Source: Methanospirillum stamsii (lineage in GTDB: Archaea; Halobacteriota; Methanomicrobia; Methanomicrobiales; Methanospirillaceae). Taken from it: a stretch of DNA of 64,000 bases. The DNA is taken from positions 1-64,000 of the forward strand of contig NZ_QGMZ01000004.1 of assembly GCF_003173335.1 (NCBI RefSeq), in the 5' to 3' direction. The translations under genes and the position numbers were made by a program. Below the pieces are notes generated by a model, which worked only from the letters and a program-made list of their open reading frames with translations, had not been told where the DNA came from and did no database searches. This document shows positions 1-64,000 of the stretch, one piece after another; within the stretch, counting starts at the first letter, position 1, and every line of letters begins with the position of its first letter.

Positions 1-525
1 TTAAAGCAGGAATTAGAGTCTGGTGAACGCGTTCTACAACATGAGAAACTCTATCAGCAATTTTTCACATGGAAGACAACACCTAAACGGGGAACTCAGG
101 TGATGGTCAAGGAGGAGAGCGTGATCGAAGCTAAACGCTATTTTGGATTCTTTGCCCTGATTACCAATGAGACCATGAATGCAGTAACTGCCCTTGAACT
201 TTATCGGAACAAAGATGTGGTCGAAAAGGCCTTCGGAAATCTCAAAGAACGGTTGAACATGCGTCGAACCCTGGTTTCTTCAGAACAAAGTCTTGATGGA
301 AAACTGTTTGTCCAGTTTGTGGCCCTGATTTATCTCTCATATATAAAAAAGCAGATGCAGGAGAAGGATCTTGTCAAAAGATTTTCAATTCCTGGTTTAT
401 TGGATAAGCTGGATGTGATTGAATGCTTCGAACAGCCGGGAAAAGCTCTGCAAGTGGGTGAGATGGTGGAAAAACTTAAGCAGTTATATTACGATCTTGG
501 GGTAACTCCCCCTACATCGTTATGA
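1..525 (+). CDS. IS transposase, C-terminal part (5' end outside window)
   Basis: The reading frame is already open at base 1, so this is the C-terminal part (about 174 residues) of a DDE transposase whose start lies upstream. The first in-window ATG (100) is internal. It has the block typical of the IS4/IS1634 group: a tyrosine-arginine start (ELYRNKDVVEKAF), the catalytic glutamate, and a lysine about seven residues later (GNLKERL). A hydrophobic segment (FVQFVALIYLSYIKKQM) follows, as in the family C-terminus. The enzyme would cut and join the ends of its own element in the cytoplasm. The gene stops at TGA 523-525, inside a hairpin that is probably the element end. Family group is inferred from motif order; exact IS name cannot be given. 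Confidence 0.85.
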   Translation, partial: LKQELESGERVLQHEKLYQQFFTWKTTPKRGTQVMVKEESVIEAKRYFGFFALITNETMNAVTALELYRNKDVVEKAFGNLKERLNMRRTLVSSEQSLDGKLFVQFVALIYLSYIKKQMQEKDLVKRFSIPGLLDKLDVIECFEQPGKALQVGEMVEKLKQLYYDLGVTPPTSL

Positions 526-543
526 GGGGGCGGGAATGTAGGG
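1..543 (+). mobile_element. Right end of an IS element (IS4/IS1634-like)
   Basis: The transposase end is followed by an 8-bp perfect inverted repeat, CCCTACAT (510-517) and ATGTAGGG (536-543), spanning the stop codon. Beyond 543 the sequence becomes coding in the opposite direction for a different transposase, which fits an insertion boundary near 543. The left end is outside the window, so target duplications cannot be checked. Confidence 0.6.
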
Positions 544-544
544 T

Positions 545-936
545 ACATACAAAGATGATCCCAAAAACCCTCGATTCTTTCAGATGTCGAATTGGAGCAA
601 TTTCTTCAAACGTTTTTAAATCTCGAAAACTCTCTCGACATAATCACGTTCAAAATACAACTTCACAACATCGTCTGTAGAAAGAGTTGGATCTGATGAA
701 TATAGGAGATATTTACCCTCCAATTGCTCATCCTCGATTCTTGCTTCATTATTGGTTCTCCAGTCGAGAGTAAAGCCATCCTGATGTACCTGTATTGTAT
801 ATTCAAAAAATTTGGCACTTGTTTTAGGTGGAAATTTCTTAATTCTGTTAATAATCTCTTTTTCCTCCATTTTTAAGATTGACGAAACCGCCAAATATCT
901 ATCGTTCGCTTCAAAAAACGCCTTAATTGATTGCAT
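545..936 (-). pseudogene. Frameshifted, truncated transposase remnant
   Basis: The longest open frame (616-936, 106 codons) encodes the central-to-late part of a DDE transposase: a DGF...DWRTN strand, a KYLLYSSDPTLS block, and VVKLYFERDYVERVF, the Y..R...E motif of this group. It ends early at TAA 616-618. Reading on in the next frame gives FRDLKTFEEIAPIRHLKESR and then FGIIFVCTL, the expected continuation, so one base has been lost from the A-run at 626-629 (T-run on the coding strand). Homology then breaks at about 545, where the neighbouring IS element ends. The gene is therefore both frameshifted and interrupted. It lacks the N-terminal part of a complete transposase and cannot be active. 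Confidence 0.8.
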
Positions 937-1050
937 CTCCGGATATCATTTGACCGCGAAACAACAGAGGTTGTGCGGGTATTAACAGAATACATGGCAT
1001 ATTACAAAGGCCTGTCAAAGCATCTCCCGGATATCGTCCTGGAGATTAAG
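875..1050 (+). repeat. Imperfect direct repeat, copy 1
   Basis: This segment of about 175 bp is repeated in the same orientation at 2960-3136 with scattered substitutions and short indels. Long identical blocks are shared, such as GCCTTAATTGATTGCATCTC. The two copies bracket the AAA/DUF4143 gene at 1419-2720. The repeat covers the head of the transposase remnant and the start of the decayed ORF at 931. Confidence 0.75.
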
Positions 1051-1296
1051 GAAGCAGACAAAAATGAATCGAAGGTCTATGTTGAGATTCAGACTAGCCA
1101 TGATGGAATGATGGATTCTCACATACTTCGGTGCTGATACCTCATCGGAGTAGCGAATGCCAGGAAAGAAACTGATGATGTACGGATTATCACAATTCCT
1201 CATCATTGTATGGAACGAATAACATCCGGACACAATATTGTTTGCGGAAAAAATGTTATTTCGATTGAGGGTGTTGCCATGCTAACGTCTCAATAA
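931..1296 (+). pseudogene. Decayed ORF of unknown function with in-frame TGA
   Basis: From TTG 931 a frame reads through FDRETTEVVRVLTEY and DIVLEIKEADKNESKVYVE up to TGA 1135-1137. The same frame then stays open past the stop (GVANARKETDDVRIITIPHH) to TAA 1294-1296, which suggests one former coding region. A related frame around TACTTCGGTGCTGATACC could mean two compensating indels instead of a point stop. The 5' end is closed by TGA 928-930, so no good start exists. I do not recognise the family. A second, worse copy of its start lies at 2960-3136, where an extra G breaks the frame. This is probably mobile-element debris. Confidence 0.5.
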
Positions 1297-1418
1297 AATG
1301 TTGGTAATTACTTTCACACCGTATGAAAAAACCTCTGATACAAATAAGATCGTCCAGTAAAAGCGAGATGAAGCAAAAGTCTGGATAGCCTGATGAGCCA
1401 CCCCATTCATATAGGCAT

Positions 1419-2720
1419 CTACGGATAAAAATCGGGATAAAGCATGTACTTCCAGACCGGAACCATTATCACATGTCTGCCTGCTACTTCTTCTTCACGA
1501 AACGTGTCCATAGTTAATATGTAACCTTTTTTTAATCCGTGCTCGGTCAAAGCATCTAAAAGCCCGTTTACCTCCCTGGTTTTTGTTTTTTCATTTCGTA
1601 TATCAGATGAGACCTGAATCGCTGAAATAACAGATGTCTCTTTCATGATTAAAAAATCACATTCTCTTCCTGTTTTTTTGCCGGAATAATAATATAGGTC
1701 ATAGTTCTTCTTTGATTGTAATAAGTATAAGAAAAACAGGTTCTCCAGTTTTTGTCCGGTATTTTCAGAGAAATTAAATGATATTGTCTTTAAAAAACTA
1801 TTATCTCCGATATACACCTTTGATGATGCCTGAGCCTGTTTCTTAAGAGAAAAATAAAATGCCGGCAGAGTATAGAAGAGGAATGAATCCCTTAAATACT
1901 CAATATACTGACTAATTGTATTATTGCTCTTAATATCAGTAACTTTTCTCAGCGTAGAATAGGTAAAAATGGAGCCTGAATTTGTAGCCAGATAGGTTGC
2001 AAGCCTGGAAAGACCTGTTTTCTCTCGTATATTATTACGATTTTCAATGTCTCTCTTTAAAATGTCGTTGAAGTAGTACCCGGAAAGTTCAATATTGTTT
2101 TCTTTCAAAACCTCAGGGAATCCTCCATATTCAAGATATATTTTAAAAAAATGTAATATTTCTGCGGATTTTTTTGAGGTCAATAAATTTTCCGGGGGAA
2201 TATCTATCTCTTTCAGCCGTAAATATTCTCTAAAGTTGAATGGATAAAAATCAAGTACAACATTTCTTCCTGTAAGGGATGTTGCAATCTCTCTGCCCAG
2301 AATATTTGCATTTGATCCTGTTACAAATACTTTATAGCCCTTGAAATGGAGATTATTGAGCCATCGCTCCCATGCAGGTGCATACTGAATTTCGTCGAAG
2401 AAAAAGATGGTCTTCTTCTGCGTGGAAAATAGTTCTATTGCAATATTTTCAATATCCTGATAATTTTCAATGTTGATATCTGTAAGTCTGATGTCCTCAA
2501 AATTTATGAACAGAATATTCTCATTATTATCCTGATATTTTTTTGCTATAAGTCTTAAGACAGTACTTTTCCCTGATCTCCTTATTCCTGTTATGATTAC
2601 GATCTCTTTTCCACGCATGTATTTTTCAGGATCTATCTCGCGATTAATGATATCTTTGGGTATTTCTTTAAAGATCTCCTGTTGTTGCAGGATTACATCT
2701 AATAACTGACCTTTATCCAT
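1419..2720 (-). CDS. AAA+ ATPase with DUF4143 domain
   Basis: A 433-residue cytoplasmic P-loop protein of the archaeal/bacterial AAA_14-DUF4143 type. The Walker A motif GIRRSGKST lies near residues 45-53 and is preceded by the usual REIDPEKY...GKEIVIITG strand. Walker B is FFFDEIQYAPAWERWL near residue 105, followed by the sensor strand VFVTGSNANIL. The C-terminal half holds a winged-helix-like part (TLRKVTDIKSNNTISQYI) and a nuclease-like DUF4143 strand (GRECDFLIMK). The family role is not established; members are often multi-copy in archaea. A TATA-like box at 2741-2752 is 21-32 nt before the ATG. The gene sits alone between two direct repeats of IS-type debris, which suggests acquisition or mobility. 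Confidence 0.9.
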   Translation of the reverse strand: MDKGQLLDVILQQQEIFKEIPKDIINREIDPEKYMRGKEIVIITGIRRSGKSTVLRLIAKKYQDNNENILFINFEDIRLTDINIENYQDIENIAIELFSTQKKTIFFFDEIQYAPAWERWLNNLHFKGYKVFVTGSNANILGREIATSLTGRNVVLDFYPFNFREYLRLKEIDIPPENLLTSKKSAEILHFFKIYLEYGGFPEVLKENNIELSGYYFNDILKRDIENRNNIREKTGLSRLATYLATNSGSIFTYSTLRKVTDIKSNNTISQYIEYLRDSFLFYTLPAFYFSLKKQAQASSKVYIGDNSFLKTISFNFSENTGQKLENLFFLYLLQSKKNYDLYYYSGKKTGRECDFLIMKETSVISAIQVSSDIRNEKTKTREVNGLLDALTEHGLKKGYILTMDTFREEEVAGRHVIMVPVWKYMLYPDFYP

Positions 2721-3202
2721 GATATACTAAATATAGATCTTATATTTTATAACTGTTCTTTAAAATAGAACGGGTTATAATAAAGAGTTAGTCAAATATA
2801 TAGAACGGTTCTTCATTGATGGGAGTTGAGGCAATAACCATAATCCGGACTGACTGTTTGTCATGCTGTATCCGGGATATTAATAAAACGCCGATTTATC
2901 GTACCTTTATTGCCAATTACCCCACACTCATCCTGGTGACCAGTAACGATGACCGGGTAAAGATTGACGAAACTCCCAAATCTCGATTCAACGCTTCAAA
3001 AAAGCCTTAATTGATTGCATCTCCGGATATCATTTGACCGCGAAACAATAGAGATTGTGGGGGGTATCAATAGAATACATAGCACATAACAAAGGCTTGT
3101 CGAAGGATCTCCCGAAATCGCCAGGCGAGATCCCGGAATAAGGTTCCATAATCAAAGAATGGTATAATGATTTCTCTTTGGAAACCTAAAGATCAACTAA
3201 AT
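2721..3202. other. Gene-free stretch: promoter region, repeat copy 2, debris
   Basis: It holds the promoter side of the ATPase gene (TATA-like 2741-2752), GAAC-type half-sites (2752-2758, 2768-2776, 2803-2811), an open stretch at 2816-3010 with no recognisable product, and the second copy of the debris repeat (2960-3136). No intact gene is seen. Confidence 0.6.
2960..3136 (+). repeat. Imperfect direct repeat, copy 2 (more degenerate)
   Basis: Same orientation as 875-1050. In this copy the frame matching the ORF at 931 is broken by an extra G in the run near 3060, and the transposase-start frame on the minus strand is broken by a missing T. It is thus the more decayed copy. Confidence 0.75.
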
Positions 3203-4306
3203 TTACTGGTTAATTTTATTCAGTTCTTCCTGTGCTCTGACTCTTACTGCACTATCTGTATCCTGCATACACCGGTTTAAAACCTGGATAATTTCTCCTT
3301 CATTACCCAATTTTCCCAGTGCTTTAATTGCCCGGAGTCTGACCCCTGCATCACTATCTTTCGTTGACTGGATGATATATGGAACAATTGATGAGTTCCC
3401 GATCCTCCCAATTGTTTTCACCGCTTCGCGCCTGACATAATATGATTCATCGCTTAATGTCTCAAGAATTAGGTCAAGGGATGAAATGGTGCCGGTTGTA
3501 ACCCGGAGTGCAACAAGGGTTCCTACCCGGATTCTCCAATCCTTATCAGACAATCCCTGGATGAGTTCTGGAATGGCAATATCTCCGAGGTGTCCGAGTG
3601 CCTCAGCTGCCGTTTCCCTGACATACCGGTCATCATCTGCCAATACCTTCATCAGCGGATGAACTGCTTTTATTGCTCCGGTTCGCCCCAATGCTTCAAC
3701 TGCATTCCGCCTGACATAAGGGCTATCATCACTCAATGCCCGGATAAGGGGCAGGACAACCCGTGGATCTGAGAGTTCAGATAATGCATCGACTGCTTCT
3801 TCCCGGTCATGTTCATCAGAACTCCCGAGAGCAGCGATAATAACATCGAAGTCTCCACCAAACCGTGATGTATCTCCCTCTTTTTTTCTCTCCCCTCTTT
3901 CGATAAGGTCAGTTAATATTGCCTCAACAAGCCGCCGGTCCTTGACATACAAAAGAAGGACCATGATGGTTGCTAAATCTAAACCGGTGTAGAGCATCAC
4001 AAATGCAATACTGAACTGGTATCCGAAAATTTCGGCAAAAAATGCAAAAAAAACCACCGATAGTAAAATGATACCTACCAATTTTAGCCCGGACTTTGGG
4101 TACCACAAAGCCAGGAAAATTATCGGGATAAGATAGAGGTGTGGAATAAAAACATAGATGAACCGAAATCCTGTCCAGGGGCTTTCCCACAGGACATAAA
4201 TCGAGACAAACAGTGCAATAAGTGCTAGTAATGAGATAAAAAGTAGTTTTCCGGTTTCGATATGTCCCCGGTGCTTCTGGATTAATCTGAGCAGCCTTTC
4301 AAGCAC
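3203..4306 (-). CDS. Membrane-anchored HEAT-repeat protein
   Basis: A 367-residue protein. The N-terminal third has about four hydrophobic membrane segments (roughly residues 20-42, 48-68, 73-95 and 98-122). A charged linker follows (DLIERGERKKEGDTSRFG), then about six to seven HEAT/PBS-lyase repeats to the C-terminus, marked by the recurring pattern D.S.YVRR.AVEALGR.G. The repeats form a solenoid for protein binding and should face the cytoplasm. No catalytic motif is visible. It starts 20 nt after the stop of the unknown gene upstream on the same strand, so the two probably form an operon and may act together. The partner bound by the solenoid is unknown. Confidence 0.85.
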   Translation of the reverse strand: MLERLLRLIQKHRGHIETGKLLFISLLALIALFVSIYVLWESPWTGFRFIYVFIPHLYLIPIIFLALWYPKSGLKLVGIILLSVVFFAFFAEIFGYQFSIAFVMLYTGLDLATIMVLLLYVKDRRLVEAILTDLIERGERKKEGDTSRFGGDFDVIIAALGSSDEHDREEAVDALSELSDPRVVLPLIRALSDDSPYVRRNAVEALGRTGAIKAVHPLMKVLADDDRYVRETAAEALGHLGDIAIPELIQGLSDKDWRIRVGTLVALRVTTGTISSLDLILETLSDESYYVRREAVKTIGRIGNSSIVPYIIQSTKDSDAGVRLRAIKALGKLGNEGEIIQVLNRCMQDTDSAVRVRAQEELNKINQ

Positions 4307-4326
4307 GGTTTACTCCGGACAAAAGA

Positions 4327-5307
4327 CTATACTTCACCGAATATTGCCATTCGTGCTTCTTTTTCAAACTCCTCCTGGTTTTTCAGAGCCGCTGCCTGAT
4401 GAGCCGGAGAGTCCCAGAAATAATATTTCTCTATCTGCATGAGATGGATCCATCGGTTGGTCATCTCCTCACCAATCTGGTATATCTGGAAGTAGGTGTC
4501 CGGACGGGGGTGCTCACAAAGCGCGGAGACTTTTAATTCTTTCAGGATATTGACCATGGCATCACCAACGAGTTTGGTCTGGTACCATGGATTTTTCTGC
4601 CACCGGTGAGTGAGCATCTCCATGAGGTTAAGATTCTTGAACTTTTTCAGCTCCGGAATATTGATCATCGGGTTTAATTTCATCTCGCTCATGACCTCAC
4701 CCAGCATCAGGTCACGGGCAAAGAACATCCCGTTATGCATGACAAAATACCGCCGTGGAATAAAATCTTTGAATGAAACCAGATCATGCATATCACGCAT
4801 ACTCTCCTTCATGAGATAATAGACTTGCGCGTTACGCATGACCGGACAGAGTTTTGCAACCACAACATTTGCCAGCAGAGTCCATGGAAGTTCTATGATT
4901 GATTCATGGAAAAGCATGTACAGGTAAAACATCAGTTTCTTCTTCATCCAGAAATCAAGATGCCTGGTCTTTTCATCCTTCAGAACATCCAGGTAAATCT
5001 GCTCCATTCCGGCGGTTGCTGACTTTGCATCAAATGAGAGGACCTTATATGCATTGTTTTTTGCTGCAATGCCCCGAAGGAGGAGGCGGATTGCATTCTG
5101 GGCAATGACAAAGTCCTTGAGCATACCTATCTGCTGGTTGGAAAAGGCAATGACATTGCGTGAACCCTGGTAGGTATACTGGTCAAGCAGGATTCCTTTT
5201 CGAGGGGCCTCCTGTTTCCTCTGAAGATGGACTGTCGTTCCCAGTTGCTCTTCGATATGATCAAGAAGTGACTGAAGGGAAGATGATATCTCGTACTTAT
5301 TTTCCAT
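4327..5307 (-). CDS. Conserved-looking protein of unknown function
   Basis: A 326-residue protein that I do not recognise. It is rich in hydrophobic and aromatic residues but has no obvious signal peptide or long membrane helix. The middle has an amphipathic run (MKKKLMFYLYMLFHESIIEL) that superficially recalls a zinc-protease helix but lacks a full HExxH. The C-terminal half is helical and rich in Trp, Tyr and Met. Codon use and a clean single frame make it a real gene. It is the first gene of a likely two-gene unit with the HEAT-repeat membrane protein 20 nt downstream and diverges from the TPR gene at 5443. It may be the cargo or partner of the HEAT protein, which is an inference from position only. 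Confidence 0.75.
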   Translation of the reverse strand: MENKYEISSSLQSLLDHIEEQLGTTVHLQRKQEAPRKGILLDQYTYQGSRNVIAFSNQQIGMLKDFVIAQNAIRLLLRGIAAKNNAYKVLSFDAKSATAGMEQIYLDVLKDEKTRHLDFWMKKKLMFYLYMLFHESIIELPWTLLANVVVAKLCPVMRNAQVYYLMKESMRDMHDLVSFKDFIPRRYFVMHNGMFFARDLMLGEVMSEMKLNPMINIPELKKFKNLNLMEMLTHRWQKNPWYQTKLVGDAMVNILKELKVSALCEHPRPDTYFQIYQIGEEMTNRWIHLMQIEKYYFWDSPAHQAAALKNQEEFEKEARMAIFGEV

Positions 5308-5442
5308 GGACTCAAACGTTATTTAGTCATCATCGTATATCACGGCAGCGATATGTTTGGCCTTATGGTATTGAGTATTCTGCTTGCATGAATAATGAAA
5401 TGCATATATATTGATGGAACCAATGAGGAAGAAACGGATCAT

Positions 5443-5844
5443 ATGGCAGAAAATACTACCCACAAATTCCTGAGTAAGCGCGATGTACTGCTCAATAAAG
5501 CGGATGCATTTGCGCTTGAAGCAGATCAACTGGCCTACCAGGGGAAGTACGAGGAGGCGGTTGACAAATATGACCAGGCGCTTGCAATATATCCCTCAAA
5601 TCCTGACCTCTGGGCATTTAAAGCAATAACCTTATCCGGGGGTCTAGGGAGAAACGAAGAGGCGCTTGAGTGCTGGGAGCGTGCAAAGAAACTTGATCAT
5701 GTCCTAGCCGATGCAATTACTGATGTTCCGTCATCAGAAGGAATGACTGTGCATGAAAAGGATCTGGTTGACTTTAAGGGAAGTACTGCTGACCGGATCA
5801 GAAGCCTGGTCAAACAGCAGGCGATGGATAAGAAAAAGAAATAA
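5443..5844 (+). CDS. Small TPR protein
   Basis: A 133-residue cytoplasmic protein with about two tetratricopeptide repeats (roughly residues 20-85), seen as ADQLAYQGKYEEAVDKYDQA, ALAIYPSNPDLWAFKA, then GRNEEALECWERAKKLD. TPRs mediate protein-protein contact. The frame is open from an upstream ATG at 5395, but the ATG at 5443 has GAGG at 5424-5427 before it and begins a more natural N-terminus, so I prefer it. The tail is basic (KKKK). It diverges from the unknown gene at 4327-5307 and stands alone. Confidence 0.8.
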   Translation: MAENTTHKFLSKRDVLLNKADAFALEADQLAYQGKYEEAVDKYDQALAIYPSNPDLWAFKAITLSGGLGRNEEALECWERAKKLDHVLADAITDVPSSEGMTVHEKDLVDFKGSTADRIRSLVKQQAMDKKKK

Positions 5845-5988
5845 CTAATATTTTTTATTCTTCTGGGGTAATCATGATGCAGTTATCCCTTAAATGCATC
5901 ATAAAAAAAGTTTAGCGGACTGATTTGTGAGGAAAGTATTCTGTATCATTCTCTTTGTAAATATCTGAAGTAAAATCGAGGATCAGAT

Positions 5989-7575
5989 ATGGTTTCTTTG
6001 AACCTTCCAATAGGGATACAATCATTTACAGAAATCAGAACCCGCAATTATCGGTATGTGGATAAAACTCATTTTCTCTCTGCCCTTGTCAATTCCGGAA
6101 AATACTACTTTCTCTCACGGCCACGTCGGTTTGGAAAAAGTCTCTTTATTGACACCTTGTATTGTGCCTTCTCCGGAAGAAAGGAACTCTTTCATAATCT
6201 GTATCTTGTTACTTCACAATCCGGGTGGGATTTTTCAAAAACGTACCCGGTTCTCCGGGTTGATTTTTCAGCAGGAATCGTTGATTCTCCGGAAGAATTA
6301 GTGAAAAGACTTGATCGCCTTCTAACCCAGTGGGAGACGGAGTATTCTACCAAAGGAACTCAGGGGTCCCCTGGTGAACGGTTACTTGAACTCATTCCTC
6401 AAATCGCAGAAAAAACCTGCACACAGGTTGTCATACTCATTGATGAATATGATAAACCAATATTGGATAATATAAATAATCCGGTTCTTGCAGCACAATT
6501 GCAGGATATCCTCAAAGGCTTCTATGCGGCGATTAAACCTCTTGATCAATATTTGAGATTTGTATTTCTCACCGGAGTATCAAAATTTGCAAAAACGGGA
6601 ATTTTTTCCGGACTGAATAATCTGCTTGATATTACCATCGACACACGATACTCGGCCATTTGTGGTTATACTGAAGAAGATCTGAGTCGTGTTTTTGGTG
6701 ATATGTTCACCTCTGAAAGTATTGATGACATAAAATCATGGTATAATGGATATTCCTGGACTGGAGAGTCGGTTTACAATCCCTTTGATATTCTCTTATA
6801 CCTGGATCGAGGTATTTTCAGGCCCTATTGGTTTGAAACCGGAACTCCTTCATTTCTCATAAAATTATGGAAAACGAATCCCCGGGTACCTGCTGAATAT
6901 GAGAGAATGGTGACGGGAGAGGAAAGCTTAGGCTCATTTGATCCTGAACATATCCGGATGGAAACGCTTCTTTTTCAGAGTGGTTACCTGACAATTAAAG
7001 AATGGTCTGCAGATCCCGTGCAAGGACTTGTCTGTGTTCTTGGATTTCCCAATATCGAAGTCAGAACCGCTTTAAATACTCTGTTTTCAGAAGTCCTTTG
7101 TGGGATAAATACTTCTCCTAACCGGAGTCGCCTGTATGGACTGCTTGAAAGTGCGGATATCTCTGGATTACGCGAATTATTTCATTCATTTTTCGCATCA
7201 ATCCCCTATGACTGGTATCGGAAAAACCAGATCTCAAAGTTTGAAGGGTATTATGCGAGTATTTTTTATACTTATTTTGCCAGTCTTGGATATGATCTCA
7301 TCGCTGAAGATATTACCAGTCAGGGAAGAATCGATCTCACAGTCCGGACAAAAAAGGCAGTCTGGATATTTGAATTTAAGGTACTCTCTTCTGACGGAAG
7401 AGATACTAAAAAACCCATGGAACAAATCCTGAAAAAAGATTATTCCCGGAAATACATGGCAAATAATCTGCCCATTTTCCTAATAGGTATCATCTTTGAC
7501 CCAGAGACCCGGAATATAACCGGATGGGAAATCAAAAGAAGAGATGGAGCCTGTCCAGAAGAACTAAGCGTGTAA
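5989..7575 (+). CDS. AAA-ATPase-like / PD-(D/E)XK nuclease-like protein
   Basis: A 528-residue protein of the AAA-ATPase_like (PF09820) plus PDDEXK_9 type, formerly DUF1703. The N-terminal signature is complete: YRYVDKT, then the Walker A-like loop SRPRRFGKSLF near residues 43-53. A Walker B-like strand VVILIDEYDKPILDN lies near residue 150, and FLTGVSKF is the sensor. The C-terminus has the PD-(D/E)XK-like core (GRIDLTVRTKKAVWIFEFKV, D...EFK). A GAGG at about 5972-5975 precedes the ATG. The family is abundant in anaerobes and archaea, and its role is not settled; defence, mobile-element and regulatory roles are possible. A paralogue lies at 9485-11173. Confidence 0.9.
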   Translation: MVSLNLPIGIQSFTEIRTRNYRYVDKTHFLSALVNSGKYYFLSRPRRFGKSLFIDTLYCAFSGRKELFHNLYLVTSQSGWDFSKTYPVLRVDFSAGIVDSPEELVKRLDRLLTQWETEYSTKGTQGSPGERLLELIPQIAEKTCTQVVILIDEYDKPILDNINNPVLAAQLQDILKGFYAAIKPLDQYLRFVFLTGVSKFAKTGIFSGLNNLLDITIDTRYSAICGYTEEDLSRVFGDMFTSESIDDIKSWYNGYSWTGESVYNPFDILLYLDRGIFRPYWFETGTPSFLIKLWKTNPRVPAEYERMVTGEESLGSFDPEHIRMETLLFQSGYLTIKEWSADPVQGLVCVLGFPNIEVRTALNTLFSEVLCGINTSPNRSRLYGLLESADISGLRELFHSFFASIPYDWYRKNQISKFEGYYASIFYTYFASLGYDLIAEDITSQGRIDLTVRTKKAVWIFEFKVLSSDGRDTKKPMEQILKKDYSRKYMANNLPIFLIGIIFDPETRNITGWEIKRRDGACPEELSV

Positions 7576-7764
7576 TAATCAGTTTAAAGTACATGGCTCC
7601 TAAAGAGATTTGGGAAAAACTGGTCTCCCAGAATTATAAAAGTTTTCATAGGGCATCTGCCTAATATCCCTCAAATCATTTGAAATTTTATTTAAACTCG
7701 AAGGCGCCTGCACAATATTATTCCTGATGATTGTAAAATATTGGTGATTACCTGGACAAATCTC

Positions 7765-9456
7765 ATGAATAGGCATCTTCATTATCTTTTTGTATTCATC
7801 GTCATCTGCTTAATATGTCTTCATATCGCCAGTGCTTCGCTGAACACAACGAGTCCGGAGAACCCGGCAGCAGGAAAAATATCCGGAGTCATTGATAAAC
7901 AAATCAAGCCATCCGGAATAATACCGGCGCCTGCGTTATCCCCCTCACGAACAGACCCTGTAAAAACCGGAATCAGTGAAATAAACCCGGTCAATACAAC
8001 AAATTGCGAGACCTGTGTTGATTCTGTCCGGACAGAGGAAGAATTGTCCACTGAAAACCTGATGAGTATTGATGCTGTTAATCAGGAGATAGAAGATATT
8101 AATGAGTATATTGACCAGCATGACATGAACTGGACCGCTGGGATAACTTCGGTTTCATATTTCTCCGATGAAGCTTATGAACAACTTCTTGGAGCCGTAC
8201 CACAGGAAATCCCCGGAGCAGTTATGCAAATTGCTTCAACTCCCGTCGATATACAGTCACTTCCTGCATCATTTGACTGGAGAAATAATGGTGGTGACTG
8301 GACAACTCCAATCCGGAATCAGGGGGGTTGTGGTTCCTGTTGGGCATTTGCTTCAACCGGAGTCTTTGAATCATACCAGGAACGGCGGTATGGCAATCCA
8401 AATCTGAATCCGGATTATTCTGAACAGTACCTGGTCAGTTGTAATCAGAATGGATGGAGTTGTTCAGGCGGATGGATATCTTTTCCCTATTTCATCAATA
8501 CAGCCGGAAAAAGTGGTGGGGTCGGGACGGTAACGGAGGGTGATTATCCCTATACGGCAACCACTTCCGGTTGTAAATCTCTCAGCGGATATGTCCGGTA
8601 TTCTGCCCCTGCAGGAGCGTACTGGTCATATGCTGGAAGTAGCAGCGGGGTTCCGTCTGTTGATCAGATAAAATCCGCAATATACACACATGGGCCGGTC
8701 TTTGCTGGAATTGCTGCGGATAATTATTTCAAAAATTACAGGAATGGCGTCTTCTCCGGTTCGTCAACGAATATGAATCATGCGGTTATTATTGTCGGAT
8801 GGGGCTCAGATGCCAGAGGAACGTACTGGATTTGTAAAAATTCCTGGGGGACCGGATGGGGAGAATCCGGGTGGTTTAGAATCTACGCCGGATCGAACCT
8901 TATCGGATATTCGGCCTGTTATATGTACCTCCCTGACATGCCAGCCCCGACTATCAGTTCGATAACTCCATCTTCCGGGGCTAGGAATAGCACCGTCGCA
9001 ATTACCAATCTTTCAGGGTCGAATTTCCAAACCGGGCTATCAGTTCTTCTCACCCGAGCAGGGTATAATGATATTACCGGAACCAATGTTGCCCTCGTAT
9101 CCACGAGTCAGGTAACCTGCTCATTTCCTCTTATCGGGAGCACTCCAGGTAAATGGAAAGTACTAGTAGTAAATCCTGATGGAAAATCTGCCAATCTTAC
9201 CGATGGATTTTCAGTTGTTTCGGATGTCAAGGCCCGGTTCTATGGGGTTCCGGAGCCTACCGTTCATCCACTTACCATCCGGTTTTTTGATGTATCGGTT
9301 GGAAACCCGGTCTCCCGGACCTGGAGTTTTGGTGATGGAACACATTCCACCGAATCTTCCCCCACGAAGACCTATACAGAGGCCGGAACTTATACTGTCA
9401 CTTTAGCGGTAGATGACGGATATGAAGTAAGTTCAGAGCAGGGTCTGGTATCGTAA
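7765..9456 (+). CDS. Secreted papain-family (C1A) cysteine protease with TIG and PKD domains
   Basis: A 563-residue exported protein. An N-terminal signal peptide (FVFIVICLICLHIASAS) is followed by a low-complexity and helical pro-region to about residue 160. The C1A catalytic domain (about 165-380) has the full machinery: oxyanion Gln in IRNQGGCGSCWAF, nucleophile Cys192, His339 in NMNHAVIIVGWG and Asn359 in WICKNSWG. An IPT/TIG-like domain (about 390-485) and a PKD domain (about 490-563, WSFGDGTHS) follow, both typical of archaeal surface proteins. It probably degrades or processes extracellular protein. A TTG at 7741 would add eight residues in frame, but the ATG at 7765 begins a better signal peptide. 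It closely resembles the C1A part of the double protease at 11403. Confidence 0.92.
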   Translation: MNRHLHYLFVFIVICLICLHIASASLNTTSPENPAAGKISGVIDKQIKPSGIIPAPALSPSRTDPVKTGISEINPVNTTNCETCVDSVRTEEELSTENLMSIDAVNQEIEDINEYIDQHDMNWTAGITSVSYFSDEAYEQLLGAVPQEIPGAVMQIASTPVDIQSLPASFDWRNNGGDWTTPIRNQGGCGSCWAFASTGVFESYQERRYGNPNLNPDYSEQYLVSCNQNGWSCSGGWISFPYFINTAGKSGGVGTVTEGDYPYTATTSGCKSLSGYVRYSAPAGAYWSYAGSSSGVPSVDQIKSAIYTHGPVFAGIAADNYFKNYRNGVFSGSSTNMNHAVIIVGWGSDARGTYWICKNSWGTGWGESGWFRIYAGSNLIGYSACYMYLPDMPAPTISSITPSSGARNSTVAITNLSGSNFQTGLSVLLTRAGYNDITGTNVALVSTSQVTCSFPLIGSTPGKWKVLVVNPDGKSANLTDGFSVVSDVKARFYGVPEPTVHPLTIRFFDVSVGNPVSRTWSFGDGTHSTESSPTKTYTEAGTYTVTLAVDDGYEVSSEQGLVS

Positions 9457-9484
9457 GTTCCAGAAAATAATTTTTGCTTTTTTG

Positions 9485-11173
9485 TCATACTTCTGACATG
9501 GAAACACATCGGTCTCCGGCAAAGACCAACACCCATTTTTTCAGATTTTTAATAACCGTCAGTTCAGGTGAAGAGATGTATTGCATGAGTTGTTTCTCAC
9601 CTGCACGTTTTGCTGTTTCAATACTCTTTTTTGACGAATCAGTCATCTTCAGGTATTTTAGTTCAAAAACCGCGTAATAATCCGGATGCCAGGGATCCCT
9701 TTTAAGGAGAGCAATATCGATGTATCCATCTGAAACTTCATATTCGGATTTTACGAGGTACAGGTTGCTCATGTTTGCATAGGTGAAAAGTGCAATCTTG
9801 ATGTACTTCTCATCAAACCCGATAAAGTCACGATTTGAAAAAGCATGAAGAAGTTCTTCTATTAAACTGACGAGTTTTGTGCATCTGCCTTCATATCCGA
9901 TCTCCCGCATTGCTTCCCTGACTTTTTCATTATGGATGTCAAAGTCTCCCTCCCTGGCGATAATCCTGAGAAAAAAATCATAGTATATTCCCTTGATAAC
10001 ATAATTTGGGATGTTCAGGCTTATTTCACCTGGAATGGCCCTTTTTATGGTTAGTAATCCAAGATAATAAAGGAGCGAAACAAAATCATCCCTGGTGAAA
10101 TCCTTTTCCATGGAGAACTGTGAGGTGATTTGTGCTGACACTTCACCGGAATATACGATGTCTTTGAGTACTGAAATGTTTCTTTCCGGAGACTTAATTC
10201 TGATAAGGCGGCTTATCTTTCCATAATCACTGGCGATATTCATGTCCAGTAATTGTTCGGGAGGTTTCCCCCATTCAAGATAAGAACTCATGTAATACAG
10301 AATCATATCGCTGTTGAAAATCCGCGTATTTTCACCTTCACTGAACAGGTACCCATTATAATATCTTCGCATAGTTGGGAGCAGCGTTTCAGATCCATAT
10401 TCCTGTGGAAGTGTCTGTTCCATGAGCAGGATCACTTCTTCTTCAGTAAAGCCCATCATCTCGTTTAATTTCGGGCTCCTGGTAAGGTTACTGCTGATAT
10501 TAAAACCGGACGTCAGACTATCAAGAGTAATTGGTGATACACCGGTTGCAAAGATTCTGTCAACATAGTTTTTTGTTCCCATCTTCAATGCTTCGTACCA
10601 TTTCCTGATGAACCCCTGTCTGCTTATGGTTTCCTGGAAAAGGTCGATATTAAAACTCAGGAGTTCATTTGCAAAATGATCATACTCGTCAATAATTACG
10701 TATATTCTCCCTTTCATCTCATCAGGAAGCCGTGAAAAAAAGGTACTCAGTATATCTGCACCAGATTCTGAAGGTTCTAATTGAATGGCAAGGTTATAAT
10801 GGTCGATAAACTGGGTTAGAGAATCCCGTATCCTTGCAGAAAAACTTTTTTGAAGTTCTCTGTCGGTTTCAGTTGTAATTGCAGAAAAATCAAAGTTTAA
10901 AATATAATAGGAGTTACGTTTTATTGTCGGGTCTATTCCAATTTTTGTTCCTGAAAAGAGGTTGTTAAAATTATTTTTTTCACTGATATCGTAGTAATAA
11001 TGTAAAAGTGATACAAAGAGGCTCTTTCCAAATCTCCGGGGTCTTAAAAAGAAAATATATGGAGGACTTTCCTCAAGGAGGCGGATATACCGTGTTTTAT
11101 CAATGAATATGTAACCCTCTTCACGCATTTTCCGGAAATTGCTGATTCCGTATGGAATCTTTTGAAGAGTCAT
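9485..11173 (-). CDS. AAA-ATPase-like / PD-(D/E)XK nuclease-like protein
   Basis: A 562-residue member of the same AAA-ATPase_like/PDDEXK_9 family as the gene at 5989, but only distantly similar to it. It has IPYGISNFRKMREEGYIFID at the N-terminus, the loop FLRPRRFGKSLFVSLL, the Walker B-like IYVIIDEYDHFANELL and the sensor FATGVSPIT. The C-terminal nuclease-like core reads GYIDIALLKRD then YYAVFELKYLK. An upstream ATG at 11200 is in frame, but family members begin near MTLQKIPYG, so 11173 is taken as the start. It converges with the C1A protease gene, only 28 bp apart at the 3' ends. Confidence 0.9.
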   Translation of the reverse strand: MTLQKIPYGISNFRKMREEGYIFIDKTRYIRLLEESPPYIFFLRPRRFGKSLFVSLLHYYYDISEKNNFNNLFSGTKIGIDPTIKRNSYYILNFDFSAITTETDRELQKSFSARIRDSLTQFIDHYNLAIQLEPSESGADILSTFFSRLPDEMKGRIYVIIDEYDHFANELLSFNIDLFQETISRQGFIRKWYEALKMGTKNYVDRIFATGVSPITLDSLTSGFNISSNLTRSPKLNEMMGFTEEEVILLMEQTLPQEYGSETLLPTMRRYYNGYLFSEGENTRIFNSDMILYYMSSYLEWGKPPEQLLDMNIASDYGKISRLIRIKSPERNISVLKDIVYSGEVSAQITSQFSMEKDFTRDDFVSLLYYLGLLTIKRAIPGEISLNIPNYVIKGIYYDFFLRIIAREGDFDIHNEKVREAMREIGYEGRCTKLVSLIEELLHAFSNRDFIGFDEKYIKIALFTYANMSNLYLVKSEYEVSDGYIDIALLKRDPWHPDYYAVFELKYLKMTDSSKKSIETAKRAGEKQLMQYISSPELTVIKNLKKWVLVFAGDRCVSMSEV

Positions 11174-11402
11174 GATAATATATTGGTTATAACAGTACAA
11201 GAAACCATCCGGGTGTTGTATAAAAAAATATCGGATGCACTACAGGGCGAGTTGGTATGCCGGTTTTTTCACCAAAAATTTATCTGTTTGTCGCACTATG
11301 CACTTCAAGTAAAGAGTTTTTACAATTTCCATTAAATAAGGGGGTGTATTCAGACATCCGGATTTTATATCCCAGATACGAAAACCCGAAAGGTGATACA
11401 TC

Positions 11403-14400
11403 ATGGCAAAATCACTAATAATTCTCTCAATTCTCATCCTTATCATGTGCATAGCTGTGCAGCCGGCATTAGCAGCTCCTGATATTGTTATACCCGGAAG
11501 AGTAGTTGGGGGACCTCTTGATCCGCTCCAGTCATCTTCTTTTATGGTTCCTTCTCCTGTAAAACCAGTTTCTCCAGTGGAAAATTCCCTGGTAAAAAAT
11601 CCATCCGCAGGTATTGTTCATTCTCCGGTGAGGAACAGCATGGCGGAGGTAAACACACAGGAGAAGCATGAAGAAATAGTAACCGCAGTTCAAAATAATT
11701 CACAGGGCTCCTTATCATATGCTCCGGACCGGGTCATCGTAAAATATAAAACCTCTCAAATATCTACTCAATCCATAAACCAGGTTCAGACTGAAGCAAA
11801 CAGCGCTCTTGGTGCCTCGGTGATTGCTGATGTGAAAACACTTGGTGTTGAGGGACTTCAGGTTGTCAGTGTCCCAAATAGTACCGGGACCGAAAAGGCA
11901 GTTGAGCTCTATGAAATGAATCCGATGGTAGAGTATGCCCAGCCAGATTATCTCTATACGATTAATTCATCCTCATTTACCGCTCCGGTTGTCATTAATC
12001 CACAGGCAGTATCGTATCGTGATACCATCAATACAAAACTCTCCACCTCAAAAACGCCCGAACCGAGTGCTCAGGATTCAAATTCAGAGTCCTGTCCTGC
12101 ATGTTCTAACCAGGTATTACAGACCAATGCCGTGAGTGTTGAAGATTCCCTGACTGAAGATGAGCGATATGCAAAAGCACGTGCAGAAGTGGATGAAATC
12201 AATGGATATGTCGCAGAAAACAATCTCTCTTGGACCGCAGCAGTAAATCCCATAATGCTTTTATCTGAAGATGCACGGGAACACTTAAAAGGCCTTAAAC
12301 ATGACCTGGAACGCTCCGAAATGGTCTCCTCGGATATTCCGGTAACCCCGATGGAAGGACTTCCAACTTCGTTTGACTGGAGAAACAATGGCGGAGATTA
12401 TACTACGCCTATTAAAAACCAGGGGAGCTGTGGAAGTTGCTGGGCATTTGCGACAACCGGTGCATTTGAATCATACAAAGAGATTAAAGCCGGAAACCCC
12501 AGTCTGAATCCGAATTATGCCGAGCAGTACCTGGTTAGTTGTGCAGCTGATCAGTATGGATGTAATGGTGGGTACTTTGATTCAATGGCTTATTTTGTAA
12601 ATCAGGCCGGATCAAGTGGAGGAACCGGGACCGTGACCGAAACCAGTTTTCCATATACTGCCACAACCGGAACCTGTAAGAGCCTTTCCGGGTACACCCG
12701 GTATACTGTTGACACCTCTGCAGGTGAGACCTGGGGATATGTCGGAGGCGGGAATGAGTGGAGTATTCCCTCCGATGATGCAATAAAAACAGCCATTTAT
12801 CTCTATGGTCCGGTCGCTGCCGGAGTTTATGCCGAGAGCACGTTTGATTCCTATAGTTCGGGGATCCTTGACAGTACTGCAAGTGCCTCCTATGCAAACC
12901 ATGCGATTATCATTGTTGGATGGGGAACATCAAACGGGCGGACGTACTGGATTTGTAAAAACAGCTGGGGAACATCCTGGGGAGAATCCGGCTGGTTCAG
13001 AATTTATTCGGGCCGGCTTCGGATTGGAGAGGGTGCTGCATATTTCAAGTATACTGCTACCAACCCGACAGGAGGCACCGTAAACTTCGGTTCAACACCT
13101 TCAGGGGCCGAGATATGGGTGGATGGAGCAAATACCGGCATGACCACGCCCTATACCCAGACATCGGTTCCGGCCGGAACCTATTCAGTGACATACAAAC
13201 TTGCCGGATATACGGATTATTCAACATCTGTTACGGTGACTTCCGGTCAGACCTCTACTGTGTCAGCAACTCTGACTCCAACTCCTACAGGAAGCATTGG
13301 ATTAAGTTCAAGTCCGTCCGGAGCGCGGATATGGCTTGATGGGGCCGATACCTCAAAAAATACTCCGAATACTCTCTCTTTAGTTGCGGTCGGTACCCAT
13401 TCAGTGTCCCTTGTTCTGTCCGGGTATAATTCATATGCAACGACGGTATCGGTAACGGAGGGAAATACTGTAACAGTATCTGCAACTCTGACTCAGGCAA
13501 CTCCGGGTTCTCAAAAATTCGCGAATGATCCATCGTTCGGCATTCTTTGGGGCCTTCATAATACCGGTCAGAGCGGTGGAACCGTTGATGGAGATATTGA
13601 TGCACCAGAGGCCTGGAGTCTGACAACCGGTTCATCGAGTGTCATTGTTGCGGTTGTGGATTCCGGAGTAGATTATAATCATCCGGATCTTGCTGCAAAC
13701 ATGATTGCAGGGTATGATACCCGGAACAATGATAATAATCCCATGGATGATAACGGTCATGGGACTCACTGTGCCGGAACTATCGGTGCAGTCGGGAATA
13801 ATGGTGTTGGTGTCACTGGTGTCAACTGGAATGTAAAAATCATGCCGCTTAAATTCCTGAGCTCAAGCGGGTCCGGGTACACCAGTGATGCAATCGAGGC
13901 GTTTGCCTGGGGATATTCACATGGTGCAAGAATCTTCTCCAATTCCTGGGGGGGATACGGTATCGATTATGCACTTCGCGATGCAATAAATCTCTATCCT
14001 GATGCCCTCTTTATCTGTGCATCCGGGAATGGGGATGCGTATGGCAATCCCTATAACACCGATACATATCCACATTCACCCTCATCACTTCCGAATGCGA
14101 ATATCCTGTCCGTGACGGCGACAGACCGGTATGATCAGCGGGCATACTGGGCAAATTACGGGGCAACATCGGTTGACGTGGCAGCTCCCGGGGTGAGTAT
14201 CTACAGTACAATTCCGGGAAGTGCCTACGGCTATAAATCCGGAACCTCGATGGCTACACCCCATGTTGCAGGAGTTGCGGCCCTTGTGAAATCGGTTAAT
14301 CCTTCGGCAACCGTCTCTGAAGTTAAATCGGCAATAATGAACGGGGTTGACGTAAAATCAGGTCTTTCCGGGAAATGTCTGACCGGAGGCCGGGTGAATG

Positions 14401-14624
14401 CATATTCCAGTATCAGTTCAACCACACCACTGGTTGCCAGGTTTTATGGAATCCCTGACACTACTGTATATCCTCTCACGGTGAGGTTTTTTGATGCATC
14501 GGAAGGAAGCCCGACTACCTGGAACTGGAATTTTGGTGACGGGAACACTTCAACCGTCAAAAATCCGGTAAAAACATTTTACCAAACCGGTACAATGACT
14601 GTCCAGTTGACGGTCGGGAGATAG
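11403..14624 (+). CDS. Secreted double protease: C1A cysteine protease inside an S8 subtilase precursor, with PEGA and PKD domains
   Basis: A 1073-residue exported protein with two complete proteases. After a signal peptide (about 1-24) comes an I9-type subtilase propeptide (about 107-180, APDRVIVKYK ... MVEYAQPDYLYTIN). A helical pro-region and a full papain-type domain follow (about 315-555) with Gln in IKNQGSCGSCWAF, Cys346, His500 and Asn520. Two PEGA domains (about 559-625 and 630-697) lead into a full S8 domain (about 705-1005) with Asp753 (VVDSGVDYNHPDL), His786 (GHGTHCAG) and Ser949 (GTSMATPHVAG). A PKD domain (about 1012-1073) ends it. Normally the I9 propeptide joins directly to the S8 domain; here the C1A-PEGA cassette separates them. 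All catalytic residues are present, so both halves could be active outside the cell. Confidence 0.93.
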   Translation: MAKSLIILSILILIMCIAVQPALAAPDIVIPGRVVGGPLDPLQSSSFMVPSPVKPVSPVENSLVKNPSAGIVHSPVRNSMAEVNTQEKHEEIVTAVQNNSQGSLSYAPDRVIVKYKTSQISTQSINQVQTEANSALGASVIADVKTLGVEGLQVVSVPNSTGTEKAVELYEMNPMVEYAQPDYLYTINSSSFTAPVVINPQAVSYRDTINTKLSTSKTPEPSAQDSNSESCPACSNQVLQTNAVSVEDSLTEDERYAKARAEVDEINGYVAENNLSWTAAVNPIMLLSEDAREHLKGLKHDLERSEMVSSDIPVTPMEGLPTSFDWRNNGGDYTTPIKNQGSCGSCWAFATTGAFESYKEIKAGNPSLNPNYAEQYLVSCAADQYGCNGGYFDSMAYFVNQAGSSGGTGTVTETSFPYTATTGTCKSLSGYTRYTVDTSAGETWGYVGGGNEWSIPSDDAIKTAIYLYGPVAAGVYAESTFDSYSSGILDSTASASYANHAIIIVGWGTSNGRTYWICKNSWGTSWGESGWFRIYSGRLRIGEGAAYFKYTATNPTGGTVNFGSTPSGAEIWVDGANTGMTTPYTQTSVPAGTYSVTYKLAGYTDYSTSVTVTSGQTSTVSATLTPTPTGSIGLSSSPSGARIWLDGADTSKNTPNTLSLVAVGTHSVSLVLSGYNSYATTVSVTEGNTVTVSATLTQATPGSQKFANDPSFGILWGLHNTGQSGGTVDGDIDAPEAWSLTTGSSSVIVAVVDSGVDYNHPDLAANMIAGYDTRNNDNNPMDDNGHGTHCAGTIGAVGNNGVGVTGVNWNVKIMPLKFLSSSGSGYTSDAIEAFAWGYSHGARIFSNSWGGYGIDYALRDAINLYPDALFICASGNGDAYGNPYNTDTYPHSPSSLPNANILSVTATDRYDQRAYWANYGATSVDVAAPGVSIYSTIPGSAYGYKSGTSMATPHVAGVAALVKSVNPSATVSEVKSAIMNGVDVKSGLSGKCLTGGRVNAYSSISSTTPLVARFYGIPDTTVYPLTVRFFDASEGSPTTWNWNFGDGNTSTVKNPVKTFYQTGTMTVQLTVGR

Positions 14625-14782
14625 AATGGATTTTCCCTGAATTCAGGATGTCCAAATATCCCCTTTTTTGTATGGTTGCAGAGTTATTACGAGTTCTTTA
14701 AAACGATAACCTTAGTTATCGGTAGATAATTGGAAAGTTTTGGAATCAGGTTTTGTTCAAGATTTTTAAATCTTAAAATATG

Positions 14783-14788
14783 TTATAT
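14783..14788 (+). promoter_or_regulatory. TATA-like box of the C45 hydrolase gene
   Basis: TTATAT at 14783-14788 lies 25-30 nt before the ATG at 14813, the spacing expected for a leaderless archaeal transcript. It also supports 14813 over the earlier in-frame ATG at 14780, which would overlap the promoter. Confidence 0.5.
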
Positions 14789-14812
14789 CCTTTGAAAATA
14801 ACTGATACCATT

Positions 14813-16039
14813 ATGAAAACTCTTCTCCTGGTAATGTTACTCTGCATGCTGACGATTCCTGTTTCTGTCCTCTCTGCAGAGCAGGAACAATCCCCTGCCG
14901 GAACGTCGGTCGCCGATCTCCCTCTCATCGCAACCTTCGAGGGCGGGGAACGCTACCAGGCTGGTATCTACCCGGTAATCGTTCTTTCCGGTTCATATCG
15001 TGAGATGGGTTGTCAGTATGGTGGTCTCATGAAACCAGAACTAAATGAGGAATATTCCTTCCTCATGGATTCTCTGACAAATCAGGGAATTACCCGGGAA
15101 GAGATCATAGAGGAGGCCGGACAGGTTCCTCAATTTTACCCGCAACGTATAAAGGAGATCTTTGCAGGTATGGCGGAGACGACCGGGCTTACAACTGATG
15201 ATATTGCGTTTCTTTATTATGGGCCCATCTTCCTGTTATTTGCCACCCCGAACCAGGAGGCCGTCCCTGCTTCCTGTTCTTACCTTGCTGCCTGGGGAGA
15301 TTACACAAAAGGCGGCTCTCCGATTCTCTCCCGAAACTGGGATCTTGGTGACTCGATTCTGCCGCTCACGGAATGGTATGTCCTTGCTATCTACCGCCCG
15401 AATGATGGCAGCAACATTATCGCGACCTGGAGTCCTGCCGGAGTACGACCCGAGACCTTCATGAACAACAAAGGACTCTTCATCGCTGATGACAACTGTG
15501 GCCGGGAAGATGATGCACCAGAGACTCGTCCTGAATTTATCACCGAATACTACCGGTTTATGTTCGATTACTCTGACCTGAATGCACTGGAGGCTGCAAT
15601 TAACGGAACTATCCCTGATACTGGATGGATAGTGGATGTCGCAGGACCAGACGAGGCATTTGTGTATGAAAAGTCAACAAACCGGACCGTGAAGAGGACC
15701 GGTGACGGAGTTATTGCAGCAGCGAACCATTTCGTCGATCCGTCCTGGAACCTCCCTGAACCTCCTGAACACTCACTCTCCCGGTATAGTAACCTCCTCC
15801 GCCAGGCAGAAGAGGCAAAGGGAATGATTGATGCAGAGAAGATGATGGAAATCCGCGATGTCTGCATCGAGGACGGAGGATCGAAGTTCTGTCACTCTGA
15901 CCTTGGAGGTGGGAAGTACTCAAGTAACCACCAGGTTGTTTTTGAACCGGCAACACTTACACTCTGGATGAATGTCATGGACAAGGATTGGCAGAAGGTC
16001 GAGCTTCCTTCGTTATTTAGTAATGAAACTCTCAAATGA
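14813..16039 (+). CDS. Secreted C45-family Ntn-hydrolase (acyltransferase/amidohydrolase-like)
   Basis: A 408-residue protein with a clear signal peptide (TLLLVMLLCMLTIPVSVLSA). It belongs to the C45 (isopenicillin-N acyltransferase-like) Ntn-hydrolase family. The N-terminal GSYREMGCQYGGLMK block is the family's entry motif. The presumed autoprocessing nucleophile is Cys155 in PASCSYLAAWGDYTKGG, followed by PILSRNWDLG. The C-terminal part keeps the ANHFVDP and SRYSNLL blocks. Family enzymes cleave themselves before the Cys and then hydrolyse or transfer acyl groups on amides. The substrate here is unknown. Its place after two exported proteases suggests an extracellular degradative or cell-envelope role. 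Confidence 0.87.
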   Translation: MKTLLLVMLLCMLTIPVSVLSAEQEQSPAGTSVADLPLIATFEGGERYQAGIYPVIVLSGSYREMGCQYGGLMKPELNEEYSFLMDSLTNQGITREEIIEEAGQVPQFYPQRIKEIFAGMAETTGLTTDDIAFLYYGPIFLLFATPNQEAVPASCSYLAAWGDYTKGGSPILSRNWDLGDSILPLTEWYVLAIYRPNDGSNIIATWSPAGVRPETFMNNKGLFIADDNCGREDDAPETRPEFITEYYRFMFDYSDLNALEAAINGTIPDTGWIVDVAGPDEAFVYEKSTNRTVKRTGDGVIAAANHFVDPSWNLPEPPEHSLSRYSNLLRQAEEAKGMIDAEKMMEIRDVCIEDGGSKFCHSDLGGGKYSSNHQVVFEPATLTLWMNVMDKDWQKVELPSLFSNETLK

Positions 16040-16129
16040 TTGTCAGAATGAAATTTTAAAAAAGGATCAACCATGTAAGGAGGCAGAAAAATGAAACATC
16101 TCCTGTTTTGGTAGTCAGAGGAGGAAAAA

Positions 16130-16150
16130 CCGGCCACTTTATCTGGCCGG
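16130..16150 (+). terminator. Hairpin followed by T-run
   Basis: CCGGCCA (16130-16136) and TGGCCGG (16144-16150) form a perfect 7-bp stem with a 7-nt loop, followed by GCGGAAGTTTTT. It lies 90 nt after the C45 gene and could end its transcript. Confidence 0.4.
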
Positions 16151-16162
16151 GCGGAAGTTTTT

Positions 16163-16215
16163 GTCAGGAGGGAAGGAGGGGGTAAAACGGAGGACAATTG
16201 AAAATCCCTCCTGAC
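16163..16215. repeat. 11-bp perfect inverted repeat
   Basis: GTCAGGAGGGA (16163-16173) and TCCCTCCTGAC (16205-16215) are exact reverse complements with a 31-nt spacer. No coding role is evident. Confidence 0.6.
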
Positions 16216-16250
16216 CGGAGAATTTCAGTTTACATGATTGATGAGAGGGG

Positions 16251-16363
16251 TACAACACTTGTAGGAGGACATGTTGAACGCTGCTCACCTAAAAGAGAAC
16301 CTGAATATTGGTTGGGTTTTTCACCCTGCCTAACAGGCCTCTTTGTGACATACAAGTGTTGTA
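16251..16363. repeat. 13-bp perfect inverted repeat pair, each arm itself palindromic
   Basis: TACAACACTTGTA (16251-16263) and TACAAGTGTTGTA (16351-16363) are exact reverse complements. Each also has TACAA/TTGTA arms around three bases, like a dimeric operator. They could be two regulator sites, the ends of a 113-bp MITE-like element, or a long RNA stem. Confidence 0.6.
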
Positions 16364-16698
16364 TGAAACAGTGTATAAGTGATGCCGGCAAAACCGCTGG
16401 AAAGTAGTCTGAAACTAAATCCGGGCATATCTTTATTATATTATTTAAAAAGTGAACTCCCCTTACCGGTCCGGGAGTAAAAAGTGAGAATTGAATTGTT
16501 GCATCTGATTTCCGGATGAGATTAAGAATGAAAAAATTAACAAATTATGCTGATGGAATTTAGAAAATTCAGTGGTTTTTGGAGTTGCAACTGGTTGCAA
16601 CACTCTGTTATAGGAGGGTGCCGTAGTCTTTTTGGCATTCCCTGTTGTCACGATAATGATATGTCGCGGGGACATTATCCATCATGATAAGTAAAAAA

Positions 16699-17478
16699 TT
16701 ATTTCACCAGTTTTTTCATGATATTTTCAAACCGGGTATTACTGATGGGGTGATGACTGATAACCATTCCATTATAAATAATACAAAAACTCCCGAATGC
16801 ACAGGGAGAATCCTGGACTGCCTTTGGATCTTCAAGTTCAATTAAAGTCGGGTTCAGGTTATATGTCTCCTTTGCGGTTTTGATGATAGCATCCACGTTT
16901 TTTTCAGAATACGGGCACTGGGGAGATCTGATTATGGTCAGCCCATTCGGATACTCTATTGCCCGGGATATGAGATCCGGTTTAAATCGGGGTGCAGGTG
17001 CATTTGAATCCAATTTCAATGCAAGCAGGTCAAAGTCCGGAGGAGCAGAATCAACAACAGAAAATCCAAGTTTCAGGAAGATATCTTTTTTCGCCATGAA
17101 TGAACCGATCCGGGTAACCACCGCAAGACCCAGGAATTTGCCCTGTTCAGCCTCCCGGATACATTCCCGGATTAACATCGCTCCATATCCCTTCCCTTTG
17201 TATTCCTTTTTAAATCCTGTGAAGATACATTGGATAAACATAAACCCGTCTGCATCGACCGGCCGGTGTGCGATCTCTCCTGGCATATACTCAATCATTC
17301 CCTGGTACCCGTCGGTTCTGGAAAAAAGTACCTTCATCCTGAGTCCTTTCGGATAATTCTCTGAAAACCAGGCAATTTTTCGCCGGAGTTCTACATGCTT
17401 TTTAATATCCTTGTATCCACAGACACCATAATCTGCGATATTGTCCGGAGTGATGTCTATTATTTCAATTTCTGTCAT
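16699..17478 (-). CDS. GNAT N-acetyltransferase with C-terminal YoaP-like domain
   Basis: A 259-residue cytoplasmic protein. The N-terminal part (about 1-150) is a GNAT fold, with the acetyl-CoA-binding loop KKEYKGKGYGAMLIRECI in the usual place. The C-terminal part (about 165-259) matches the YoaP-like extension found on a subgroup of these enzymes. It has a thioredoxin-like start (GLTIIRSPQCPYSEKN, a single redox-type Cys-Pro) and a final FGSFCIIYNG strand. The acceptor substrate is unknown. The gene is monocistronic and convergent with the C45 hydrolase. Assignment rests on the two-domain layout, which is distinctive. Confidence 0.85.
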   Translation of the reverse strand: MTEIEIIDITPDNIADYGVCGYKDIKKHVELRRKIAWFSENYPKGLRMKVLFSRTDGYQGMIEYMPGEIAHRPVDADGFMFIQCIFTGFKKEYKGKGYGAMLIRECIREAEQGKFLGLAVVTRIGSFMAKKDIFLKLGFSVVDSAPPDFDLLALKLDSNAPAPRFKPDLISRAIEYPNGLTIIRSPQCPYSEKNVDAIIKTAKETYNLNPTLIELEDPKAVQDSPCAFGSFCIIYNGMVISHHPISNTRFENIMKKLVK

Positions 17479-17603
17479 AGAACGATCTATGTAATGAATC
17501 TTATAAAAAAAGATTTTGTATGTACAGGATAATCGGGGTTTTCAGGGATTTTTTTCCAAAAGGATGTACCTTTTCCTGACAAAAATTATAAAAAACTGTC
17601 CTA

Positions 17604-18017
17604 TCAGACAAACCTTTCGATAATCCGAAGCAATTCTTCGCTTTCTATCGGTTTACAGATGTATTCATCAGCACCAAGAGAAAGACCATGTTGCCGGTGC
17701 CTTGGCTCAGTATATGATGCAGTATTAAAAATAAAGGGAATTTTAGCTAATTCCGGATCCTCTTTCATAGTCTTACAAAGAACATGTCCATCCATGACAG
17801 GCATTAAAATATCGGTGAGAATCGCATCAAAATGTTCAGATTTTATTAGATCAAGTGCTTCTTTTCCGTTTTTGGCTGTTACCACCTGATATCCATGTGC
17901 CGATAACAGGGTTTTTAAAAAGTACCGGTTTTCATAGCGATCATCAACAACCAGAATCTTCTTTCCAAATTTATTATGATTCCCTGGTGTATCCTCAGGA
18001 TGAATGTCTGATCCCAT
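17604..18017 (-). CDS. Stand-alone response regulator receiver (CheY-like)
   Basis: A 137-residue single receiver domain with no output domain. After a short polar N-terminus, the acidic pair ILVVDDRYENR is present. The phosphoacceptor Asp is in AILTDILMPVMDG, the switch Thr/Ser in FIFNTASY and the conserved Lys in YICKPIESEE. It would be phosphorylated by a histidine kinase and pass the signal by protein contact. No kinase is adjacent; the nearest signalling genes are the two response regulator-PAS genes about 1 kb away. The N-terminal extension (SDIHPEDTPGNHNKFG) is longer than in CheY. Confidence 0.92.
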   Translation of the reverse strand: MGSDIHPEDTPGNHNKFGKKILVVDDRYENRYFLKTLLSAHGYQVVTAKNGKEALDLIKSEHFDAILTDILMPVMDGHVLCKTMKEDPELAKIPFIFNTASYTEPRHRQHGLSLGADEYICKPIESEELLRIIERFV

Positions 18018-18111
18018 GATTGCTCCCCAATTGGTTATGGTTGCCTATTGATACCCTAAGTTATCATCCTTAATAAGGAATTTTATCCCCTACATCTTCT
18101 AACTATTGCAC

Positions 18112-18582
18112 ATGTGTGATCCTGAAATTCTTCCTATCTACTATGCCGAAACAGGAATTATCAGGGAAGTTGCAAAAATCAAAACCTCTGATGAAGAATG
18201 GCAGAAGATACTGGATAAAAAAACCTATGAGATAACCAGAATGGGAATGACAGAACCGGCATTCACCGGTGCATTTTATGCAACAAAAAATGCAGGGTTA
18301 TATCGGTGTGCCTGTTGTGGGACTGACCTTTTTTCTTCAGATGACAAATTCGATTCAGGGTCAGGCTGGCCGAGTTTTACCTGCCCGGTTTCACCCTTGA
18401 ATATAAAAACGAAATCAGATCATAGTTATGGCATGGAAAGAACGGAGGTGATATGTGCACGGTGTGATGCACATCTGGGTCATGTATTTGATGATGTCCC
18501 ACCCCCTTTATATCACCGGTACTGCATTAATTCGGCATCACTTAGCTTTTTTCCTGGAATAATTGTAATCAGACATGAGTGA
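18112..18582 (+). CDS. msrB: Peptide-methionine (R)-S-oxide reductase
   Basis: A 156-residue MsrB enzyme that reduces methionine-R-sulfoxide in proteins, part of oxidative-damage repair in the cytoplasm. The zinc-binding pairs are CACC and CARC, the substrate-site motif GSGWPSFTCPVS is intact, and the catalytic Cys138 lies in RYCINSAS. The family resolving cysteine position reads TCPVS. The start is chosen at ATG 18112 because TTTTATCC (18081-18088) lies 24-31 nt before it, as in a leaderless transcript; a TTG six bases earlier is less likely. It stands alone; superoxide dismutase lies further along on the same strand. Confidence 0.95.
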   Translation: MCDPEILPIYYAETGIIREVAKIKTSDEEWQKILDKKTYEITRMGMTEPAFTGAFYATKNAGLYRCACCGTDLFSSDDKFDSGSGWPSFTCPVSPLNIKTKSDHSYGMERTEVICARCDAHLGHVFDDVPPPLYHRYCINSASLSFFPGIIVIRHE

Positions 18583-18604
18583 TAATATCCTTGGAGCCCT
18601 GGAT

Positions 18605-19750
18605 TCAGGCTCCACACACCGGCATATATATTATTGCAACTTCTTCAGTATCAGACTGAAAAATTGTAAGATTGAACTGTTTTGTGTCAGTTCCTGGTAT
18701 GATGTGAACATTTTCCACCTCCTTTCGCCCGCCTTCTTTTGCGATCAGGATGCTTGCAGAGCAGATTCTGGTTCCTTCTTCTCCAGGAAAGAGATCCTCA
18801 ATCAGAGTCCCTTTAATACACCTGTCCTCAATCCCAAAAACTTCTCCTGATGCCGTATTTCCGCCATGGCAATGTAATTTTCCGTCATCCTGAATTCTGA
18901 AAAGGTGAATTCCTACCGGAAGATGATGAATAATCCGACTCATTTTCTCTTCGGTCTCCTTAAAGCCGGTAATATCCCTAAGACTCTCTATTGCACCAGC
19001 CGGTTTTCCATTCTGATCGTACAAAAAAGATGCCCGGGCAAGGAAGAAATGTGTTCTGTCCGGAAGATGGAGTGCTCCTTCGGCAGTAATGATACCATTC
19101 TCACGGATGAGTGACCGGTATTTTGACTCAATGACAGGGTCCGGACGGAGGAGGAGATCGATGATCATCGGTCTGCCGTATCCATAAAATGGAACTGCAT
19201 GTGCATAACCACTTTTTCCCATCATCTGAGCTCCTGGTGCCCCGGTGATCCTCTCCATCTCACGGTTCCAGGCAATGATAGTTCCCTTGGTATTAATGGC
19301 AAAAGTTGCATCTGGAAGGAAATTAATAATGTCATAAAACCGCTGCTCTGATATTTTTATTGCAATCAAAGCCCTTCGTCTTTCAACGGAGGTTTCGATC
19401 TTATGTGCGATATCAGCAAACTGGAGCTTTGGATCTCCCCCTTTCTGGATATAATAATCTGCTCCGATATTTACCGCATCTCGTGCAACGTCTTCTCTGC
19501 CCCGCCCGGTAAAAAGAATAAAGGGAATGTCTCCATACTTTTCCCGGACAATTTTCAGGAGATCGATACCATTCATTTTTGGCATCTGGTAATCAGCAAT
19601 GATTGCATCATATGAATTCTTTTCAAGAAGTTTTTCCGCTTCCTCCGCAGAGAGACACCCAAATACCGAGAAATTTCCGACTTTTTCAAGAAAAAGGCGA
19701 CCAATATCGACAAGAACAGGTTCGTCATCAACGAGCAGCACCGAGATCAT
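18605..19750 (-). CDS. Response regulator with two PAS domains
   Basis: A 381-residue cytoplasmic signalling protein. The receiver domain (about 1-120) has VLLVDDEP, phosphoacceptor Asp in AIIADYQMPKMNG, the FILFTGRG strand and IQKGG in place of the usual K-P. A PAS domain (about 135-260, DIINFLPDATFAINTKG then WNREMERITG) and a second, less typical PAS-like sensor domain (about 275-381) follow. There is no kinase or DNA-binding domain, so output is through protein contact. This layout is common in Methanomicrobiales. It is 74 bp downstream of another response regulator-PAS gene on the same strand, with its own TATA-like box near 19770-19776, so the two may be separate transcripts. Confidence 0.88.
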   Translation of the reverse strand: MISVLLVDDEPVLVDIGRLFLEKVGNFSVFGCLSAEEAEKLLEKNSYDAIIADYQMPKMNGIDLLKIVREKYGDIPFILFTGRGREDVARDAVNIGADYYIQKGGDPKLQFADIAHKIETSVERRRALIAIKISEQRFYDIINFLPDATFAINTKGTIIAWNREMERITGAPGAQMMGKSGYAHAVPFYGYGRPMIIDLLLRPDPVIESKYRSLIRENGIITAEGALHLPDRTHFFLARASFLYDQNGKPAGAIESLRDITGFKETEEKMSRIIHHLPVGIHLFRIQDDGKLHCHGGNTASGEVFGIEDRCIKGTLIEDLFPGEEGTRICSASILIAKEGGRKEVENVHIIPGTDTKQFNLTIFQSDTEEVAIIYMPVCGA

Positions 19751-19824
19751 AAATAAAGAAGGGATTTTATCGTTACAGGAATTTAAGGTTGGCTATAAAA
19801 AACTGAAACAATATCTAAAAGGAT

Positions 19825-21252
19825 TTAACAGATCTGCTTTTCGTCTTCCTTTATCCTGGATATCGTATCCTGATATCCGATAAGATAATGTTTCTCTAAA
19901 AATTTTAGGATTTTTTCAGACTCAATCCACCGGCTGTCCAGTTGGTTAATCATCTTATCTATCTCCCAGACCTGGGTAGTAATTCGTGAAAAGGAAGATT
20001 CGTCAGCAAATTCCGCACATGCCAGTATCACGGCAAGAGGATTTCTGATCCCATCGTTGAGAATTGCAAGTTCTGCGATATTCTTTTTTAACTGGAACAC
20101 TGCAGTTGCATTCTCTTCCTCAAGATTTTTTTGTCTGGTAATATCAATACCAATCGCAATGGTTGCACGAAGAGAACCGTCCGAATTTTTAATATTAGAA
20201 GAGTTCCACCGTAACAATCGGATATCTCCGGACTTTATCTGAATGGGAATTTCAGTTGATTCAAGTTGCATTCCCAGAGTGGTGAGACGAATCTTCGAGA
20301 GATGCAATTCAGCATCTCCCACCGGAAGAATGGTTTGGATTGGTTTTTTGAGCAGTTCATCATGAGTATATCCGGTACATTCTTCAAATGACCGGTTAAC
20401 CTGGGAAATAAAACCATTCGTATCCCAGACAATAATTGGAGTTCCGGCATGAGTAATCAGGTTCTGTAAATACTGACTTGTTTCAATAAGTTTTTCTTCA
20501 GCCAGAACACGCCTGGTAATATCAGAAAAAATCATGGCAAATCCGTTTTCAAGCCATGGAGAAACGGAAATTGAGTAGTATCTCGAAGGGCCACGGAGAT
20601 ATTTCTCAAAAGAAACCGGTTTTTGGGAATCAACGACTCCTGCACACTCATATAGGTATGGAACATATCCGATAATCTCTGAAATTAACCTACCCTGTAA
20701 AAGAGAACCAGGCTGTCGAAAGATCTCTTCATACCGTTGATTTACATTTTCAAACTGGTAATCAATCGGTTTTCCGTGTTCATCGAAAACCAGGGTAAAC
20801 AGTGCAACCCCTTCAGCCATGTGGGCATATAAAAGACGGAACTGTTCTTCACTCTTTTTCCATCCGTCTTCTGTCTTCCGGAGCTGGACTATCTGCATGA
20901 TCCGGTGTGATAACATCGCGAAATTATATTCCGGATCACCTTCTTTTGCAAGATAACCGGAAAGACCTTCATTAATCGCTTCAACCACCTTCATTTCCTG
21001 CCCACGGCACGATACAAGAATAAATGGGATCTGATTTCCCCGTTTTCGGAGATCCCTCAGAAATGAGAGGCCGTCAATTTTCGGCATGATGTAGTCACTA
21101 ACTACAATATCATACTCTTTTTCCCGGAGTAGCAGAAGTGCTTCCTCTGCAGATGTGACTGTATCAACCTGAAAATTCCCTGTCTTTTCAAGAAATATTT
21201 TGGAAAGATAGAGAATATTTGGTTCATCATCGACACAGAGGACGCTTATCAT
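19825..21252 (-). CDS. Response regulator-PAS-PAS protein with histidine-less dimerisation motif
   Basis: A 475-residue protein. It has a receiver domain (VLCVDDEPN, phosphoacceptor Asp in IVVSDYIMPKIDG), a PAS domain with a QFRLLYAHMAEGVALF start, and a second PAS (QNLITHAGTPIIVWDTNG). A final helical segment reads AELAILNDGIRNPLAVI. That segment aligns with a histidine-kinase dimerisation helix, but the phosphoacceptor His is replaced by Asn and no ATP-binding domain follows. It cannot be an active kinase by itself. Three in-frame ATGs exist; 21252 is chosen because its N-terminus matches the paralogue at 18605 and a TTATAAAT-type box lies about 25-32 nt before it. The gene at 40988 has the same layout and tail. 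Confidence 0.88.
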   Translation of the reverse strand: MISVLCVDDEPNILYLSKIFLEKTGNFQVDTVTSAEEALLLLREKEYDIVVSDYIMPKIDGLSFLRDLRKRGNQIPFILVSCRGQEMKVVEAINEGLSGYLAKEGDPEYNFAMLSHRIMQIVQLRKTEDGWKKSEEQFRLLYAHMAEGVALFTLVFDEHGKPIDYQFENVNQRYEEIFRQPGSLLQGRLISEIIGYVPYLYECAGVVDSQKPVSFEKYLRGPSRYYSISVSPWLENGFAMIFSDITRRVLAEEKLIETSQYLQNLITHAGTPIIVWDTNGFISQVNRSFEECTGYTHDELLKKPIQTILPVGDAELHLSKIRLTTLGMQLESTEIPIQIKSGDIRLLRWNSSNIKNSDGSLRATIAIGIDITRQKNLEEENATAVFQLKKNIAELAILNDGIRNPLAVILACAEFADESSFSRITTQVWEIDKMINQLDSRWIESEKILKFLEKHYLIGYQDTISRIKEDEKQIC

Positions 21253-21473
21253 TACCATATGCATCCATTTATGAGATTTATAATCTTTGCTTCCCTTAAA
21301 AAAGTTTAAACCAGCAACACCATGTTTACCGTAATAAGTAAATAAATCGCAACAGGATTCACCAAAAATGCTTAAAAAGCTTTTAAAATATTACATGAGG
21401 AATCATCTTACGTTACCTGTCAATAAAATAATTTGTCCTCCTCCCCTGAAATACAAATTTTTGAAAAAAGTTA

Positions 21474-21821
21474 TTACAGGTAATTATTCCTGCGTAACCA
21501 ATCGCGTTGAGGGGGCGTATATCGATAGGTTATGTCACACTTATCATCCTGAAAGCTCCAGGGAACAATAATGATGATGTCCCCTTCCCGTATCCAGGCT
21601 CTCTTTTTCATTTTGCCTTTGATTCTGCCAAGACGGGTAACGCCATCCGAACACCTGACACGAATGTGATTGGCACCCATCATGAGCTCTGCAATTGCAA
21701 ATTGTTCATTATTAGATTTCTTTGGCAGGCGGACGCGGATAACTTCATCTTCCAGGGGTTCCCTGTCAGACACCGTTGCTTCCTCTGTATAATCTTCTTC
21801 CATAAGACTAATCGGATCCAC
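21474..21821 (-). CDS. eif1A: Translation initiation factor aIF-1A
   Basis: A 115-residue archaeal eIF-1A homologue. It is an OB-fold protein that binds the ribosomal A site region during initiation. The core matches the family: AIAELMMGANHIRVRCSDG, TRLGRIKGKMKKRAWIREGD and IIIVPWSFQDDKCDITYRY. The tail RDWLRRNNYL is also typical. The acidic N-terminus (about 25 residues) is longer than in many archaea. A second in-frame ATG at 21803 is an alternative start; TATA-like boxes exist for both (21849-21855 and 21830-21839), so the start is uncertain. It is monocistronic and convergent with nothing nearby. Confidence 0.95.
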   Translation of the reverse strand: MDPISLMEEDYTEEATVSDREPLEDEVIRVRLPKKSNNEQFAIAELMMGANHIRVRCSDGVTRLGRIKGKMKKRAWIREGDIIIIVPWSFQDDKCDITYRYTPPQRDWLRRNNYL

Positions 21822-21965
21822 TCCGGAATAATATTTTTATGTATAGTAGTTATAGCAGAAGAAAGTATGGGCGTAATTGGGCATCAACACCTGATTCAGG
21901 GTTATAACTAATACTGCACCAGCATAGATGTAAATGTTCATATTATTGCACCACAATACGTGATC

Positions 21966-23069
21966 ATGGAAACCCCCCTGTCAGAAAGGAATCTGAAAAC
22001 CCTTCTTGATGATGTGATAAACGGACACCGGTTAACCAATACTGAAGCGATTGCTCTCTTTAAAATCCGTGATAGGGCTGCTTTTTTAATTACCTCATAT
22101 GCAGATGAGATGAGAACACAAAAAAACGGTAATCGCGTCACCTGGATAAAAAATCAGAACATAAATTGTTCCAATATCTGTGTAAATCAATGCGGGTTCT
22201 GTGGATTTTCATGCAAACCTGGTGATCCCCGTGCCTTTGAACTGGATCCTGAGGAGATCGGGAAAAAAGCAGAGGAGGCGAAAAACCGGGGGGTAACTGA
22301 GATCTGCACCGTGAGTGGTCTTCATCCCGATTATAATCTTGATTTTTATACTTCGCTCTACCGCACCATCCAAAAGTATGCACCGGAAGTCCATATCCAT
22401 GCCGCAAATCCAATGGAGGTTGCATATGCTGCGAGAAAATCAGGATGTTCTACCCGAGATGTGCTTAAGGCATTCAAAGATGCCGGAGTTGGTACCCTGT
22501 GTGGGACTGCAGCAGAAATCCTAGTTGATGATGTTAGAAAAATCATATGCCCGGATAAAATCCCGACGGCTGAATGGGCCAGGATCATCAGGGAATCTCA
22601 CAGGATAGGTCTGAAATCCACTGCCACCATCATGTATGGCCATTGTGAATCTATAGAAGATCAGGTCAGCCATCTTTCTCTCCTCCGGGAAATTCAGGAT
22701 GAAACACATGGCTTTACAGAATTTGTTCCGTTGTCCTTTATCCACCCGGGGACACCGATTTACAAAAGTGGGAGAGCAAGACCGGGCGCTACCGGAAGAG
22801 AAGATATGCTCATGATTGCTGTTTCACGCCTGTTTCTTGATAACTTTCAGAATATTCAGGTTTCATGGGTTAAACTTGGGCTTAAAATGGTGCAGATAGG
22901 TCTGATGTCTGGTGCAAATGATCTTGGTGGCACCCTTTATGAAGAGAGTATATCACAATCTGCCGGAGCAACGGCGGGTGAATACCTTGATCCAAAAGAT
23001 ATGGAATATATTGTCACAGACATCGGCAGGGAACTGGTACAACGGAGAACCGATTATTCATCGGTATAG
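21966..23069 (+). CDS. cofH: FO synthase subunit 2 (5-amino-6-ribitylaminouracil:tyrosine 4-hydroxyphenyl transferase)
   Basis: A 367-residue radical-SAM enzyme of coenzyme F420 synthesis. CofH joins the tyrosine-derived hydroxybenzyl group to 5-amino-6-ribitylaminouracil, and CofG then closes the ring to FO. The cluster-binding motif CVNQCGFC is intact, with the family blocks EICTVSGLHPDYNLDFY, VHIHAANPMEV and TATIMYGHCES, and the C-terminal LGGTLYEESISQSAGA. The length is normal. An in-frame GTG lies six bases before the chosen ATG. No CofG is visible next to it, so the pathway genes are not clustered here. F420 is the main hydride carrier of hydrogenotrophic methanogens, which supports the organism assignment. 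Confidence 0.95.
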   Translation: METPLSERNLKTLLDDVINGHRLTNTEAIALFKIRDRAAFLITSYADEMRTQKNGNRVTWIKNQNINCSNICVNQCGFCGFSCKPGDPRAFELDPEEIGKKAEEAKNRGVTEICTVSGLHPDYNLDFYTSLYRTIQKYAPEVHIHAANPMEVAYAARKSGCSTRDVLKAFKDAGVGTLCGTAAEILVDDVRKIICPDKIPTAEWARIIRESHRIGLKSTATIMYGHCESIEDQVSHLSLLREIQDETHGFTEFVPLSFIHPGTPIYKSGRARPGATGREDMLMIAVSRLFLDNFQNIQVSWVKLGLKMVQIGLMSGANDLGGTLYEESISQSAGATAGEYLDPKDMEYIVTDIGRELVQRRTDYSSV

Positions 23070-23120
23070 AGATTTGTGTTTAATCCCACAATATAAAGAA
23101 TCAAAAAAAGAGAGTAGAAA

Positions 23121-23732
23121 TCAGACAGGAAATACTTTTTTTCCAAATACTTCGTTAATAACCTGCCCCATTCCGATGTATAGTGCCAGGAGACCCGCAA
23201 CTATTCCGGTAACTCCCCCAAGATTTGAAAAGAGTCCGATTTCAGTTATCTCTCCAACCACTAAAAAAACCACCAGAAGAACGACGGTAAACAAGGTTAC
23301 CTGAAGGACACGGTGCATCTTAAATGTGCAGACAAAAAGCCCCATAGCAAATAGTCCCCATACACTTAGAAAAGCCGCCAATTCAAGGTTTGTTGGTGGG
23401 GCAGTCAGGCCGAGTTTTGGTAAAAAGCCAATAAATGCAAATGAAATCCAGAAAAATCCAAAACTCCCAAAGGTGACCATTCCAAAAGTATTGTTTTTTT
23501 TCCACTCAAAAATGCCTGCTATGATCTGGGCAATTCCCCCATAAAACATTGCCATTGAAAATATCGGGCTTCCTGCTGCGGTAAGTCCGGCATTGTGCAG
23601 ACTGAGCAGAATTGTTGTCATACCAAATGCGCATAATCCTAGTGGAGCAGGGTTTGCGGTATCATCTACCAGAAATAAATTATTTCTGCTTTTTTCATCT
23701 ATGTGTTCCATGTTATCTGTCTGACCAGTCAA
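23121..23732 (-). CDS. Acetate uptake transporter (GPR1/FUN34/YaaH family)
   Basis: A 203-residue integral membrane protein with six hydrophobic segments. The family signature NPAPLGL (about residues 28-34) precedes the first segment, and the second contains FYGGIAQIIAGIFEW, both diagnostic of the AceTr family (SatP, AceP). Members carry acetate or succinate with protons across the cytoplasmic membrane. Hydrogenotrophic methanogens of this order need acetate as a carbon source, so acetate import is the likely role. An N-terminal cytoplasmic tail of about 25 residues is polar. The gene diverges from a secreted-protein gene across a 147-bp region that carries an inverted repeat, a possible regulator site. 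Confidence 0.9.
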   Translation of the reverse strand: MTGQTDNMEHIDEKSRNNLFLVDDTANPAPLGLCAFGMTTILLSLHNAGLTAAGSPIFSMAMFYGGIAQIIAGIFEWKKNNTFGMVTFGSFGFFWISFAFIGFLPKLGLTAPPTNLELAAFLSVWGLFAMGLFVCTFKMHRVLQVTLFTVVLLVVFLVVGEITEIGLFSNLGGVTGIVAGLLALYIGMGQVINEVFGKKVFPV

Positions 23733-23774
23733 TCCGGATGGTTATCAGGTATGATGGTGCAGTTCCTCATGATC

Positions 23775-23816
23775 ATTGAACCAGATCATCATCTAAATGT
23801 TGTGATCTGAACCAAT
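23775..23816. promoter_or_regulatory. Imperfect inverted repeat in a divergent intergenic region
   Basis: ATTGAACCAGATCA (23775-23788) and TGATCTGAACCAAT (23803-23816) match as reverse complements at 11 of 14 positions. GATCAT-type words recur nearby (23769-23774, 23823-23828, 23849-23853). It sits 43-84 bp before the transporter start and could be an operator. Confidence 0.35.
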
Positions 23817-23879
23817 GGGTGCTGATCATTTTGTGTTTATAGCACCGGATGATCAAATGTGAATTACACAGACAACCTG

Positions 23880-24323
23880 ATGAGCTGTCACGATAAAAGA
23901 TTCGGCATGGTATCACAGCATCATCTGAAGGCAGGCAGAGTATTCATGCTCCTCCTGATAGTAGGCATCGCATTGGTCCTTTTCGGATCTGCCTCAGCAG
24001 CCGGACAGGAAAGAATACCCACAACGATATCAATCGCTTTGGACCCGGCAAAACCAGCTGCAGACCAGGGATTTTTCATAACCGGGACGCTTATTACCGA
24101 TACCGGAGAACCCCTGGGAAATAAGTGGATCACCCTTGAATCAACTGCTGCAGGAGCTACCCCCGGAAAATTTCAGTATCTGAAAGTTACCAGGACAGAA
24201 CGGGATGGCTCATATTCGTTCTTCCGTCCGGCAGCATCACCCCCTGAAGATCTTATGGTCCGGTTTAAAGGGCTCTATCCCTACGAAGCCTCTCAAAGTG
24301 AAGTTGTAACGGCAAAAAAGTGA
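23880..24323 (+). CDS. Small secreted protein with Ig-like/CarboxypepD-type fold
   Basis: About 147 residues. A hydrophobic export signal (RVFMLLLIVGIALVLFGSASA) is followed by one beta-sandwich-like domain: PTTISIALDPAKPAADQGFF, GTLITDTGEPLGNKWITLES, then TERDGSYSFFRP. The pattern of T-D-x-x-G-x-P-L-x and D-G-x-Y/F is typical of carboxypeptidase-regulatory or Ig-like surface domains. It probably sits outside the membrane. The start is uncertain: a GTG at 23859 and an ATG at 23907 are in frame. A TTTATAG at 23836-23842 would place the transcript start near 23864, which excludes the GTG. Function is unknown. Confidence 0.7.
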   Translation: MSCHDKRFGMVSQHHLKAGRVFMLLLIVGIALVLFGSASAAGQERIPTTISIALDPAKPAADQGFFITGTLITDTGEPLGNKWITLESTAAGATPGKFQYLKVTRTERDGSYSFFRPAASPPEDLMVRFKGLYPYEASQSEVVTAKK

Positions 24324-24324
24324 T

Positions 24325-25428
24325 TTATTTATAAAAAACCAGCATCGTTGCAGTCTGGTTGATATGACCGATGTACTCCTCCCCGTAGGTTGAAAAACCA
24401 ATCGTGGGAATTGCCGAGAAAATCCGGCCATACTCTTCTGTTTTTCCTTCCTGTTCCAATTGGAGTGTTCGAAGAATACAGTGAAAATTGATTATTCCTG
24501 CTAATGGCCGTTTTTTATTAGTATCATCAATTAATGATTTTGTATCTGCAACGATATCTGTCGATGAAAGAATCTCGAGATCTACTCCCTGCCGGACCTG
24601 GCAGTAGAAATTGATGGCATCGCCATCAACCCGCTGAGGACTCCGGACAAACGGCTCTCCATCTGCCATAAGACCTACCGGATATTTCATGAACTGTGAT
24701 GCTATCTCATGGGATGGCACTCGTAATGCCTCTGCATATGCAGCTACTGCAGGTTTTCCATCGAATTCAAGGACCTTTCTGCTCTCGGTATCTACTTTGG
24801 TAGGAGTAAGTTTCCTTCCCAGTGAACAGAACGACTGGGTTTTTAATATTTCAAATTCTGCTGCAGGTTCAAGGATTGCAAGGAGAGCGGTATTGGAGTA
24901 CGCTTTTCCGTCCAGGTAAATATGGGTTGAAGAAAAGGCAAGATCATCCCCGGCTGATCCTCCAACCACTTTAATATTTGTTAAATCGCCAATACGCTCC
25001 ATCATCCTCTCTTCGGCACCACTCATGCCATCAAAGAGAATAATGCCAACATATTTTGAAGGATCAAGAGAGATGGGGGATGACCCAAAACCGCCTGAAA
25101 GATTGTTCAGCGCCGTATCAATAGATTTAGGTGAATCCAGTGGTATTGTGTCTGCATGTACGGCCTTCAGAACATCTGCATCAAGTGCCATTGCTACAAT
25201 GGATTGCTTTAACATGTGCCCGGATATTATCTCTCCAGCCGTTGAGGAGCCCATAACTGTAGCATCAGGAAATGCATTCTTCATCGCCGCACTAATCTTG
25301 TCCGGGTTATACACTGATGATGCAAAAAACAGGATCATCACCGGTTTACTCCCGGAAAGAGATTTTAAAAGTTCATCTGCTGCTCCGTTTGGGTCCGGAT
25401 TTTGTGACTTTGCAACTTGTACTGACAT
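24325..25428 (-). CDS. FIST domain sensory protein
   Basis: A 367-residue protein made of FIST-N (about 30-220) and FIST-C (about 225-360) domains and nothing else. FIST-N is seen as VMILFFASSVYNPDKI, ATVMGSSTAGEIISG and VKVVGGSAGDDL, and FIST-C as EALRVPSHEIASQFMKYPVGL plus the late IIGFSTYGEEYIGHI-like block (PTIGFSTYGEEY). FIST domains are thought to bind small ligands, perhaps amino acids, and are normally joined to kinase or other output domains; here the module is alone. AAGGTG lies 8 nt before the ATG, inside the last codons of the preceding 68-residue gene. The two are thus translationally linked. Confidence 0.9.
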   Translation of the reverse strand: MSVQVAKSQNPDPNGAADELLKSLSGSKPVMILFFASSVYNPDKISAAMKNAFPDATVMGSSTAGEIISGHMLKQSIVAMALDADVLKAVHADTIPLDSPKSIDTALNNLSGGFGSSPISLDPSKYVGIILFDGMSGAEERMMERIGDLTNIKVVGGSAGDDLAFSSTHIYLDGKAYSNTALLAILEPAAEFEILKTQSFCSLGRKLTPTKVDTESRKVLEFDGKPAVAAYAEALRVPSHEIASQFMKYPVGLMADGEPFVRSPQRVDGDAINFYCQVRQGVDLEILSSTDIVADTKSLIDDTNKKRPLAGIINFHCILRTLQLEQEGKTEEYGRIFSAIPTIGFSTYGEEYIGHINQTATMLVFYK

Positions 25429-25431
25429 ATA

Positions 25432-25638
25432 TTACACCTTAAGACTGATACCCATCTCTTCTGCAATTTTCATGATACTGGCGATTACTACCGGATCATC
25501 GGTTGACTGTTCATCATATTTTTTCCCGTCAATTCCTTTCAGAAGAAGTTTTGTTCTGGTAGTAGAGGCTATTGAGGGGTTTCCTTGTGCCCTTTTCTCA
25601 ATGAGAGTATCGATTAATTTCTTAATCTTTCCGGCCAT
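25432..25638 (-). CDS. Small protein of unknown function, coupled to FIST gene
   Basis: A 68-residue basic protein that I do not recognise. It begins with a charged helix (KIKKLIDTLIEKRAQGNPS) and continues STTRTKLLLKGIDGKKYD, ending in a second helix (VVIASIMKIAEEMGISLKV). There is no signal peptide or metal motif. It ends three bases before the FIST gene, whose ribosome site lies inside its last codons. A TATA-like segment at 25661-25670 precedes its ATG by 23-32 nt. It is likely a partner or adaptor for the FIST sensor, inferred from position. Confidence 0.75.
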   Translation of the reverse strand: MAGKIKKLIDTLIEKRAQGNPSIASTTRTKLLLKGIDGKKYDEQSTDDPVVIASIMKIAEEMGISLKV

Positions 25639-25697
25639 GATATTTAGTTTTTAAAATTTCTTATGAATATAGTTCCCGATATGAATTGCCGGGATTG

Positions 25698-26525
25698 TTA
25701 CTCCAACGCTCCGATGTCCTCATTCCAGAGTTCAGGATTTTCTCTGATAAACGATTCCATCATATCCCTGCACCGGGAAAGGGAATAATCAGTTACGATA
25801 ACCCCATGTGCTTCCATGAATTCACGTGCTCCGGGAAATGTCCGTGACTCGCCCACGACGACCCGGGGGATTTGAAACTGGACAACCGCTCCTGCACACA
25901 GGTAACAGGGCATCAGAGTTGAATAAAGAGTGCAATCCTGATATTTGCCTATCCTTCCGGCATTTTGCAGACAATCTATCTCGGCATGCATCATAGGATC
26001 CTGGTTCTGAACCCTCCGGTTATGTCCCCTCCCGATAATTTTCCCGTCCCTAACAAGAACTGAACCAATGGGAATACCTCCTTCTTTTCTTCCAAGTTCT
26101 GCCTCCTCGATTGCTGCTTCCATGAAAGGATCAGAGCTGGCAGGTGTCTGAAAATGCTGTTCACCAATTAATTCATCATCCTCTCTCCAGAGGGGATCGC
26201 ATATTGCAAGGAAAATAAGTTCTGAATCACCGGTATTTTCTATCCACTGTGATGATCCGGGGGGAATATATACCAGTTTGCCTTTCTGTACTTCCTTCTG
26301 TTCATTCCCGATGTGCATGATACCCCTGCCGGATAAGATATAATATACCTCAGATGACCGAATCAGACGATGAGGAAGTGTTTTCTCATGGGCTAAAACC
26401 CGGGCGTGAGCAATGCTGTACTTGCAAGAAACTTCCTTTTCAAGACGCAATGGATGAAATAATTCGACTAACAGGCTGTTATCTGCAACTCTCGTGTGAG
26501 GATCCCTGATATCATAAATGTCCAT
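25698..26525 (-). CDS. Cupin-cytosine deaminase fusion (Fcy1-like)
   Basis: A 275-residue cytoplasmic protein with two domains. Residues about 1-125 form a cupin: SEVYYILSGRGIMHIG and GKLVYIPPGSSQWIENTG. Residues about 135-275 form a zinc deaminase with His180 and Glu182 (MHAEIDCL) and Cys207/Cys210 (PCYLC). The deaminase resembles yeast cytosine deaminase more than TadA or guanine deaminase: after the PC..C motif it has IPRVVVGESRTFPG, and it ends FIRENPELWNEDIG, like the tail of Fcy1. The reaction would be cytosine to uracil, or a related base. The cupin may sense or bind a small molecule. No pyrimidine gene is adjacent. Confidence 0.87.
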   Translation of the reverse strand: MDIYDIRDPHTRVADNSLLVELFHPLRLEKEVSCKYSIAHARVLAHEKTLPHRLIRSSEVYYILSGRGIMHIGNEQKEVQKGKLVYIPPGSSQWIENTGDSELIFLAICDPLWREDDELIGEQHFQTPASSDPFMEAAIEEAELGRKEGGIPIGSVLVRDGKIIGRGHNRRVQNQDPMMHAEIDCLQNAGRIGKYQDCTLYSTLMPCYLCAGAVVQFQIPRVVVGESRTFPGAREFMEAHGVIVTDYSLSRCRDMMESFIRENPELWNEDIGALE

Positions 26526-26632
26526 ATGTGTACAGTCCTCCCGGATGTTATGGTTCTATGGATACAGTTTTTCCAAGATCCGGTAATCTTAAGTACTGCA
26601 CATGAATAATCCTCAATCAGGAGGAATCAAAC

Positions 26633-27253
26633 ATGGACGACTCAAAAAAGTATGCACTTCCGGCACTTTCGTTTGGGTATGGAGATCTAACACCTTACAT
26701 CTCGGAAAAACAACTGACTCTTCATCACCAGAAACATCACCAGGCATATGTAAACGGGGCAAATGCCATTTTTGAAAAACTGGAAAAATCACGAGCTGAA
26801 GGTTCAGAATTAGACCAAAAAGCAGTTCTTAAAGAACTCTCCTTTCACATCGGAGGCCACCGGCTTCATACCTTATTCTGGGAGAACCTCGCTCCTGCAG
26901 GAAAAGGAGGAGGAGGAAAACCCTCAGGAACCCTTGCAGAATGGATAACAAAAGACTTTGGTTCATTGGAGCGGTTTAAAAAGGAGTTTAACCAGGCAGC
27001 TTCTTCTGTTGAGGGATCAGGGTGGGCCGTTTTATCAATTTGCCTGTTAACTCAAAGACTCCTTGTTATGCAGGTGGAAAAACACAATATAAATGTCTAC
27101 CCTGGGTTTAAGATCCTCATGGCTCTTGATGTGTGGGAGCATTCGTATTACCTTGATTATGTAAATGACCGGGGAAAATTCGTTGAAAACTTCTGGTATA
27201 TTGTCAATTGGGATGCTGTACAAAAGCGCCTTACAGATGCTCTGAAAAACTGA
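26633..27253 (+). CDS. sod: Superoxide dismutase (Fe/Mn)
   Basis: A 206-residue cytoplasmic enzyme that converts superoxide to oxygen and peroxide. The metal ligands are present in [17 protein letters not shown], in the middle helix [16 protein letters not shown] and in [12 protein letters not shown]. The conserved [12 protein letters not shown] block is also present. Metal type (Fe or Mn) cannot be decided safely from sequence alone. GGAGGA at 26620-26625 lies 7 nt before the ATG. It diverges from the cupin-deaminase gene. Oxidative-stress genes are common in methanogens that survive air exposure. Confidence 0.95.
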
Positions 27254-27329
27254 GTTTCCCATTACCTTTTTCTTCTTATCAATCCATTCGAATGTATTGA
27301 TTTCTGTAAATAGAGGCGATACGTAATTT

Positions 27330-29606
27330 ATGAATGCAGGAATACCAGACAATTCAGAATCTATCGGCTATCAGAATCATGAATGCCAGATGATTCTCAA
27401 TGATATACCAACTCCGGTCCTGATTCTCAAAGATGGTAAAATAGTCTATGGAAATCATGCTTCCATAAGGCTGCTAAAGGCGCGGTCGCCTGATGAAATA
27501 TTACATTTAGATCTCTCTGACCTCTCACCTTCAGTGCAACCAGATGGATCCTCTTCCGTTGAGGGTATCCGAACGCTTTTGCAGTCATCGCAAAAGGGAA
27601 AAAATACCAGATTTGAATGGGTTTTTAGGAAATTTGATGGAAAAGAACTATCCGGAAAGGTAACCATCCGATTGTCAGAATATATCGGTACATCCCATGC
27701 CATCGTATCCATTATAGATAATACCGCAGAACATCATGCAATAACCGATATTCTCAATCTTGCTGAAGAGATGAAGAAAGGAAACCTGAGGGCCCGTTTG
27801 TCAGATGAGGGATATTCAGGAGATATGTTCAAACTCATCACCGGTATTAATGAGATGCTGAATGGTATCCTCCATCCCTTCAGAGATATGAACAAGGTGC
27901 TCCAGAAGATTGCTAAAGGTGACATGAGTGCCCATATAGATCAGGTATTCTCTGGAGAGCATGAACGAATCCGGAATGCAGTAAATGGTGTTGCTGATGT
28001 GACCAGGCTGATGCACCAGGAAATTAGCCGGATGGTAGATGCAGCACGGCATGGAAACCTTGCGGTAAGAGGAAAACCGGAATTATTTGACGGTGAATAT
28101 GCCGAAACAATCCGGGGAATTAATGAGATGCTGGATGCAATCCTGGCGCCCATCAGGGCAGGGAATCGTATCCTCCAGAAGATCTCCAAGGGGGATCTCC
28201 GTGAAAGGGTTGAGATAGAATGTGTAGGCGACCATGCAAAAATAAAAGATGCAATTAATGCAGTGCATGACTGGCTAAATGAATTAATCGTTTACGTCAC
28301 CCGGATATCTGAAGGAGATATGACAGCTGATTTCCGGAAAGCATCAGATAATGATCAACTCCATGGCCCTCTGGTCCTCATGCGGGACAATATGAAAAGT
28401 GTTATTTCTGATGTGGATATGCTGGTCACCGCAGGAACTGAAGGAAAACTGATGACCCGGGCAGATCCTTCAAAACATCAGGGAGATTTCAGGACAATCG
28501 TCGAGGGAATTAACACGACTCTTGAAACAGTAGTAAAACCGGTCAGGGAAGCCATGGATGTGTCAAAAGGATATGCCGGATATGACTTCTCCCGGAGAAT
28601 GAACTCATCTGTCACTTATGCAGGTGACTGGAAGGCATTTCAGCAGGCACTGGATGATGTAGGTCATCATGTATCTGATGCGATTTCCCTGATATCACAA
28701 CAGATTGAGATACTAAACCTTGCAACATCCCAGGCTGCATCTAGTATAAGGGATATCTCCTCCGGTTCATCAGTCCTGGCTGAAATAGCCCAGAATGTGA
28801 GCATGAAAGCAGAACAGGGAGGTGATGGTCTGTCGCAGATCCTCCGTGCGATGGAGGATCTCGCAGTAAATGTATCTGATGTATCTTCACGAACCGGTGA
28901 GGTAAACCAGATATCTTCAGACACGAATGCCCTGTCCAAAAAGGGATCATCACTTGCACAGGAAGCCGAACGGGGTATGATGGAGATTACCTCTTCCACG
29001 GATCTTGTTACCGGGCTTGTTCATGAGATCATGGAAGAGATGGGCAAAATCAGTAAAATTTCACTGGTCATTTCAGACATCGCCTCTCAGACAAATCTTC
29101 TGGCATTAAATGCTGCAATCGAAGCAGCCCGTGCAGGTGAAGCCGGACGAGGATTTGCCGTCGTTGCAAGTGAAGTAAAATCACTGGCTCTTGAATCCAG
29201 ACAGTCAGCGGAAAACATTTCCGAGATGATAGAAGGTCTGACAAAAAAGACACAGGCAGCATCTGATACCATGGACAAGAGTGTACTGGTTGTCAGGGAA
29301 GGCGGAAAAGCCCTGAATGAAACCCTCGGAGTATTTAACCAGATTATTGATTCGGTGAACACCGTCAGTCTTCAGATGGATAATGTGGCAAAGGCAGCTG
29401 AACAACAGGCTGCAGCAGTAGAAGAGATTACGGCATCTATTAACGAGGTGAATACCCTGGTATCCGGGACGGCCAAAGATGCAGTTGCTTCTGCAGCAGC
29501 AAGTGAAGAAGCAGCAGCAGCAATTGACCAGATATCTGACCAGATTAATCAGGTCACTGAAGTTACTGAAACACTTGTTGTCGAGACAAAAAAATTTACC
29601 ATATAA
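27330..29606 (+). CDS. Soluble methyl-accepting chemotaxis protein with PAS and repeated HAMP-like domains
   Basis: A 758-residue chemoreceptor with no membrane helix, so it acts in the cytoplasm. A PAS domain comes first (about 18-135, [20 protein letters not shown]). Four to five HAMP-like two-helix units follow (about 140-450), marked by repeats of GINEML...ILHPFRD and ILQKI.KGDM/LR. The signalling domain (about 460-758) has the hairpin tip [20 protein letters not shown], which contacts CheA and CheW. There is no C-terminal CheR-binding pentapeptide. The PAS domain may bind a ligand or cofactor. No che genes are in the window. Confidence 0.93.
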
Positions 29607-30734
29607 TTATTTTTTTCCGGAAATTTCAGCCGAGAATCTGTTTTTTATATCAAGTGGTCCAAGCGGAATATTTGAGACATTCCGGTTTCCCGGTTTTATT
29701 ATCACGTGGATAAATGAAGGCCCTTGGACACGGGCTTTTTTAAAAGCATCAGATAACTCATCAGGAGTATGCACTTTAAAGGTATGATTAAATCCACTGG
29801 CTTTTGCCAGGAGTTCGAGATCCACGGTTTCATATGCAGGTGAACACTGGTTTCCCGTACTTCCATACACCCCGTTGTCAAGACAGATGATTACCAGATT
29901 TTCAGGTGACTCAGCTGCAATTACCGGCATTACGGCCGTTCCAAGAAGACTTCCGTCACCATCAATAACAACAACCTTCCGGTCGGTTCCTAGTGCAATT
30001 CCAAGACCTAAGGGACTTGCCTGGGTGTAAGAACCAAGCATGTAGAAATGAGCCGGATTATCACGGACATGGTATAACTCTTTTGACGGAACACCAATGT
30101 TGGAGACCACAAGTTCATCGGTTAAGAGTGATGCAATGATCGAAATAGCATCTCCCCGCTGCATTACCGGTTCTTTAAAAACTCCATGGTAATTAAGGGT
30201 TATAAGCCGATCACGGGCAGGGAATTCTGAATCATCAGTTATCTCTCTATCTCCTTCCCAGACCTCCGGGGAGATAAGAGCCACATGAGGCCTGTTATTC
30301 ATCCAGGCATCACTGATAACCGAGGTAATCAGGTCGAATTCAGCCGGCTCTCTGATAATTGTACAGGGGATCTGGTATAATTTCAGCAGAACAGGGATTT
30401 TTTCATTAAACGGGATCTGTGCAGGGATACTTTCACGGTAGTATCCACGCCAGCTTGCAAGGATTGGAAGAGGAAGCGAATAGAGATAGGGGAGGGTCAT
30501 CAGGGCGTTGAGTGAATTTCCAAGACCTGAACTCTGCATCTGGAGAACTCCCCTTTTTCCTGCAAGAGAAAGGCCGGATAAGATACCAATACCATCTTCC
30601 TCCCGTGAAATGGTGATATAATGGAACTTTTTTTCAAGGATTTCACACAGATCCTTTGTCCGGTCACAGGGAAGAGAAACGATATATTCTATATTTTCTG
30701 TTGTGAGTATATCCGATACCCTTTTTTCATACAT
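29607..30734 (-). CDS. comDE: Sulfopyruvate decarboxylase, fused alpha and beta subunits
   Basis: A 375-residue thiamine-diphosphate enzyme of coenzyme M synthesis, converting sulfopyruvate to sulfoacetaldehyde. The N-terminal half (about 1-165) matches ComD, with the TPP-activating Glu region ITISREEDGIGILSG and the QSSGLGNSLNAL block. The C-terminal half (about 185-365) matches ComE, with the TPP-binding VVIDGDGSLLGT ... LDNGVYGST. In Methanocaldococcus these are separate proteins; here they are one chain, as in Methanosarcinales and relatives. It is the last gene of a six-gene overlapping operon, sharing 8 nt (ATGTATGA) with cysteate synthase, which supplies the precursor through an aminotransferase. 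Confidence 0.93.
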   Translation of the reverse strand: MYEKRVSDILTTENIEYIVSLPCDRTKDLCEILEKKFHYITISREEDGIGILSGLSLAGKRGVLQMQSSGLGNSLNALMTLPYLYSLPLPILASWRGYYRESIPAQIPFNEKIPVLLKLYQIPCTIIREPAEFDLITSVISDAWMNNRPHVALISPEVWEGDREITDDSEFPARDRLITLNYHGVFKEPVMQRGDAISIIASLLTDELVVSNIGVPSKELYHVRDNPAHFYMLGSYTQASPLGLGIALGTDRKVVVIDGDGSLLGTAVMPVIAAESPENLVIICLDNGVYGSTGNQCSPAYETVDLELLAKASGFNHTFKVHTPDELSDAFKKARVQGPSFIHVIIKPGNRNVSNIPLGPLDIKNRFSAEISGKK

Positions 30735-31992
30735 ATTTTCTCATCCATTGCCTGATTTTTTCTGATACAACATCAAACCCGGTATCCTTTGTGGTCATGA
30801 TATCCGGCTCCTTTACATACCGGTTAAGATCCCGCTTTCCTGCTTCATATCCACCACCGGTGATGTTTAATAAAATGGTTTCATCAGGCCGGATAATACC
30901 TGATTGAACAGATTTGATAAGTCCGGCTACACAGACCGCTGCAGCTGGATCAGGATCAATTCCTTCCTCTGATAAAAAGAGGTTTCCGGCATCTTGTGCA
31001 TCTCCGGAAGATACACCTTCCATCAGGCCATTCGTTGCAACGAGAGTATCAAAAACTCCTCCCGCGATTCCATACGGGGGAGCCCGGTTGGTAAGGACAT
31101 CTGAATAAACCTTTGAGATTGCCCGTTTTGCATCAGGCATATCCTCATCCCTAATGTCACGCCTTTTCTCCTTCCATGCCCTGACCATTGGGATGAACGG
31201 TTCATTCTGGAATAGCATCAGGCGGGGAAGTTCGTTTCCAAATCTGCCATCTCCAATCAACCGGAGTGCTGCTTCATATGCTGCAATCCCTCCGGTCCCA
31301 CTCCCGACCGCCTGCACATACCAGTCAGGAAGTTTGCCAATTGCGAGGGTTCCAGCCAGCATCACAGTTCCCATACCGTCCCTTCTGGCAACATTTTTCG
31401 CACCCCCCTCCGGAAAAATACCCGGAATTTTGCATATTTCATTGCCCAGTATGATGGCATCGGTATAGTCACCGGAGATCGTGATAAGCAGCACATCATG
31501 GGCAGGGACTGTTGTCCATATCCGATTATGTGCTGATTCCGGAACGACAATGATTACCGGCTGTCCGGTCCGGGCAGAGACCTCTGCAAAGGCTCGTCCG
31601 GTATTTCCGGCTGAAGAGACCTGAATTACCCCACCACCAAGATCCACTACTCTTTGCATGGTGGGAAAAGCTTCAAACTCCTTAAATGAGCCACTGACGG
31701 CAAAGGCATTTTTTTCCGGCCAGTAACCAGAGAATACAATCCAGAGATCAGATAGTCCAAGCACCTTTGCAAGATTTGAACACTTGTAACAGACCGGTTC
31801 TGCGTTTGTGGGCAGAGAGCCGGTAACCGGCAGCCAGTCAGAATACCGGAAAATCCCAGGAGATTCCCGGATAGTCAGTTGCCGGGATGAGTATTCTGCC
31901 CTAAGCAGTCCATTGCACCCGTTCGGACAGGAGAGGAGATGGGTGTCCGGAAAAGACTGCCCACATACCGGGCATTTGAGTGTATACGTCAT
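30727..31992 (-). CDS. Cysteate synthase (threonine synthase-like, PLP)
   Basis: A 421-residue PLP enzyme that makes L-cysteate from phosphoserine and sulfite, the first committed step to coenzyme M in this lineage. It looks like a threonine synthase paralogue. An N-terminal zinc-ribbon-like segment has four cysteines (CPVCG and CPNGC). The PLP lysine is expected near SGSFKEFEAFP, with phosphate-binding loops SSAGNTGRAF and VGSGTGGIAAYE. Its place directly before comDE, with an 8-nt overlap, separates it from true threonine synthase. It overlaps the marker 16 gene by 4 nt (ATGA). The following aminotransferase step is not encoded here and is probably done by a general aspartate-type enzyme. 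Confidence 0.92.
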   Translation of the reverse strand: MTYTLKCPVCGQSFPDTHLLSCPNGCNGLLRAEYSSRQLTIRESPGIFRYSDWLPVTGSLPTNAEPVCYKCSNLAKVLGLSDLWIVFSGYWPEKNAFAVSGSFKEFEAFPTMQRVVDLGGGVIQVSSAGNTGRAFAEVSARTGQPVIIVVPESAHNRIWTTVPAHDVLLITISGDYTDAIILGNEICKIPGIFPEGGAKNVARRDGMGTVMLAGTLAIGKLPDWYVQAVGSGTGGIAAYEAALRLIGDGRFGNELPRLMLFQNEPFIPMVRAWKEKRRDIRDEDMPDAKRAISKVYSDVLTNRAPPYGIAGGVFDTLVATNGLMEGVSSGDAQDAGNLFLSEEGIDPDPAAAVCVAGLIKSVQSGIIRPDETILLNITGGGYEAGKRDLNRYVKEPDIMTTKDTGFDVVSEKIRQWMRKYV

Positions 31993-33206
31993 ATTAATAA
32001 TTCTCCATGATTTAGCATGTCCCTCACTTTTCTGCAGAGAATTTCTGCTTTTCTTCTATCAGATTGCCGGAGGACGATAGGAATTGACTGATTTGAAACA
32101 GAGAGAGATCCAAAATTACCTTCGTAAACCAGACCTTCACAGACCCGGACACAGGTTCCACAGACAAAACAGGTATGCTGATTGATCGTTCCATCCTCCC
32201 GGATAGCCTGAGCCGGACATGATTCATGAGCAATGCAGGGAGAACAATGAAGACATTTTTCAGGATGATATCCTATCCGGGAAGCGGTATTGTTCCAGAC
32301 CTGACCATAGGAGGCAGTACCAAATGGCTGGCGGGTTTTAATATCCACAACCGGCAGCATAATTTCGTCATCCAGGACGGAGAGGTTTTGGAGGATCGTC
32401 TTATCTACCAGCGGTATTGCTGTTCCGATGCTGGTAATGCACTCCGGTCCGGCAGAGGTCACAAATCCACCACAAAATTCAGGGCTCATGTCTTTCATAT
32501 CTGCATGAACCGAGAGGTTTGGTTTTTCAGGAGTGCTCCGGGTCCCGGTACCGATTATCCTGCCACTCACCCCGTTTACCACAACCGGATCTCCGGGGGA
32601 GTGAAATCTCAATGAAGGATCATTCTCAAGCGGATTTATCTCTCCACATCCGGATACCGTAACCTCTGTAGCCGGACCTTCAAGGGGAAGGACAGAAAAA
32701 ATTGTTGATATGGATTCTGTTCCCCGGTTCGTTATTGCAGAGTAGTTTTTGAATGCACTCCGGGTTGTAAATAACCGTGCAAAGGGAAGATCGCCAAGAG
32801 TAATATCTGCGTCATAATGCCTTCCTTCAGCGGATACCTCTACATGAATGGGTTTTCCTGCGATAAGGTCATGAAAAAGGTGACCACCTCCGTATCGCTC
32901 ATTGGCATGGGCAGTTCCGAAAACCATCAGATCTACCAATCCAAGCCGCTCATTCGGACAAGGACCTGGAATTGCCGGAACACCCTGAAGAGTTACTGTT
33001 TCTGCCCGGGAAAATGTTCCGGGAGGGGCGACTGGAACCGAAAGGACAGCATAGGTGCCTGACATGACACCGCAGGTGCCACAGGTGACTACATCAACAT
33101 CAGTTATATCATCCTCATGTGAAATCCTTTTTTTTAATTCAGATGCCGTGAGGATTACTGCATCTCCGACTTTTATCCGGGCACGAATTTCTTCCAATTT
33201 TCTCAT
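31989..33206 (-). CDS. mmp16: Methanogenesis marker 16 metalloprotein (DUF39 plus ferredoxin domain)
   Basis: A 405-residue protein of the COG1900/DUF39 family with a C-terminal ferredoxin domain. The DUF39 part (about 1-310) has the conserved VVTCGTCGVMSGTYAVL near residues 38-55 and later Cys in VSGCGEIN and EFCGGF. The ferredoxin part (about 320-375) has two cluster motifs: CLHCSPCIAHESCP and CFVCGTCVRVC. Related DUF39 proteins in Methanosarcina make homocysteine from aspartate semialdehyde by a persulfide. Position between coenzyme M genes suggests that this one adds sulfur to sulfoacetaldehyde, the final step; that is an inference. It overlaps both neighbours by 4 nt. Confidence 0.92.
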   Translation of the reverse strand: MRKLEEIRARIKVGDAVILTASELKKRISHEDDITDVDVVTCGTCGVMSGTYAVLSVPVAPPGTFSRAETVTLQGVPAIPGPCPNERLGLVDLMVFGTAHANERYGGGHLFHDLIAGKPIHVEVSAEGRHYDADITLGDLPFARLFTTRSAFKNYSAITNRGTESISTIFSVLPLEGPATEVTVSGCGEINPLENDPSLRFHSPGDPVVVNGVSGRIIGTGTRSTPEKPNLSVHADMKDMSPEFCGGFVTSAGPECITSIGTAIPLVDKTILQNLSVLDDEIMLPVVDIKTRQPFGTASYGQVWNNTASRIGYHPEKCLHCSPCIAHESCPAQAIREDGTINQHTCFVCGTCVRVCEGLVYEGNFGSLSVSNQSIPIVLRQSDRRKAEILCRKVRDMLNHGELLI

Positions 33207-33835
33207 AGTATCCTGATATCCTCTACTCGTACCTGCAGCCCTTCTTTCCTTTTAAAAATCTGGTTGACTACTCCGGTATGACCAAGGTTCATCATACAAT
33301 ATGCCGGAAGAAACCTCATTCTTTTTCCGAAAACCGGTTCATCCCTGACGGTCTGTGTGAGACCCTCAAACCCGATGATATGATATGCTTCAAGGTCTTT
33401 GACTTCTTTTCCCCGTGAAAATAACGGACCTACAACATGAGTCGTGATAACTCCGGATATCCGGCTGGCCGATAAAACTCTGAGAACATGCTGAACCGGA
33501 CATCCGGCACCCATCGGCCTTCCGGTGAGGATATCACCCGGGCAAATATTCCATCGTTCAACTAAGTCCGGCCTGAAGGGAAGAAGAATTTTTCTTGCCG
33601 AACACTCTCCCGGAAGTGGATGAAGGATAAAATCAAAGGGGAGTCCCAGAATGTCTTCTGTTTCAGGATTATCCTTTTCGTCAGAAAAACAGGTGGTCTT
33701 TTTGGATGATTCGGTATAAAATGGACATTCTTCCTTCTTCCGGGAACCATTCCAGACAACTGAGAGGAATTCCTTACAGGTTCCATACCCGCAGGCACCA
33801 CAGTTTCTCCCCGGAGGAGTCCAGTTCTCTTCCAT
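33203..33835 (-). CDS. Fe-S protein of unknown function in coenzyme M operon
   Basis: A 210-residue cytoplasmic protein. The N-terminus (about 5-45) is a four-cysteine cluster domain, NCGACGYGTCKEF followed by ECPFY, of the kind in corrinoid Fe-S proteins and related reductases. A linker leads to a beta-rich domain (about 65-210) with a possible further Cys site (GAGCPVQHVLRVL) and AYCMMNLGHTG. I recognise the cluster motif but not an assigned function. It probably passes electrons or holds a cluster for the marker 16 protein, whose gene it overlaps by 4 nt. Its ATG overlaps the GTPase stop as TGATG, with AGAGGAG 5-11 nt before. Confidence 0.85.
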   Translation of the reverse strand: MEENWTPPGRNCGACGYGTCKEFLSVVWNGSRKKEECPFYTESSKKTTCFSDEKDNPETEDILGLPFDFILHPLPGECSARKILLPFRPDLVERWNICPGDILTGRPMGAGCPVQHVLRVLSASRISGVITTHVVGPLFSRGKEVKDLEAYHIIGFEGLTQTVRDEPVFGKRMRFLPAYCMMNLGHTGVVNQIFKRKEGLQVRVEDIRIL

Positions 33836-34539
33836 CAGTCTCCTCTGAACATGAGTTCATCACCGTCAAGCTGCCGGAGAACTCCGGAATGATTCTTCCA
33901 TCCGATATTTTTCTTCCCGATACAGACGGTGCAGACTCCAAGAGGGGGAATGCCCCGGAGAGTTATTATGGATGGATCAGTAATGTCAGCGGCATTTTCT
34001 ATTGCCCGGGTAAGATACCGCATCCCGGTTCCCTGCACGGCGTTGGTCTCGACGATATCTATGTCACTTCGGATACCCCGGATTTTCTCACGGAAGACCT
34101 CTTTTTCAGCCTGTGATACAAGGTCAATCCGGGTAACCACGGCAATATCGGCAAGAGCTATCATCGGTGCCATTTTTGCCGGAGACTGGATGCCGGATAT
34201 GGCAGATAATACCACGATTCCAAATGACTGGGTAGTATACGGGGTACACCGCAGGCATAAACCGGCACTCTCAACAATCAGCATATCTGCCCTCTCATTC
34301 ATTGCCCAGCTGATTGCCTCATCCAGGATCATGATACCTGCATGGTCCGGACAGAGATCACCGGAATAAATTTTCCTGGATGGAATATGAAATTCTTCCC
34401 TGATCTCTTCATCCTCGGTTGCACAGACAACATCTATCTTAAGATAGGCTGCCTTGAGATCTGTGAGAGATCGAATAATCTGTTTTGCAACTGCAGTTTT
34501 TCCTGCCGAGGGAGGGCCTGCAATTATGATAAGTTTCAT
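33835..34539 (-). CDS. P-loop GTPase/ATPase, HypB/UreG-like, in coenzyme M operon
   Basis: A 234-residue SIMIBI-class P-loop protein. Walker A is AGPPSAGKTAVAKQII at residues 6-21. A second strand reads AAYLKIDVVCAT, the switch region is ADMLIVESAGLCLRCTPYTT, and a guanine-specificity-like motif is VVTRIDLVSQ (TRID for NKxD). These features match HypB, UreG and CooC-type maturation factors. Two cysteine pairs, CLRC and CTVC near the C-terminus, could bind a metal or Fe-S cluster. Such proteins drive metal or cluster insertion, which fits a role in maturing the neighbouring marker 16 protein. It shares one base with both adjacent genes. Confidence 0.87.
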   Translation of the reverse strand: MKLIIIAGPPSAGKTAVAKQIIRSLTDLKAAYLKIDVVCATEDEEIREEFHIPSRKIYSGDLCPDHAGIMILDEAISWAMNERADMLIVESAGLCLRCTPYTTQSFGIVVLSAISGIQSPAKMAPMIALADIAVVTRIDLVSQAEKEVFREKIRGIRSDIDIVETNAVQGTGMRYLTRAIENAADITDPSIITLRGIPPLGVCTVCIGKKNIGWKNHSGVLRQLDGDELMFRGD

Positions 34540-35333
34540 CAGTATGATACCGGCAGAGGGGAAGTGATAATTTCTCCGGCCCGGATCATCTCTCTCATCT
34601 GGCCGATAATACCATCCATATGAAGCATCTGGCGTATTGCGTGCTCTTCTGCTCCATCCGGTTCAATTACCTTCGCAACTGCCCCATCCTGCATAACTAT
34701 CCTCCTTTCCGAGAGGAGTGAGACGAGAGGATCGTGGGTTACGAACAGGAGGGCTTTTTGGTGCTGCCGGAGGACCTGAATTACCTTTTCCTTAAATATT
34801 CCTGCATTTTCCACCTCATCCAGAAGAATTATCGGGGTGTTGGAGATGAGTATGGCATCGGCTACCATCAGGGACCGTGTCTGACCACCGGAAAGACTGG
34901 TCATCCGGACATGCCCTGCGATTGGTTCACCGGTAAACTGGTTTGCAAGCAGGATGGTCTCATTGATACATGAATCTTTCGTATATCCCCGGGATGTAAG
35001 GTGCATTAAGAGAAAATCCGCAACGGTCAGATCGCACAGACACCGGGTGTTTTGAGTAATAAGTGCTACGGGTTTTGCTGCAGGATCCCGGACATATGCT
35101 TCCGGAGGTAGAACTCCATTTACCAGGACCTGGCGTCCGGTGATGGTATCCCGGTTTGCAAATATCTCAATATCATTGATGAATGCACTTTTCCCTGAAC
35201 CGGTAGGGCCGACTATCGAAAGAGTATCACCCGGCCGGATGGTGATCTCATCAAAGGCCTCTTTCTCTCCCTGGCGGTTTTTCCCCGGAAGAATCGTTAT
35301 CTCCCTGATATCTTCCCCTGTCATGCTTGTCAA
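34539..35333 (-). CDS. ABC-type ATPase, soluble, first gene of coenzyme M operon
   Basis: A 264-residue ABC ATPase without membrane partner genes nearby. Walker A is VGPTGSGKSAFI (about 40-51), the Q-loop is LITQNTRCLCDLTVADFL, the signature is SLSGGQTRSLMVADAIL, Walker B is TPIILLDEVENAG and the switch His is in LFVTHDPLVSLL. The Q-loop carries a CxC pair, which is unusual. The C-terminal 40 residues (EEHAIRQMLHMDGIIGQMRE) are a helical extension. Lack of a permease gene and of membrane segments suggests a soluble energy-coupling role, like component A2 in methyl-CoM reductase activation, though it is shorter and single. It overlaps the GTPase gene by one base (TGATG). Confidence 0.87.
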   Translation of the reverse strand: MTSMTGEDIREITILPGKNRQGEKEAFDEITIRPGDTLSIVGPTGSGKSAFINDIEIFANRDTITGRQVLVNGVLPPEAYVRDPAAKPVALITQNTRCLCDLTVADFLLMHLTSRGYTKDSCINETILLANQFTGEPIAGHVRMTSLSGGQTRSLMVADAILISNTPIILLDEVENAGIFKEKVIQVLRQHQKALLFVTHDPLVSLLSERRIVMQDGAVAKVIEPDGAEEHAIRQMLHMDGIIGQMREMIRAGEIITSPLPVSY

Positions 35334-36082
35334 AGTTATTAGGGAAGGTGAGTATATGATACTATCTTAAAATCCTAAATTTAAAGGCTTATTGGGTTAA
35401 ACTTTTACAAATAATTGATACATTAATGCAAATGAATTATCTTTATGTATTGTATTCATTCAAATCAGATTAATTGTTCATCACACTCATACAGGCAAAT
35501 TCTTATTTTTGGTTTAAGAACAGACAAAGTACAAAAAGAAAACTACTCTCTCAAATTTGGCATCAGCATCAAAAATGGCTATTCGTTTGTCTTCACTGGA
35601 AGGCCGCTATGCCCCGATCTTTTTTCAGTCGATACTTTATATGTATCACATGAATGGAGGAATAAAACCCCTTTATAAAAACGATTATTAAGCAGATATT
35701 GTCAAAATATCGAAAAATTGAGGGTTTCATATTTTGCATTTATATGGTCTATGAAAAATTAGGTTTTTTCAAGAAATAACGGCATATTGGGCATATTTAT
35801 GGAGGAAAAAGACTTGGAATTTCATCATTTAATTATATTAGTTTATTCATATAAAGAATACATATGATGGATTTGGAGAGATTTCTTTCTACCGGGTCAT
35901 GATCCTTTTGTTTTTTCTACTGATTCAAAATAGAGCACATCAAATGACTTTTCCTCTGTTTAAAAAAAAATACCTGAAATGCTTCAACAGGTAATAACTA
36001 CTATGATGCCTATAGTGGACTCAATAAACACAATAGTTCACAATAATCTATAGAACATAATCTGATGTACCTTCCCGGAGTA

Positions 36083-36104
36083 TGATAACCAGCCTATGTT
36101 ATCA
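36083..36104. promoter_or_regulatory. Palindromic site upstream of pst operon
   Basis: TGATAAC (36083-36089) and GTTATCA (36098-36104) are exact reverse complements with an 8-nt spacer, 88 bp before the permease start. It is a candidate operator for a phosphate-responsive regulator. Confidence 0.4.
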
Positions 36105-36159
36105 GGTTTTCTGATATATTCACTATCCATCACACATTTTCGAGGCAATCAGAAACCTG
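36103..36159 (+). promoter_or_regulatory. Inverted repeat in the pst leader
   Basis: CAGGTTTTCTGAT (36103-36115) pairs with ATCAGAAACCTG (36148-36159) apart from one bulged base. It ends 33 nt before the GTG start and could form a leader hairpin or a second operator. Confidence 0.4.
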
Positions 36160-36191
36160 ACAAATCCTGGAAATGAGGAGTCAGAGAAAAC

Positions 36192-38141
36192 GTGATATCC
36201 GGAATCCATAAAACCCTGAAAAATTGCCGGAAGCGAAAGCCACTTGAAGATATTATTCATATCTTGTGGTTTGCCTGTGCCATATCATCCATAATCGGGA
36301 TTTTTTTTATCCTGGTGTTTCTTCTGTACGATGCCGTGCCGGCATTTTTGGACATTGGCCTGATCCCATTTCTGACCGGAGACAGATGGGACCCGGGGAG
36401 TGCTATTCCAAAATACGGCCTTGTGCCCCTCATTGTGGGAACATTATTGGTTACCCTTGGAGCGATGGTGTTTGCCGTACCGTTTGGATTAGCCTGTGCC
36501 ATATTTATCGCAGAACTTGCATCTCCGAAGATGAGGAATATCTTAAAACCAGCCGTGGAACTCCTGGCTGGTATCCCTTCTGTGGTTTATGGATTTTTCG
36601 GACTTATTATTCTCGTAAAAGCACTTCAGGATTTTTTGGATGTCCCTAGTGGAGAATCAGTACTTGCAGGCTCTATACTTCTTGGAATCATGGCACTTCC
36701 AACAATTATCAGCGTTTCAGAAGATGCCATCAGTTCAGTCCCGAAGTACCTGAAAGAAGGATCCCTGGCGCTTGGAGCAACACACTGGCAGACGATATCC
36801 CGGGTAATAATCCCTGCAGCCCTCTCAGGTATTACCGCAGCGGTAATTCTTGGAATAGGAAGAGCAGTTGGTGAGACAATGGCGGTCATCATGGTAACAG
36901 GAAATGCCGCCATAATTCCTGAACCCCTGTGGAATATTCTCTCACCGGTAAGAACACTGACTGGAACACTTGGCATTGAAATGGGTGAGGTTGCAGTCGG
37001 ATCTCTACATTACCATGCCCTGTTCGGAGTAGCAGTCGTTCTGCTTTTTATTACTCTGCTCATCAATCTTACCGCTCTATCAGTAATGAAAAGACTGAAT
37101 AGTTCGCAGATGGGAGGAAGCAAAAAGAAAGGCATACTTTCCAGGGTGAAAATGCCGGATCAGCTCACCGGAATCAGACAATACATTCCTGCAGGCCTTG
37201 GATTATTGCTCATTCTCTTCCTCATCCTGGCCGGATTATGGCAGGGAGCATGCCTCATTGCTCTTGTTTGCAGTATTACATGGGCAGTAAACCGATACCT
37301 CGCCAGGCAGAATGTTCAGAGGATATGGTTTGCAATTATCACGCTCATGATGACCATAGTCACTTTAATTCTGATCTTTATCCTCTATGACATCTTCTCA
37401 AACGGACTTCCGTATGTAACACCGGATTTCCTTACCGGGACTCCAAAAAACCTCGGTCGTGCCGGAGGAATTTTTCCGGCCATTGTGGGAACATTCCTCC
37501 TTGTTACCGGTTCAATAGTAATTGCCCTGCCTCTTGGTATCGGGGCCGCAATTTACCTGGTTGAATACACCAGTGAAAATTTTCTGACCCGGATAATAAG
37601 GACCGCTACTGATTTGCTAAATGGAACACCATCCATTGTATTCGGTCTTTTCGGATTTACATTCCTGGTACTTTATCTGGGATTTGGGATCTCACTTATT
37701 GCAGGGATGATAACCCTGACCCTTATGGTCCTCCCTACCGTCATACGGACAACGGAGGAAGCACTTCGAAGTGTTCCGGACAGTCTTCGCGAAGGATCAT
37801 ATGCCCTTGGAGCGACCAGGTGGCAGACAATAAAACGGGTAGTACTTCCTCCCTCAGTTCCCGGGATTATTACCGGGGCAATCCTCTCTATCGGAAGAGC
37901 GGCCGGAGAGACTGCACCGATTATGTTTACTGCGGTTGTATTCATGCAAAGACGTCTTCCTGACTCTCTGCTTGACCCGGTGATGGCTCTTCCCTATCAC
38001 CTCTTCATACTGGCAACAAATGTTCCGGGTGCAAGAAACAACCAATATGCTACGGCAGTGGTCCTGTTGGTCCTAGTAATAATGATTTATGGTGTTGCAA
38101 TCATGATTCGGCATCATTACGATAAAAAAGTCAGGTGGTAA
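36192..38141 (+). CDS. pstCA: Phosphate ABC transporter permease, PstC-PstA fusion
   Basis: A 649-residue inner-membrane protein. Residues about 1-310 are PstC-like and about 350-649 PstA-like, each with about six membrane helices. Each half has a PstB-docking EAA loop: [20 protein letters not shown] in the first and [20 protein letters not shown] in the second. Together they form the phosphate channel. In most organisms these are two proteins; the fusion gives a fixed pair. Translation starts at GTG 36192 after GAGGAG (36176-36181). The stop overlaps the region where pstB begins, so the genes are coupled. The operon continues with pstB and phoU. Confidence 0.93.
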
Positions 38142-38146
38142 TGTAC

Positions 38147-38908
38147 ATGAATGATGAAATTATTCTGAATGTTCAGGATTTAAACCTCTGGTACGGTGAA
38201 AATCATGCCCTTCACCAGGTAACTCTCCCGATTAAAAACAAAAAAGTAACGTCTCTTATAGGGCCATCCGGATGTGGAAAATCAACCCTTATCAGGTGTT
38301 TTAACCGGATGAATGATCTGGTTTTGGGATGCCATGTATCAGGGAATGTTATATTTCATGGACAAAATATCTATGATGACGGAGCTGATCCGGTTGATCT
38401 CCGGAAAAAAATAGGCATGGTCTTTCAAAAACCAAATCCCTTTCCAAAATCAATCTATGAGAATATTGCATACGGACCACGGATTCATGGAATGAAAAAC
38501 AAGAGAGAAATTGATGAAACCGTTGAAAACTGCCTCAGGAAAGCAGCACTCTGGAACGAAGTCAAAGACCGTATTCATGAATCTGCAATGGGACTTTCAG
38601 GAGGTCAGCAGCAACGGCTCTGTATTGCCAGAACACTGGCAGTAAATCCGGAAATTATTCTCATGGATGAACCATGCAGTGCCCTTGATCCGATTGCAAC
38701 ATCAAAAATTGAGGACCTGATTGAGGAACTGAAAAAGGAGTATTGTGTCATTATTGTAACACACAGCATGTCACAGGCTTCACGGGTATCAGATTATACT
38801 GCGTTTATGTATCTTGGAGACCTGATAGAATTTGGAGATACAAGACAGATATTTGAAAACCCCCACAAAGAACTGACTGAAAATTATATCACCGGAAGAT
38901 TTGGGTAA
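38147..38908 (+). CDS. pstB: Phosphate ABC transporter ATPase
   Basis: A 253-residue ABC ATPase that powers phosphate import through the PstCA channel. Walker A is [20 protein letters not shown], diagnostic of PstB; the signature is [16 protein letters not shown], Walker [16 protein letters not shown] and the switch His in [12 protein letters not shown]. In-frame starts exist at 38135, 38141 and 38147; AGGTGG at 38132-38137 suits the ATG at 38147. It follows the permease at once, and phoU begins five bases after its stop. Confidence 0.95.
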
Positions 38909-38912
38909 TTCT

Positions 38913-39563
38913 ATGACCGAAAAAATTCGATCTGAACTCATACAGATACATGAAGAAGCATGTAACCTTGGTCATTTTGCCATTGGAATGCTTCATGACA
39001 GCATCAATGCATTTGAAAAGGGAGATACAAAACTGGCTGCAGATGTTTGTGACAGGAAAAAGGAGTTGAAAAGACAATTCATTACTGCTGAAGAGTCCAT
39101 GTTTCAATATCTTGCTCTGTACCAACCGGTTGCACGGGACATGCGGGAAATCGTGGCATCTATCCGGATAATCTATAATTTTGAGAGAATCGGAAGGATG
39201 GGATTTGATATCAGTGAAACTATTAAAGTCTTGTCCCAGTGCTGTGGCCTTGTTGATCCTGAAAAATTGATCATGGTTGCCAGAAAAGTCCTGACCATGA
39301 TTGAAGATTCCATGGATGCTTTCTCAAATCGTGAAGTTGCACAGATAAAAACAATGCGTCAGCGTGATTCTGAAATTGATCGGTTATATTGTGAAGTTAT
39401 GAGGGACATCATCCGGAGAATGGAAGAGGAAAAAGAGAGTGTTCCGATACTTGCCCGTTATGTTATCATAAACCGGTACCTTGAGCGGTGTGGTGATCAG
39501 GCCTGTAACATTGCCGAGATGACTACCTACATGGTTACCGGTGAGCGAATCGAAATGATTTAA
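38913..39563 (+). CDS. phoU: Phosphate transport regulator
   Basis: A 216-residue all-helical protein with two PhoU three-helix repeats. Metal-cluster motifs typical of the family are visible: DRKKELKRQFITAEESMFQY in the first and RDSEIDRLYCEV in the second, with RDMREIVASIRIIYNFERIG and RYVIINRYLERCGDQACNIA. PhoU contacts PstB or a sensor kinase to close the transporter when phosphate is sufficient. An in-frame TTG at 38901 would overlap pstB; the ATG at 38913 is preferred. No PhoR-type kinase is adjacent. Confidence 0.94.
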   Translation: MTEKIRSELIQIHEEACNLGHFAIGMLHDSINAFEKGDTKLAADVCDRKKELKRQFITAEESMFQYLALYQPVARDMREIVASIRIIYNFERIGRMGFDISETIKVLSQCCGLVDPEKLIMVARKVLTMIEDSMDAFSNREVAQIKTMRQRDSEIDRLYCEVMRDIIRRMEEEKESVPILARYVIINRYLERCGDQACNIAEMTTYMVTGERIEMI

Positions 39564-39857
39564 CGAATAAAAAAATCCACCCAAAATCTATAATCTTTTT
39601 TAACTCCCTATTGCTTCATATCATGCTTCTCATGAAACAGTATTATGTTTCATTATTGCCTGCAGACCTTTTTTTATCTTCAGTTATTAAATCCTGAAAC
39701 CGGAGAGTGCAATTCTCGTATTATTACATTGCCTGCAAACATCAATTCACATCTAGGATTAATCCCCGTTGGTATCCCATCAACCGATGATGAGCCCGAA
39801 ATATTTTGAACAGGGAAAATTATTCCGGATAAAAAATAGAGAGAAAAATAAAGAAAA

Positions 39858-40757
39858 TTACCGGGTAATTGGTACAAACCCTTCTTCAGTTACTATCTTT
39901 TGTCCTTCAGGACTTGAGATGAAACCAATGAATTCAGAAATGATACCTTCAGGCTCTCCATTAGTCAGGAGATTGAGAGGCCGGGCGACCGGGTACGAAC
40001 CATCCTCTACAGATTCAATAGATGGCACGATTGCCTTTCCATCGACAAGAATCGGAACTGCATGGATGTTTTCATCGATATAACCAAGACCCACATATCC
40101 AATCGCAGCAGGAGTCTGTTCTACACTCTGCCGTACAGCACCGTTTGAATTCTTTTCAAGCTGGGTCTGTGCGAAATCTTCCTTGTTCATAATTTTCTCA
40201 TGGAAGAACTCTCTTGTTCCGGATGCACTGTCACGACCGATAACAATAATTTCTGCATCACTGCCACCAACATCCTTCCAGTTTGTAACATTCCCATTGT
40301 AGATTGCCTTCACCTGGTCAAGAGTTAAAGAGGAAATCGGATTGGTTTTGTGCGTAATAATTGCAATGCCGTCTATTGCAATCTGATGTTCCTGTAATTC
40401 AGGATACTTTTCTGTCTCTTCTTTCTTTAAATCCCGGGAAGCCATTCCAATCATGGCAGTTCCTTCTCCGGCAGACTGAACTCCTACTCCGGAACCTCCA
40501 CCGGTAACCTGGACATCAACACCCGGATGATTATCCATGTATAATTCAGCAGCCTGGGCGGCAACCGGAAGAACCGTCGTTGACCCGGTGATAGTAAGCA
40601 CACCGGATTCTTCCTGTGCTGCTTTTATCGGGTTAACATTGGTTGATTCAGTACTGGTCGTTTCTCCTGTGTTTCCGGTACAACCGCAGAGCAGAACCGC
40701 AAAAATACATAATCCAATCAGGAGTGCTCCTGATATTGTCGCTTTGTTACACCTCAT
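39858..40757 (-). CDS. pstS: Phosphate-binding lipoprotein
   Basis: A 299-residue periplasmic-type binding protein that delivers phosphate to PstCA. A lipoprotein signal ends at FAVLLCGC, so the mature protein is anchored outside the membrane by Cys. Phosphate-binding motifs are complete: TITGSTTVLPVAAQAAE near the mature start, GSGVGVQSAGEGTAMIGMAS, and GRDSASGTREFFHEKIM. An in-frame start 28 codons upstream would add an implausible N-terminus. It lies downstream of phoU in the opposite orientation, so it has its own promoter (TATA-like near 40778-40782). Separate control lets the binding protein be made in excess. Confidence 0.94.
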   Translation of the reverse strand: MRCNKATISGALLIGLCIFAVLLCGCTGNTGETTSTESTNVNPIKAAQEESGVLTITGSTTVLPVAAQAAELYMDNHPGVDVQVTGGGSGVGVQSAGEGTAMIGMASRDLKKEETEKYPELQEHQIAIDGIAIITHKTNPISSLTLDQVKAIYNGNVTNWKDVGGSDAEIIVIGRDSASGTREFFHEKIMNKEDFAQTQLEKNSNGAVRQSVEQTPAAIGYVGLGYIDENIHAVPILVDGKAIVPSIESVEDGSYPVARPLNLLTNGEPEGIISEFIGFISSPEGQKIVTEEGFVPITR

Positions 40758-40987
40758 GGTATACCACGTATCAACACCTATACTGAAACATACAGATAAA
40801 CAGGTTACCTCATGAGAATATGGTGACATCAGATATCTCAATAGGTATATAGAGCACCTATGGCAGACATCAGGATGACTATTAATAGATTCTGCAAGAT
40901 AATTGATAGACTACCTAATTCGTGTCTTTGTAGAACCGGACACAAATTATTGAACCAATATTAATTCATGAATAATCTGGACCTCTT

Positions 40988-42397
40988 ATGTATCGCGTGC
41001 TGTATGTAGATGATGAACCCGGCATCCTTGAACTTGTCCGGATGTACCTGGAAAGTTTCGGGAATATGCTGGTTGACACATGTCCATCAGCGGATGATGC
41101 AGGAGAACTGATTGAAAAAACTGCATATGATACCATAGTCCTTGATTATTACATGCCTGACATTAATGGCATCGATTTTTTAAAAGCAGTCAGGCAGAAT
41201 GGTCTTGAGTGCCCCATAATCATATACACCGGAAGGGGAAAGGAAGAAGTCGTCATTGACGCACTCAATAATGGTGCTGATTTTTACCTTCAGAAAGAAG
41301 GTGAACCAACACGTGAATTTGCTGACCTGTACTCCAAGGTATCGCAGGCTATTTACAAGTTTCATGCAGAAAAGCGAGTAAAAGAGACATCAGCATTATT
41401 ACGCTCAACACTCGAATCCACCGCAGATGGTATTTTGGTTGTAAATGTTGAGGGAAAAGTGACTGCATGGAACCGAAAATTTGTCCAGATGTGGAATGTT
41501 CCCTACCATCTTATAGAGGGAGGAGATTATTCACAAATTCTGAGTTATCTTCTTCCACAAATCTCAAACCGGGACCAGTTCTTTCACCACAATGATTATC
41601 AGCCACGTAATGGTATAAGGCCCGGTCTTGATATCATAACCCTGTATGATGGCAGGATTTATGAACGATATTCCCAGCCCCAGATGATTGATGGAGAACT
41701 CGTAGGAAAAGTCTGGAGTTATCGGGATATCACCATAAAAAATGCCTTTGAAACTGCACTCCGGGAAAGTGAAGAGAGGTTTCGTTTACTTTTTGAACAA
41801 GCGCCAGTTCCCTATCAGTCTCTTGATGAATGGGGAAATATTATTGAAGTAAATGAAGCATGGAGCAAACTCATCGGTTATGAAAAGAAAGATGTTGCCG
41901 GCAACCCATTTCAAAAATATATTCCCGTTGAAAAGATTGAATTCTTTCAGCAGTACCTTTCAGAACTGAATGATCGGGGAACTATTGATCTATCTGAACT
42001 TGCAATAATCTGTCAGGATGGGAAGATTATCCCCATTGTCATCACCGGAAGGATTTTGAAAACCGGGACAGGAACAGAAATAAGGACATTATGGACTTTT
42101 ACTGACATCTCTGAACAAAAATTGGTAGAATCCCTAAAGAATGAAGCACTTTCCCAAATACAGAAAAATCTTGCAGAACTTGCAATTCTGAATGATGGTA
42201 TCAGAAACCCCCTTACCGTAATAGCCTGCCAGGCAGAACTAGCTCTTGGAGACGGGGCCGAAAATATCGTTAAACAGGTAAAAGTAATTGACCAGATGAT
42301 AAATCAGCTTGACCAGAGATGGCATGAATCAAGTAAAATCTTAAATTTTTTACGCAGACATCACGATATCAATATAATTAATAAAAACGGTAAATAA
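40988..42397 (+). CDS. Response regulator-PAS-PAS protein with histidine-less dimerisation motif
   Basis: A 469-residue cytoplasmic protein. The receiver domain has VLYVDDEPG, phosphoacceptor Asp in TIVLDYYMPDING and the IYTGRGKEE strand. Two PAS domains follow (SALLRSTLESTADGILVVN and ERFRLLFEQAPVPYQSL). The tail AELAILNDGIRNPLTVI aligns with a histidine-kinase dimerisation helix, but has Asn where the phosphoacceptor His should be, and no ATPase domain. It is the same architecture as the gene at 19825-21252. An ATATTAATT box at 40958-40966 is 22-30 nt before the ATG. It diverges from pstS, so a link with phosphate sensing is possible but unproven. Confidence 0.88.
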   Translation: MYRVLYVDDEPGILELVRMYLESFGNMLVDTCPSADDAGELIEKTAYDTIVLDYYMPDINGIDFLKAVRQNGLECPIIIYTGRGKEEVVIDALNNGADFYLQKEGEPTREFADLYSKVSQAIYKFHAEKRVKETSALLRSTLESTADGILVVNVEGKVTAWNRKFVQMWNVPYHLIEGGDYSQILSYLLPQISNRDQFFHHNDYQPRNGIRPGLDIITLYDGRIYERYSQPQMIDGELVGKVWSYRDITIKNAFETALRESEERFRLLFEQAPVPYQSLDEWGNIIEVNEAWSKLIGYEKKDVAGNPFQKYIPVEKIEFFQQYLSELNDRGTIDLSELAIICQDGKIIPIVITGRILKTGTGTEIRTLWTFTDISEQKLVESLKNEALSQIQKNLAELAILNDGIRNPLTVIACQAELALGDGAENIVKQVKVIDQMINQLDQRWHESSKILNFLRRHHDINIINKNGK

Positions 42398-42514
42398 CCG
42401 GTTTGAAAACCCAGGCAACCCCCAATTTCGACATAAAAATTTGCATTATATCTGTTAGACACAACTGGCTATGAGAAGACCTAACACCTCACACAGCGGA
42501 TATTATTCAAAGAA

Positions 42515-43213
42515 ATGATTCTTACTCTTTTTAATCTCATCCTTCACATTGACTCTTCACTTGAGGAAATGGCCGGAGAGATGGGAATTTATATCTATGC
42601 AATCTTATTTGCCATAATATTCTGTGAAACCGGGCTTGTTATCGCCCCATTTCTACCCGGTGATTCTCTTCTCTTTGTTTCTGGGGCACTGGCAGGTACT
42701 GGTGTTCTCAATATCTGGGGTTTGCTATTTATCATCAGTGCGGCAGCAATTATTGGTGACACAACAAATTTCTGGATAGGAAGATATGCCGGATGTAAAA
42801 TAATTGATGGGCGTCTTTCTGCATTTATTCATAAAGAATGGCTTGAAAAAACCCATCACTTTTTTGTCCGATATGGGGGGATTACCATTGTTATAGCCAG
42901 GTTTGTTCCAATTGTCAGAACCTTCGCTCCTTTTCTTGCAGGAATCGGAAATATGAACTATCGCTGGTTTCTTGCCTATAATATCGGAGGGGGACTTCTC
43001 TGGACAATCGGACTTGTTGGCGGGGGGTACCTCATAGGAAATGTTCCAGTTGTTCAGGAACATGTGTCAATGCTGATGTGGCTTGTCTTAGGAATTTGTA
43101 TCTTTTCAATTGCCATGGTTATAAAATCAATAATCTCTGCACTATTGAAAAAACAAAAACCAAAAGGAGAATCTGCAGCCGACTTTTGTTACCGGATTGA
43201 AACAAAAAAATAA
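42515..43213 (+). CDS. DedA family membrane protein
   Basis: A 232-residue integral membrane protein of the DedA/SNARE-associated (VTT) family, with about five to six hydrophobic segments. Family motifs include ETGLVIAPFLPGDSLLFVSG near the N-terminus, then GDTTNFWIGRYAG, and the arginine-bearing FVPIVRTFAPFLAGIGNMN. The family is linked to lipid carrier scrambling and membrane homeostasis. Its neighbours are signalling and polyphosphate genes. A gap of 74 bp separates it from the CHAD gene, so an operon with it is possible. Confidence 0.92.
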   Translation: MILTLFNLILHIDSSLEEMAGEMGIYIYAILFAIIFCETGLVIAPFLPGDSLLFVSGALAGTGVLNIWGLLFIISAAAIIGDTTNFWIGRYAGCKIIDGRLSAFIHKEWLEKTHHFFVRYGGITIVIARFVPIVRTFAPFLAGIGNMNYRWFLAYNIGGGLLWTIGLVGGGYLIGNVPVVQEHVSMLMWLVLGICIFSIAMVIKSIISALLKKQKPKGESAADFCYRIETKK

Positions 43214-43287
43214 TGTCTCTGATTTTTGAGAACGGACATTTTTTTAGATGCAACAGGAATTATACTATCATACGGGTGACAGGCTGA

Positions 43288-45234
43288 ATGCACTGGGACA
43301 GAGGTAATATCGAAGAACCGGGATTTTGCAGGTATGCTGCAGAGACAATGATTCCTCTCATACTTGGGCTTGAACAGGAATTATCTGGTATTGTGACATC
43401 GGATGATATCGAATATATTCATCGGGCAAGGGTTGCAACCCGTCGGCTTCGTGCCTGTTTTTCAAACTTTTCCTCGTGCTTTTCTAATCGTGCGACGGCA
43501 GAATGGAGAGATGATATAAAACTCATCACCCGTTCATTAGGTGAGGCACGTGACCTTGATGTGGAGATTGAGTTCATTGAATCATTCATCTCATCACATG
43601 TACAGGATATCAGCGATGAGTGTTTCTTATTTTATAATGAGATGGAAAGCCCGGGAAATAAAGTAGTCCCAGCGTTATTATCCACAAAACCTGACGCAAG
43701 TGAGACAGAAACCCCACCTAATAAAAAAATATTACTGTATCTTTCTTTTTTGAACCCTGAAGGCGATGATAAGACTCATGAGACACCTCTTACTTTTTAC
43801 CCTGCAGATATCAACAGGCCCGGGCTTGAAGCCCTGTTATTACGCTTTAAAAAACGACGCCAGGAAATCCAGCCGGATGTTGTAAAAACGATAAATCGCC
43901 TGGAAAAGAGCAGGACAACAGAGTCCATGAAGACCTATCTTCATGAACGAAAAGTGCTGGCTGAACTTGAAGGATCGGATGTGAACACCCCATATTCTTA
44001 TGAGCAGGCGTTTTTTCACATCATGACCGCCCTTTCTGATTTCCTTTCATATGAACCCTGGCTTATGGAACCTCTGATGATTACTCGTCATCATGAAATG
44101 CGAATAGCAGGGAAGAAACTCAGGTACACACTTGAATCCTTCTCCGGTCTTTTTGAATGTAAATTAAAGAAAGAGATTAAGACATTTAAGTCATTACAGG
44201 ACATCCTTGGGGAGATGCATGATTGTGATGTCTGGATTGCTAATTTACCGGATATTTATCACAAAGAAGAAGAAAGATCATGTGAGTTTTTTGGAAACCA
44301 CTCCTTTTTTACCCTGTTAAAACCCGGATTTGATGAGTTACTTGAGGATAGGAAAGCAAACCGGATAGAATTATTCAAAAATCTTCATGATTACTGGTTT
44401 TCCTTAAAAGAGGATAAATTCTGGGACCAGCTCGAAGAAAAGATCACTACCCCCTTACACTATTCCTTTGGTGGATTGGATCAGATATCAAAGGATAAAA
44501 CCGTCAGTATTGCTCTCATATCTGATGTCCATGCAAATCTGCCGGCTCTTGAGGCAGTCCTTAATGATGCAAAAGAAAGAGGGGTCACTGCAGTTTTTAA
44601 TGCCGGGGATAGTGTGGGATATGGTGCATTTCCGGATGAAGTAGTGAGTTACTTAAGAAAATCCAACGTCCTTTCAGTCATCGGTAACTATGACCAGTCT
44701 GTCCTCATGAAAAAGTGGAAGACAAAAAAACTGCACTCAAGGGATAAATACATCGCAATGCGATATGCTTTCAGGCATCTTTCCCGGAATAACAGGGCAT
44801 ATCTTAAAAATCTTCCAAAGCAGATAAAATTTAAACTCAAGGACAAGTCTCTTCTTATCACCCATGGAAGTCCGGATTCCATGACTGAATACCTGGTTTC
44901 TGAAACACCGGAATCCAGGTTTTCAGAGATTGCAAAAAAAACCAATGCGGATATTATTATCACCGGTCATGCTCATCTTCCTTCAATTACCCATGTTGAC
45001 GGAGTATGGTTTGTAAATTGCGGGAGTGTCGGGAGATCCGAGGATGGTGATCCCCGTGCCTGTTATGCTCTTTTGACTATTGATCCATTTTCAATAGTCC
45101 ATATCAGGGTACCATATGAGATAACAAGGGCAATTGAAGCGATTCATGAACGACATCTGCCAGAATCTTTTGAAAGGATATTATCTGAAGGAAAACCTCT
45201 TCAAATGGTTATTGAACCGGAGGAGAAGGAGTGA
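43288..45234 (+). CDS. CHAD domain-metallophosphoesterase fusion
   Basis: A 648-residue two-domain protein. Residues about 10-380 form a CHAD domain, an alpha-helical fold that binds polyphosphate: YIHRARVATRRLRACFSNF near the start and HHEMRIAGKKLRYTLESF in the second half. Residues about 407-590 form a calcineurin-like phosphoesterase: LISDVHANLPALEAVL, FNAGDSVGYG, VIGNYDQSV, LITHGSPDS and ITGHAHLPSI, with metal ligands present. GNYD replaces the usual GNHD. The fusion would bring a phosphodiesterase or phosphatase to polyphosphate. A TTATACTA box at 43260-43267 is 21-28 nt before the ATG. It overlaps the HD gene (TGATG) and so heads a three-gene operon. Confidence 0.9.
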   Translation: MHWDRGNIEEPGFCRYAAETMIPLILGLEQELSGIVTSDDIEYIHRARVATRRLRACFSNFSSCFSNRATAEWRDDIKLITRSLGEARDLDVEIEFIESFISSHVQDISDECFLFYNEMESPGNKVVPALLSTKPDASETETPPNKKILLYLSFLNPEGDDKTHETPLTFYPADINRPGLEALLLRFKKRRQEIQPDVVKTINRLEKSRTTESMKTYLHERKVLAELEGSDVNTPYSYEQAFFHIMTALSDFLSYEPWLMEPLMITRHHEMRIAGKKLRYTLESFSGLFECKLKKEIKTFKSLQDILGEMHDCDVWIANLPDIYHKEEERSCEFFGNHSFFTLLKPGFDELLEDRKANRIELFKNLHDYWFSLKEDKFWDQLEEKITTPLHYSFGGLDQISKDKTVSIALISDVHANLPALEAVLNDAKERGVTAVFNAGDSVGYGAFPDEVVSYLRKSNVLSVIGNYDQSVLMKKWKTKKLHSRDKYIAMRYAFRHLSRNNRAYLKNLPKQIKFKLKDKSLLITHGSPDSMTEYLVSETPESRFSEIAKKTNADIIITGHAHLPSITHVDGVWFVNCGSVGRSEDGDPRACYALLTIDPFSIVHIRVPYEITRAIEAIHERHLPESFERILSEGKPLQMVIEPEEKE

Positions 45235-45815
45235 TGGATCCGGATATCTGGCCGGTAATCATCGCCTATACAAAGAAATATGATCCGGACCCTGGTCATG
45301 CCATGCAGGTCTGCACCCTTTCACTCATGCTTTTTGATGAAATGAGAGATCTCCATCACATGGGTGCAAAGACTCGTGATCTGCTAAGGGCCGGCTCTCT
45401 TCTCCATGATATCGGCTGGAGTTTTCCCGGCAAACCACATCATAAAGCCTCCCGTGACCAGATTCTGGCAGATACATCACTGCCATTTAAAAACAGGGAA
45501 AGGACAATCGTTGCATTAATTGCACGATACCACAGGAGATCATATCCGGACGCGAGACATGCACTATACCGCGACCTTGATCCGGCGGAGCAGGAGATTG
45601 TCCGGTACTGTGGAGCGATCCTTAGGATCGCTGATATGCTTGATAGAAAGCATATCTCCCAGGTTCAAACCCTGGAGTGCAATATTACTCCAGATGAGAT
45701 CCACATTTCCTGCACTGCCACTACTCCTTTAATCATTGCCCCGGAAATCTTTTCAGAAAAAGCAGGTCTTCTTGAATTACTCACTAATCATAGGATTTAT
45801 CTCAAATGCAACTAA
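45234..45815 (+). CDS. HD-domain phosphohydrolase
   Basis: A 193-residue cytoplasmic HD protein. The metal-binding residues are in PGHAMQVCTLSLMLFD (His), LLHDIGW (His-Asp pair) and a later ARYHRRSYPDARH and ADMLDRKH. It is clearly related to the C-terminal HD domain of the Ppx protein that follows: both share ALIARYHR, a YRDL/FRDL block, LRIAD/LRLAE and LDR.H. HD proteins cleave phosphate esters. GGAGGAG (45219-45225) precedes the ATG, and it overlaps Ppx by 10 nt. It may be a free copy of the Ppx regulatory domain. Confidence 0.9.
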   Translation: MDPDIWPVIIAYTKKYDPDPGHAMQVCTLSLMLFDEMRDLHHMGAKTRDLLRAGSLLHDIGWSFPGKPHHKASRDQILADTSLPFKNRERTIVALIARYHRRSYPDARHALYRDLDPAEQEIVRYCGAILRIADMLDRKHISQVQTLECNITPDEIHISCTATTPLIIAPEIFSEKAGLLELLTNHRIYLKCN

Positions 45816-47374
45816 CTACCCCCCGGATTGTCGGTTTTATTGACCTTGGGACTAATTCTGTCAGACTTCTCATCGTCAGACTTGACTCTAATGGTTCTTA
45901 TTCTATTCTGACACAGCAGAAGGAAGTTATCAGACTTGGTGATGGAGAATTTGGTGAAAACAGGCTTACAGCATCAGCAATCGAACGGGCAACGGATGTA
46001 ATTACAAGACTTATTGATCTTGCAAAAAGCAGGGGAGTTAAAGAATTTCTAGCTGTTGCAACATCTGCAGCACGGGAAGCGAGCAATGGTGAAGAACTCT
46101 GTAATCTGATTGATAAGTTAACCGGAGTTCGTATCAATATTATATCAGGGACAGAAGAAGCACGACTTATCTGGCTTGGAGTATCCAGTGGTGTGGATTT
46201 ACGGGATGAAAAAGCTCTTTTCATTGACATAGGCGGGGGATCCACTGAAATAATTATCGGGGACCAGTATGAACCCCACTTTCTCAGAAGTCTGAAACTC
46301 GGGGCTATCAGGAGTACCGGTACACACATTTCCGTAGAAAAAGACGGCAGAATAACGGATGATTCAATCTCCCGATTACGCAGACATATTGATCATGAAA
46401 TTGTGCATAGTACCCGCTTTATCCTCGATTCAAAAATAGCTCGTGCGTTTGGCAGTTCCGGTACAATTCTCTCCCTGGAATCCATTGCAGCATCATATAA
46501 ACCACTGGCAGGCAGGCATAATCCCGGATTTCTGGGGACAGGAGAGCTTGAAACCCTTATTCCATACCTGGCAGGATTGCCCCTCCAGATAAGAAGAGAG
46601 GTTCAGGGACTAAACCCGGAGAGAGCGGATATTATCGTCGCCGGTGCAGTCATTCTCCATGAAATTTTAAAATCATCGGGAATAAAAGGGATTTATACCT
46701 CTTCAAGAAGTCTTCGGGACGGTCTCCTGGTGGATTTTATCTCAAGAATCCCTAATTTTCCCCATGCTGAACATGTTTCGGTAAGGGAACGATCCGTCAG
46801 ACATTTAGGAAAAACCTGTCATATCGATGAAAAGCATGCAGGGCATATTGTATCACTCTGCCTCATGATGTTTCAATCAGGGAAAAAATCGGGATTATTT
46901 TCCTATACCGATGATATCGAAGAGATTTTTTCTCATGCAGCGTACCTGCATGATGTCGGTCAGTTTATCTCATTCCCGAATCATCATCAGCACTCATTTT
47001 ATTTAATCACCGAAGTACCCCTTTTAGGCTTTAATCAGCATGAGGTTATAATCATGGCCCTGATTGCACGTTATCACCGGAAAAAATTACCCCGTCCACG
47101 TGACAGCGTTTTCAGGGATTTAAACAGGTCAGACAAAAAGATGGTCCAGGTGCTCTCATTTCTCCTCAGGCTTGCAGAAAACCTTGACAGAAGTCATGAT
47201 CTCCGGGTAAAAACAGCAGAATTTGTCCAGAGAAAAGAACATATTGTCCTGAAGATAAGCAGTGCTTCAGATTGTTCCTTAGAATTGTGGGCTGCTGAAT
47301 CAGAAAAGGAAGGGTTCTTCAGGATATTCAGAAAACCTCTGCTTATAGAAAAGACAGGAGATCCTGCAGGGTAG
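45806..47374 (+). CDS. ppx: Exopolyphosphatase (Ppx/GppA) with C-terminal HD domain
   Basis: A 522-residue enzyme that removes phosphate from polyphosphate ends (or from pppGpp in related enzymes). The ASKHA actin-like fold has FIDLGTNSVRLLIVRL, LAVATSAAREASNG with NIISGTEEARLIW, and FIDIGGGSTEIIIGD, all phosphate-loop motifs of Ppx/GppA. Residues about 320-510 form an HD domain with AYLHDVGQFISF and IMALIARYHRKKLP. The length suits the two-domain class of Ppx. It closes the operon started by the CHAD-phosphoesterase. The pst transport genes lie about 4 kb away on the same strand, consistent with a phosphate store and release function. Confidence 0.94.
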   Translation: MQLTTPRIVGFIDLGTNSVRLLIVRLDSNGSYSILTQQKEVIRLGDGEFGENRLTASAIERATDVITRLIDLAKSRGVKEFLAVATSAAREASNGEELCNLIDKLTGVRINIISGTEEARLIWLGVSSGVDLRDEKALFIDIGGGSTEIIIGDQYEPHFLRSLKLGAIRSTGTHISVEKDGRITDDSISRLRRHIDHEIVHSTRFILDSKIARAFGSSGTILSLESIAASYKPLAGRHNPGFLGTGELETLIPYLAGLPLQIRREVQGLNPERADIIVAGAVILHEILKSSGIKGIYTSSRSLRDGLLVDFISRIPNFPHAEHVSVRERSVRHLGKTCHIDEKHAGHIVSLCLMMFQSGKKSGLFSYTDDIEEIFSHAAYLHDVGQFISFPNHHQHSFYLITEVPLLGFNQHEVIIMALIARYHRKKLPRPRDSVFRDLNRSDKKMVQVLSFLLRLAENLDRSHDLRVKTAEFVQRKEHIVLKISSASDCSLELWAAESEKEGFFRIFRKPLLIEKTGDPAG

Positions 47375-47383
47375 AGAATGGAC

Positions 47384-47944
47384 TTATGAATCGGTGTTCT
47401 TTACTTCACCGATTAAATCCTGAATCACATCTCTGACTGCCGCCAGGGCTTTTTGGTCATGGCTTACATCTCCAGGTTTATGCCCATGACCTGACAGGGA
47501 ACTGACAATTTTCATTTCATGCACCTGGGCCCAGATTCGCAACGTCTCCAGAGTTCTCTCTTCTCCTGATTCTGCAGAGACTGCGATCGGGATGAATTTT
47601 TTTCCCTGCAATTGTTTTTCATGCCAGAGAGAAAAGGTCCGGTCAATGAAGTTTTTTACAAGTCCCGATACATCATGGAAGTATACCGGGGATCCGATAA
47701 TGATAAGGTCACTTTTATGCATTCTCCGGATGACCTTATGAAAATCATCTCTAATTACACATTTCCCGGTTTTTTTGCATTTTTCACATGCTTTGCATGG
47801 GCGCAGGGTGAGACCGGAAAGGGACATTTTTTTTATTTTCAGATCAGGAATATTGGATGATTCAATATTATCAATAAGAATATCGATTAATTGGGTTGTA
47901 TTTCCTTTCTTTACCTGACTACCTGAAATACATAAGGCGCGCAT
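47384..47944 (-). CDS. Flavodoxin-like NAD(P)H/FMN reductase or iron-sulfur flavoprotein
   Basis: A 186-residue cytoplasmic flavoprotein. The FMN-binding strand is ALCISGSQVKKGNTTQL at the N-terminus. A compact cysteine motif, CKACEKCKKTGKC, at about residues 50-62 marks the archaeal iron-sulfur flavoprotein subgroup. IIIGSPVYFHDVSGLVKNFI follows, the second FMN loop. It probably transfers electrons between ferredoxin and an acceptor. The start is put at 47944 rather than 47956 because a TATATA box at 47968-47975 lies 24-31 nt before it. Its 3' end is 9 bp from that of ppx, so the two converge. Confidence 0.87.
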   Translation of the reverse strand: MRALCISGSQVKKGNTTQLIDILIDNIESSNIPDLKIKKMSLSGLTLRPCKACEKCKKTGKCVIRDDFHKVIRRMHKSDLIIIGSPVYFHDVSGLVKNFIDRTFSLWHEKQLQGKKFIPIAVSAESGEERTLETLRIWAQVHEMKIVSSLSGHGHKPGDVSHDQKALAAVRDVIQDLIGEVKNTDS

Positions 47945-48152
47945 ACATATCTTCACGCCAGTAGAGAATATATACTTTTTGATTGGTTTTGAAATTTTTC
48001 GGTAATAAAATCTGATAATTCAGTTTTCATATAGAGGGATATGTCTTTTTTTAGCAGGAGATTCAGTTTTACATGATCGGAATTTCTCTCCATTTTATGG
48101 AAAAGATTCATTATGGGCAAAGGTTAATGTCCCTTCATAGAGGCTGATATAA

Positions 48153-49793
48153 TTGACAGATTTTTCTGTTCTTATTGGAGGAAAAGCAGGAGATGGCATC
48201 TCTCAGGCCGGACAGATCATCGGTTCTGTTTTCGCTTCCATGGGATATCATGTCTATCAATATACCGATTATCCATCACTTATCAGGGGAGGTCATAATT
48301 TTTGTATTATCCGGGCTGCAGATCATCCAGTTACGGCATTCAGAAGTCATGTTGATGTAATTCTGGCATTTGATCAACAGACCGTGAACTTTCATTCTCA
48401 TCGCCTTGTTCCGGATGGGGAGATTATTTTTGACTCAAACCGGGCAAAAGCAAAAGGAATTGGAGTATCTTTAGCCTCCTATGTTGACCGGTTTCAGGGC
48501 CTGCCAATTATGGGAAATACGGCAATGATTGGTGCATTGTCAGGATATCTTGGTATTTCCTGGGAGGTAATAGAACCGGTCCTGACGAAAAAGATGACAA
48601 AAAAGACAGAAGATAATCTGAAAATCGCCAGAGCAGCTTTTGATGAAATACTGAAAAAAACCTCCATAGATAAAACCGGTGAAAATTCACGCCCTTTTAT
48701 GTCAGGAAATGAATGGATAGGACTTGGTCTTCTTGCAGGGGGCTTAGATGCATATGTTGCATATCCCATGACACCTTCATCAGGAGTGCTGCACTTTCTT
48801 GCTGATGTGGCGAAAGAAACTGATATCATTGTCTATCATCCGGAAAGTGAAATCGCAGTCATTTTAATGGCCATGGGACTAGCCTATGCAGGAAAAAAGA
48901 CTGCGATTGGCACATCAGGGGGAGGATTCTGTCTGATGACCGAAGGTCTTTCCTTTGCCGGTCAGGCAGAGATCCCTGTTGTCATCATTGTTTCACAGAG
49001 AACCGGACCTTCTACAGGACTTCCAACCTATACCGGGCAATCAGATCTTCTCTTTGTCCGCCATGCAGGTCAGGGAGAATTTCCCCGGTGGATAGCTGCA
49101 CCTGCAACACCATCTGAAGCGTTCCGGTTAAGTGCCATGGCGGTAAAAATAGCCTGGAAATTTCAGATTCCCGCATTTATTCTTTCAGATAAATCATTTT
49201 CAGAGGGTATTTTTACCGGAGATATTAATCCCGGGATCCCGGATAATCCCGTAGAGGTATCTCCTTCATTTCCATACCGGAGATATGAGGATGCAGCGGA
49301 TGGCATCTCTCCGATTCTGGCTCCACCAGTTCATGGTGAGGTGATAAAGGTGAACAGTTATACCCATGATTTCCGGGGTATCACCACGGAAGATCCCGGT
49401 ATGACCGTTACTATGGCAATGAAAAGAAAAAAGAAAAATGATGCCCTGAAAGACTTGATTGATAACCCGGAAAATGTCTGTATCTCCGGGAAAAAGGATG
49501 CAACAATCTGTATCGTCTGCTGGGGATCTGTAAGAGGACAGGTAACAGAAGCCGCAAACGATCTTGATGTAAGAATCGTGTCACCACTGATACTCGAGCC
49601 TTTTCCCATCATTACTTTCCAGAACGCGATGAAGGGAGTTACAAAGCTCCTGGTTGTAGAAGAGAGTGCCAACGGCCAGATAGACAAAATCCTCAAAGAA
49701 CATGGATTTTTCCCGGATGAACTTCTTTTGAGATGTGATGGGAGACCATCAACCGTTGAAGAACTGCAGGAAAAAATCAGGAGGCATATATGA
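48153..49793 (+). CDS. korA: 2-oxoacid:ferredoxin oxidoreductase, fused gamma-alpha subunit
   Basis: A 546-residue subunit. Residues about 1-175 are the gamma domain (VLIGGKAGDGISQAGQIIGS, SLIRGGHNFCII), and about 185-546 the alpha domain with the family motif AYPMTPSSGVLHFL near residue 203 and GTSGGGFCLMTEGLSFAG. With the beta subunit downstream, it oxidises a 2-oxoacid (2-oxoglutarate or a related acid) to acyl-CoA and reduces ferredoxin. The fusion is the two-subunit form known from other archaea. Translation appears to start at TTG 48153, with GAGG at 48140-48143 nine bases before. The exact 2-oxoacid is not certain. Confidence 0.9.
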   Translation: MTDFSVLIGGKAGDGISQAGQIIGSVFASMGYHVYQYTDYPSLIRGGHNFCIIRAADHPVTAFRSHVDVILAFDQQTVNFHSHRLVPDGEIIFDSNRAKAKGIGVSLASYVDRFQGLPIMGNTAMIGALSGYLGISWEVIEPVLTKKMTKKTEDNLKIARAAFDEILKKTSIDKTGENSRPFMSGNEWIGLGLLAGGLDAYVAYPMTPSSGVLHFLADVAKETDIIVYHPESEIAVILMAMGLAYAGKKTAIGTSGGGFCLMTEGLSFAGQAEIPVVIIVSQRTGPSTGLPTYTGQSDLLFVRHAGQGEFPRWIAAPATPSEAFRLSAMAVKIAWKFQIPAFILSDKSFSEGIFTGDINPGIPDNPVEVSPSFPYRRYEDAADGISPILAPPVHGEVIKVNSYTHDFRGITTEDPGMTVTMAMKRKKKNDALKDLIDNPENVCISGKKDATICIVCWGSVRGQVTEAANDLDVRIVSPLILEPFPIITFQNAMKGVTKLLVVEESANGQIDKILKEHGFFPDELLLRCDGRPSTVEELQEKIRRHI

Positions 49794-50635
49794 ACTCAGA
49801 TAATTCGCTGATTTCAGATGCAAAAAATACCTGGTGTCCGGGTTGTGGAAATTTTGCTATTCAGCATGCAGTAAAATCTGTCATTGAAGAACTGGAAAAA
49901 GAAGGAGTCCAACGGGAAGAATTTGTTCTGGTTTCCGGAATCGGGTGTCACGCAAAAATTGTTGATTATTTCAACCTTAATAGTTTTTATTCCCTGCATG
50001 GACGGACCATTCCCGTTGCAACAGGGATTAAAATGGCAAATCCAGATCTTAAGGTTATTTGTTTTGCCGGAGATGGAGATCTCTATGCCGAGGGTCTTGA
50101 TCATCTTATCCATGCTGCAAAACGAAATATTGACATCACGGTTATCTGTCACAACAACAGAGTCTATGGTCTTACAACCGGCCAATATACTCCCACATCA
50201 CCGTACGGGTTCCGGGGAAAATCTACTCCTGACGGAATCCATGAACCACCGTTAAATATTATCGAGATGCTTCTTGGTTCAGGTGCAAGTTTTGTTGCCC
50301 GTGCATACTCTAAAAAAATTCCGCACCTCCGAAGGATTATCCGGGAAGCAATAATGCATCCTGGGTTTGCCCATATAGATGTCCTTCAGATCTGTGCTAC
50401 TTTTTTTAACATGACCCGGTTTTATGACGAACAGACATATGAGTCATCAGAAGCAAACGTATCTCAGTTTGACGTAGCCTGCCGAACCGGCCAGCAATGG
50501 GACTATTCTGATCAAGGACCAATTCCATTAGGGATCTTCTATAAAACCTTCAGAACGCCACTTCCGGAAAAAAGAGAAGAAAGAGAGATAGATAGATTGA
50601 AGGCAGTAAGAACGATTCTCCAGAATTATTCCTGA
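49790..50635 (+). CDS. korB: 2-oxoacid:ferredoxin oxidoreductase, beta subunit
   Basis: A 281-residue thiamine-diphosphate subunit. The N-terminal motif TWCPGCGNFAIQHAVKSVIE includes two cluster cysteines, followed by SGIGCHAKIVDYFN. The TPP site is ICFAGDGDLYAEGLDHLIHA with VICHNNRVYGLTTGQ. Together with the gamma-alpha subunit it forms the enzyme that feeds or uses ferredoxin in the cytoplasm. It overlaps the alpha gene by 4 nt (ATGA). Its end overlaps by 10 nt the end of the TPR gene on the other strand. Confidence 0.93.
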   Translation: MNSDNSLISDAKNTWCPGCGNFAIQHAVKSVIEELEKEGVQREEFVLVSGIGCHAKIVDYFNLNSFYSLHGRTIPVATGIKMANPDLKVICFAGDGDLYAEGLDHLIHAAKRNIDITVICHNNRVYGLTTGQYTPTSPYGFRGKSTPDGIHEPPLNIIEMLLGSGASFVARAYSKKIPHLRRIIREAIMHPGFAHIDVLQICATFFNMTRFYDEQTYESSEANVSQFDVACRTGQQWDYSDQGPIPLGIFYKTFRTPLPEKREEREIDRLKAVRTILQNYS

Positions 50636-51612
50636 TTTTTTCCTTCCTTTTTTTCAGTTCTTCTTCGGACAAATCCGAGAACCGTGATGACAATGATTGC
50701 CGTGACTCCTATGATGATCATCACATAATTCAGAATATATATTGCAGGGGGGAGGGTGAAAGAAAATGATTTTACCTCCTCGGGTGTTTCATTTGACTCA
50801 GATATTCTATTGGAACCTGTCTGAGTGTCCTTTGCTATCCTGCTCAAAGTATCCCCGTATTTCTGAGGGATATAACTTTCATCAAGGGATATTGCTTTCT
50901 CGAATGCAGTCAGGGCTTTCTGCATATTCCCCATGGTGAAATAGACGCTGCCAAGGCTGTTCCACACTTCAGCAGATTCTGGATAAATCTCAATTGATTT
51001 GTTAAAAGCAGAGATTGCTTCTTTATTGCGATACATTTTCGCCAGAACCTCTCCTTTTTTATTCCAGGTTGCGTTATTTACCGGCTGGATTTTCAGCGCA
51101 TTGGTATAGGCATAATCAGCTTCAGAAAACCGGTTAAGGGCGGTCAGAACATCACCATACCCATCCTGATTCTGAAACAGATTCGGATTTAATGAAACTG
51201 CACGAGTATACTGATCAATTGCATCCTGAAAATTACCAAGAAGAAAAAGTGCTCTCCCTTTCTTTCCTAGCAGTTCGGCATTGGTTTTGTCTATTGCAAT
51301 GGCGCGGTCATATGCATCCGCTGCTTCAGCATACCGCTGTAATTCCAAAAGGGCATCACCACGTAATTTCCACCCTTCTGTGTAAAATTGGTCAAGAAGC
51401 AGGGCCTGATCATATGCGGCAATCGCGCTTACATAATCTTTATTTTTAAATGCTTCTTTTCCATTATTAATCCATACCGTAGCATCCTGGATAGTATCAC
51501 CAAAGGAGATGCCACTGATAACCCAGAACAGGCAGAAGAGGAAGAGAATAAAAATCACACGATGATGTCGGGTCATAGGTAATTCCATCTGTTTTCTGAA
51601 CAAAGATTCCAA
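50626..51612 (-). CDS. Exported TPR protein with C-terminal membrane anchor
   Basis: A 328-residue protein with an N-terminal hydrophobic export segment (VIFILFLFCLFWVISGIS). About six TPR repeats (about 45-250) follow, e.g. KGRALFLLGNFQDAIDQYTR and NSLGSVYFTMGNMQKALTAF. A C-terminal membrane helix (YVMIIIGVTAIIVITVLGF) ends in a basic tail. The TPR solenoid should face outward and bind other proteins. In-frame starts exist at 51612, 51588 and 51576; the last gives the shortest signal peptide, while a TTTATT box at 51632-51638 supports the first. The partner is unknown. Confidence 0.88.
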   Translation of the reverse strand: MESLFRKQMELPMTRHHRVIFILFLFCLFWVISGISFGDTIQDATVWINNGKEAFKNKDYVSAIAAYDQALLLDQFYTEGWKLRGDALLELQRYAEAADAYDRAIAIDKTNAELLGKKGRALFLLGNFQDAIDQYTRAVSLNPNLFQNQDGYGDVLTALNRFSEADYAYTNALKIQPVNNATWNKKGEVLAKMYRNKEAISAFNKSIEIYPESAEVWNSLGSVYFTMGNMQKALTAFEKAISLDESYIPQKYGDTLSRIAKDTQTGSNRISESNETPEEVKSFSFTLPPAIYILNYVMIIIGVTAIIVITVLGFVRRRTEKKEGKNQE

Positions 51613-51768
51613 TCAGGATGTGACGCATACAATAAAGAAGTTTCCCTTTTCAAAAAGAAGATTGTTCAGACTTTTGATCAGGGAATGTAAGAAAATCAAG
51701 TGCCATTTCCAGTGGAGGTAAGTTCTGCACATTTTATTAACGGTGGAGTAAATGTTGTTTTAGGTATC

Positions 51769-52245
51769 ATGGAGATTGTGAAGATTCCCCGGATGGAAAA
51801 AGATGAATATGATGCATTAATTCATAATCGTTTTATGGCAAGAGTCGCCTTTTCAGGGGAAAAATATCCATATATTGCTCCATTCCTCTATGTTTTCGAT
51901 GGAAAACACATTTATTTCCTTTCAACAAAATATGGGGCAAAGATCGAGTATTTTAGAAAATCACCATATGTATCTGTTGAAATTGATAAATACACAAAGG
52001 ATCTGTCCTGTTACATGTTTGTCACTTTGCAGGGATATCTGGAAGAAGTAAATGATTCCATTGAGAAAAAATTGATTCGGGGCATGTTTGTTGATTTAAT
52101 CCAACAGCAGAATCTCTCTAATAATATTCTTGCAGCACTTGGTCATTCACCCCAGGACCCGCCAGAGTCAATATGTACTGAGGAACGTTCACTTGTTTGG
52201 AGACTGAATGGTGTTCGAAACCTTGTTGCTCTGAAAAATATGTAA
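51769..52245 (+). CDS. Pyridoxamine 5'-phosphate oxidase-like flavoprotein
   Basis: A 158-residue protein with the split-barrel FMN-binding fold of the PNPOx-like/general-stress group: HNRFMARVAFSGEKYPYIAP, FLYVFDGKHIYFLSTKYGAK, then YVSVEIDKY and FVTLQGYLEEV. These proteins bind FMN or F420-type flavin and may act as oxidoreductases; the role here is unknown. An in-frame GTG at 51700 would add 23 atypical residues. A TTTTATTAA box (51732-51739) places the transcript start near 51762, which supports 51769. It is monocistronic. Confidence 0.86.
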   Translation: MEIVKIPRMEKDEYDALIHNRFMARVAFSGEKYPYIAPFLYVFDGKHIYFLSTKYGAKIEYFRKSPYVSVEIDKYTKDLSCYMFVTLQGYLEEVNDSIEKKLIRGMFVDLIQQQNLSNNILAALGHSPQDPPESICTEERSLVWRLNGVRNLVALKNM

Positions 52246-52352
52246 CCTTTTTTTCCGATTCTTTTTTCCTTAACTTTCATTATTGTTAAGGGAATTTTGA
52301 ATAACACGCACCAAAAACCATATAATATCATACCCTCAACACATTTCCATCA

Positions 52353-53624
52353 ATGGACAATGCCCATTATTACATTTCCAGGATAACCGGCATATTACGT
52401 GCTAATCCTGCAGGAATGACAATTTCAGAGATTTCAGCCGGATTGTCCATGTCAAGAAACACCATTGGAAAATACATTGAACTTATGTTTCAGTCTGGAA
52501 TGGTGGATGTCCGTTCTGTCGGGAAAGCAAAAATCTATTATCTTGCCGCCAAGATACCCCTCAATTCCCTCTTTTCATATCTTTCAATCGCGATAATCCA
52601 GACCGATGAACGATACCAGATAAAAAATATGAATATCAGTGCTGCAGATTTTCTTGAAACAAAACAACCCCAGTTAATAGGCCGGAATATTCTTGATCTG
52701 TTAACCATGCAAGGCCTGAAACATGAAATGCGTTTAAAAATACTTTCAGCGGATCGACCGCCAGTCTTTGCATCTGATGTCGAACTCATGAAATCTGATA
52801 GAAAAAGACTGGTGTGGCTGACCATCACTGACGTTGTAATGTTTAACGGCACCGGGGGTCATGTGTTTGTTATCGAAGATGTCAATGACTGGAAAGAAGC
52901 AGAAGAAGGAAAAACCAGGTATCACGCCCTATTTCACGCTCTGGCAGCAGAGATGGAAGAGCGGATCTTTGTAACAACACCTGACCTCATCTTCACATAT
53001 GTAAACCCGGGATATGCAAACGTTCATGGAAAAGATGCAGAGAGTTTTCTAGGTGATTCCCGCTCTTCATATTGTGATCCCCATTCCCTGCACCTTATTA
53101 AGGATGCTGTAGGTTATGTCTGTGCCAAAGGAGAACCATATCGGACTATCTTTTCAATGCAAGAGTGCAATGAACTCCGATGGTTTGATGAGCGGCTGTT
53201 TCCGGTTCCGGATAATAAGGGAGATGTCCGTGAAATAATCGGGATATCCCGGGACATTTCTGGTTTTCAGGAAGGAGGGTCAGCACCGGTTCTGCTTTCA
53301 ATGCTCATGGATATGCTGCATGAAGCAGTAATAACGACAACACCAGCCGGAAAAGTCCTCTCGTGGAATAAAGGAGCTGAACTGATGACCGGTTATCCCC
53401 GGGATGAACTTATCGGAAGCTCCGCTCTTTCGATTATTACTCCTGAATTAAATGCCGGAAGAGACCTGGTTTCAGAAACAGTTTCAGGCATTGAGATTGT
53501 TGACCTGAAAGCAACCATCAGGGCGAGAGGGGGAAGAAAAAAGAAGGCCTTTATCTCCACATCACCGGTATCAATCCAGGGGGGGATAATCAGCGGAGTC
53601 TGTATTGTAATCAGGGAGCATTAA
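52353..53624 (+). CDS. HTH-PAS regulatory protein (winged helix plus three PAS domains)
   Basis: A 423-residue protein. Residues about 1-65 are a winged helix-turn-helix (MTISEISAGLSMSRNTIGKY then GMVDVRSVGKAKIYYL). Three PAS domains follow: about 75-185 (QTDERYQIKNMNISAADFLE), about 195-305 (RIFVTTPDLIFTYVNPGYAN) and about 310-420 (EAVITTTPAGKVLSWNKGAE). No kinase domain is present. This is a layout common in Methanomicrobiales for ligand- or redox-sensing transcription factors. It overlaps the 3' end of the Cys-rich regulator by 14 nt on the other strand. The target genes are not known. Confidence 0.88.
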   Translation: MDNAHYYISRITGILRANPAGMTISEISAGLSMSRNTIGKYIELMFQSGMVDVRSVGKAKIYYLAAKIPLNSLFSYLSIAIIQTDERYQIKNMNISAADFLETKQPQLIGRNILDLLTMQGLKHEMRLKILSADRPPVFASDVELMKSDRKRLVWLTITDVVMFNGTGGHVFVIEDVNDWKEAEEGKTRYHALFHALAAEMEERIFVTTPDLIFTYVNPGYANVHGKDAESFLGDSRSSYCDPHSLHLIKDAVGYVCAKGEPYRTIFSMQECNELRWFDERLFPVPDNKGDVREIIGISRDISGFQEGGSAPVLLSMLMDMLHEAVITTTPAGKVLSWNKGAELMTGYPRDELIGSSALSIITPELNAGRDLVSETVSGIEIVDLKATIRARGGRKKKAFISTSPVSIQGGIISGVCIVIREH

Positions 53625-53967
53625 TTTCGTGATTTTTTTCTTCATCAGGAACAGTACAGGCGGAACAAAGTGCATCTCCCCCTCGCATCAGTAAACAGAT
53701 CCCGCATATTCTCTCTCTTGGATCTGTTACTTTTCCTTTCACCAGATCACTTGATAGTTGGGCAATGGCTTCTGATACTTCGGGTGTAAAACTTATCCGG
53801 TAACCTCTTTTACCAGAAAGATACTGGGACACTGCAGAAGGAGCCATATTGAGCAGGTTAGCTACCATTTTTTGGGAAAGACCTTGTTTTACCATTTCCA
53901 CGGCAATGACTGCACGAATTGCTGGAAGTAAATCCCACACTATTGTTTCACAGGGAAGTTTCTCCAT
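53611..53967 (-). CDS. HTH transcriptional regulator with four-cysteine C-terminus
   Basis: A 118-residue archaeal regulator of the COG2522 type. A helix-turn-helix (about 30-60) reads KQGLSQKMVANLLNMAPSAVSQYLSGKRG. The C-terminal part has two cysteine pairs, CGIC and CSAC, that could hold a zinc or Fe-S cluster and make binding depend on redox or metal. A 13-bp palindrome (53991-54003) lies 24-36 bp before its start, in the gap shared with the divergent PEGA gene. Self-regulation through this site is likely. This family is found in many methanogens; the ligand is not known. Confidence 0.87.
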   Translation of the reverse strand: MEKLPCETIVWDLLPAIRAVIAVEMVKQGLSQKMVANLLNMAPSAVSQYLSGKRGYRISFTPEVSEAIAQLSSDLVKGKVTDPRERICGICLLMRGGDALCSACTVPDEEKNHEINAP

Positions 53968-53990
53968 TATTTACTCCGGTTTAAGTACGT

Positions 53991-54003
53991 TTCACGCCGT
54001 GAA
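53991..54003. promoter_or_regulatory. Palindromic operator candidate
   Basis: TTCACGCCGTGAA is a perfect palindrome around a central C. It overlaps the expected core promoter of the HTH gene on the minus strand and lies 41 bp before the PEGA gene start. This is the usual place for an autoregulatory repressor site. Confidence 0.5.
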
Positions 54004-54043
54004 TTATCAATATACTTATGTTATCCTGCCCTGATCCTATCTT

Positions 54044-55819
54044 ATGATACAGATCCGTTCAGGGAGTATTATTGTAATAATCTTGCTGGGAATGTTCTTT
54101 TTCTGCACAGCAGTATCTGATGAAAATGAAATCCCTCTAAATAATTCTCAAACACACGGGTTTCCTGATGAACAGGATATAAATTCATTTGATAACCCGA
54201 CAGAATCCGGAGATGACTCCCCCATCATCGTAAATGCACAACCCGTAGGAGAACAGGCCGGGTGGGTATCTGTCAATTCAATCCCCTCAGGTGCCAGAGT
54301 TATGTTTGATGGATTGGATCAGGGGATTACGCCGGTTCAGGTCAGGGTGATAACAACAGAATCTCCATTCCATCAGATATTTCTTTCAATGGATGGATAT
54401 CAGGACTGGAGTACCTCCCTTTCTGAAAACCCCGGACCGGGCGAAACGATTCCAATCAATGCTTACCTGGTTCCAATTATTCCTACACAAACACCAACCA
54501 TTACATCCACACCTACCCTTCCTCCTACTTTCATACCAACTGTTACACCATCTCCCACATTAATCGGCCCTGACTATGGATGGGTATCGATTGATTCAAT
54601 TCCTCAAGGAGCCGAAGTAACCTTTGACGGAGTATTCCAGGGTTCTGCACCCGCTCTCATTCAGGTATACACAACAGGGACTCCTTCTCATCAGATTCTT
54701 GTCCGGATGGCAGGGTATTATGATTATATCTCATCCCTGTCCAGAAATCCAGGTCCGGGGGAAACAATTCCGATAACCGCCAGGCTTGTCCCGGAAGCAG
54801 AATATGGATCCATAAAGGTAACATCAACCCCTTCACAAAGTCTTGTCATATTAGATGGAGGAAACCAGGATCTGACACCATGCACCTTTTCTGACATCAC
54901 ACCCGGCATTCATTATCTAAAAATCACCAAAGATGGATATCAGCCATATTCAACGGAGGCAAGAGTCACTTCAGCAGGGATAACACCAGTTAATATCCAG
55001 TTAAATCCGGTGGTCAGGACCGGAACCCTGTATGTAACCTCTGATCCCTCCGGAGCAGATATTCTCATGGATGGGATATACCAGGGACAGACACCGTATA
55101 CCCTTTCCGCATATGAAGGATATCACGACATAACTCTGAAATTATCAGGCTATCAGACCTGGAAATCAGGAGTCACTATTTATCCAGGGGAACAGGACAG
55201 AATATCAGGAACATTGACACCACAACAGCAGACTTCAGGGTCTGTGCAGGTTGCGAGCATACCAGGAAATTCTGCTGTGTTTTTGAATGGGAATTACTAT
55301 GGCCTTACTCCTGTATCAGGATACCTGGATATTCCGGATCTTACCCCCGGCTCATATGCCATTTCAATAACTCATCCACAAAACCAGGATTATAACGGGA
55401 TTGTTAAAATAACAGGGGGACAGGTAAGCACGGTGAATATTGCTCTTCAGGGAGCTATCAGACCTTCAGCGATAAATGGTACCCTTTCGGTTAATTCTCA
55501 TCCGTCCGGAGCATATGTATTTCTTGACAATATCCTCAGGGGAATGACTCCGGTTATGCTTCCTTCAGTCCTGCCGGGTACATACACTGTCACACTCCGG
55601 ATGAATGATTACCATGACGCTGTCCGTCCGGTCACCATAACCGGAGGATCAACCACCGATCTGATGATTGATATGATACCGGTAACACCAGTTCCGACAG
55701 AACCGGTACATACATCTGAACCAACACCCACAAACACTCCTGTCTCAGTTTTGACTTCCCTGTCCGGAGTAATTATTGTATTACTTATCGCAGGATATGC
55801 AGGTAGGATTCATAAGTAG
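54044..55819 (+). CDS. Surface protein with six PEGA domains and C-terminal membrane anchor
   Basis: A 591-residue exported protein. A signal peptide (IIVIILLGMFFFCTAVS) is followed by a polar stretch, then six PEGA repeats starting near residues 72, 179, 256, 327, 399 and 479. Each has the pattern V.S.PSGA.V..DG...G.TP. A Thr/Pro-rich linker (about 150-178) separates the first two. A second Thr/Pro linker precedes the C-terminal helix VLTSLSGVIIVLLIAGYAG. PEGA domains are beta-rich S-layer-associated modules. The protein would stand off the membrane through the surface layer. It diverges from a Cys-rich HTH regulator with a palindrome between them. Confidence 0.9.
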   Translation: MIQIRSGSIIVIILLGMFFFCTAVSDENEIPLNNSQTHGFPDEQDINSFDNPTESGDDSPIIVNAQPVGEQAGWVSVNSIPSGARVMFDGLDQGITPVQVRVITTESPFHQIFLSMDGYQDWSTSLSENPGPGETIPINAYLVPIIPTQTPTITSTPTLPPTFIPTVTPSPTLIGPDYGWVSIDSIPQGAEVTFDGVFQGSAPALIQVYTTGTPSHQILVRMAGYYDYISSLSRNPGPGETIPITARLVPEAEYGSIKVTSTPSQSLVILDGGNQDLTPCTFSDITPGIHYLKITKDGYQPYSTEARVTSAGITPVNIQLNPVVRTGTLYVTSDPSGADILMDGIYQGQTPYTLSAYEGYHDITLKLSGYQTWKSGVTIYPGEQDRISGTLTPQQQTSGSVQVASIPGNSAVFLNGNYYGLTPVSGYLDIPDLTPGSYAISITHPQNQDYNGIVKITGGQVSTVNIALQGAIRPSAINGTLSVNSHPSGAYVFLDNILRGMTPVMLPSVLPGTYTVTLRMNDYHDAVRPVTITGGSTTDLMIDMIPVTPVPTEPVHTSEPTPTNTPVSVLTSLSGVIIVLLIAGYAGRIHK

Positions 55820-55854
55820 GAAAGAAATATCTCTTTTTTTGCAGATAACAGTAT

Positions 55855-56193
55855 ATGGGTTTTCCATTCCGCCTGTTCCTGGTAATTGCCAGCATCATTC
55901 TTCTTGCATGGGTGGCGGGAGCTGACGGAAATCAGACAATAGACTCAAATAAAAGTGTCAACGGTTCTTCAGTGATTTTTACATTTACCAAGGCAAACCC
56001 GTTCGAAGATACAAATTCCTCCCTGTCCAATGGAAATTATAGCACATCAGAAAAACTGGAATCAGCAGAGGCCCATTATAACAGAATGAGTGAAGAATCA
56101 GATATCAGTCCTCTCCACCTCAATATCCTGGGTATTCCAATGGAATGTCATTTTTGTCTTCCGTTAAGGGTAATCAACACCAATAATCATTGA
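55855..56193 (+). CDS. Small secreted protein of unknown function
   Basis: A 112-residue protein with a clear signal peptide (FRLFLVIASIILLAWVAGADG). The mature part is polar and rich in Asn and Ser, with several N-glycosylation-type sequons (NQT, NGS, NSS, NYS). It has one Cys pair near the end (CHFC). I do not recognise a family. It begins 36 nt after the PEGA gene on the same strand, so the two may share a transcript, and it may be a partner on the cell surface. Confidence 0.7.
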   Translation: MGFPFRLFLVIASIILLAWVAGADGNQTIDSNKSVNGSSVIFTFTKANPFEDTNSSLSNGNYSTSEKLESAEAHYNRMSEESDISPLHLNILGIPMECHFCLPLRVINTNNH

Positions 56194-56203
56194 TTACCCA
56201 TCA

Positions 56204-57121
56204 TTACCCATCTCCACGGGTAATATCGTATACGGCATGAAACTGGTCCGGAGAATAGGATCTGACAAATTTTGTCTCAACTTTCAAAACCGGATACTGA
56301 TGAATTAGATCCAGCAATTCATCCTCTGATCTTACCAGGGCATAGAGGTGTATTGTACCCCCGGGTCTGCACATACGAAATGCTGCAGAAAGAAACGGAC
56401 TTGCCTGCATCGGAAGATTCATGATAATCCGGTCAGCAGGAACCGGAATAATATCAGGAAGGTGATTTGCATCAGCAAGAAGAGGTACCACATTCCTGCT
56501 ATGGTTTTTATGAATATTATGAATCATCAGGATTATTGCATCCGGGTTTAAATCTCCGGCAAAGACGAGTGATGCTTTTCGTGCGAGGGTAATGGCAAAA
56601 GGACCAACCCCGGCAAACATGTCAATTATCCGTTCTCCTTCATTCATCATCCGGAGAATCCGTTGACGTTCTCCGGACAAACGAGCAGAAAAATACGCAT
56701 GGGAGAGATCTATGGTAAAATGGTGCCCATATTCAATATAATCTGTTGAAGTAGTGTTCAAACCTGCAAGAACTTTGTAACTTTTCGTTCGAAATTCTCC
56801 TTTTACTGCACTTTCAGCATACAGGACAGTATGATATGAAGCTTTGGAAGCGAGTATCTCCCCAGCTCCTTTTGGATCATCATCCTGCATGATTGCAATA
56901 CCGCCTACCTGTTCAAACCTGGGTAGTTCCTTTTGTTCAGGAATACCAGGAAAAATTTCACAGGTAGTACCCTCAACTTGTCTTGTGACAGGGATAAACA
57001 GGTATTCACCTTCAGATCTGATCCTGCATGACCGGTTAAGCAGCCCCTCATCGATGAGTCTTTGACGCATGCATTCTCCTTCTGACCGGTGCACCCGCAA
57101 AGACCAGGACCTCTTTTCCAT
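56204..57121 (-). CDS. trm5: tRNA (guanine37-N1)-methyltransferase, Trm5-like
   Basis: A 305-residue S-adenosylmethionine enzyme that methylates G37 next to the anticodon, which protects the reading frame. The class I site is IIDMFAGVGPFAITLARKA (about 165-183), followed by FAGDLNPDAIILM. A catalytic-site NLP is in RIIMNLPMQASPF. The middle domain has YGHHFTIDLSHAYFSARLSG, typical of Trm5/Tyw2. At 305 residues it is a little shorter than some archaeal Trm5, so a Tyw2-like role for wyosine synthesis is possible but less likely. It diverges from hmgA with only 39 bp between the start codons. Confidence 0.9.
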   Translation of the reverse strand: MEKRSWSLRVHRSEGECMRQRLIDEGLLNRSCRIRSEGEYLFIPVTRQVEGTTCEIFPGIPEQKELPRFEQVGGIAIMQDDDPKGAGEILASKASYHTVLYAESAVKGEFRTKSYKVLAGLNTTSTDYIEYGHHFTIDLSHAYFSARLSGERQRILRMMNEGERIIDMFAGVGPFAITLARKASLVFAGDLNPDAIILMIHNIHKNHSRNVVPLLADANHLPDIIPVPADRIIMNLPMQASPFLSAAFRMCRPGGTIHLYALVRSEDELLDLIHQYPVLKVETKFVRSYSPDQFHAVYDITRGDG

Positions 57122-57128
57122 CCCTCAT

Positions 57129-57154
57129 GTGTTATAGCGGGCCCGGTATAACAC
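57129..57154. promoter_or_regulatory. Symmetric divergent promoter between trm5 and hmgA
   Basis: GTGTTATA (57129-57136) and TATAACAC (57147-57154) are exact inverted copies around a G/C-rich centre. Read on its own strand, each copy ends about 25-26 nt before the start codon of its gene. This is the expected TATA position for two leaderless transcripts. Confidence 0.6.
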
Positions 57155-57160
57155 GTATGT

Positions 57161-58366
57161 ATGGATGAATACATCCGCAGGTTACGGGATGGCTCACTGA
57201 AATTATATGCTCTTGAAAAAGAACTCTCTCCAAATGATGCTGTATCGGTCAGGCGTTCATTCATCGAAGAACAGACAGGTGTGACACTTGACAGGATTGG
57301 TGACTGTTCCATTTCTCTTGACGCAGTAGTGAAGAAAAACTGTGAAAACATGATTGGAACCATCCAGGTGCCGCTTGGAGTTGCCGGACCTGTTCTAATA
57401 AAAGGAGAATATGCGGAAGGCTCATGTTATCTCCCCCTTGCAACAACAGAAGGAGCTCTCATTGCTTCAGTTAACAGAGGTTGCAGTTTGATTTCAGCAA
57501 ACGGGGGGGCGGATGTCAGGGTAATGAAAGATGGTATGACGAGGGCACCGGTCTTTGCTGCTAAAAGCATCGTTCATGCAAAAGACATTACCGACTGGAT
57601 CCATACACATGAAGACCAAATCAGAACTGAAGCTGAAGCAACCACCAGGTTTGGAAAACTTACCCATATTGAGGTGACTACGGCTGGCACTTCAGTATTT
57701 GTCAGACTGGCATTTTCAACCGGTGATGCGATGGGGATGAATATGGTCACCATAGCATCAGAAAAAGTTGCGAAACTCATTTGTGATGAGACCGGCGCCA
57801 GGATAATTGCCCTGTCAGGAAACTGGTGCACGGATAAAAAACCTGCTGCCATCAATATGGTTCTCGGCAGGGGCAAAACAGTCATGGCAGGGGTTTATCT
57901 TTCAAACGATAATATTGGTAAAGTTCTGAAAACAACGGCATCTGCCCTTCTTGAAGTTAACATGCGGAAAAACCTGGTGGGATCAGCACGTGCTGGCTCT
58001 CTGGGATTTAACGCACATGCGGCAAATATTATCGCAGCCATGTTTATTGCCTGTGGACAGGATCCGGCCCATGTTGTTGAAGGCTCACTTTGTATTACTA
58101 CCGTGGATCCGGCTGATGACGGAGTCTATGTTTCAGTGACCCTTCCTGCCCTTCCGGTTGGGACAGTGGGTGGAGGAACCGGAGTTGAAACACAGGCAGA
58201 ATGTCTTCGGATGCTCGGGGTATCAGGAAGCGGCGATCCTCCGGGGAGCAATGCCAGAAAACTTGCAGAGATTGTTGCTGCAGGAGTTCTTGCAGGGGAA
58301 TTATCCCTTCTCGGGGCACTGGCTGCACAGCATCTGGCCCGCGCTCACAGCACTCTTGGCAGATAA
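57161..58366 (+). CDS. hmgA: Hydroxymethylglutaryl-CoA reductase
   Basis: A 401-residue class I HMG-CoA reductase that makes mevalonate for archaeal isoprenoid lipids, in the cytoplasm. Catalytic and binding blocks are present: ENMIGTIQVPLGVAGPV, ATTEGALIASVNRGC with the Glu, the Lys in DKKPAAINMVLGRG, and the late VGGGTGVETQAECL. There is no membrane anchor, as usual in archaea. It uses NADPH. The gene has no Shine-Dalgarno, and GTGTTATA ends 25 nt before the ATG, so it is probably read from a leaderless mRNA. It is divergent from trm5. Confidence 0.95.
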   Translation: MDEYIRRLRDGSLKLYALEKELSPNDAVSVRRSFIEEQTGVTLDRIGDCSISLDAVVKKNCENMIGTIQVPLGVAGPVLIKGEYAEGSCYLPLATTEGALIASVNRGCSLISANGGADVRVMKDGMTRAPVFAAKSIVHAKDITDWIHTHEDQIRTEAEATTRFGKLTHIEVTTAGTSVFVRLAFSTGDAMGMNMVTIASEKVAKLICDETGARIIALSGNWCTDKKPAAINMVLGRGKTVMAGVYLSNDNIGKVLKTTASALLEVNMRKNLVGSARAGSLGFNAHAANIIAAMFIACGQDPAHVVEGSLCITTVDPADDGVYVSVTLPALPVGTVGGGTGVETQAECLRMLGVSGSGDPPGSNARKLAEIVAAGVLAGELSLLGALAAQHLARAHSTLGR

Positions 58367-58419
58367 ACCAGCACATTTCTGTCAACAACTCTTTCTTTTC
58401 ATTAATCTAACCGTATGAT

Positions 58420-59355
58420 ATGAAAACAGACGGATGTATTACAACACCTGAATTTAATATCAGGTTCTTTATTGTCCTTCTGATTGGGGGACTAATTTCT
58501 TTTGGAATTCCTCTGGTCAGTGCTGAAGATGGATTTCCCCAGACTCATTACTGGAATCCCTATGAGGGATGGGATATTGAACTCTCTTCTGTTGCCGGAA
58601 TAGGTCTTTTCCCGACTGTTGAAGTGGACTGGACTGCAAAACCAACGAGCGGACCGCTTCCCAAATCAACCACCTCAGATACCTGGGTAAAAATGGCCTA
58701 TTATCCTCCGGGGGAAGAAGAGGGGCAACCGGCAATCCTTGCAGGATATGTGGGTGGCCGGAATTACAATGCAGAAGTTACTATTACCGGTAAGATGGCA
58801 GTAGAGGATGAATTTAGTGAGATTGTGACGATAAAAGCACAGGAAAACGGTATCTTTGTCTGGGCGGTGCCGGACACGCTCAAAAATGTCAAATACTTCC
58901 AGGCGATTGCAAAGGTTAGTGGTGCTATAGCAAAATCTGAGATTGTTGCGACCTCCGGATTATCCGGATATGTTCCGGCAGAAACAGGAAGTAGCACACC
59001 CTCATCCACAATAGTAGCGGTAACACAGCCTGAATCATCAGTCCCGTCGATAACCAGCCTCACCCTTTCAGCCAATACGGTAAGACCAAAGGTTGGAGAT
59101 AGTGTTGAGCTTTCAGGCAGACTTGTCGATAGCAATGGAAAGGGTGTTTCAAGGGCAACCATAACGATTGAAGTGCCGGATTATGGGACTGATTTTGAAC
59201 CACTCCTGACCACATCAACCGATGGTGACGGAAGGTTTTCTGCAACAATCAATACCTGGGAAGGTGGGGGAGTCCCTGTCAGAGCAGTCTTTGAAGGGGA
59301 TGATGACTTCCTTGCATCAACCAGTAATACCCTGACTTTTTACGCATCGGAATAA
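58420..59355 (+). CDS. Secreted protein with C-terminal Ig-like domain
   Basis: A 311-residue exported protein. After a signal peptide (FFIVLLIGGLISFGIPLVSA) come a first domain of unknown fold (about 35-190) and a Ser/Thr-rich linker. A C-terminal Ig-like domain (about 220-311) follows: LTLSANTVRPKVGDSVELSG, SRATITIEV and DGDGRFSATINTWEGGGVPV. The Ig-like part resembles domains of archaeal adhesins and S-layer-linked proteins. There is no anchor, so it may be released or bound to the surface layer. It follows hmgA by 53 nt. Confidence 0.82.
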   Translation: MKTDGCITTPEFNIRFFIVLLIGGLISFGIPLVSAEDGFPQTHYWNPYEGWDIELSSVAGIGLFPTVEVDWTAKPTSGPLPKSTTSDTWVKMAYYPPGEEEGQPAILAGYVGGRNYNAEVTITGKMAVEDEFSEIVTIKAQENGIFVWAVPDTLKNVKYFQAIAKVSGAIAKSEIVATSGLSGYVPAETGSSTPSSTIVAVTQPESSVPSITSLTLSANTVRPKVGDSVELSGRLVDSNGKGVSRATITIEVPDYGTDFEPLLTTSTDGDGRFSATINTWEGGGVPVRAVFEGDDDFLASTSNTLTFYASE

Positions 59356-59373
59356 AAATTTAATTTTCTTTTT

Positions 59374-59691
59374 TTAGGGATTTAAAAACCAGACCTCCGG
59401 GAATGGTATTGTCTGGTCCATAAGAAGATTTACAATCTGTGGAACAAACAGACCGATTATCACCAGCATCCGGAGAGGGGAATTATCAATCCTCCGGTAC
59501 GCAATAACGGTAATTATCAGCAGGACAATCATGGCACCAACCCATGTCCATGTCCAGGGAGCTGCAGATCCTAAGTTTATTGAAGATACCACATATCGGA
59601 CTATAGACGTTAAAAAAAAGGTACCAGAAATCAATGCCAGGATTGCAAAAATGATGTCAACAAAGATCAATGTGCGGTTTCTTGCATTCAC
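59374..59691 (-). CDS. Small membrane protein, three helices
   Basis: A 105-residue protein with three hydrophobic segments: IFVDIIFAILALISGTFFL, WTWVGAMIVLLIITVIAY and LVIIGLFVPQIVNLL. No family is recognised. It is the last of four genes on the minus strand after xseA, xseB and a lipoprotein, 48 nt from the lipoprotein, so it may be part of their transcript. The role is unknown. Confidence 0.75.
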   Translation of the reverse strand: MNARNRTLIFVDIIFAILALISGTFFLTSIVRYVVSSINLGSAAPWTWTWVGAMIVLLIITVIAYRRIDNSPLRMLVIIGLFVPQIVNLLMDQTIPFPEVWFLNP

Positions 59692-59739
59692 GATGTTACC
59701 TTCCGGTTTATTTAGGATAAAGGTTATGGAGAGATTATT

Positions 59740-60165
59740 TTATCCCATGATGTTTGAAGTCACACGGGTTACCTTTGCCTCTATTTCAGCATCCCTGGTT
59801 CCCTGGGAGAGCAGGTCAAAATTGCTATCTGTCATTTGAAGAGTTACCTGTCTTGATACTGATATTGTCTCCTGCTTTGGAACGGTCCCGACTTCAAAGT
59901 TATCATTCACAAACCGGTATTCAGGTAGGTCTTTTGGAGTACTGACAATGACCATAACACTGACATCATACGCATTATTGCCGCCTTTGTTTGTTACATC
60001 GACAGTGACATCATAGGTAATTTCCTGCGTTTCCGGGGATACATGAACCTTTTGCAGGGTTGAGTTTAAGATTAACTCAGGCTCAGCATAGGTGTTACAT
60101 CCGGCACAGAGGATGCTGCCAACGAATAATAAAACAATAAAGATGAGCGTGATATTTTTTTTCAT
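59740..60165 (-). CDS. Lipoprotein with CARDB/Ig-like domain
   Basis: A 141-residue protein with a lipoprotein signal ending in ILCAGC, so the mature Cys carries the lipid. The rest is one beta-sandwich-like domain: ITYDVTVDVTNKGGNNAYDV and TVPKQETISVSRQVTLQM, as in CARDB-type domains of archaeal surface proteins. It overlaps the end of xseB by 4 nt (ATGA), an odd partner for a DNA exonuclease. The pairing probably reflects transcription rather than function. Confidence 0.82.
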   Translation of the reverse strand: MKKNITLIFIVLLFVGSILCAGCNTYAEPELILNSTLQKVHVSPETQEITYDVTVDVTNKGGNNAYDVSVMVIVSTPKDLPEYRFVNDNFEVGTVPKQETISVSRQVTLQMTDSNFDLLSQGTRDAEIEAKVTRVTSNIMG

Positions 60166-60347
60166 GATTCCCTCCCGAGTTCGGTAATCTTTACTTCAAC
60201 CTCGGCAAGTTTTTCCTCACACTGGTGGACTAAAGTGGTACCCTGTTCGTAGAGAACAATCATTTCTTCAAGGCTGGTCTCGTTATCCTCAATCTTTCGA
60301 ACAATTTCTTTTAGATCAGTAATCATCTCTTCATATTTTTTCGTCAT
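60162..60347 (-). CDS. xseB: Exodeoxyribonuclease VII small subunit
   Basis: A 61-residue coiled-coil protein. It matches XseB: KYEEMITDLKEIVRKIEDNE, then SLEEMIVLYEQGTTLVHQCE. Several copies bind the large subunit to form an enzyme that degrades single-stranded DNA. It begins inside the last codons of xseA (17-nt overlap), the same gene order as in bacteria. It is a good example of a true gene of small size. Confidence 0.92.
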   Translation of the reverse strand: MTKKYEEMITDLKEIVRKIEDNETSLEEMIVLYEQGTTLVHQCEEKLAEVEVKITELGRES

Positions 60348-61725
60348 ACTGTACCTTCCTTATTTCTGCATCGGCGGTTCCATTTAAAAAGCGTAACTGA
60401 ACCATCGCTCCAGGATGTATGTCGCAAACTGACCGGACAACCTTTCCATCAGAGTGGACTAGACAATATCCTCGTTTAAATGCCTCTTTTGGCCCATGGG
60501 CCGCGAGAATTGCGCTCATCGATCGGAGTTCGGTTTTTTCCCGGGCAATTCGTGCAGATACACTTTTTGTCAGGCGCTCGGTAAGTTCTATCATGAATGC
60601 TCTCCGGTCCGGGAGCTCTCTTATCAGTATATTCCGGGGATTTCTGCCATCTATTCTCCCTTTCAATTCAAGTAACAAAGAATGTGCCCGTTGCCGGGAT
60701 GCTTCTCCTGCACGCAGTAACCGGTCAGAAATTTCAACCAGATTCTCTCTCCGGATTCCCATCTCACGTTGCAGCCGGAAAAACGATAGTCTGTCACGAA
60801 CAGCATTCAGATCTTCCTGTGATCTTTCAAGGTTCTGAATAAGTCTGAGGAACATTCTCTTTTTCAGATGAACGAGGTTTTCATATTCACTCTTCCGATC
60901 AGGAACACATAACTCAGCGGCATGGGAAGGAGTTGAAGCACTGATGTCTGCGGCAAGGTCTGCAAGAGTGATGTCCACATCATGACCTATAGCAGAAATT
61001 ACCGGAACCGGAGAGTTCACAATTGCTTCGACAACCACCGGGTGATTGAATGAAAACAGATCTTCATTGCTTCCTCCTCCCCGTCCAACGATGAGAACGT
61101 CGACCATGCCCTGCACTCTTCCAATCGCCCGGGCAATATCCTCATGAGCTAAAGGTCCCTGAACAATGGTTGGGGAGAGAATTATTTCTGCAGGAAAACG
61201 ACCCGAGATTACATTTTCAATATCATGTATGACCGCGCCGGTAGGGGAAGTGACAACACCGATTTTTTCCGGAAACTTTGGAAGAGTTCTTTTTCTTTCA
61301 CTGTTGAACCACCCTTTCCCGGCCATTTCGCGCCTCCACTGTTCAATAAGAAGGGCCTTTTCTCCGGCTCCGGAAGGCCGCATCTGGGTAATCTGAAATG
61401 AATATCTTCCACCAGGCTCGTAGTGAGAGACTGAACCATATGCCCGGACTTCCATTCCGTCTTCGGGTAAAAAGTCAAGATATTGTGCTTTGCTCTTCCA
61501 GATTGAACACGATATTACAGATTCCTTGCCGGATTTCTTTTCAAACAGTGAAAAATAGAGGTGTCCGGAACTATGGCGCTTAAAATTTGTTATCTCCCCG
61601 CTAATCCAGATGTTCTGCAGGTCTTCATTTTCCAGCAGGTGTGAAATGATTGCAGAAACTTCGGATACACGAAAAATATGTGGATCCTGGTTCTTGTTCC
61701 ACTTATCAAGGGTTACCTGATCCAT
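60331..61725 (-). CDS. xseA: Exodeoxyribonuclease VII large subunit
   Basis: A 464-residue nuclease subunit. The N-terminal OB fold (FRVSEVSAIISHLLENEDLQ then IWISGEITNFKRHSSGHLYF) binds single-stranded DNA. The catalytic domain has KIGVVTSPTGAVIHDIENVI, RGGGSNEDLFSFN and ISAIGHDVDITLADLAADIS, followed by a coiled-coil domain (about 285-400). The enzyme cuts single-stranded DNA from both ends. It is common in bacteria and in several methanogen lineages, but rare in other archaea. It is the first gene of the minus-strand unit xseA-xseB-lipoprotein-membrane protein. Confidence 0.95.
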   Translation of the reverse strand: MDQVTLDKWNKNQDPHIFRVSEVSAIISHLLENEDLQNIWISGEITNFKRHSSGHLYFSLFEKKSGKESVISCSIWKSKAQYLDFLPEDGMEVRAYGSVSHYEPGGRYSFQITQMRPSGAGEKALLIEQWRREMAGKGWFNSERKRTLPKFPEKIGVVTSPTGAVIHDIENVISGRFPAEIILSPTIVQGPLAHEDIARAIGRVQGMVDVLIVGRGGGSNEDLFSFNHPVVVEAIVNSPVPVISAIGHDVDITLADLAADISASTPSHAAELCVPDRKSEYENLVHLKKRMFLRLIQNLERSQEDLNAVRDRLSFFRLQREMGIRRENLVEISDRLLRAGEASRQRAHSLLLELKGRIDGRNPRNILIRELPDRRAFMIELTERLTKSVSARIAREKTELRSMSAILAAHGPKEAFKRGYCLVHSDGKVVRSVCDIHPGAMVQLRFLNGTADAEIRKVQYDEKI

Positions 61726-61769
61726 GGTGCCTGATTGATTATCTTCACTCAGATAGATAATGTCTGGTA

Positions 61770-62582
61770 ATGGTCATTTCTTTCTCGAGCATGTTCTTTC
61801 ATGATTTTGTACTTGATGATATTTTCCAGGCCTGCAATGAATCAGGTGCAGATACACTAGAATTCTGGCTTGAGACGCCGTATTTTTGGCTAAATGGTCT
61901 CAACGAGGATTATCTGATGGAAGTTATCAATACTCATAACATTTCCTGCCCGCTATCAGTTCACGCGCCTGTTCTCGATCTGAACCCCTGTTCCATTAAT
62001 CCGGATGTCCGGGAGGTTTCGATATTATGGATAGAGCGTTCAATAAAACTTGCTGAAAAAATTGGTGCATCGGTGTGCACTATTCATCCGGGAAGAAGAA
62101 CTGCAAAAAGGCCTCCAACCATTACTGATTACCAAAGACTTGGACACATGCTTGATACAATTGAGCCCCTTGCTGAATCAGTTCAGGTAAAGGTCGCCAT
62201 TGAAAACATGGAACCTGCAGTAAATGCTCTTCTCACATCACCTGAAGAGATTCAAAAGATCCTTGATGGGCGCCCATGGCTCTGGTTTACCTTTGATGTT
62301 GCTCATGCACTAAGACGTGGTCTGACCGTTACCGGGGATTTTCTAAAAATAAAAAAGATAGCAAATATCCATATCTCCGGCAGCAATGAACAAAAAATGC
62401 ACGGACTGGTATCCCAGGATCCGCTAGCATTAGAGTTTCTTCCCCGCATTAAGGAATCAGGGTTTTCCGGACCATTAACACTTGAATTAAACGATCTTAC
62501 TCTTTCAAAGCAACATAATTATCAGGAAAAAATTCAGGTTCTCAAAAATGAAATTTCCGGTATCAGGACATATTTACAATAA
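61770..62582 (+). CDS. TIM-barrel protein of the sugar isomerase/AP endonuclease 2 family
   Basis: A 270-residue protein with the xylose isomerase-like TIM barrel. Strand-end residues that bind metal in this superfamily are visible: LEFWLETPYFW, LSVHAPVLDLNP, VCTIHPGRRTAK, VAIENMEPAVN, WFTFDVAHALRRG and NIHISGSNEQKMHG, with final TLELND. The His, Glu and Asp set points to a metal-dependent isomerase, epimerase or endonuclease IV-like enzyme. The substrate is unknown. It diverges from xseA with 44 bp between starts. Confidence 0.87.
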   Translation: MVISFSSMFFHDFVLDDIFQACNESGADTLEFWLETPYFWLNGLNEDYLMEVINTHNISCPLSVHAPVLDLNPCSINPDVREVSILWIERSIKLAEKIGASVCTIHPGRRTAKRPPTITDYQRLGHMLDTIEPLAESVQVKVAIENMEPAVNALLTSPEEIQKILDGRPWLWFTFDVAHALRRGLTVTGDFLKIKKIANIHISGSNEQKMHGLVSQDPLALEFLPRIKESGFSGPLTLELNDLTLSKQHNYQEKIQVLKNEISGIRTYLQ

Positions 62583-62685
62583 ACATTTTTTATCCTTCAG
62601 GAAGGATATCTATGGTGAATCAGGCAGCCATAAAGAAAACCTATGACTCCATTACTAATATGCCGTGTTCCGGCGTGAACGCTGA

Positions 62686-63975
62686 ATGATAGAATATTAC
62701 ATATACATTATTATTTTCGTTTTTTGTCTCATCCTGTCCGGTTTTTTCTCGGGTTCAGAAGTTGCATTATTCACTATTACCAGAGCTAAAGTCAGGACTC
62801 TTGTAAATGAAAAATCACAGGGATCTGAAGCTCTTGCGACCCTGAAAAAAACTCCGGATAAGTTTTTGATAACCATCCTGGTCGGGAATAATGTGGTGAA
62901 TATCCTTGCGGCATCGGTTGCAACTGCAGTGTCAATCGGATTTTTTGGTGAAACCGGCATCGCGGTTTCGGTAGCAACCATCGTAGTTGTGCTCCTCCTC
63001 CTCGTCTTTGGAGAAATTTTACCCAAGATGTATGCGACAAGGAATGCAACAGAGTACGCATTGCGGTTTTCCCCTGCAATTCTCTTACTCTCCCGAATAC
63101 TGAGTCCAATAACCTATGTATTCAATGCCCTGGCAGGGAAAGTAACCGGAAGCATCGGATTTGCTCACCATATGATAACCGAAGAGGAGATCAAAGAATG
63201 GATAGACGTGGGCCAGGAAGAAGGAACAATAGAGAAGAATGAACAGGAAATGCTTCATTCAGTCTTTGAATTCTCAGATACCCGGGTCCGGGAAGTCATG
63301 ACTCCCCGAATTGATGTGGTGATGATTGAGGATTCTGCAAGCCCTGAAGAGGCCCTTGAAATTTTTAAGACAACCGGATTTTCAAGACTACCTGTCTGGC
63401 ATGAGAATATTGATACTATCCGGGGTGTGCTCAATGTCAAGGATGTTATCTTTTCGGTTCTGAATGCACAGGATACCACGCCCGTCGAGGAGATCTGCTC
63501 CGAGCCGTTGTTTGTTCCGGAAACAAAGAATATTGATGATCTTCTGAAAGAACTCCGTGTCAAAAAAACCCATATGGCCATCGTCCTGGACGAGTACGGA
63601 TCCTTTGTAGGGATTGTTACCGTTGAGGATATTCTTGAAGAACTGGTGGGAGATATTCTTGATGAGTTTGATACAGAGGAACATGAACTGGTCAGGATTG
63701 CTGATAATGTCTACTCTGTCAATGCGAGGATGTGGGTTGAAGACTTAAACAAGGAACTTGGCATTTCCCTCCCGATGAGTGAGACATATGAGACAATAGC
63801 CGGCCTCTTTATTGAGCGCATGGGAAATATTCCCAGAATTGGAGATGTCTGTGATATTACTGAGGAAAATATCCGCCTGGTTGTTATTCAGATGACAGGA
63901 AAGAGAATCAACCGGCTTAAGTTGTTATTAAACTCGCCTCATAAACCAGAATCAGGACAGGGTGAAAACAGATGA
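62686..63975 (+). CDS. CNNM/CorC-type membrane protein (DUF21-CBS-CorC)
   Basis: A 429-residue protein. The N-terminal DUF21 domain (about 1-185) has about four membrane helices, with LILSGFFSGSEVALFTITRA at the start. A CBS pair (about 200-325) includes VREVMTPRIDVVMIEDSASP and HMAIVLDEYGSFVGIVTVED. A C-terminal CorC_HlyC domain (about 345-420) reads VNARMWVEDLNKELGISLP. The family is linked to magnesium or cobalt efflux. It is probably in the cytoplasmic membrane with CBS parts inside. It overlaps the next gene by ATGA. Confidence 0.92.
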   Translation: MIEYYIYIIIFVFCLILSGFFSGSEVALFTITRAKVRTLVNEKSQGSEALATLKKTPDKFLITILVGNNVVNILAASVATAVSIGFFGETGIAVSVATIVVVLLLLVFGEILPKMYATRNATEYALRFSPAILLLSRILSPITYVFNALAGKVTGSIGFAHHMITEEEIKEWIDVGQEEGTIEKNEQEMLHSVFEFSDTRVREVMTPRIDVVMIEDSASPEEALEIFKTTGFSRLPVWHENIDTIRGVLNVKDVIFSVLNAQDTTPVEEICSEPLFVPETKNIDDLLKELRVKKTHMAIVLDEYGSFVGIVTVEDILEELVGDILDEFDTEEHELVRIADNVYSVNARMWVEDLNKELGISLPMSETYETIAGLFIERMGNIPRIGDVCDITEENIRLVVIQMTGKRINRLKLLLNSPHKPESGQGENR

Positions 63976-64000
63976 GGGAAGGAACTTTTGTAGTACTTGC
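63972..64000 (+). CDS. Start of a further gene (cut by window end)
   Basis: An ATG at 63972 overlaps the previous stop (ATGA) and the frame MREGTFVVLA is open to the window end. Only ten residues can be read, so no product can be given. The overlap suggests co-translation with the CNNM/CorC-type gene. Confidence 0.5.

Follow-up and report, generated by a model that had tools for sequence, protein, structure and literature searches.

An ATPase-GTPase-Fe-S gene cassette, possibly sulfur-mobilising, at the front of the coenzyme M operon of Methanospirillum stamsii

Biological methane requires coenzyme M. The window analysed here is a 64,000-nucleotide stretch of Methanospirillum stamsii DNA (contig NZ_QGMZ01000004.1). 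Between positions 29607 and 35333 it contains six minus-strand open reading frames, each of which overlaps the next (Table 1). From the front of the operon to its end the overlaps are 1, 1, 4, 4 and 8 nt, and the junction letters are TGATG, TGATG, ATGA, ATGA and ATGTATGA; the open reading frame listing and these letters bear out the layout given in a preliminary description of the locus. The reading frames have the limits shown in Table 1 except for the first, which spans 34539-35333 and opens with TTG at 35333. The ATPase probably starts at ATG 35324, because the alignment with its relatives begins there. Overlaps recur from locus to locus, so the six-gene arrangement is not due to chance: in a cross-locus comparison the ATPase and GTPase genes overlap by 4 nt in 58 of 68 loci, the Fe-S and MMP16 genes by 4 nt in 32 of 38, and the cysteate synthase and ComDE genes overlap in 38 of 40. 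A divergent HTH regulator gene (c6) is found 5' of the operon in 11 genera. Unlike many of its relatives, the window operon has no divergent regulator gene upstream.

Table 1. Features of the coenzyme M operon in the window, from the front of the operon to its end
Feature	Position	Strand	Basis
Presumed promoter region, AT-rich stretch 5' of the operon	35325..35560	-	
Soluble ABC-type ATPase without a membrane partner, first trio gene	34539..35324	-	PF00005 (ABC ATPase)
HypB/UreG-like metal GTPase of the trio	33835..34539	-	PF02492 (CobW/HypB/UreG GTPase)
COG2000-type Fe-S protein of the trio	33203..33835	-	PF04060 (Fe-S)
Methanogenesis marker 16 metalloprotein (MMP16/ComF, coenzyme M synthase)	31989..33206	-	TIGR03287; function from PMC12068725
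Cysteate synthase (sulfite + phosphoserine -> cysteate)	30727..31992	-	TIGR03844
ComDE, fused sulfopyruvate decarboxylase	29607..30734	-	TIGR03845 and TIGR03846, over cut-off

The last three genes can be firmly assigned to their families by profile matches over cut-off, in agreement with their earlier description as a coenzyme M operon. ComDE scores 204.9 bits for the alpha and 248.7 bits for the beta subunit of sulfopyruvate decarboxylase, cysteate synthase 640 bits (cut-off 325), and MMP16 573 bits (cut-off 364). In MMP16, C83 and C187 correspond to the family's conserved Cys95 and Cys202, and eight cysteines at 318-356 form two ferredoxin-type quartets. Cysteate synthase and ComDE would yield sulfoacetaldehyde, with an aminotransferase encoded elsewhere; MMP16/ComF would then convert the aldehyde into a thiol. 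This role of marker 16, also proposed in the preliminary description, had already been demonstrated genetically: in Methanosarcina, MMP16 is the main coenzyme M synthase (PMC12068725, 2025). The evidence for conversion of sulfoacetaldehyde to coenzyme M by MMP16 is confined to homologues (PMC12068725 and work cited there). Marker 16 mutants had been expected to need coenzyme M; according to the literature, they grow without it if sulfide is supplied. L-aspartate semialdehyde sulfurtransferase (COG1900a, MA1821-MA1822) has its HcyBio/COG1900 family and its aldehyde-to-thiol chemistry in common with MMP16, but MMP16 has a ferredoxin domain in the same chain and its conserved cysteines are elsewhere (PMC12068725). 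A separate member of that sulfurtransferase family is encoded in the same genome (contig C5, 475 bits).

The window operon is a standard class II coenzyme M operon, of a kind already described. The com operon of class II methanogens with MMP16/ComF shares cysteate synthase, ComDE and MMP16 with it, as well as a colocalised ATPase, Ni-type GTPase and COG2000 Fe-S protein (PMC12068725). The last three are referred to here as the trio. Fair as it was to call the trio little described, one figure legend does name it: an ATPase, a Ni2+-binding GTPase and a COG2000 Fe-S protein, often beside coenzyme M genes and of unknown role (PMC12068725, Figure 2 legend). No further papers on the trio were found in the open-access literature, and no structure or biochemistry of its proteins was found. 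Their profile matches are general only (Table 1).

The ATPase has the Walker A motif GPTGSGK, a Q-loop, LSGGQ, the Walker B motif LLDEVENAG, and THDP. The SUF system of Fe-S assembly (SufC ATPase, SufS desulfurase) likewise has a soluble ABC ATPase beside a cysteine desulfurase. However, the cassette has a GTPase and a CFeSP-like protein, and no SufB or SufD was seen beside it; the 25 best-scoring families for the trio ATPase do not include SufC. The GTPase has the features of the HypB/UreG-type metal GTPase superfamily (P-loop, (N/T)KxD, Cys/His metal motif), with TRxD at the third motif in the window protein. Its invariant residues are CPDH (63-66), ESAGLCxRC (90-98) and a C-terminal CxxC (203-206). 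A profile search recovers HypB and UreG as the nearest solved relatives, and these nickel GTPases share the P-loop and the metal-binding CPDH and CxxC motifs with the trio protein. It nevertheless scores far under their cut-offs (TIGR00073 for HypB, 53 against 121 bits; TIGR00101 for UreG, 28 against 204 bits), has its own C-terminal CxxC, and is found without a hydrogenase or urease context. The Fe-S protein has an N-terminal [4Fe-4S] domain (C12, C15, C20, C37) in common with the gamma subunit of the corrinoid iron-sulfur protein (CFeSP) and with the RnfB Fe-S domain, but its C-terminal domain is unrelated to theirs; this domain is all-beta, with invariant C112, H116, C180 and H186. The AlphaFold model has a mean pLDDT of 88.7, and above 90 in the beta C-terminal domain. 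In Foldseek, the first 38 residues fit the CFeSP large subunit 9fzy_F at 1.5 A (probability 0.99), a likeness confirmed by the sequence profile, and the C-terminal domain had no PDB relative.

In the archaea, 296 genomes of the phylum were searched for the Fe-S protein, MMP16, the GTPase, the ATPase and ComE, and trio loci were then fetched. As had been predicted, gene order is conserved: the six-gene order is kept in 34 loci, which represent five families of the order, and it also occurs in Methanomassiliicoccales (L138, L140). Named records extend conservation to Methanimicrococcus (L139). In Methanosarcinaceae (f8) the order is cysteate synthase-ATPase-GTPase-FeS-ComD-ComE, with MMP16 on the opposite strand; family f21 retains cysteate synthase-ATPase-GTPase-FeS, and two loci (L039, L092) consist of the trio and MMP16. 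Within the order, the trio follows ComE (42 genomes with both, 1 with the trio only, none with ComE only, 19 with neither; p 5e-15) more closely than it follows MMP16 (38, 5, 1 and 18, respectively). The GTPase tree has very long branches near its root. Two loci with archaeal com genes, L137 ('Bacilli') and L128 ('Nanohalarchaeota'), were treated as mis-binned.

The trio and MMP16 each occur without the other. MMP16 is present in 78 of the 85 trio genomes of the phylum sample; most of the seven that lack it belong to a Methanoregula-like genus (g4), which is Methanoregula by its place in the GTPase tree. There the operon reads ATPase-GTPase-FeS-cysteate synthase-ComDE (L033, L035, L051, L089; named records L129, L130, L133), and no MMP16 over cut-off was found elsewhere in the g4 genomes searched. 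With the trio, cysteate synthase and ComDE all in place, these genomes amount to a natural experiment on how the pathway is completed. G038, G175 and G234 likewise have the trio without MMP16. Conversely, 52 genomes have ComE and MMP16 but no trio, six of a Methanosarcina-like genus (g69) included; coenzyme M evidently can therefore be made without it. A g69 locus (L040), likewise devoid of the trio, comprises MMP16, ComDE, cysteate synthase and a 154-residue hypothetical protein, in agreement with the gene list MA3296-MA3299 (PMC12713407); in contrast to this M. acetivorans-type locus, the window has all six genes in one overlapping operon.

The cassette is also found in bacteria. Because the alignment of the Fe-S protein varied too much to serve as a query, GTDB genomes were searched with that of the GTPase, and the best 80 of at least 578 matches were kept. 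Among these, full-length GTPase relatives, 51-61% identical, come from at least eight bacterial phyla; many are from metagenome-assembled genomes (MAGs), and some taxonomic placements may be wrong. The matches listed include Bacillota (Heliobacterium, Heliophilum, Pelotomaculum), Pseudomonadota (Gallionellaceae), Bacteroidota, Omnitrophota, Acidobacteriota, Thermodesulfobacteriota, Verrucomicrobiota, Bdellovibrionota and Patescibacteria. In nearly all loci among them the order is that of archaea, with the ATPase gene before and the Fe-S gene after the GTPase gene. Metal residues are unbroken in the 46 Fe-S and 49 GTPase proteins of the bacterial cassettes listed: the cluster cysteines, C112, H116, C180 and H186 in the former, and CPDH, ESAGLCxRC and CxxC in the latter. 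The trio is not confined to genomes with MMP16 or another COG1900 enzyme. PF01837 (COG1900) is found in 10 and absent from 29 of 39 bacterial cassette genomes among the matches listed, some of them incomplete MAGs. A COG1900-specific role was rejected on this count; Heliobacterium chlorum and a Heliophilum strain, in whose genomes no COG1900 enzyme was found, are among the 29.

Sulfur-transfer genes are recurrently linked to the cassette in unrelated lineages. Among the matches listed, 21 of the 49 bacterial loci also contain a class-V cysteine desulfurase gene, usually placed between the GTPase and Fe-S genes; a density of 108 class-V aminotransferase genes in 74.9 Mb predicts about 0.07 such cases, taking the gene as about 1 kb, and loci of one phylum are not independent. 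These cassettes belong to Bacteroidota, Omnitrophota, Acidobacteriota and Thermodesulfobacteriota, and an archaeal locus (L049) has the same feature. Further bacterial neighbours are OAH sulfhydrylase, cystathionine synthases/lyases, CysK, Rrf2 regulators, a hexapeptide transferase beside CysK, and amino-acid permeases. Near archaeal copies without MMP16 there are genes for NifS, NifU, ThiF, MoaD/SAMP, MoaE, FdhD, LarE and an SsuA-family protein whose start has no evident signal peptide. LarE is claimed only from the sequence in L038 and its close cluster mates, because the cluster (c15) mixed LarE-like and GMP-synthase-like proteins. A 63-bit match to L-aspartate semialdehyde sulfurtransferase near the trio in L049 was discarded; it is a MetX-CBS fusion, matched via its CBS domains.

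With moderate confidence, the trio may be read as an independent, widespread sulfur-mobilising cassette joined to the front of the com operon. We infer its sulfur handling from gene proximity throughout. The ABC ATPase and HypB-like GTPase would power a change of conformation in the Fe-S protein or its loading with metal, and a metal-bound sulfur species may be handled by the CFeSP-like cluster of that protein together with its C-terminal Cys/His residues. This species would then go to enzymes that fix sulfur: cysteate synthase and perhaps MMP16 in methanogens, and cysteine and methionine enzymes in bacteria. Several observations count against sulfur mobilisation. The occurrence of LarE, FdhD, MoaE and a HypB-type GTPase is just as compatible with metal-cofactor assembly, sulfur genes are missing from the surroundings of about half of the bacterial loci among the matches listed, loci of the same phylum are not independent, and the 52 genomes with ComE and MMP16 manage without the trio. 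The role of marker 16 and the colocalisation of the trio with coenzyme M genes are already published (PMC12068725); what is new is that the trio is set apart from MMP16 and assigned to a widespread cassette of its own, found in a sulfur context. The question thus shifts from helpers of marker 16 to what a common ATP- and GTP-driven Fe-S cassette does with sulfur. That question is open to experiment not only in methanogens but also in a bacterium that can be cultured, Heliobacterium chlorum for instance.

The strongest rival, although a doubtful one, is metal-cofactor insertion. Powered by the ABC ATPase, the GTPase and Fe-S protein would insert a metal (Ni, Co or Fe) into a target enzyme in the manner of HypB, UreG and CooC; a target that is itself an Fe-S or sulfur enzyme would account for the sulfur genes in the vicinity. 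The kinship of the GTPase to HypB and UreG is in its favour, as are the resemblance of CPDH to the CPH of UreG, the additional ESAGLCxRC motif and the CFeSP gamma domain at the Fe-S N-terminus. A paralogous GTPase-ATPase pair, moreover, lies near DUF364/DUF4213 heavy-metal, MtrH and metal-uptake-like genes. However, no one metalloenzyme goes with the cassette across methanogens and bacteria, and many of the genes around it encode sulfur-carbon enzymes with no requirement for a metal.

Sulfite is a substrate of both cysteate synthase and ComA, and methanogens are not known to have a source of it. It is conceivable, if unlikely, that the trio is an undescribed system that serves sulfonate synthesis by producing or supplying sulfite or a metal-bound sulfur species equivalent to it. 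If so, it would address where sulfide-grown methanogens obtain sulfite for cysteate synthase and ComA. Sulfite-fixing enzymes, the most specific recipients proposed for the cassette, are suggested because each of these two stands upstream of the trio: cysteate synthase directly so in Methanosarcinaceae, and ComA directly in one bacterial locus (L143) and one gene away in another (L147). Among Bacillota, 10 of the 12 trio genomes have ComA; for comparison, the class of Heliobacterium has it in 9 of 69 genomes, kinship being uncontrolled. In one Bacteroidota order the figures are 5 of 7 against 37 of 131 (p 0.03); this link was dropped, as its significance is lost (p 0.15) once two preselected genomes are removed. 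Genomic support for sulfite feeding is suggestive only.

The preliminary description held that the three accessory proteins keep marker 16 active, and maturation or re-reduction of MMP16 by the trio would suit the 34 six-gene operons and two four-gene loci in which they adjoin, as well as the large share of trio genomes with MMP16. This is improbable: seven trio genomes have no MMP16, 52 genomes have ComE and MMP16 without the trio, most bacterial cassettes listed are without COG1900 (29 of 39 genomes), and the trio of Methanosarcinaceae is flanked by cysteate synthase and ComDE, with MMP16 on the other strand. The trio is probably not an MMP16 helper, because it is a separate cassette that also stands beside sulfur genes in many bacteria; a sulfur-mobilising cassette is more likely than an MMP16 maintenance set.

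That the trio is a bystander sharing only a promoter is very improbable: many coenzyme M producers lack it and some archaea and bacteria have it without com genes, but it adjoins com genes in two deep GTPase clades with differing gene orders, and trio and com genes are lost or decay together. A Methanoculleus-like genome (G003) has a remnant with a broken ATPase gene, half a GTPase gene and the end of ComDE; the operon set therefore decays together. In another genome (G220), MMP16 alone is kept.

Genomes of the Methanoregula-like genus (g4, placed by the GTPase tree) lack MMP16 and retain the trio, cysteate synthase and ComDE (loci L033, L035, L051, L089, L129, L130 and L133); the final step of coenzyme M synthesis must therefore be performed there by a different enzyme. 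A gene encoding an SsuA-family (aliphatic sulfonate) binding protein, which has no evident signal peptide, adjoins MMP16-free trio loci in several families. In 11 genera, the region upstream of the operon holds a divergently transcribed gene for the HTH regulator c6, a protein cluster whose C-terminal domain is of unknown family. This protein is a candidate coenzyme M regulator; it is not present in the window.

Com genes are also found in decayed or isolated form. In the Methanoculleus-like genome G003, a frameshifted ATPase gene, half of the GTPase gene and the end of ComDE remain; the rest of the operon has been lost. Genome G220 has an intact MMP16, and searches of this genome found no other com gene and no trio. 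Archaeal com operon genes occur in public MAGs titled Bacilli bacterium (L137) and Nanohalarchaeota (L128); these contigs are probably mis-binned.

In the window's own genome (G000), a paralogous GTPase-ATPase pair (~40% identical) is present twice; the two copies adjoin cytosolic solute-binding-like proteins and a metal-uptake-like binding protein. In other genomes, MtrH, DUF364/DUF4213 and DUF1858 domains lie close to related pairs. Beside the window operon, the putative chemotaxis-type gene stops a single base away from where ComDE terminates.

Locations of com-associated and flanking features
Feature	Location	Remarks	Basis
Bacterial ComA	L143 6282-7067	adjoining or close to trio cassette	
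Bacterial ComA	L147 5575-6387	adjoining or close to trio cassette	
Bacterial ComA	L149 14595-15398	adjoining or close to trio cassette	
SsuA-family binding protein	L033 6101-7042	and homologues	
HTH regulator c6	L033 7046-7534	and homologues	
Decaying com operon, G003	L193 7879-9279		
MMP16, G220	L194 7084-8289		
Paralogous GTPase-ATPase pairs	G000:C40 12171-18841	L044 7170-13841	
Methyl-accepting chemotaxis-type protein	window 27330-29606	strand opposite ComDE	read from sequence
Phosphate-type ABC permease, fused	window 36192-38141	upstream of operon	read from sequence
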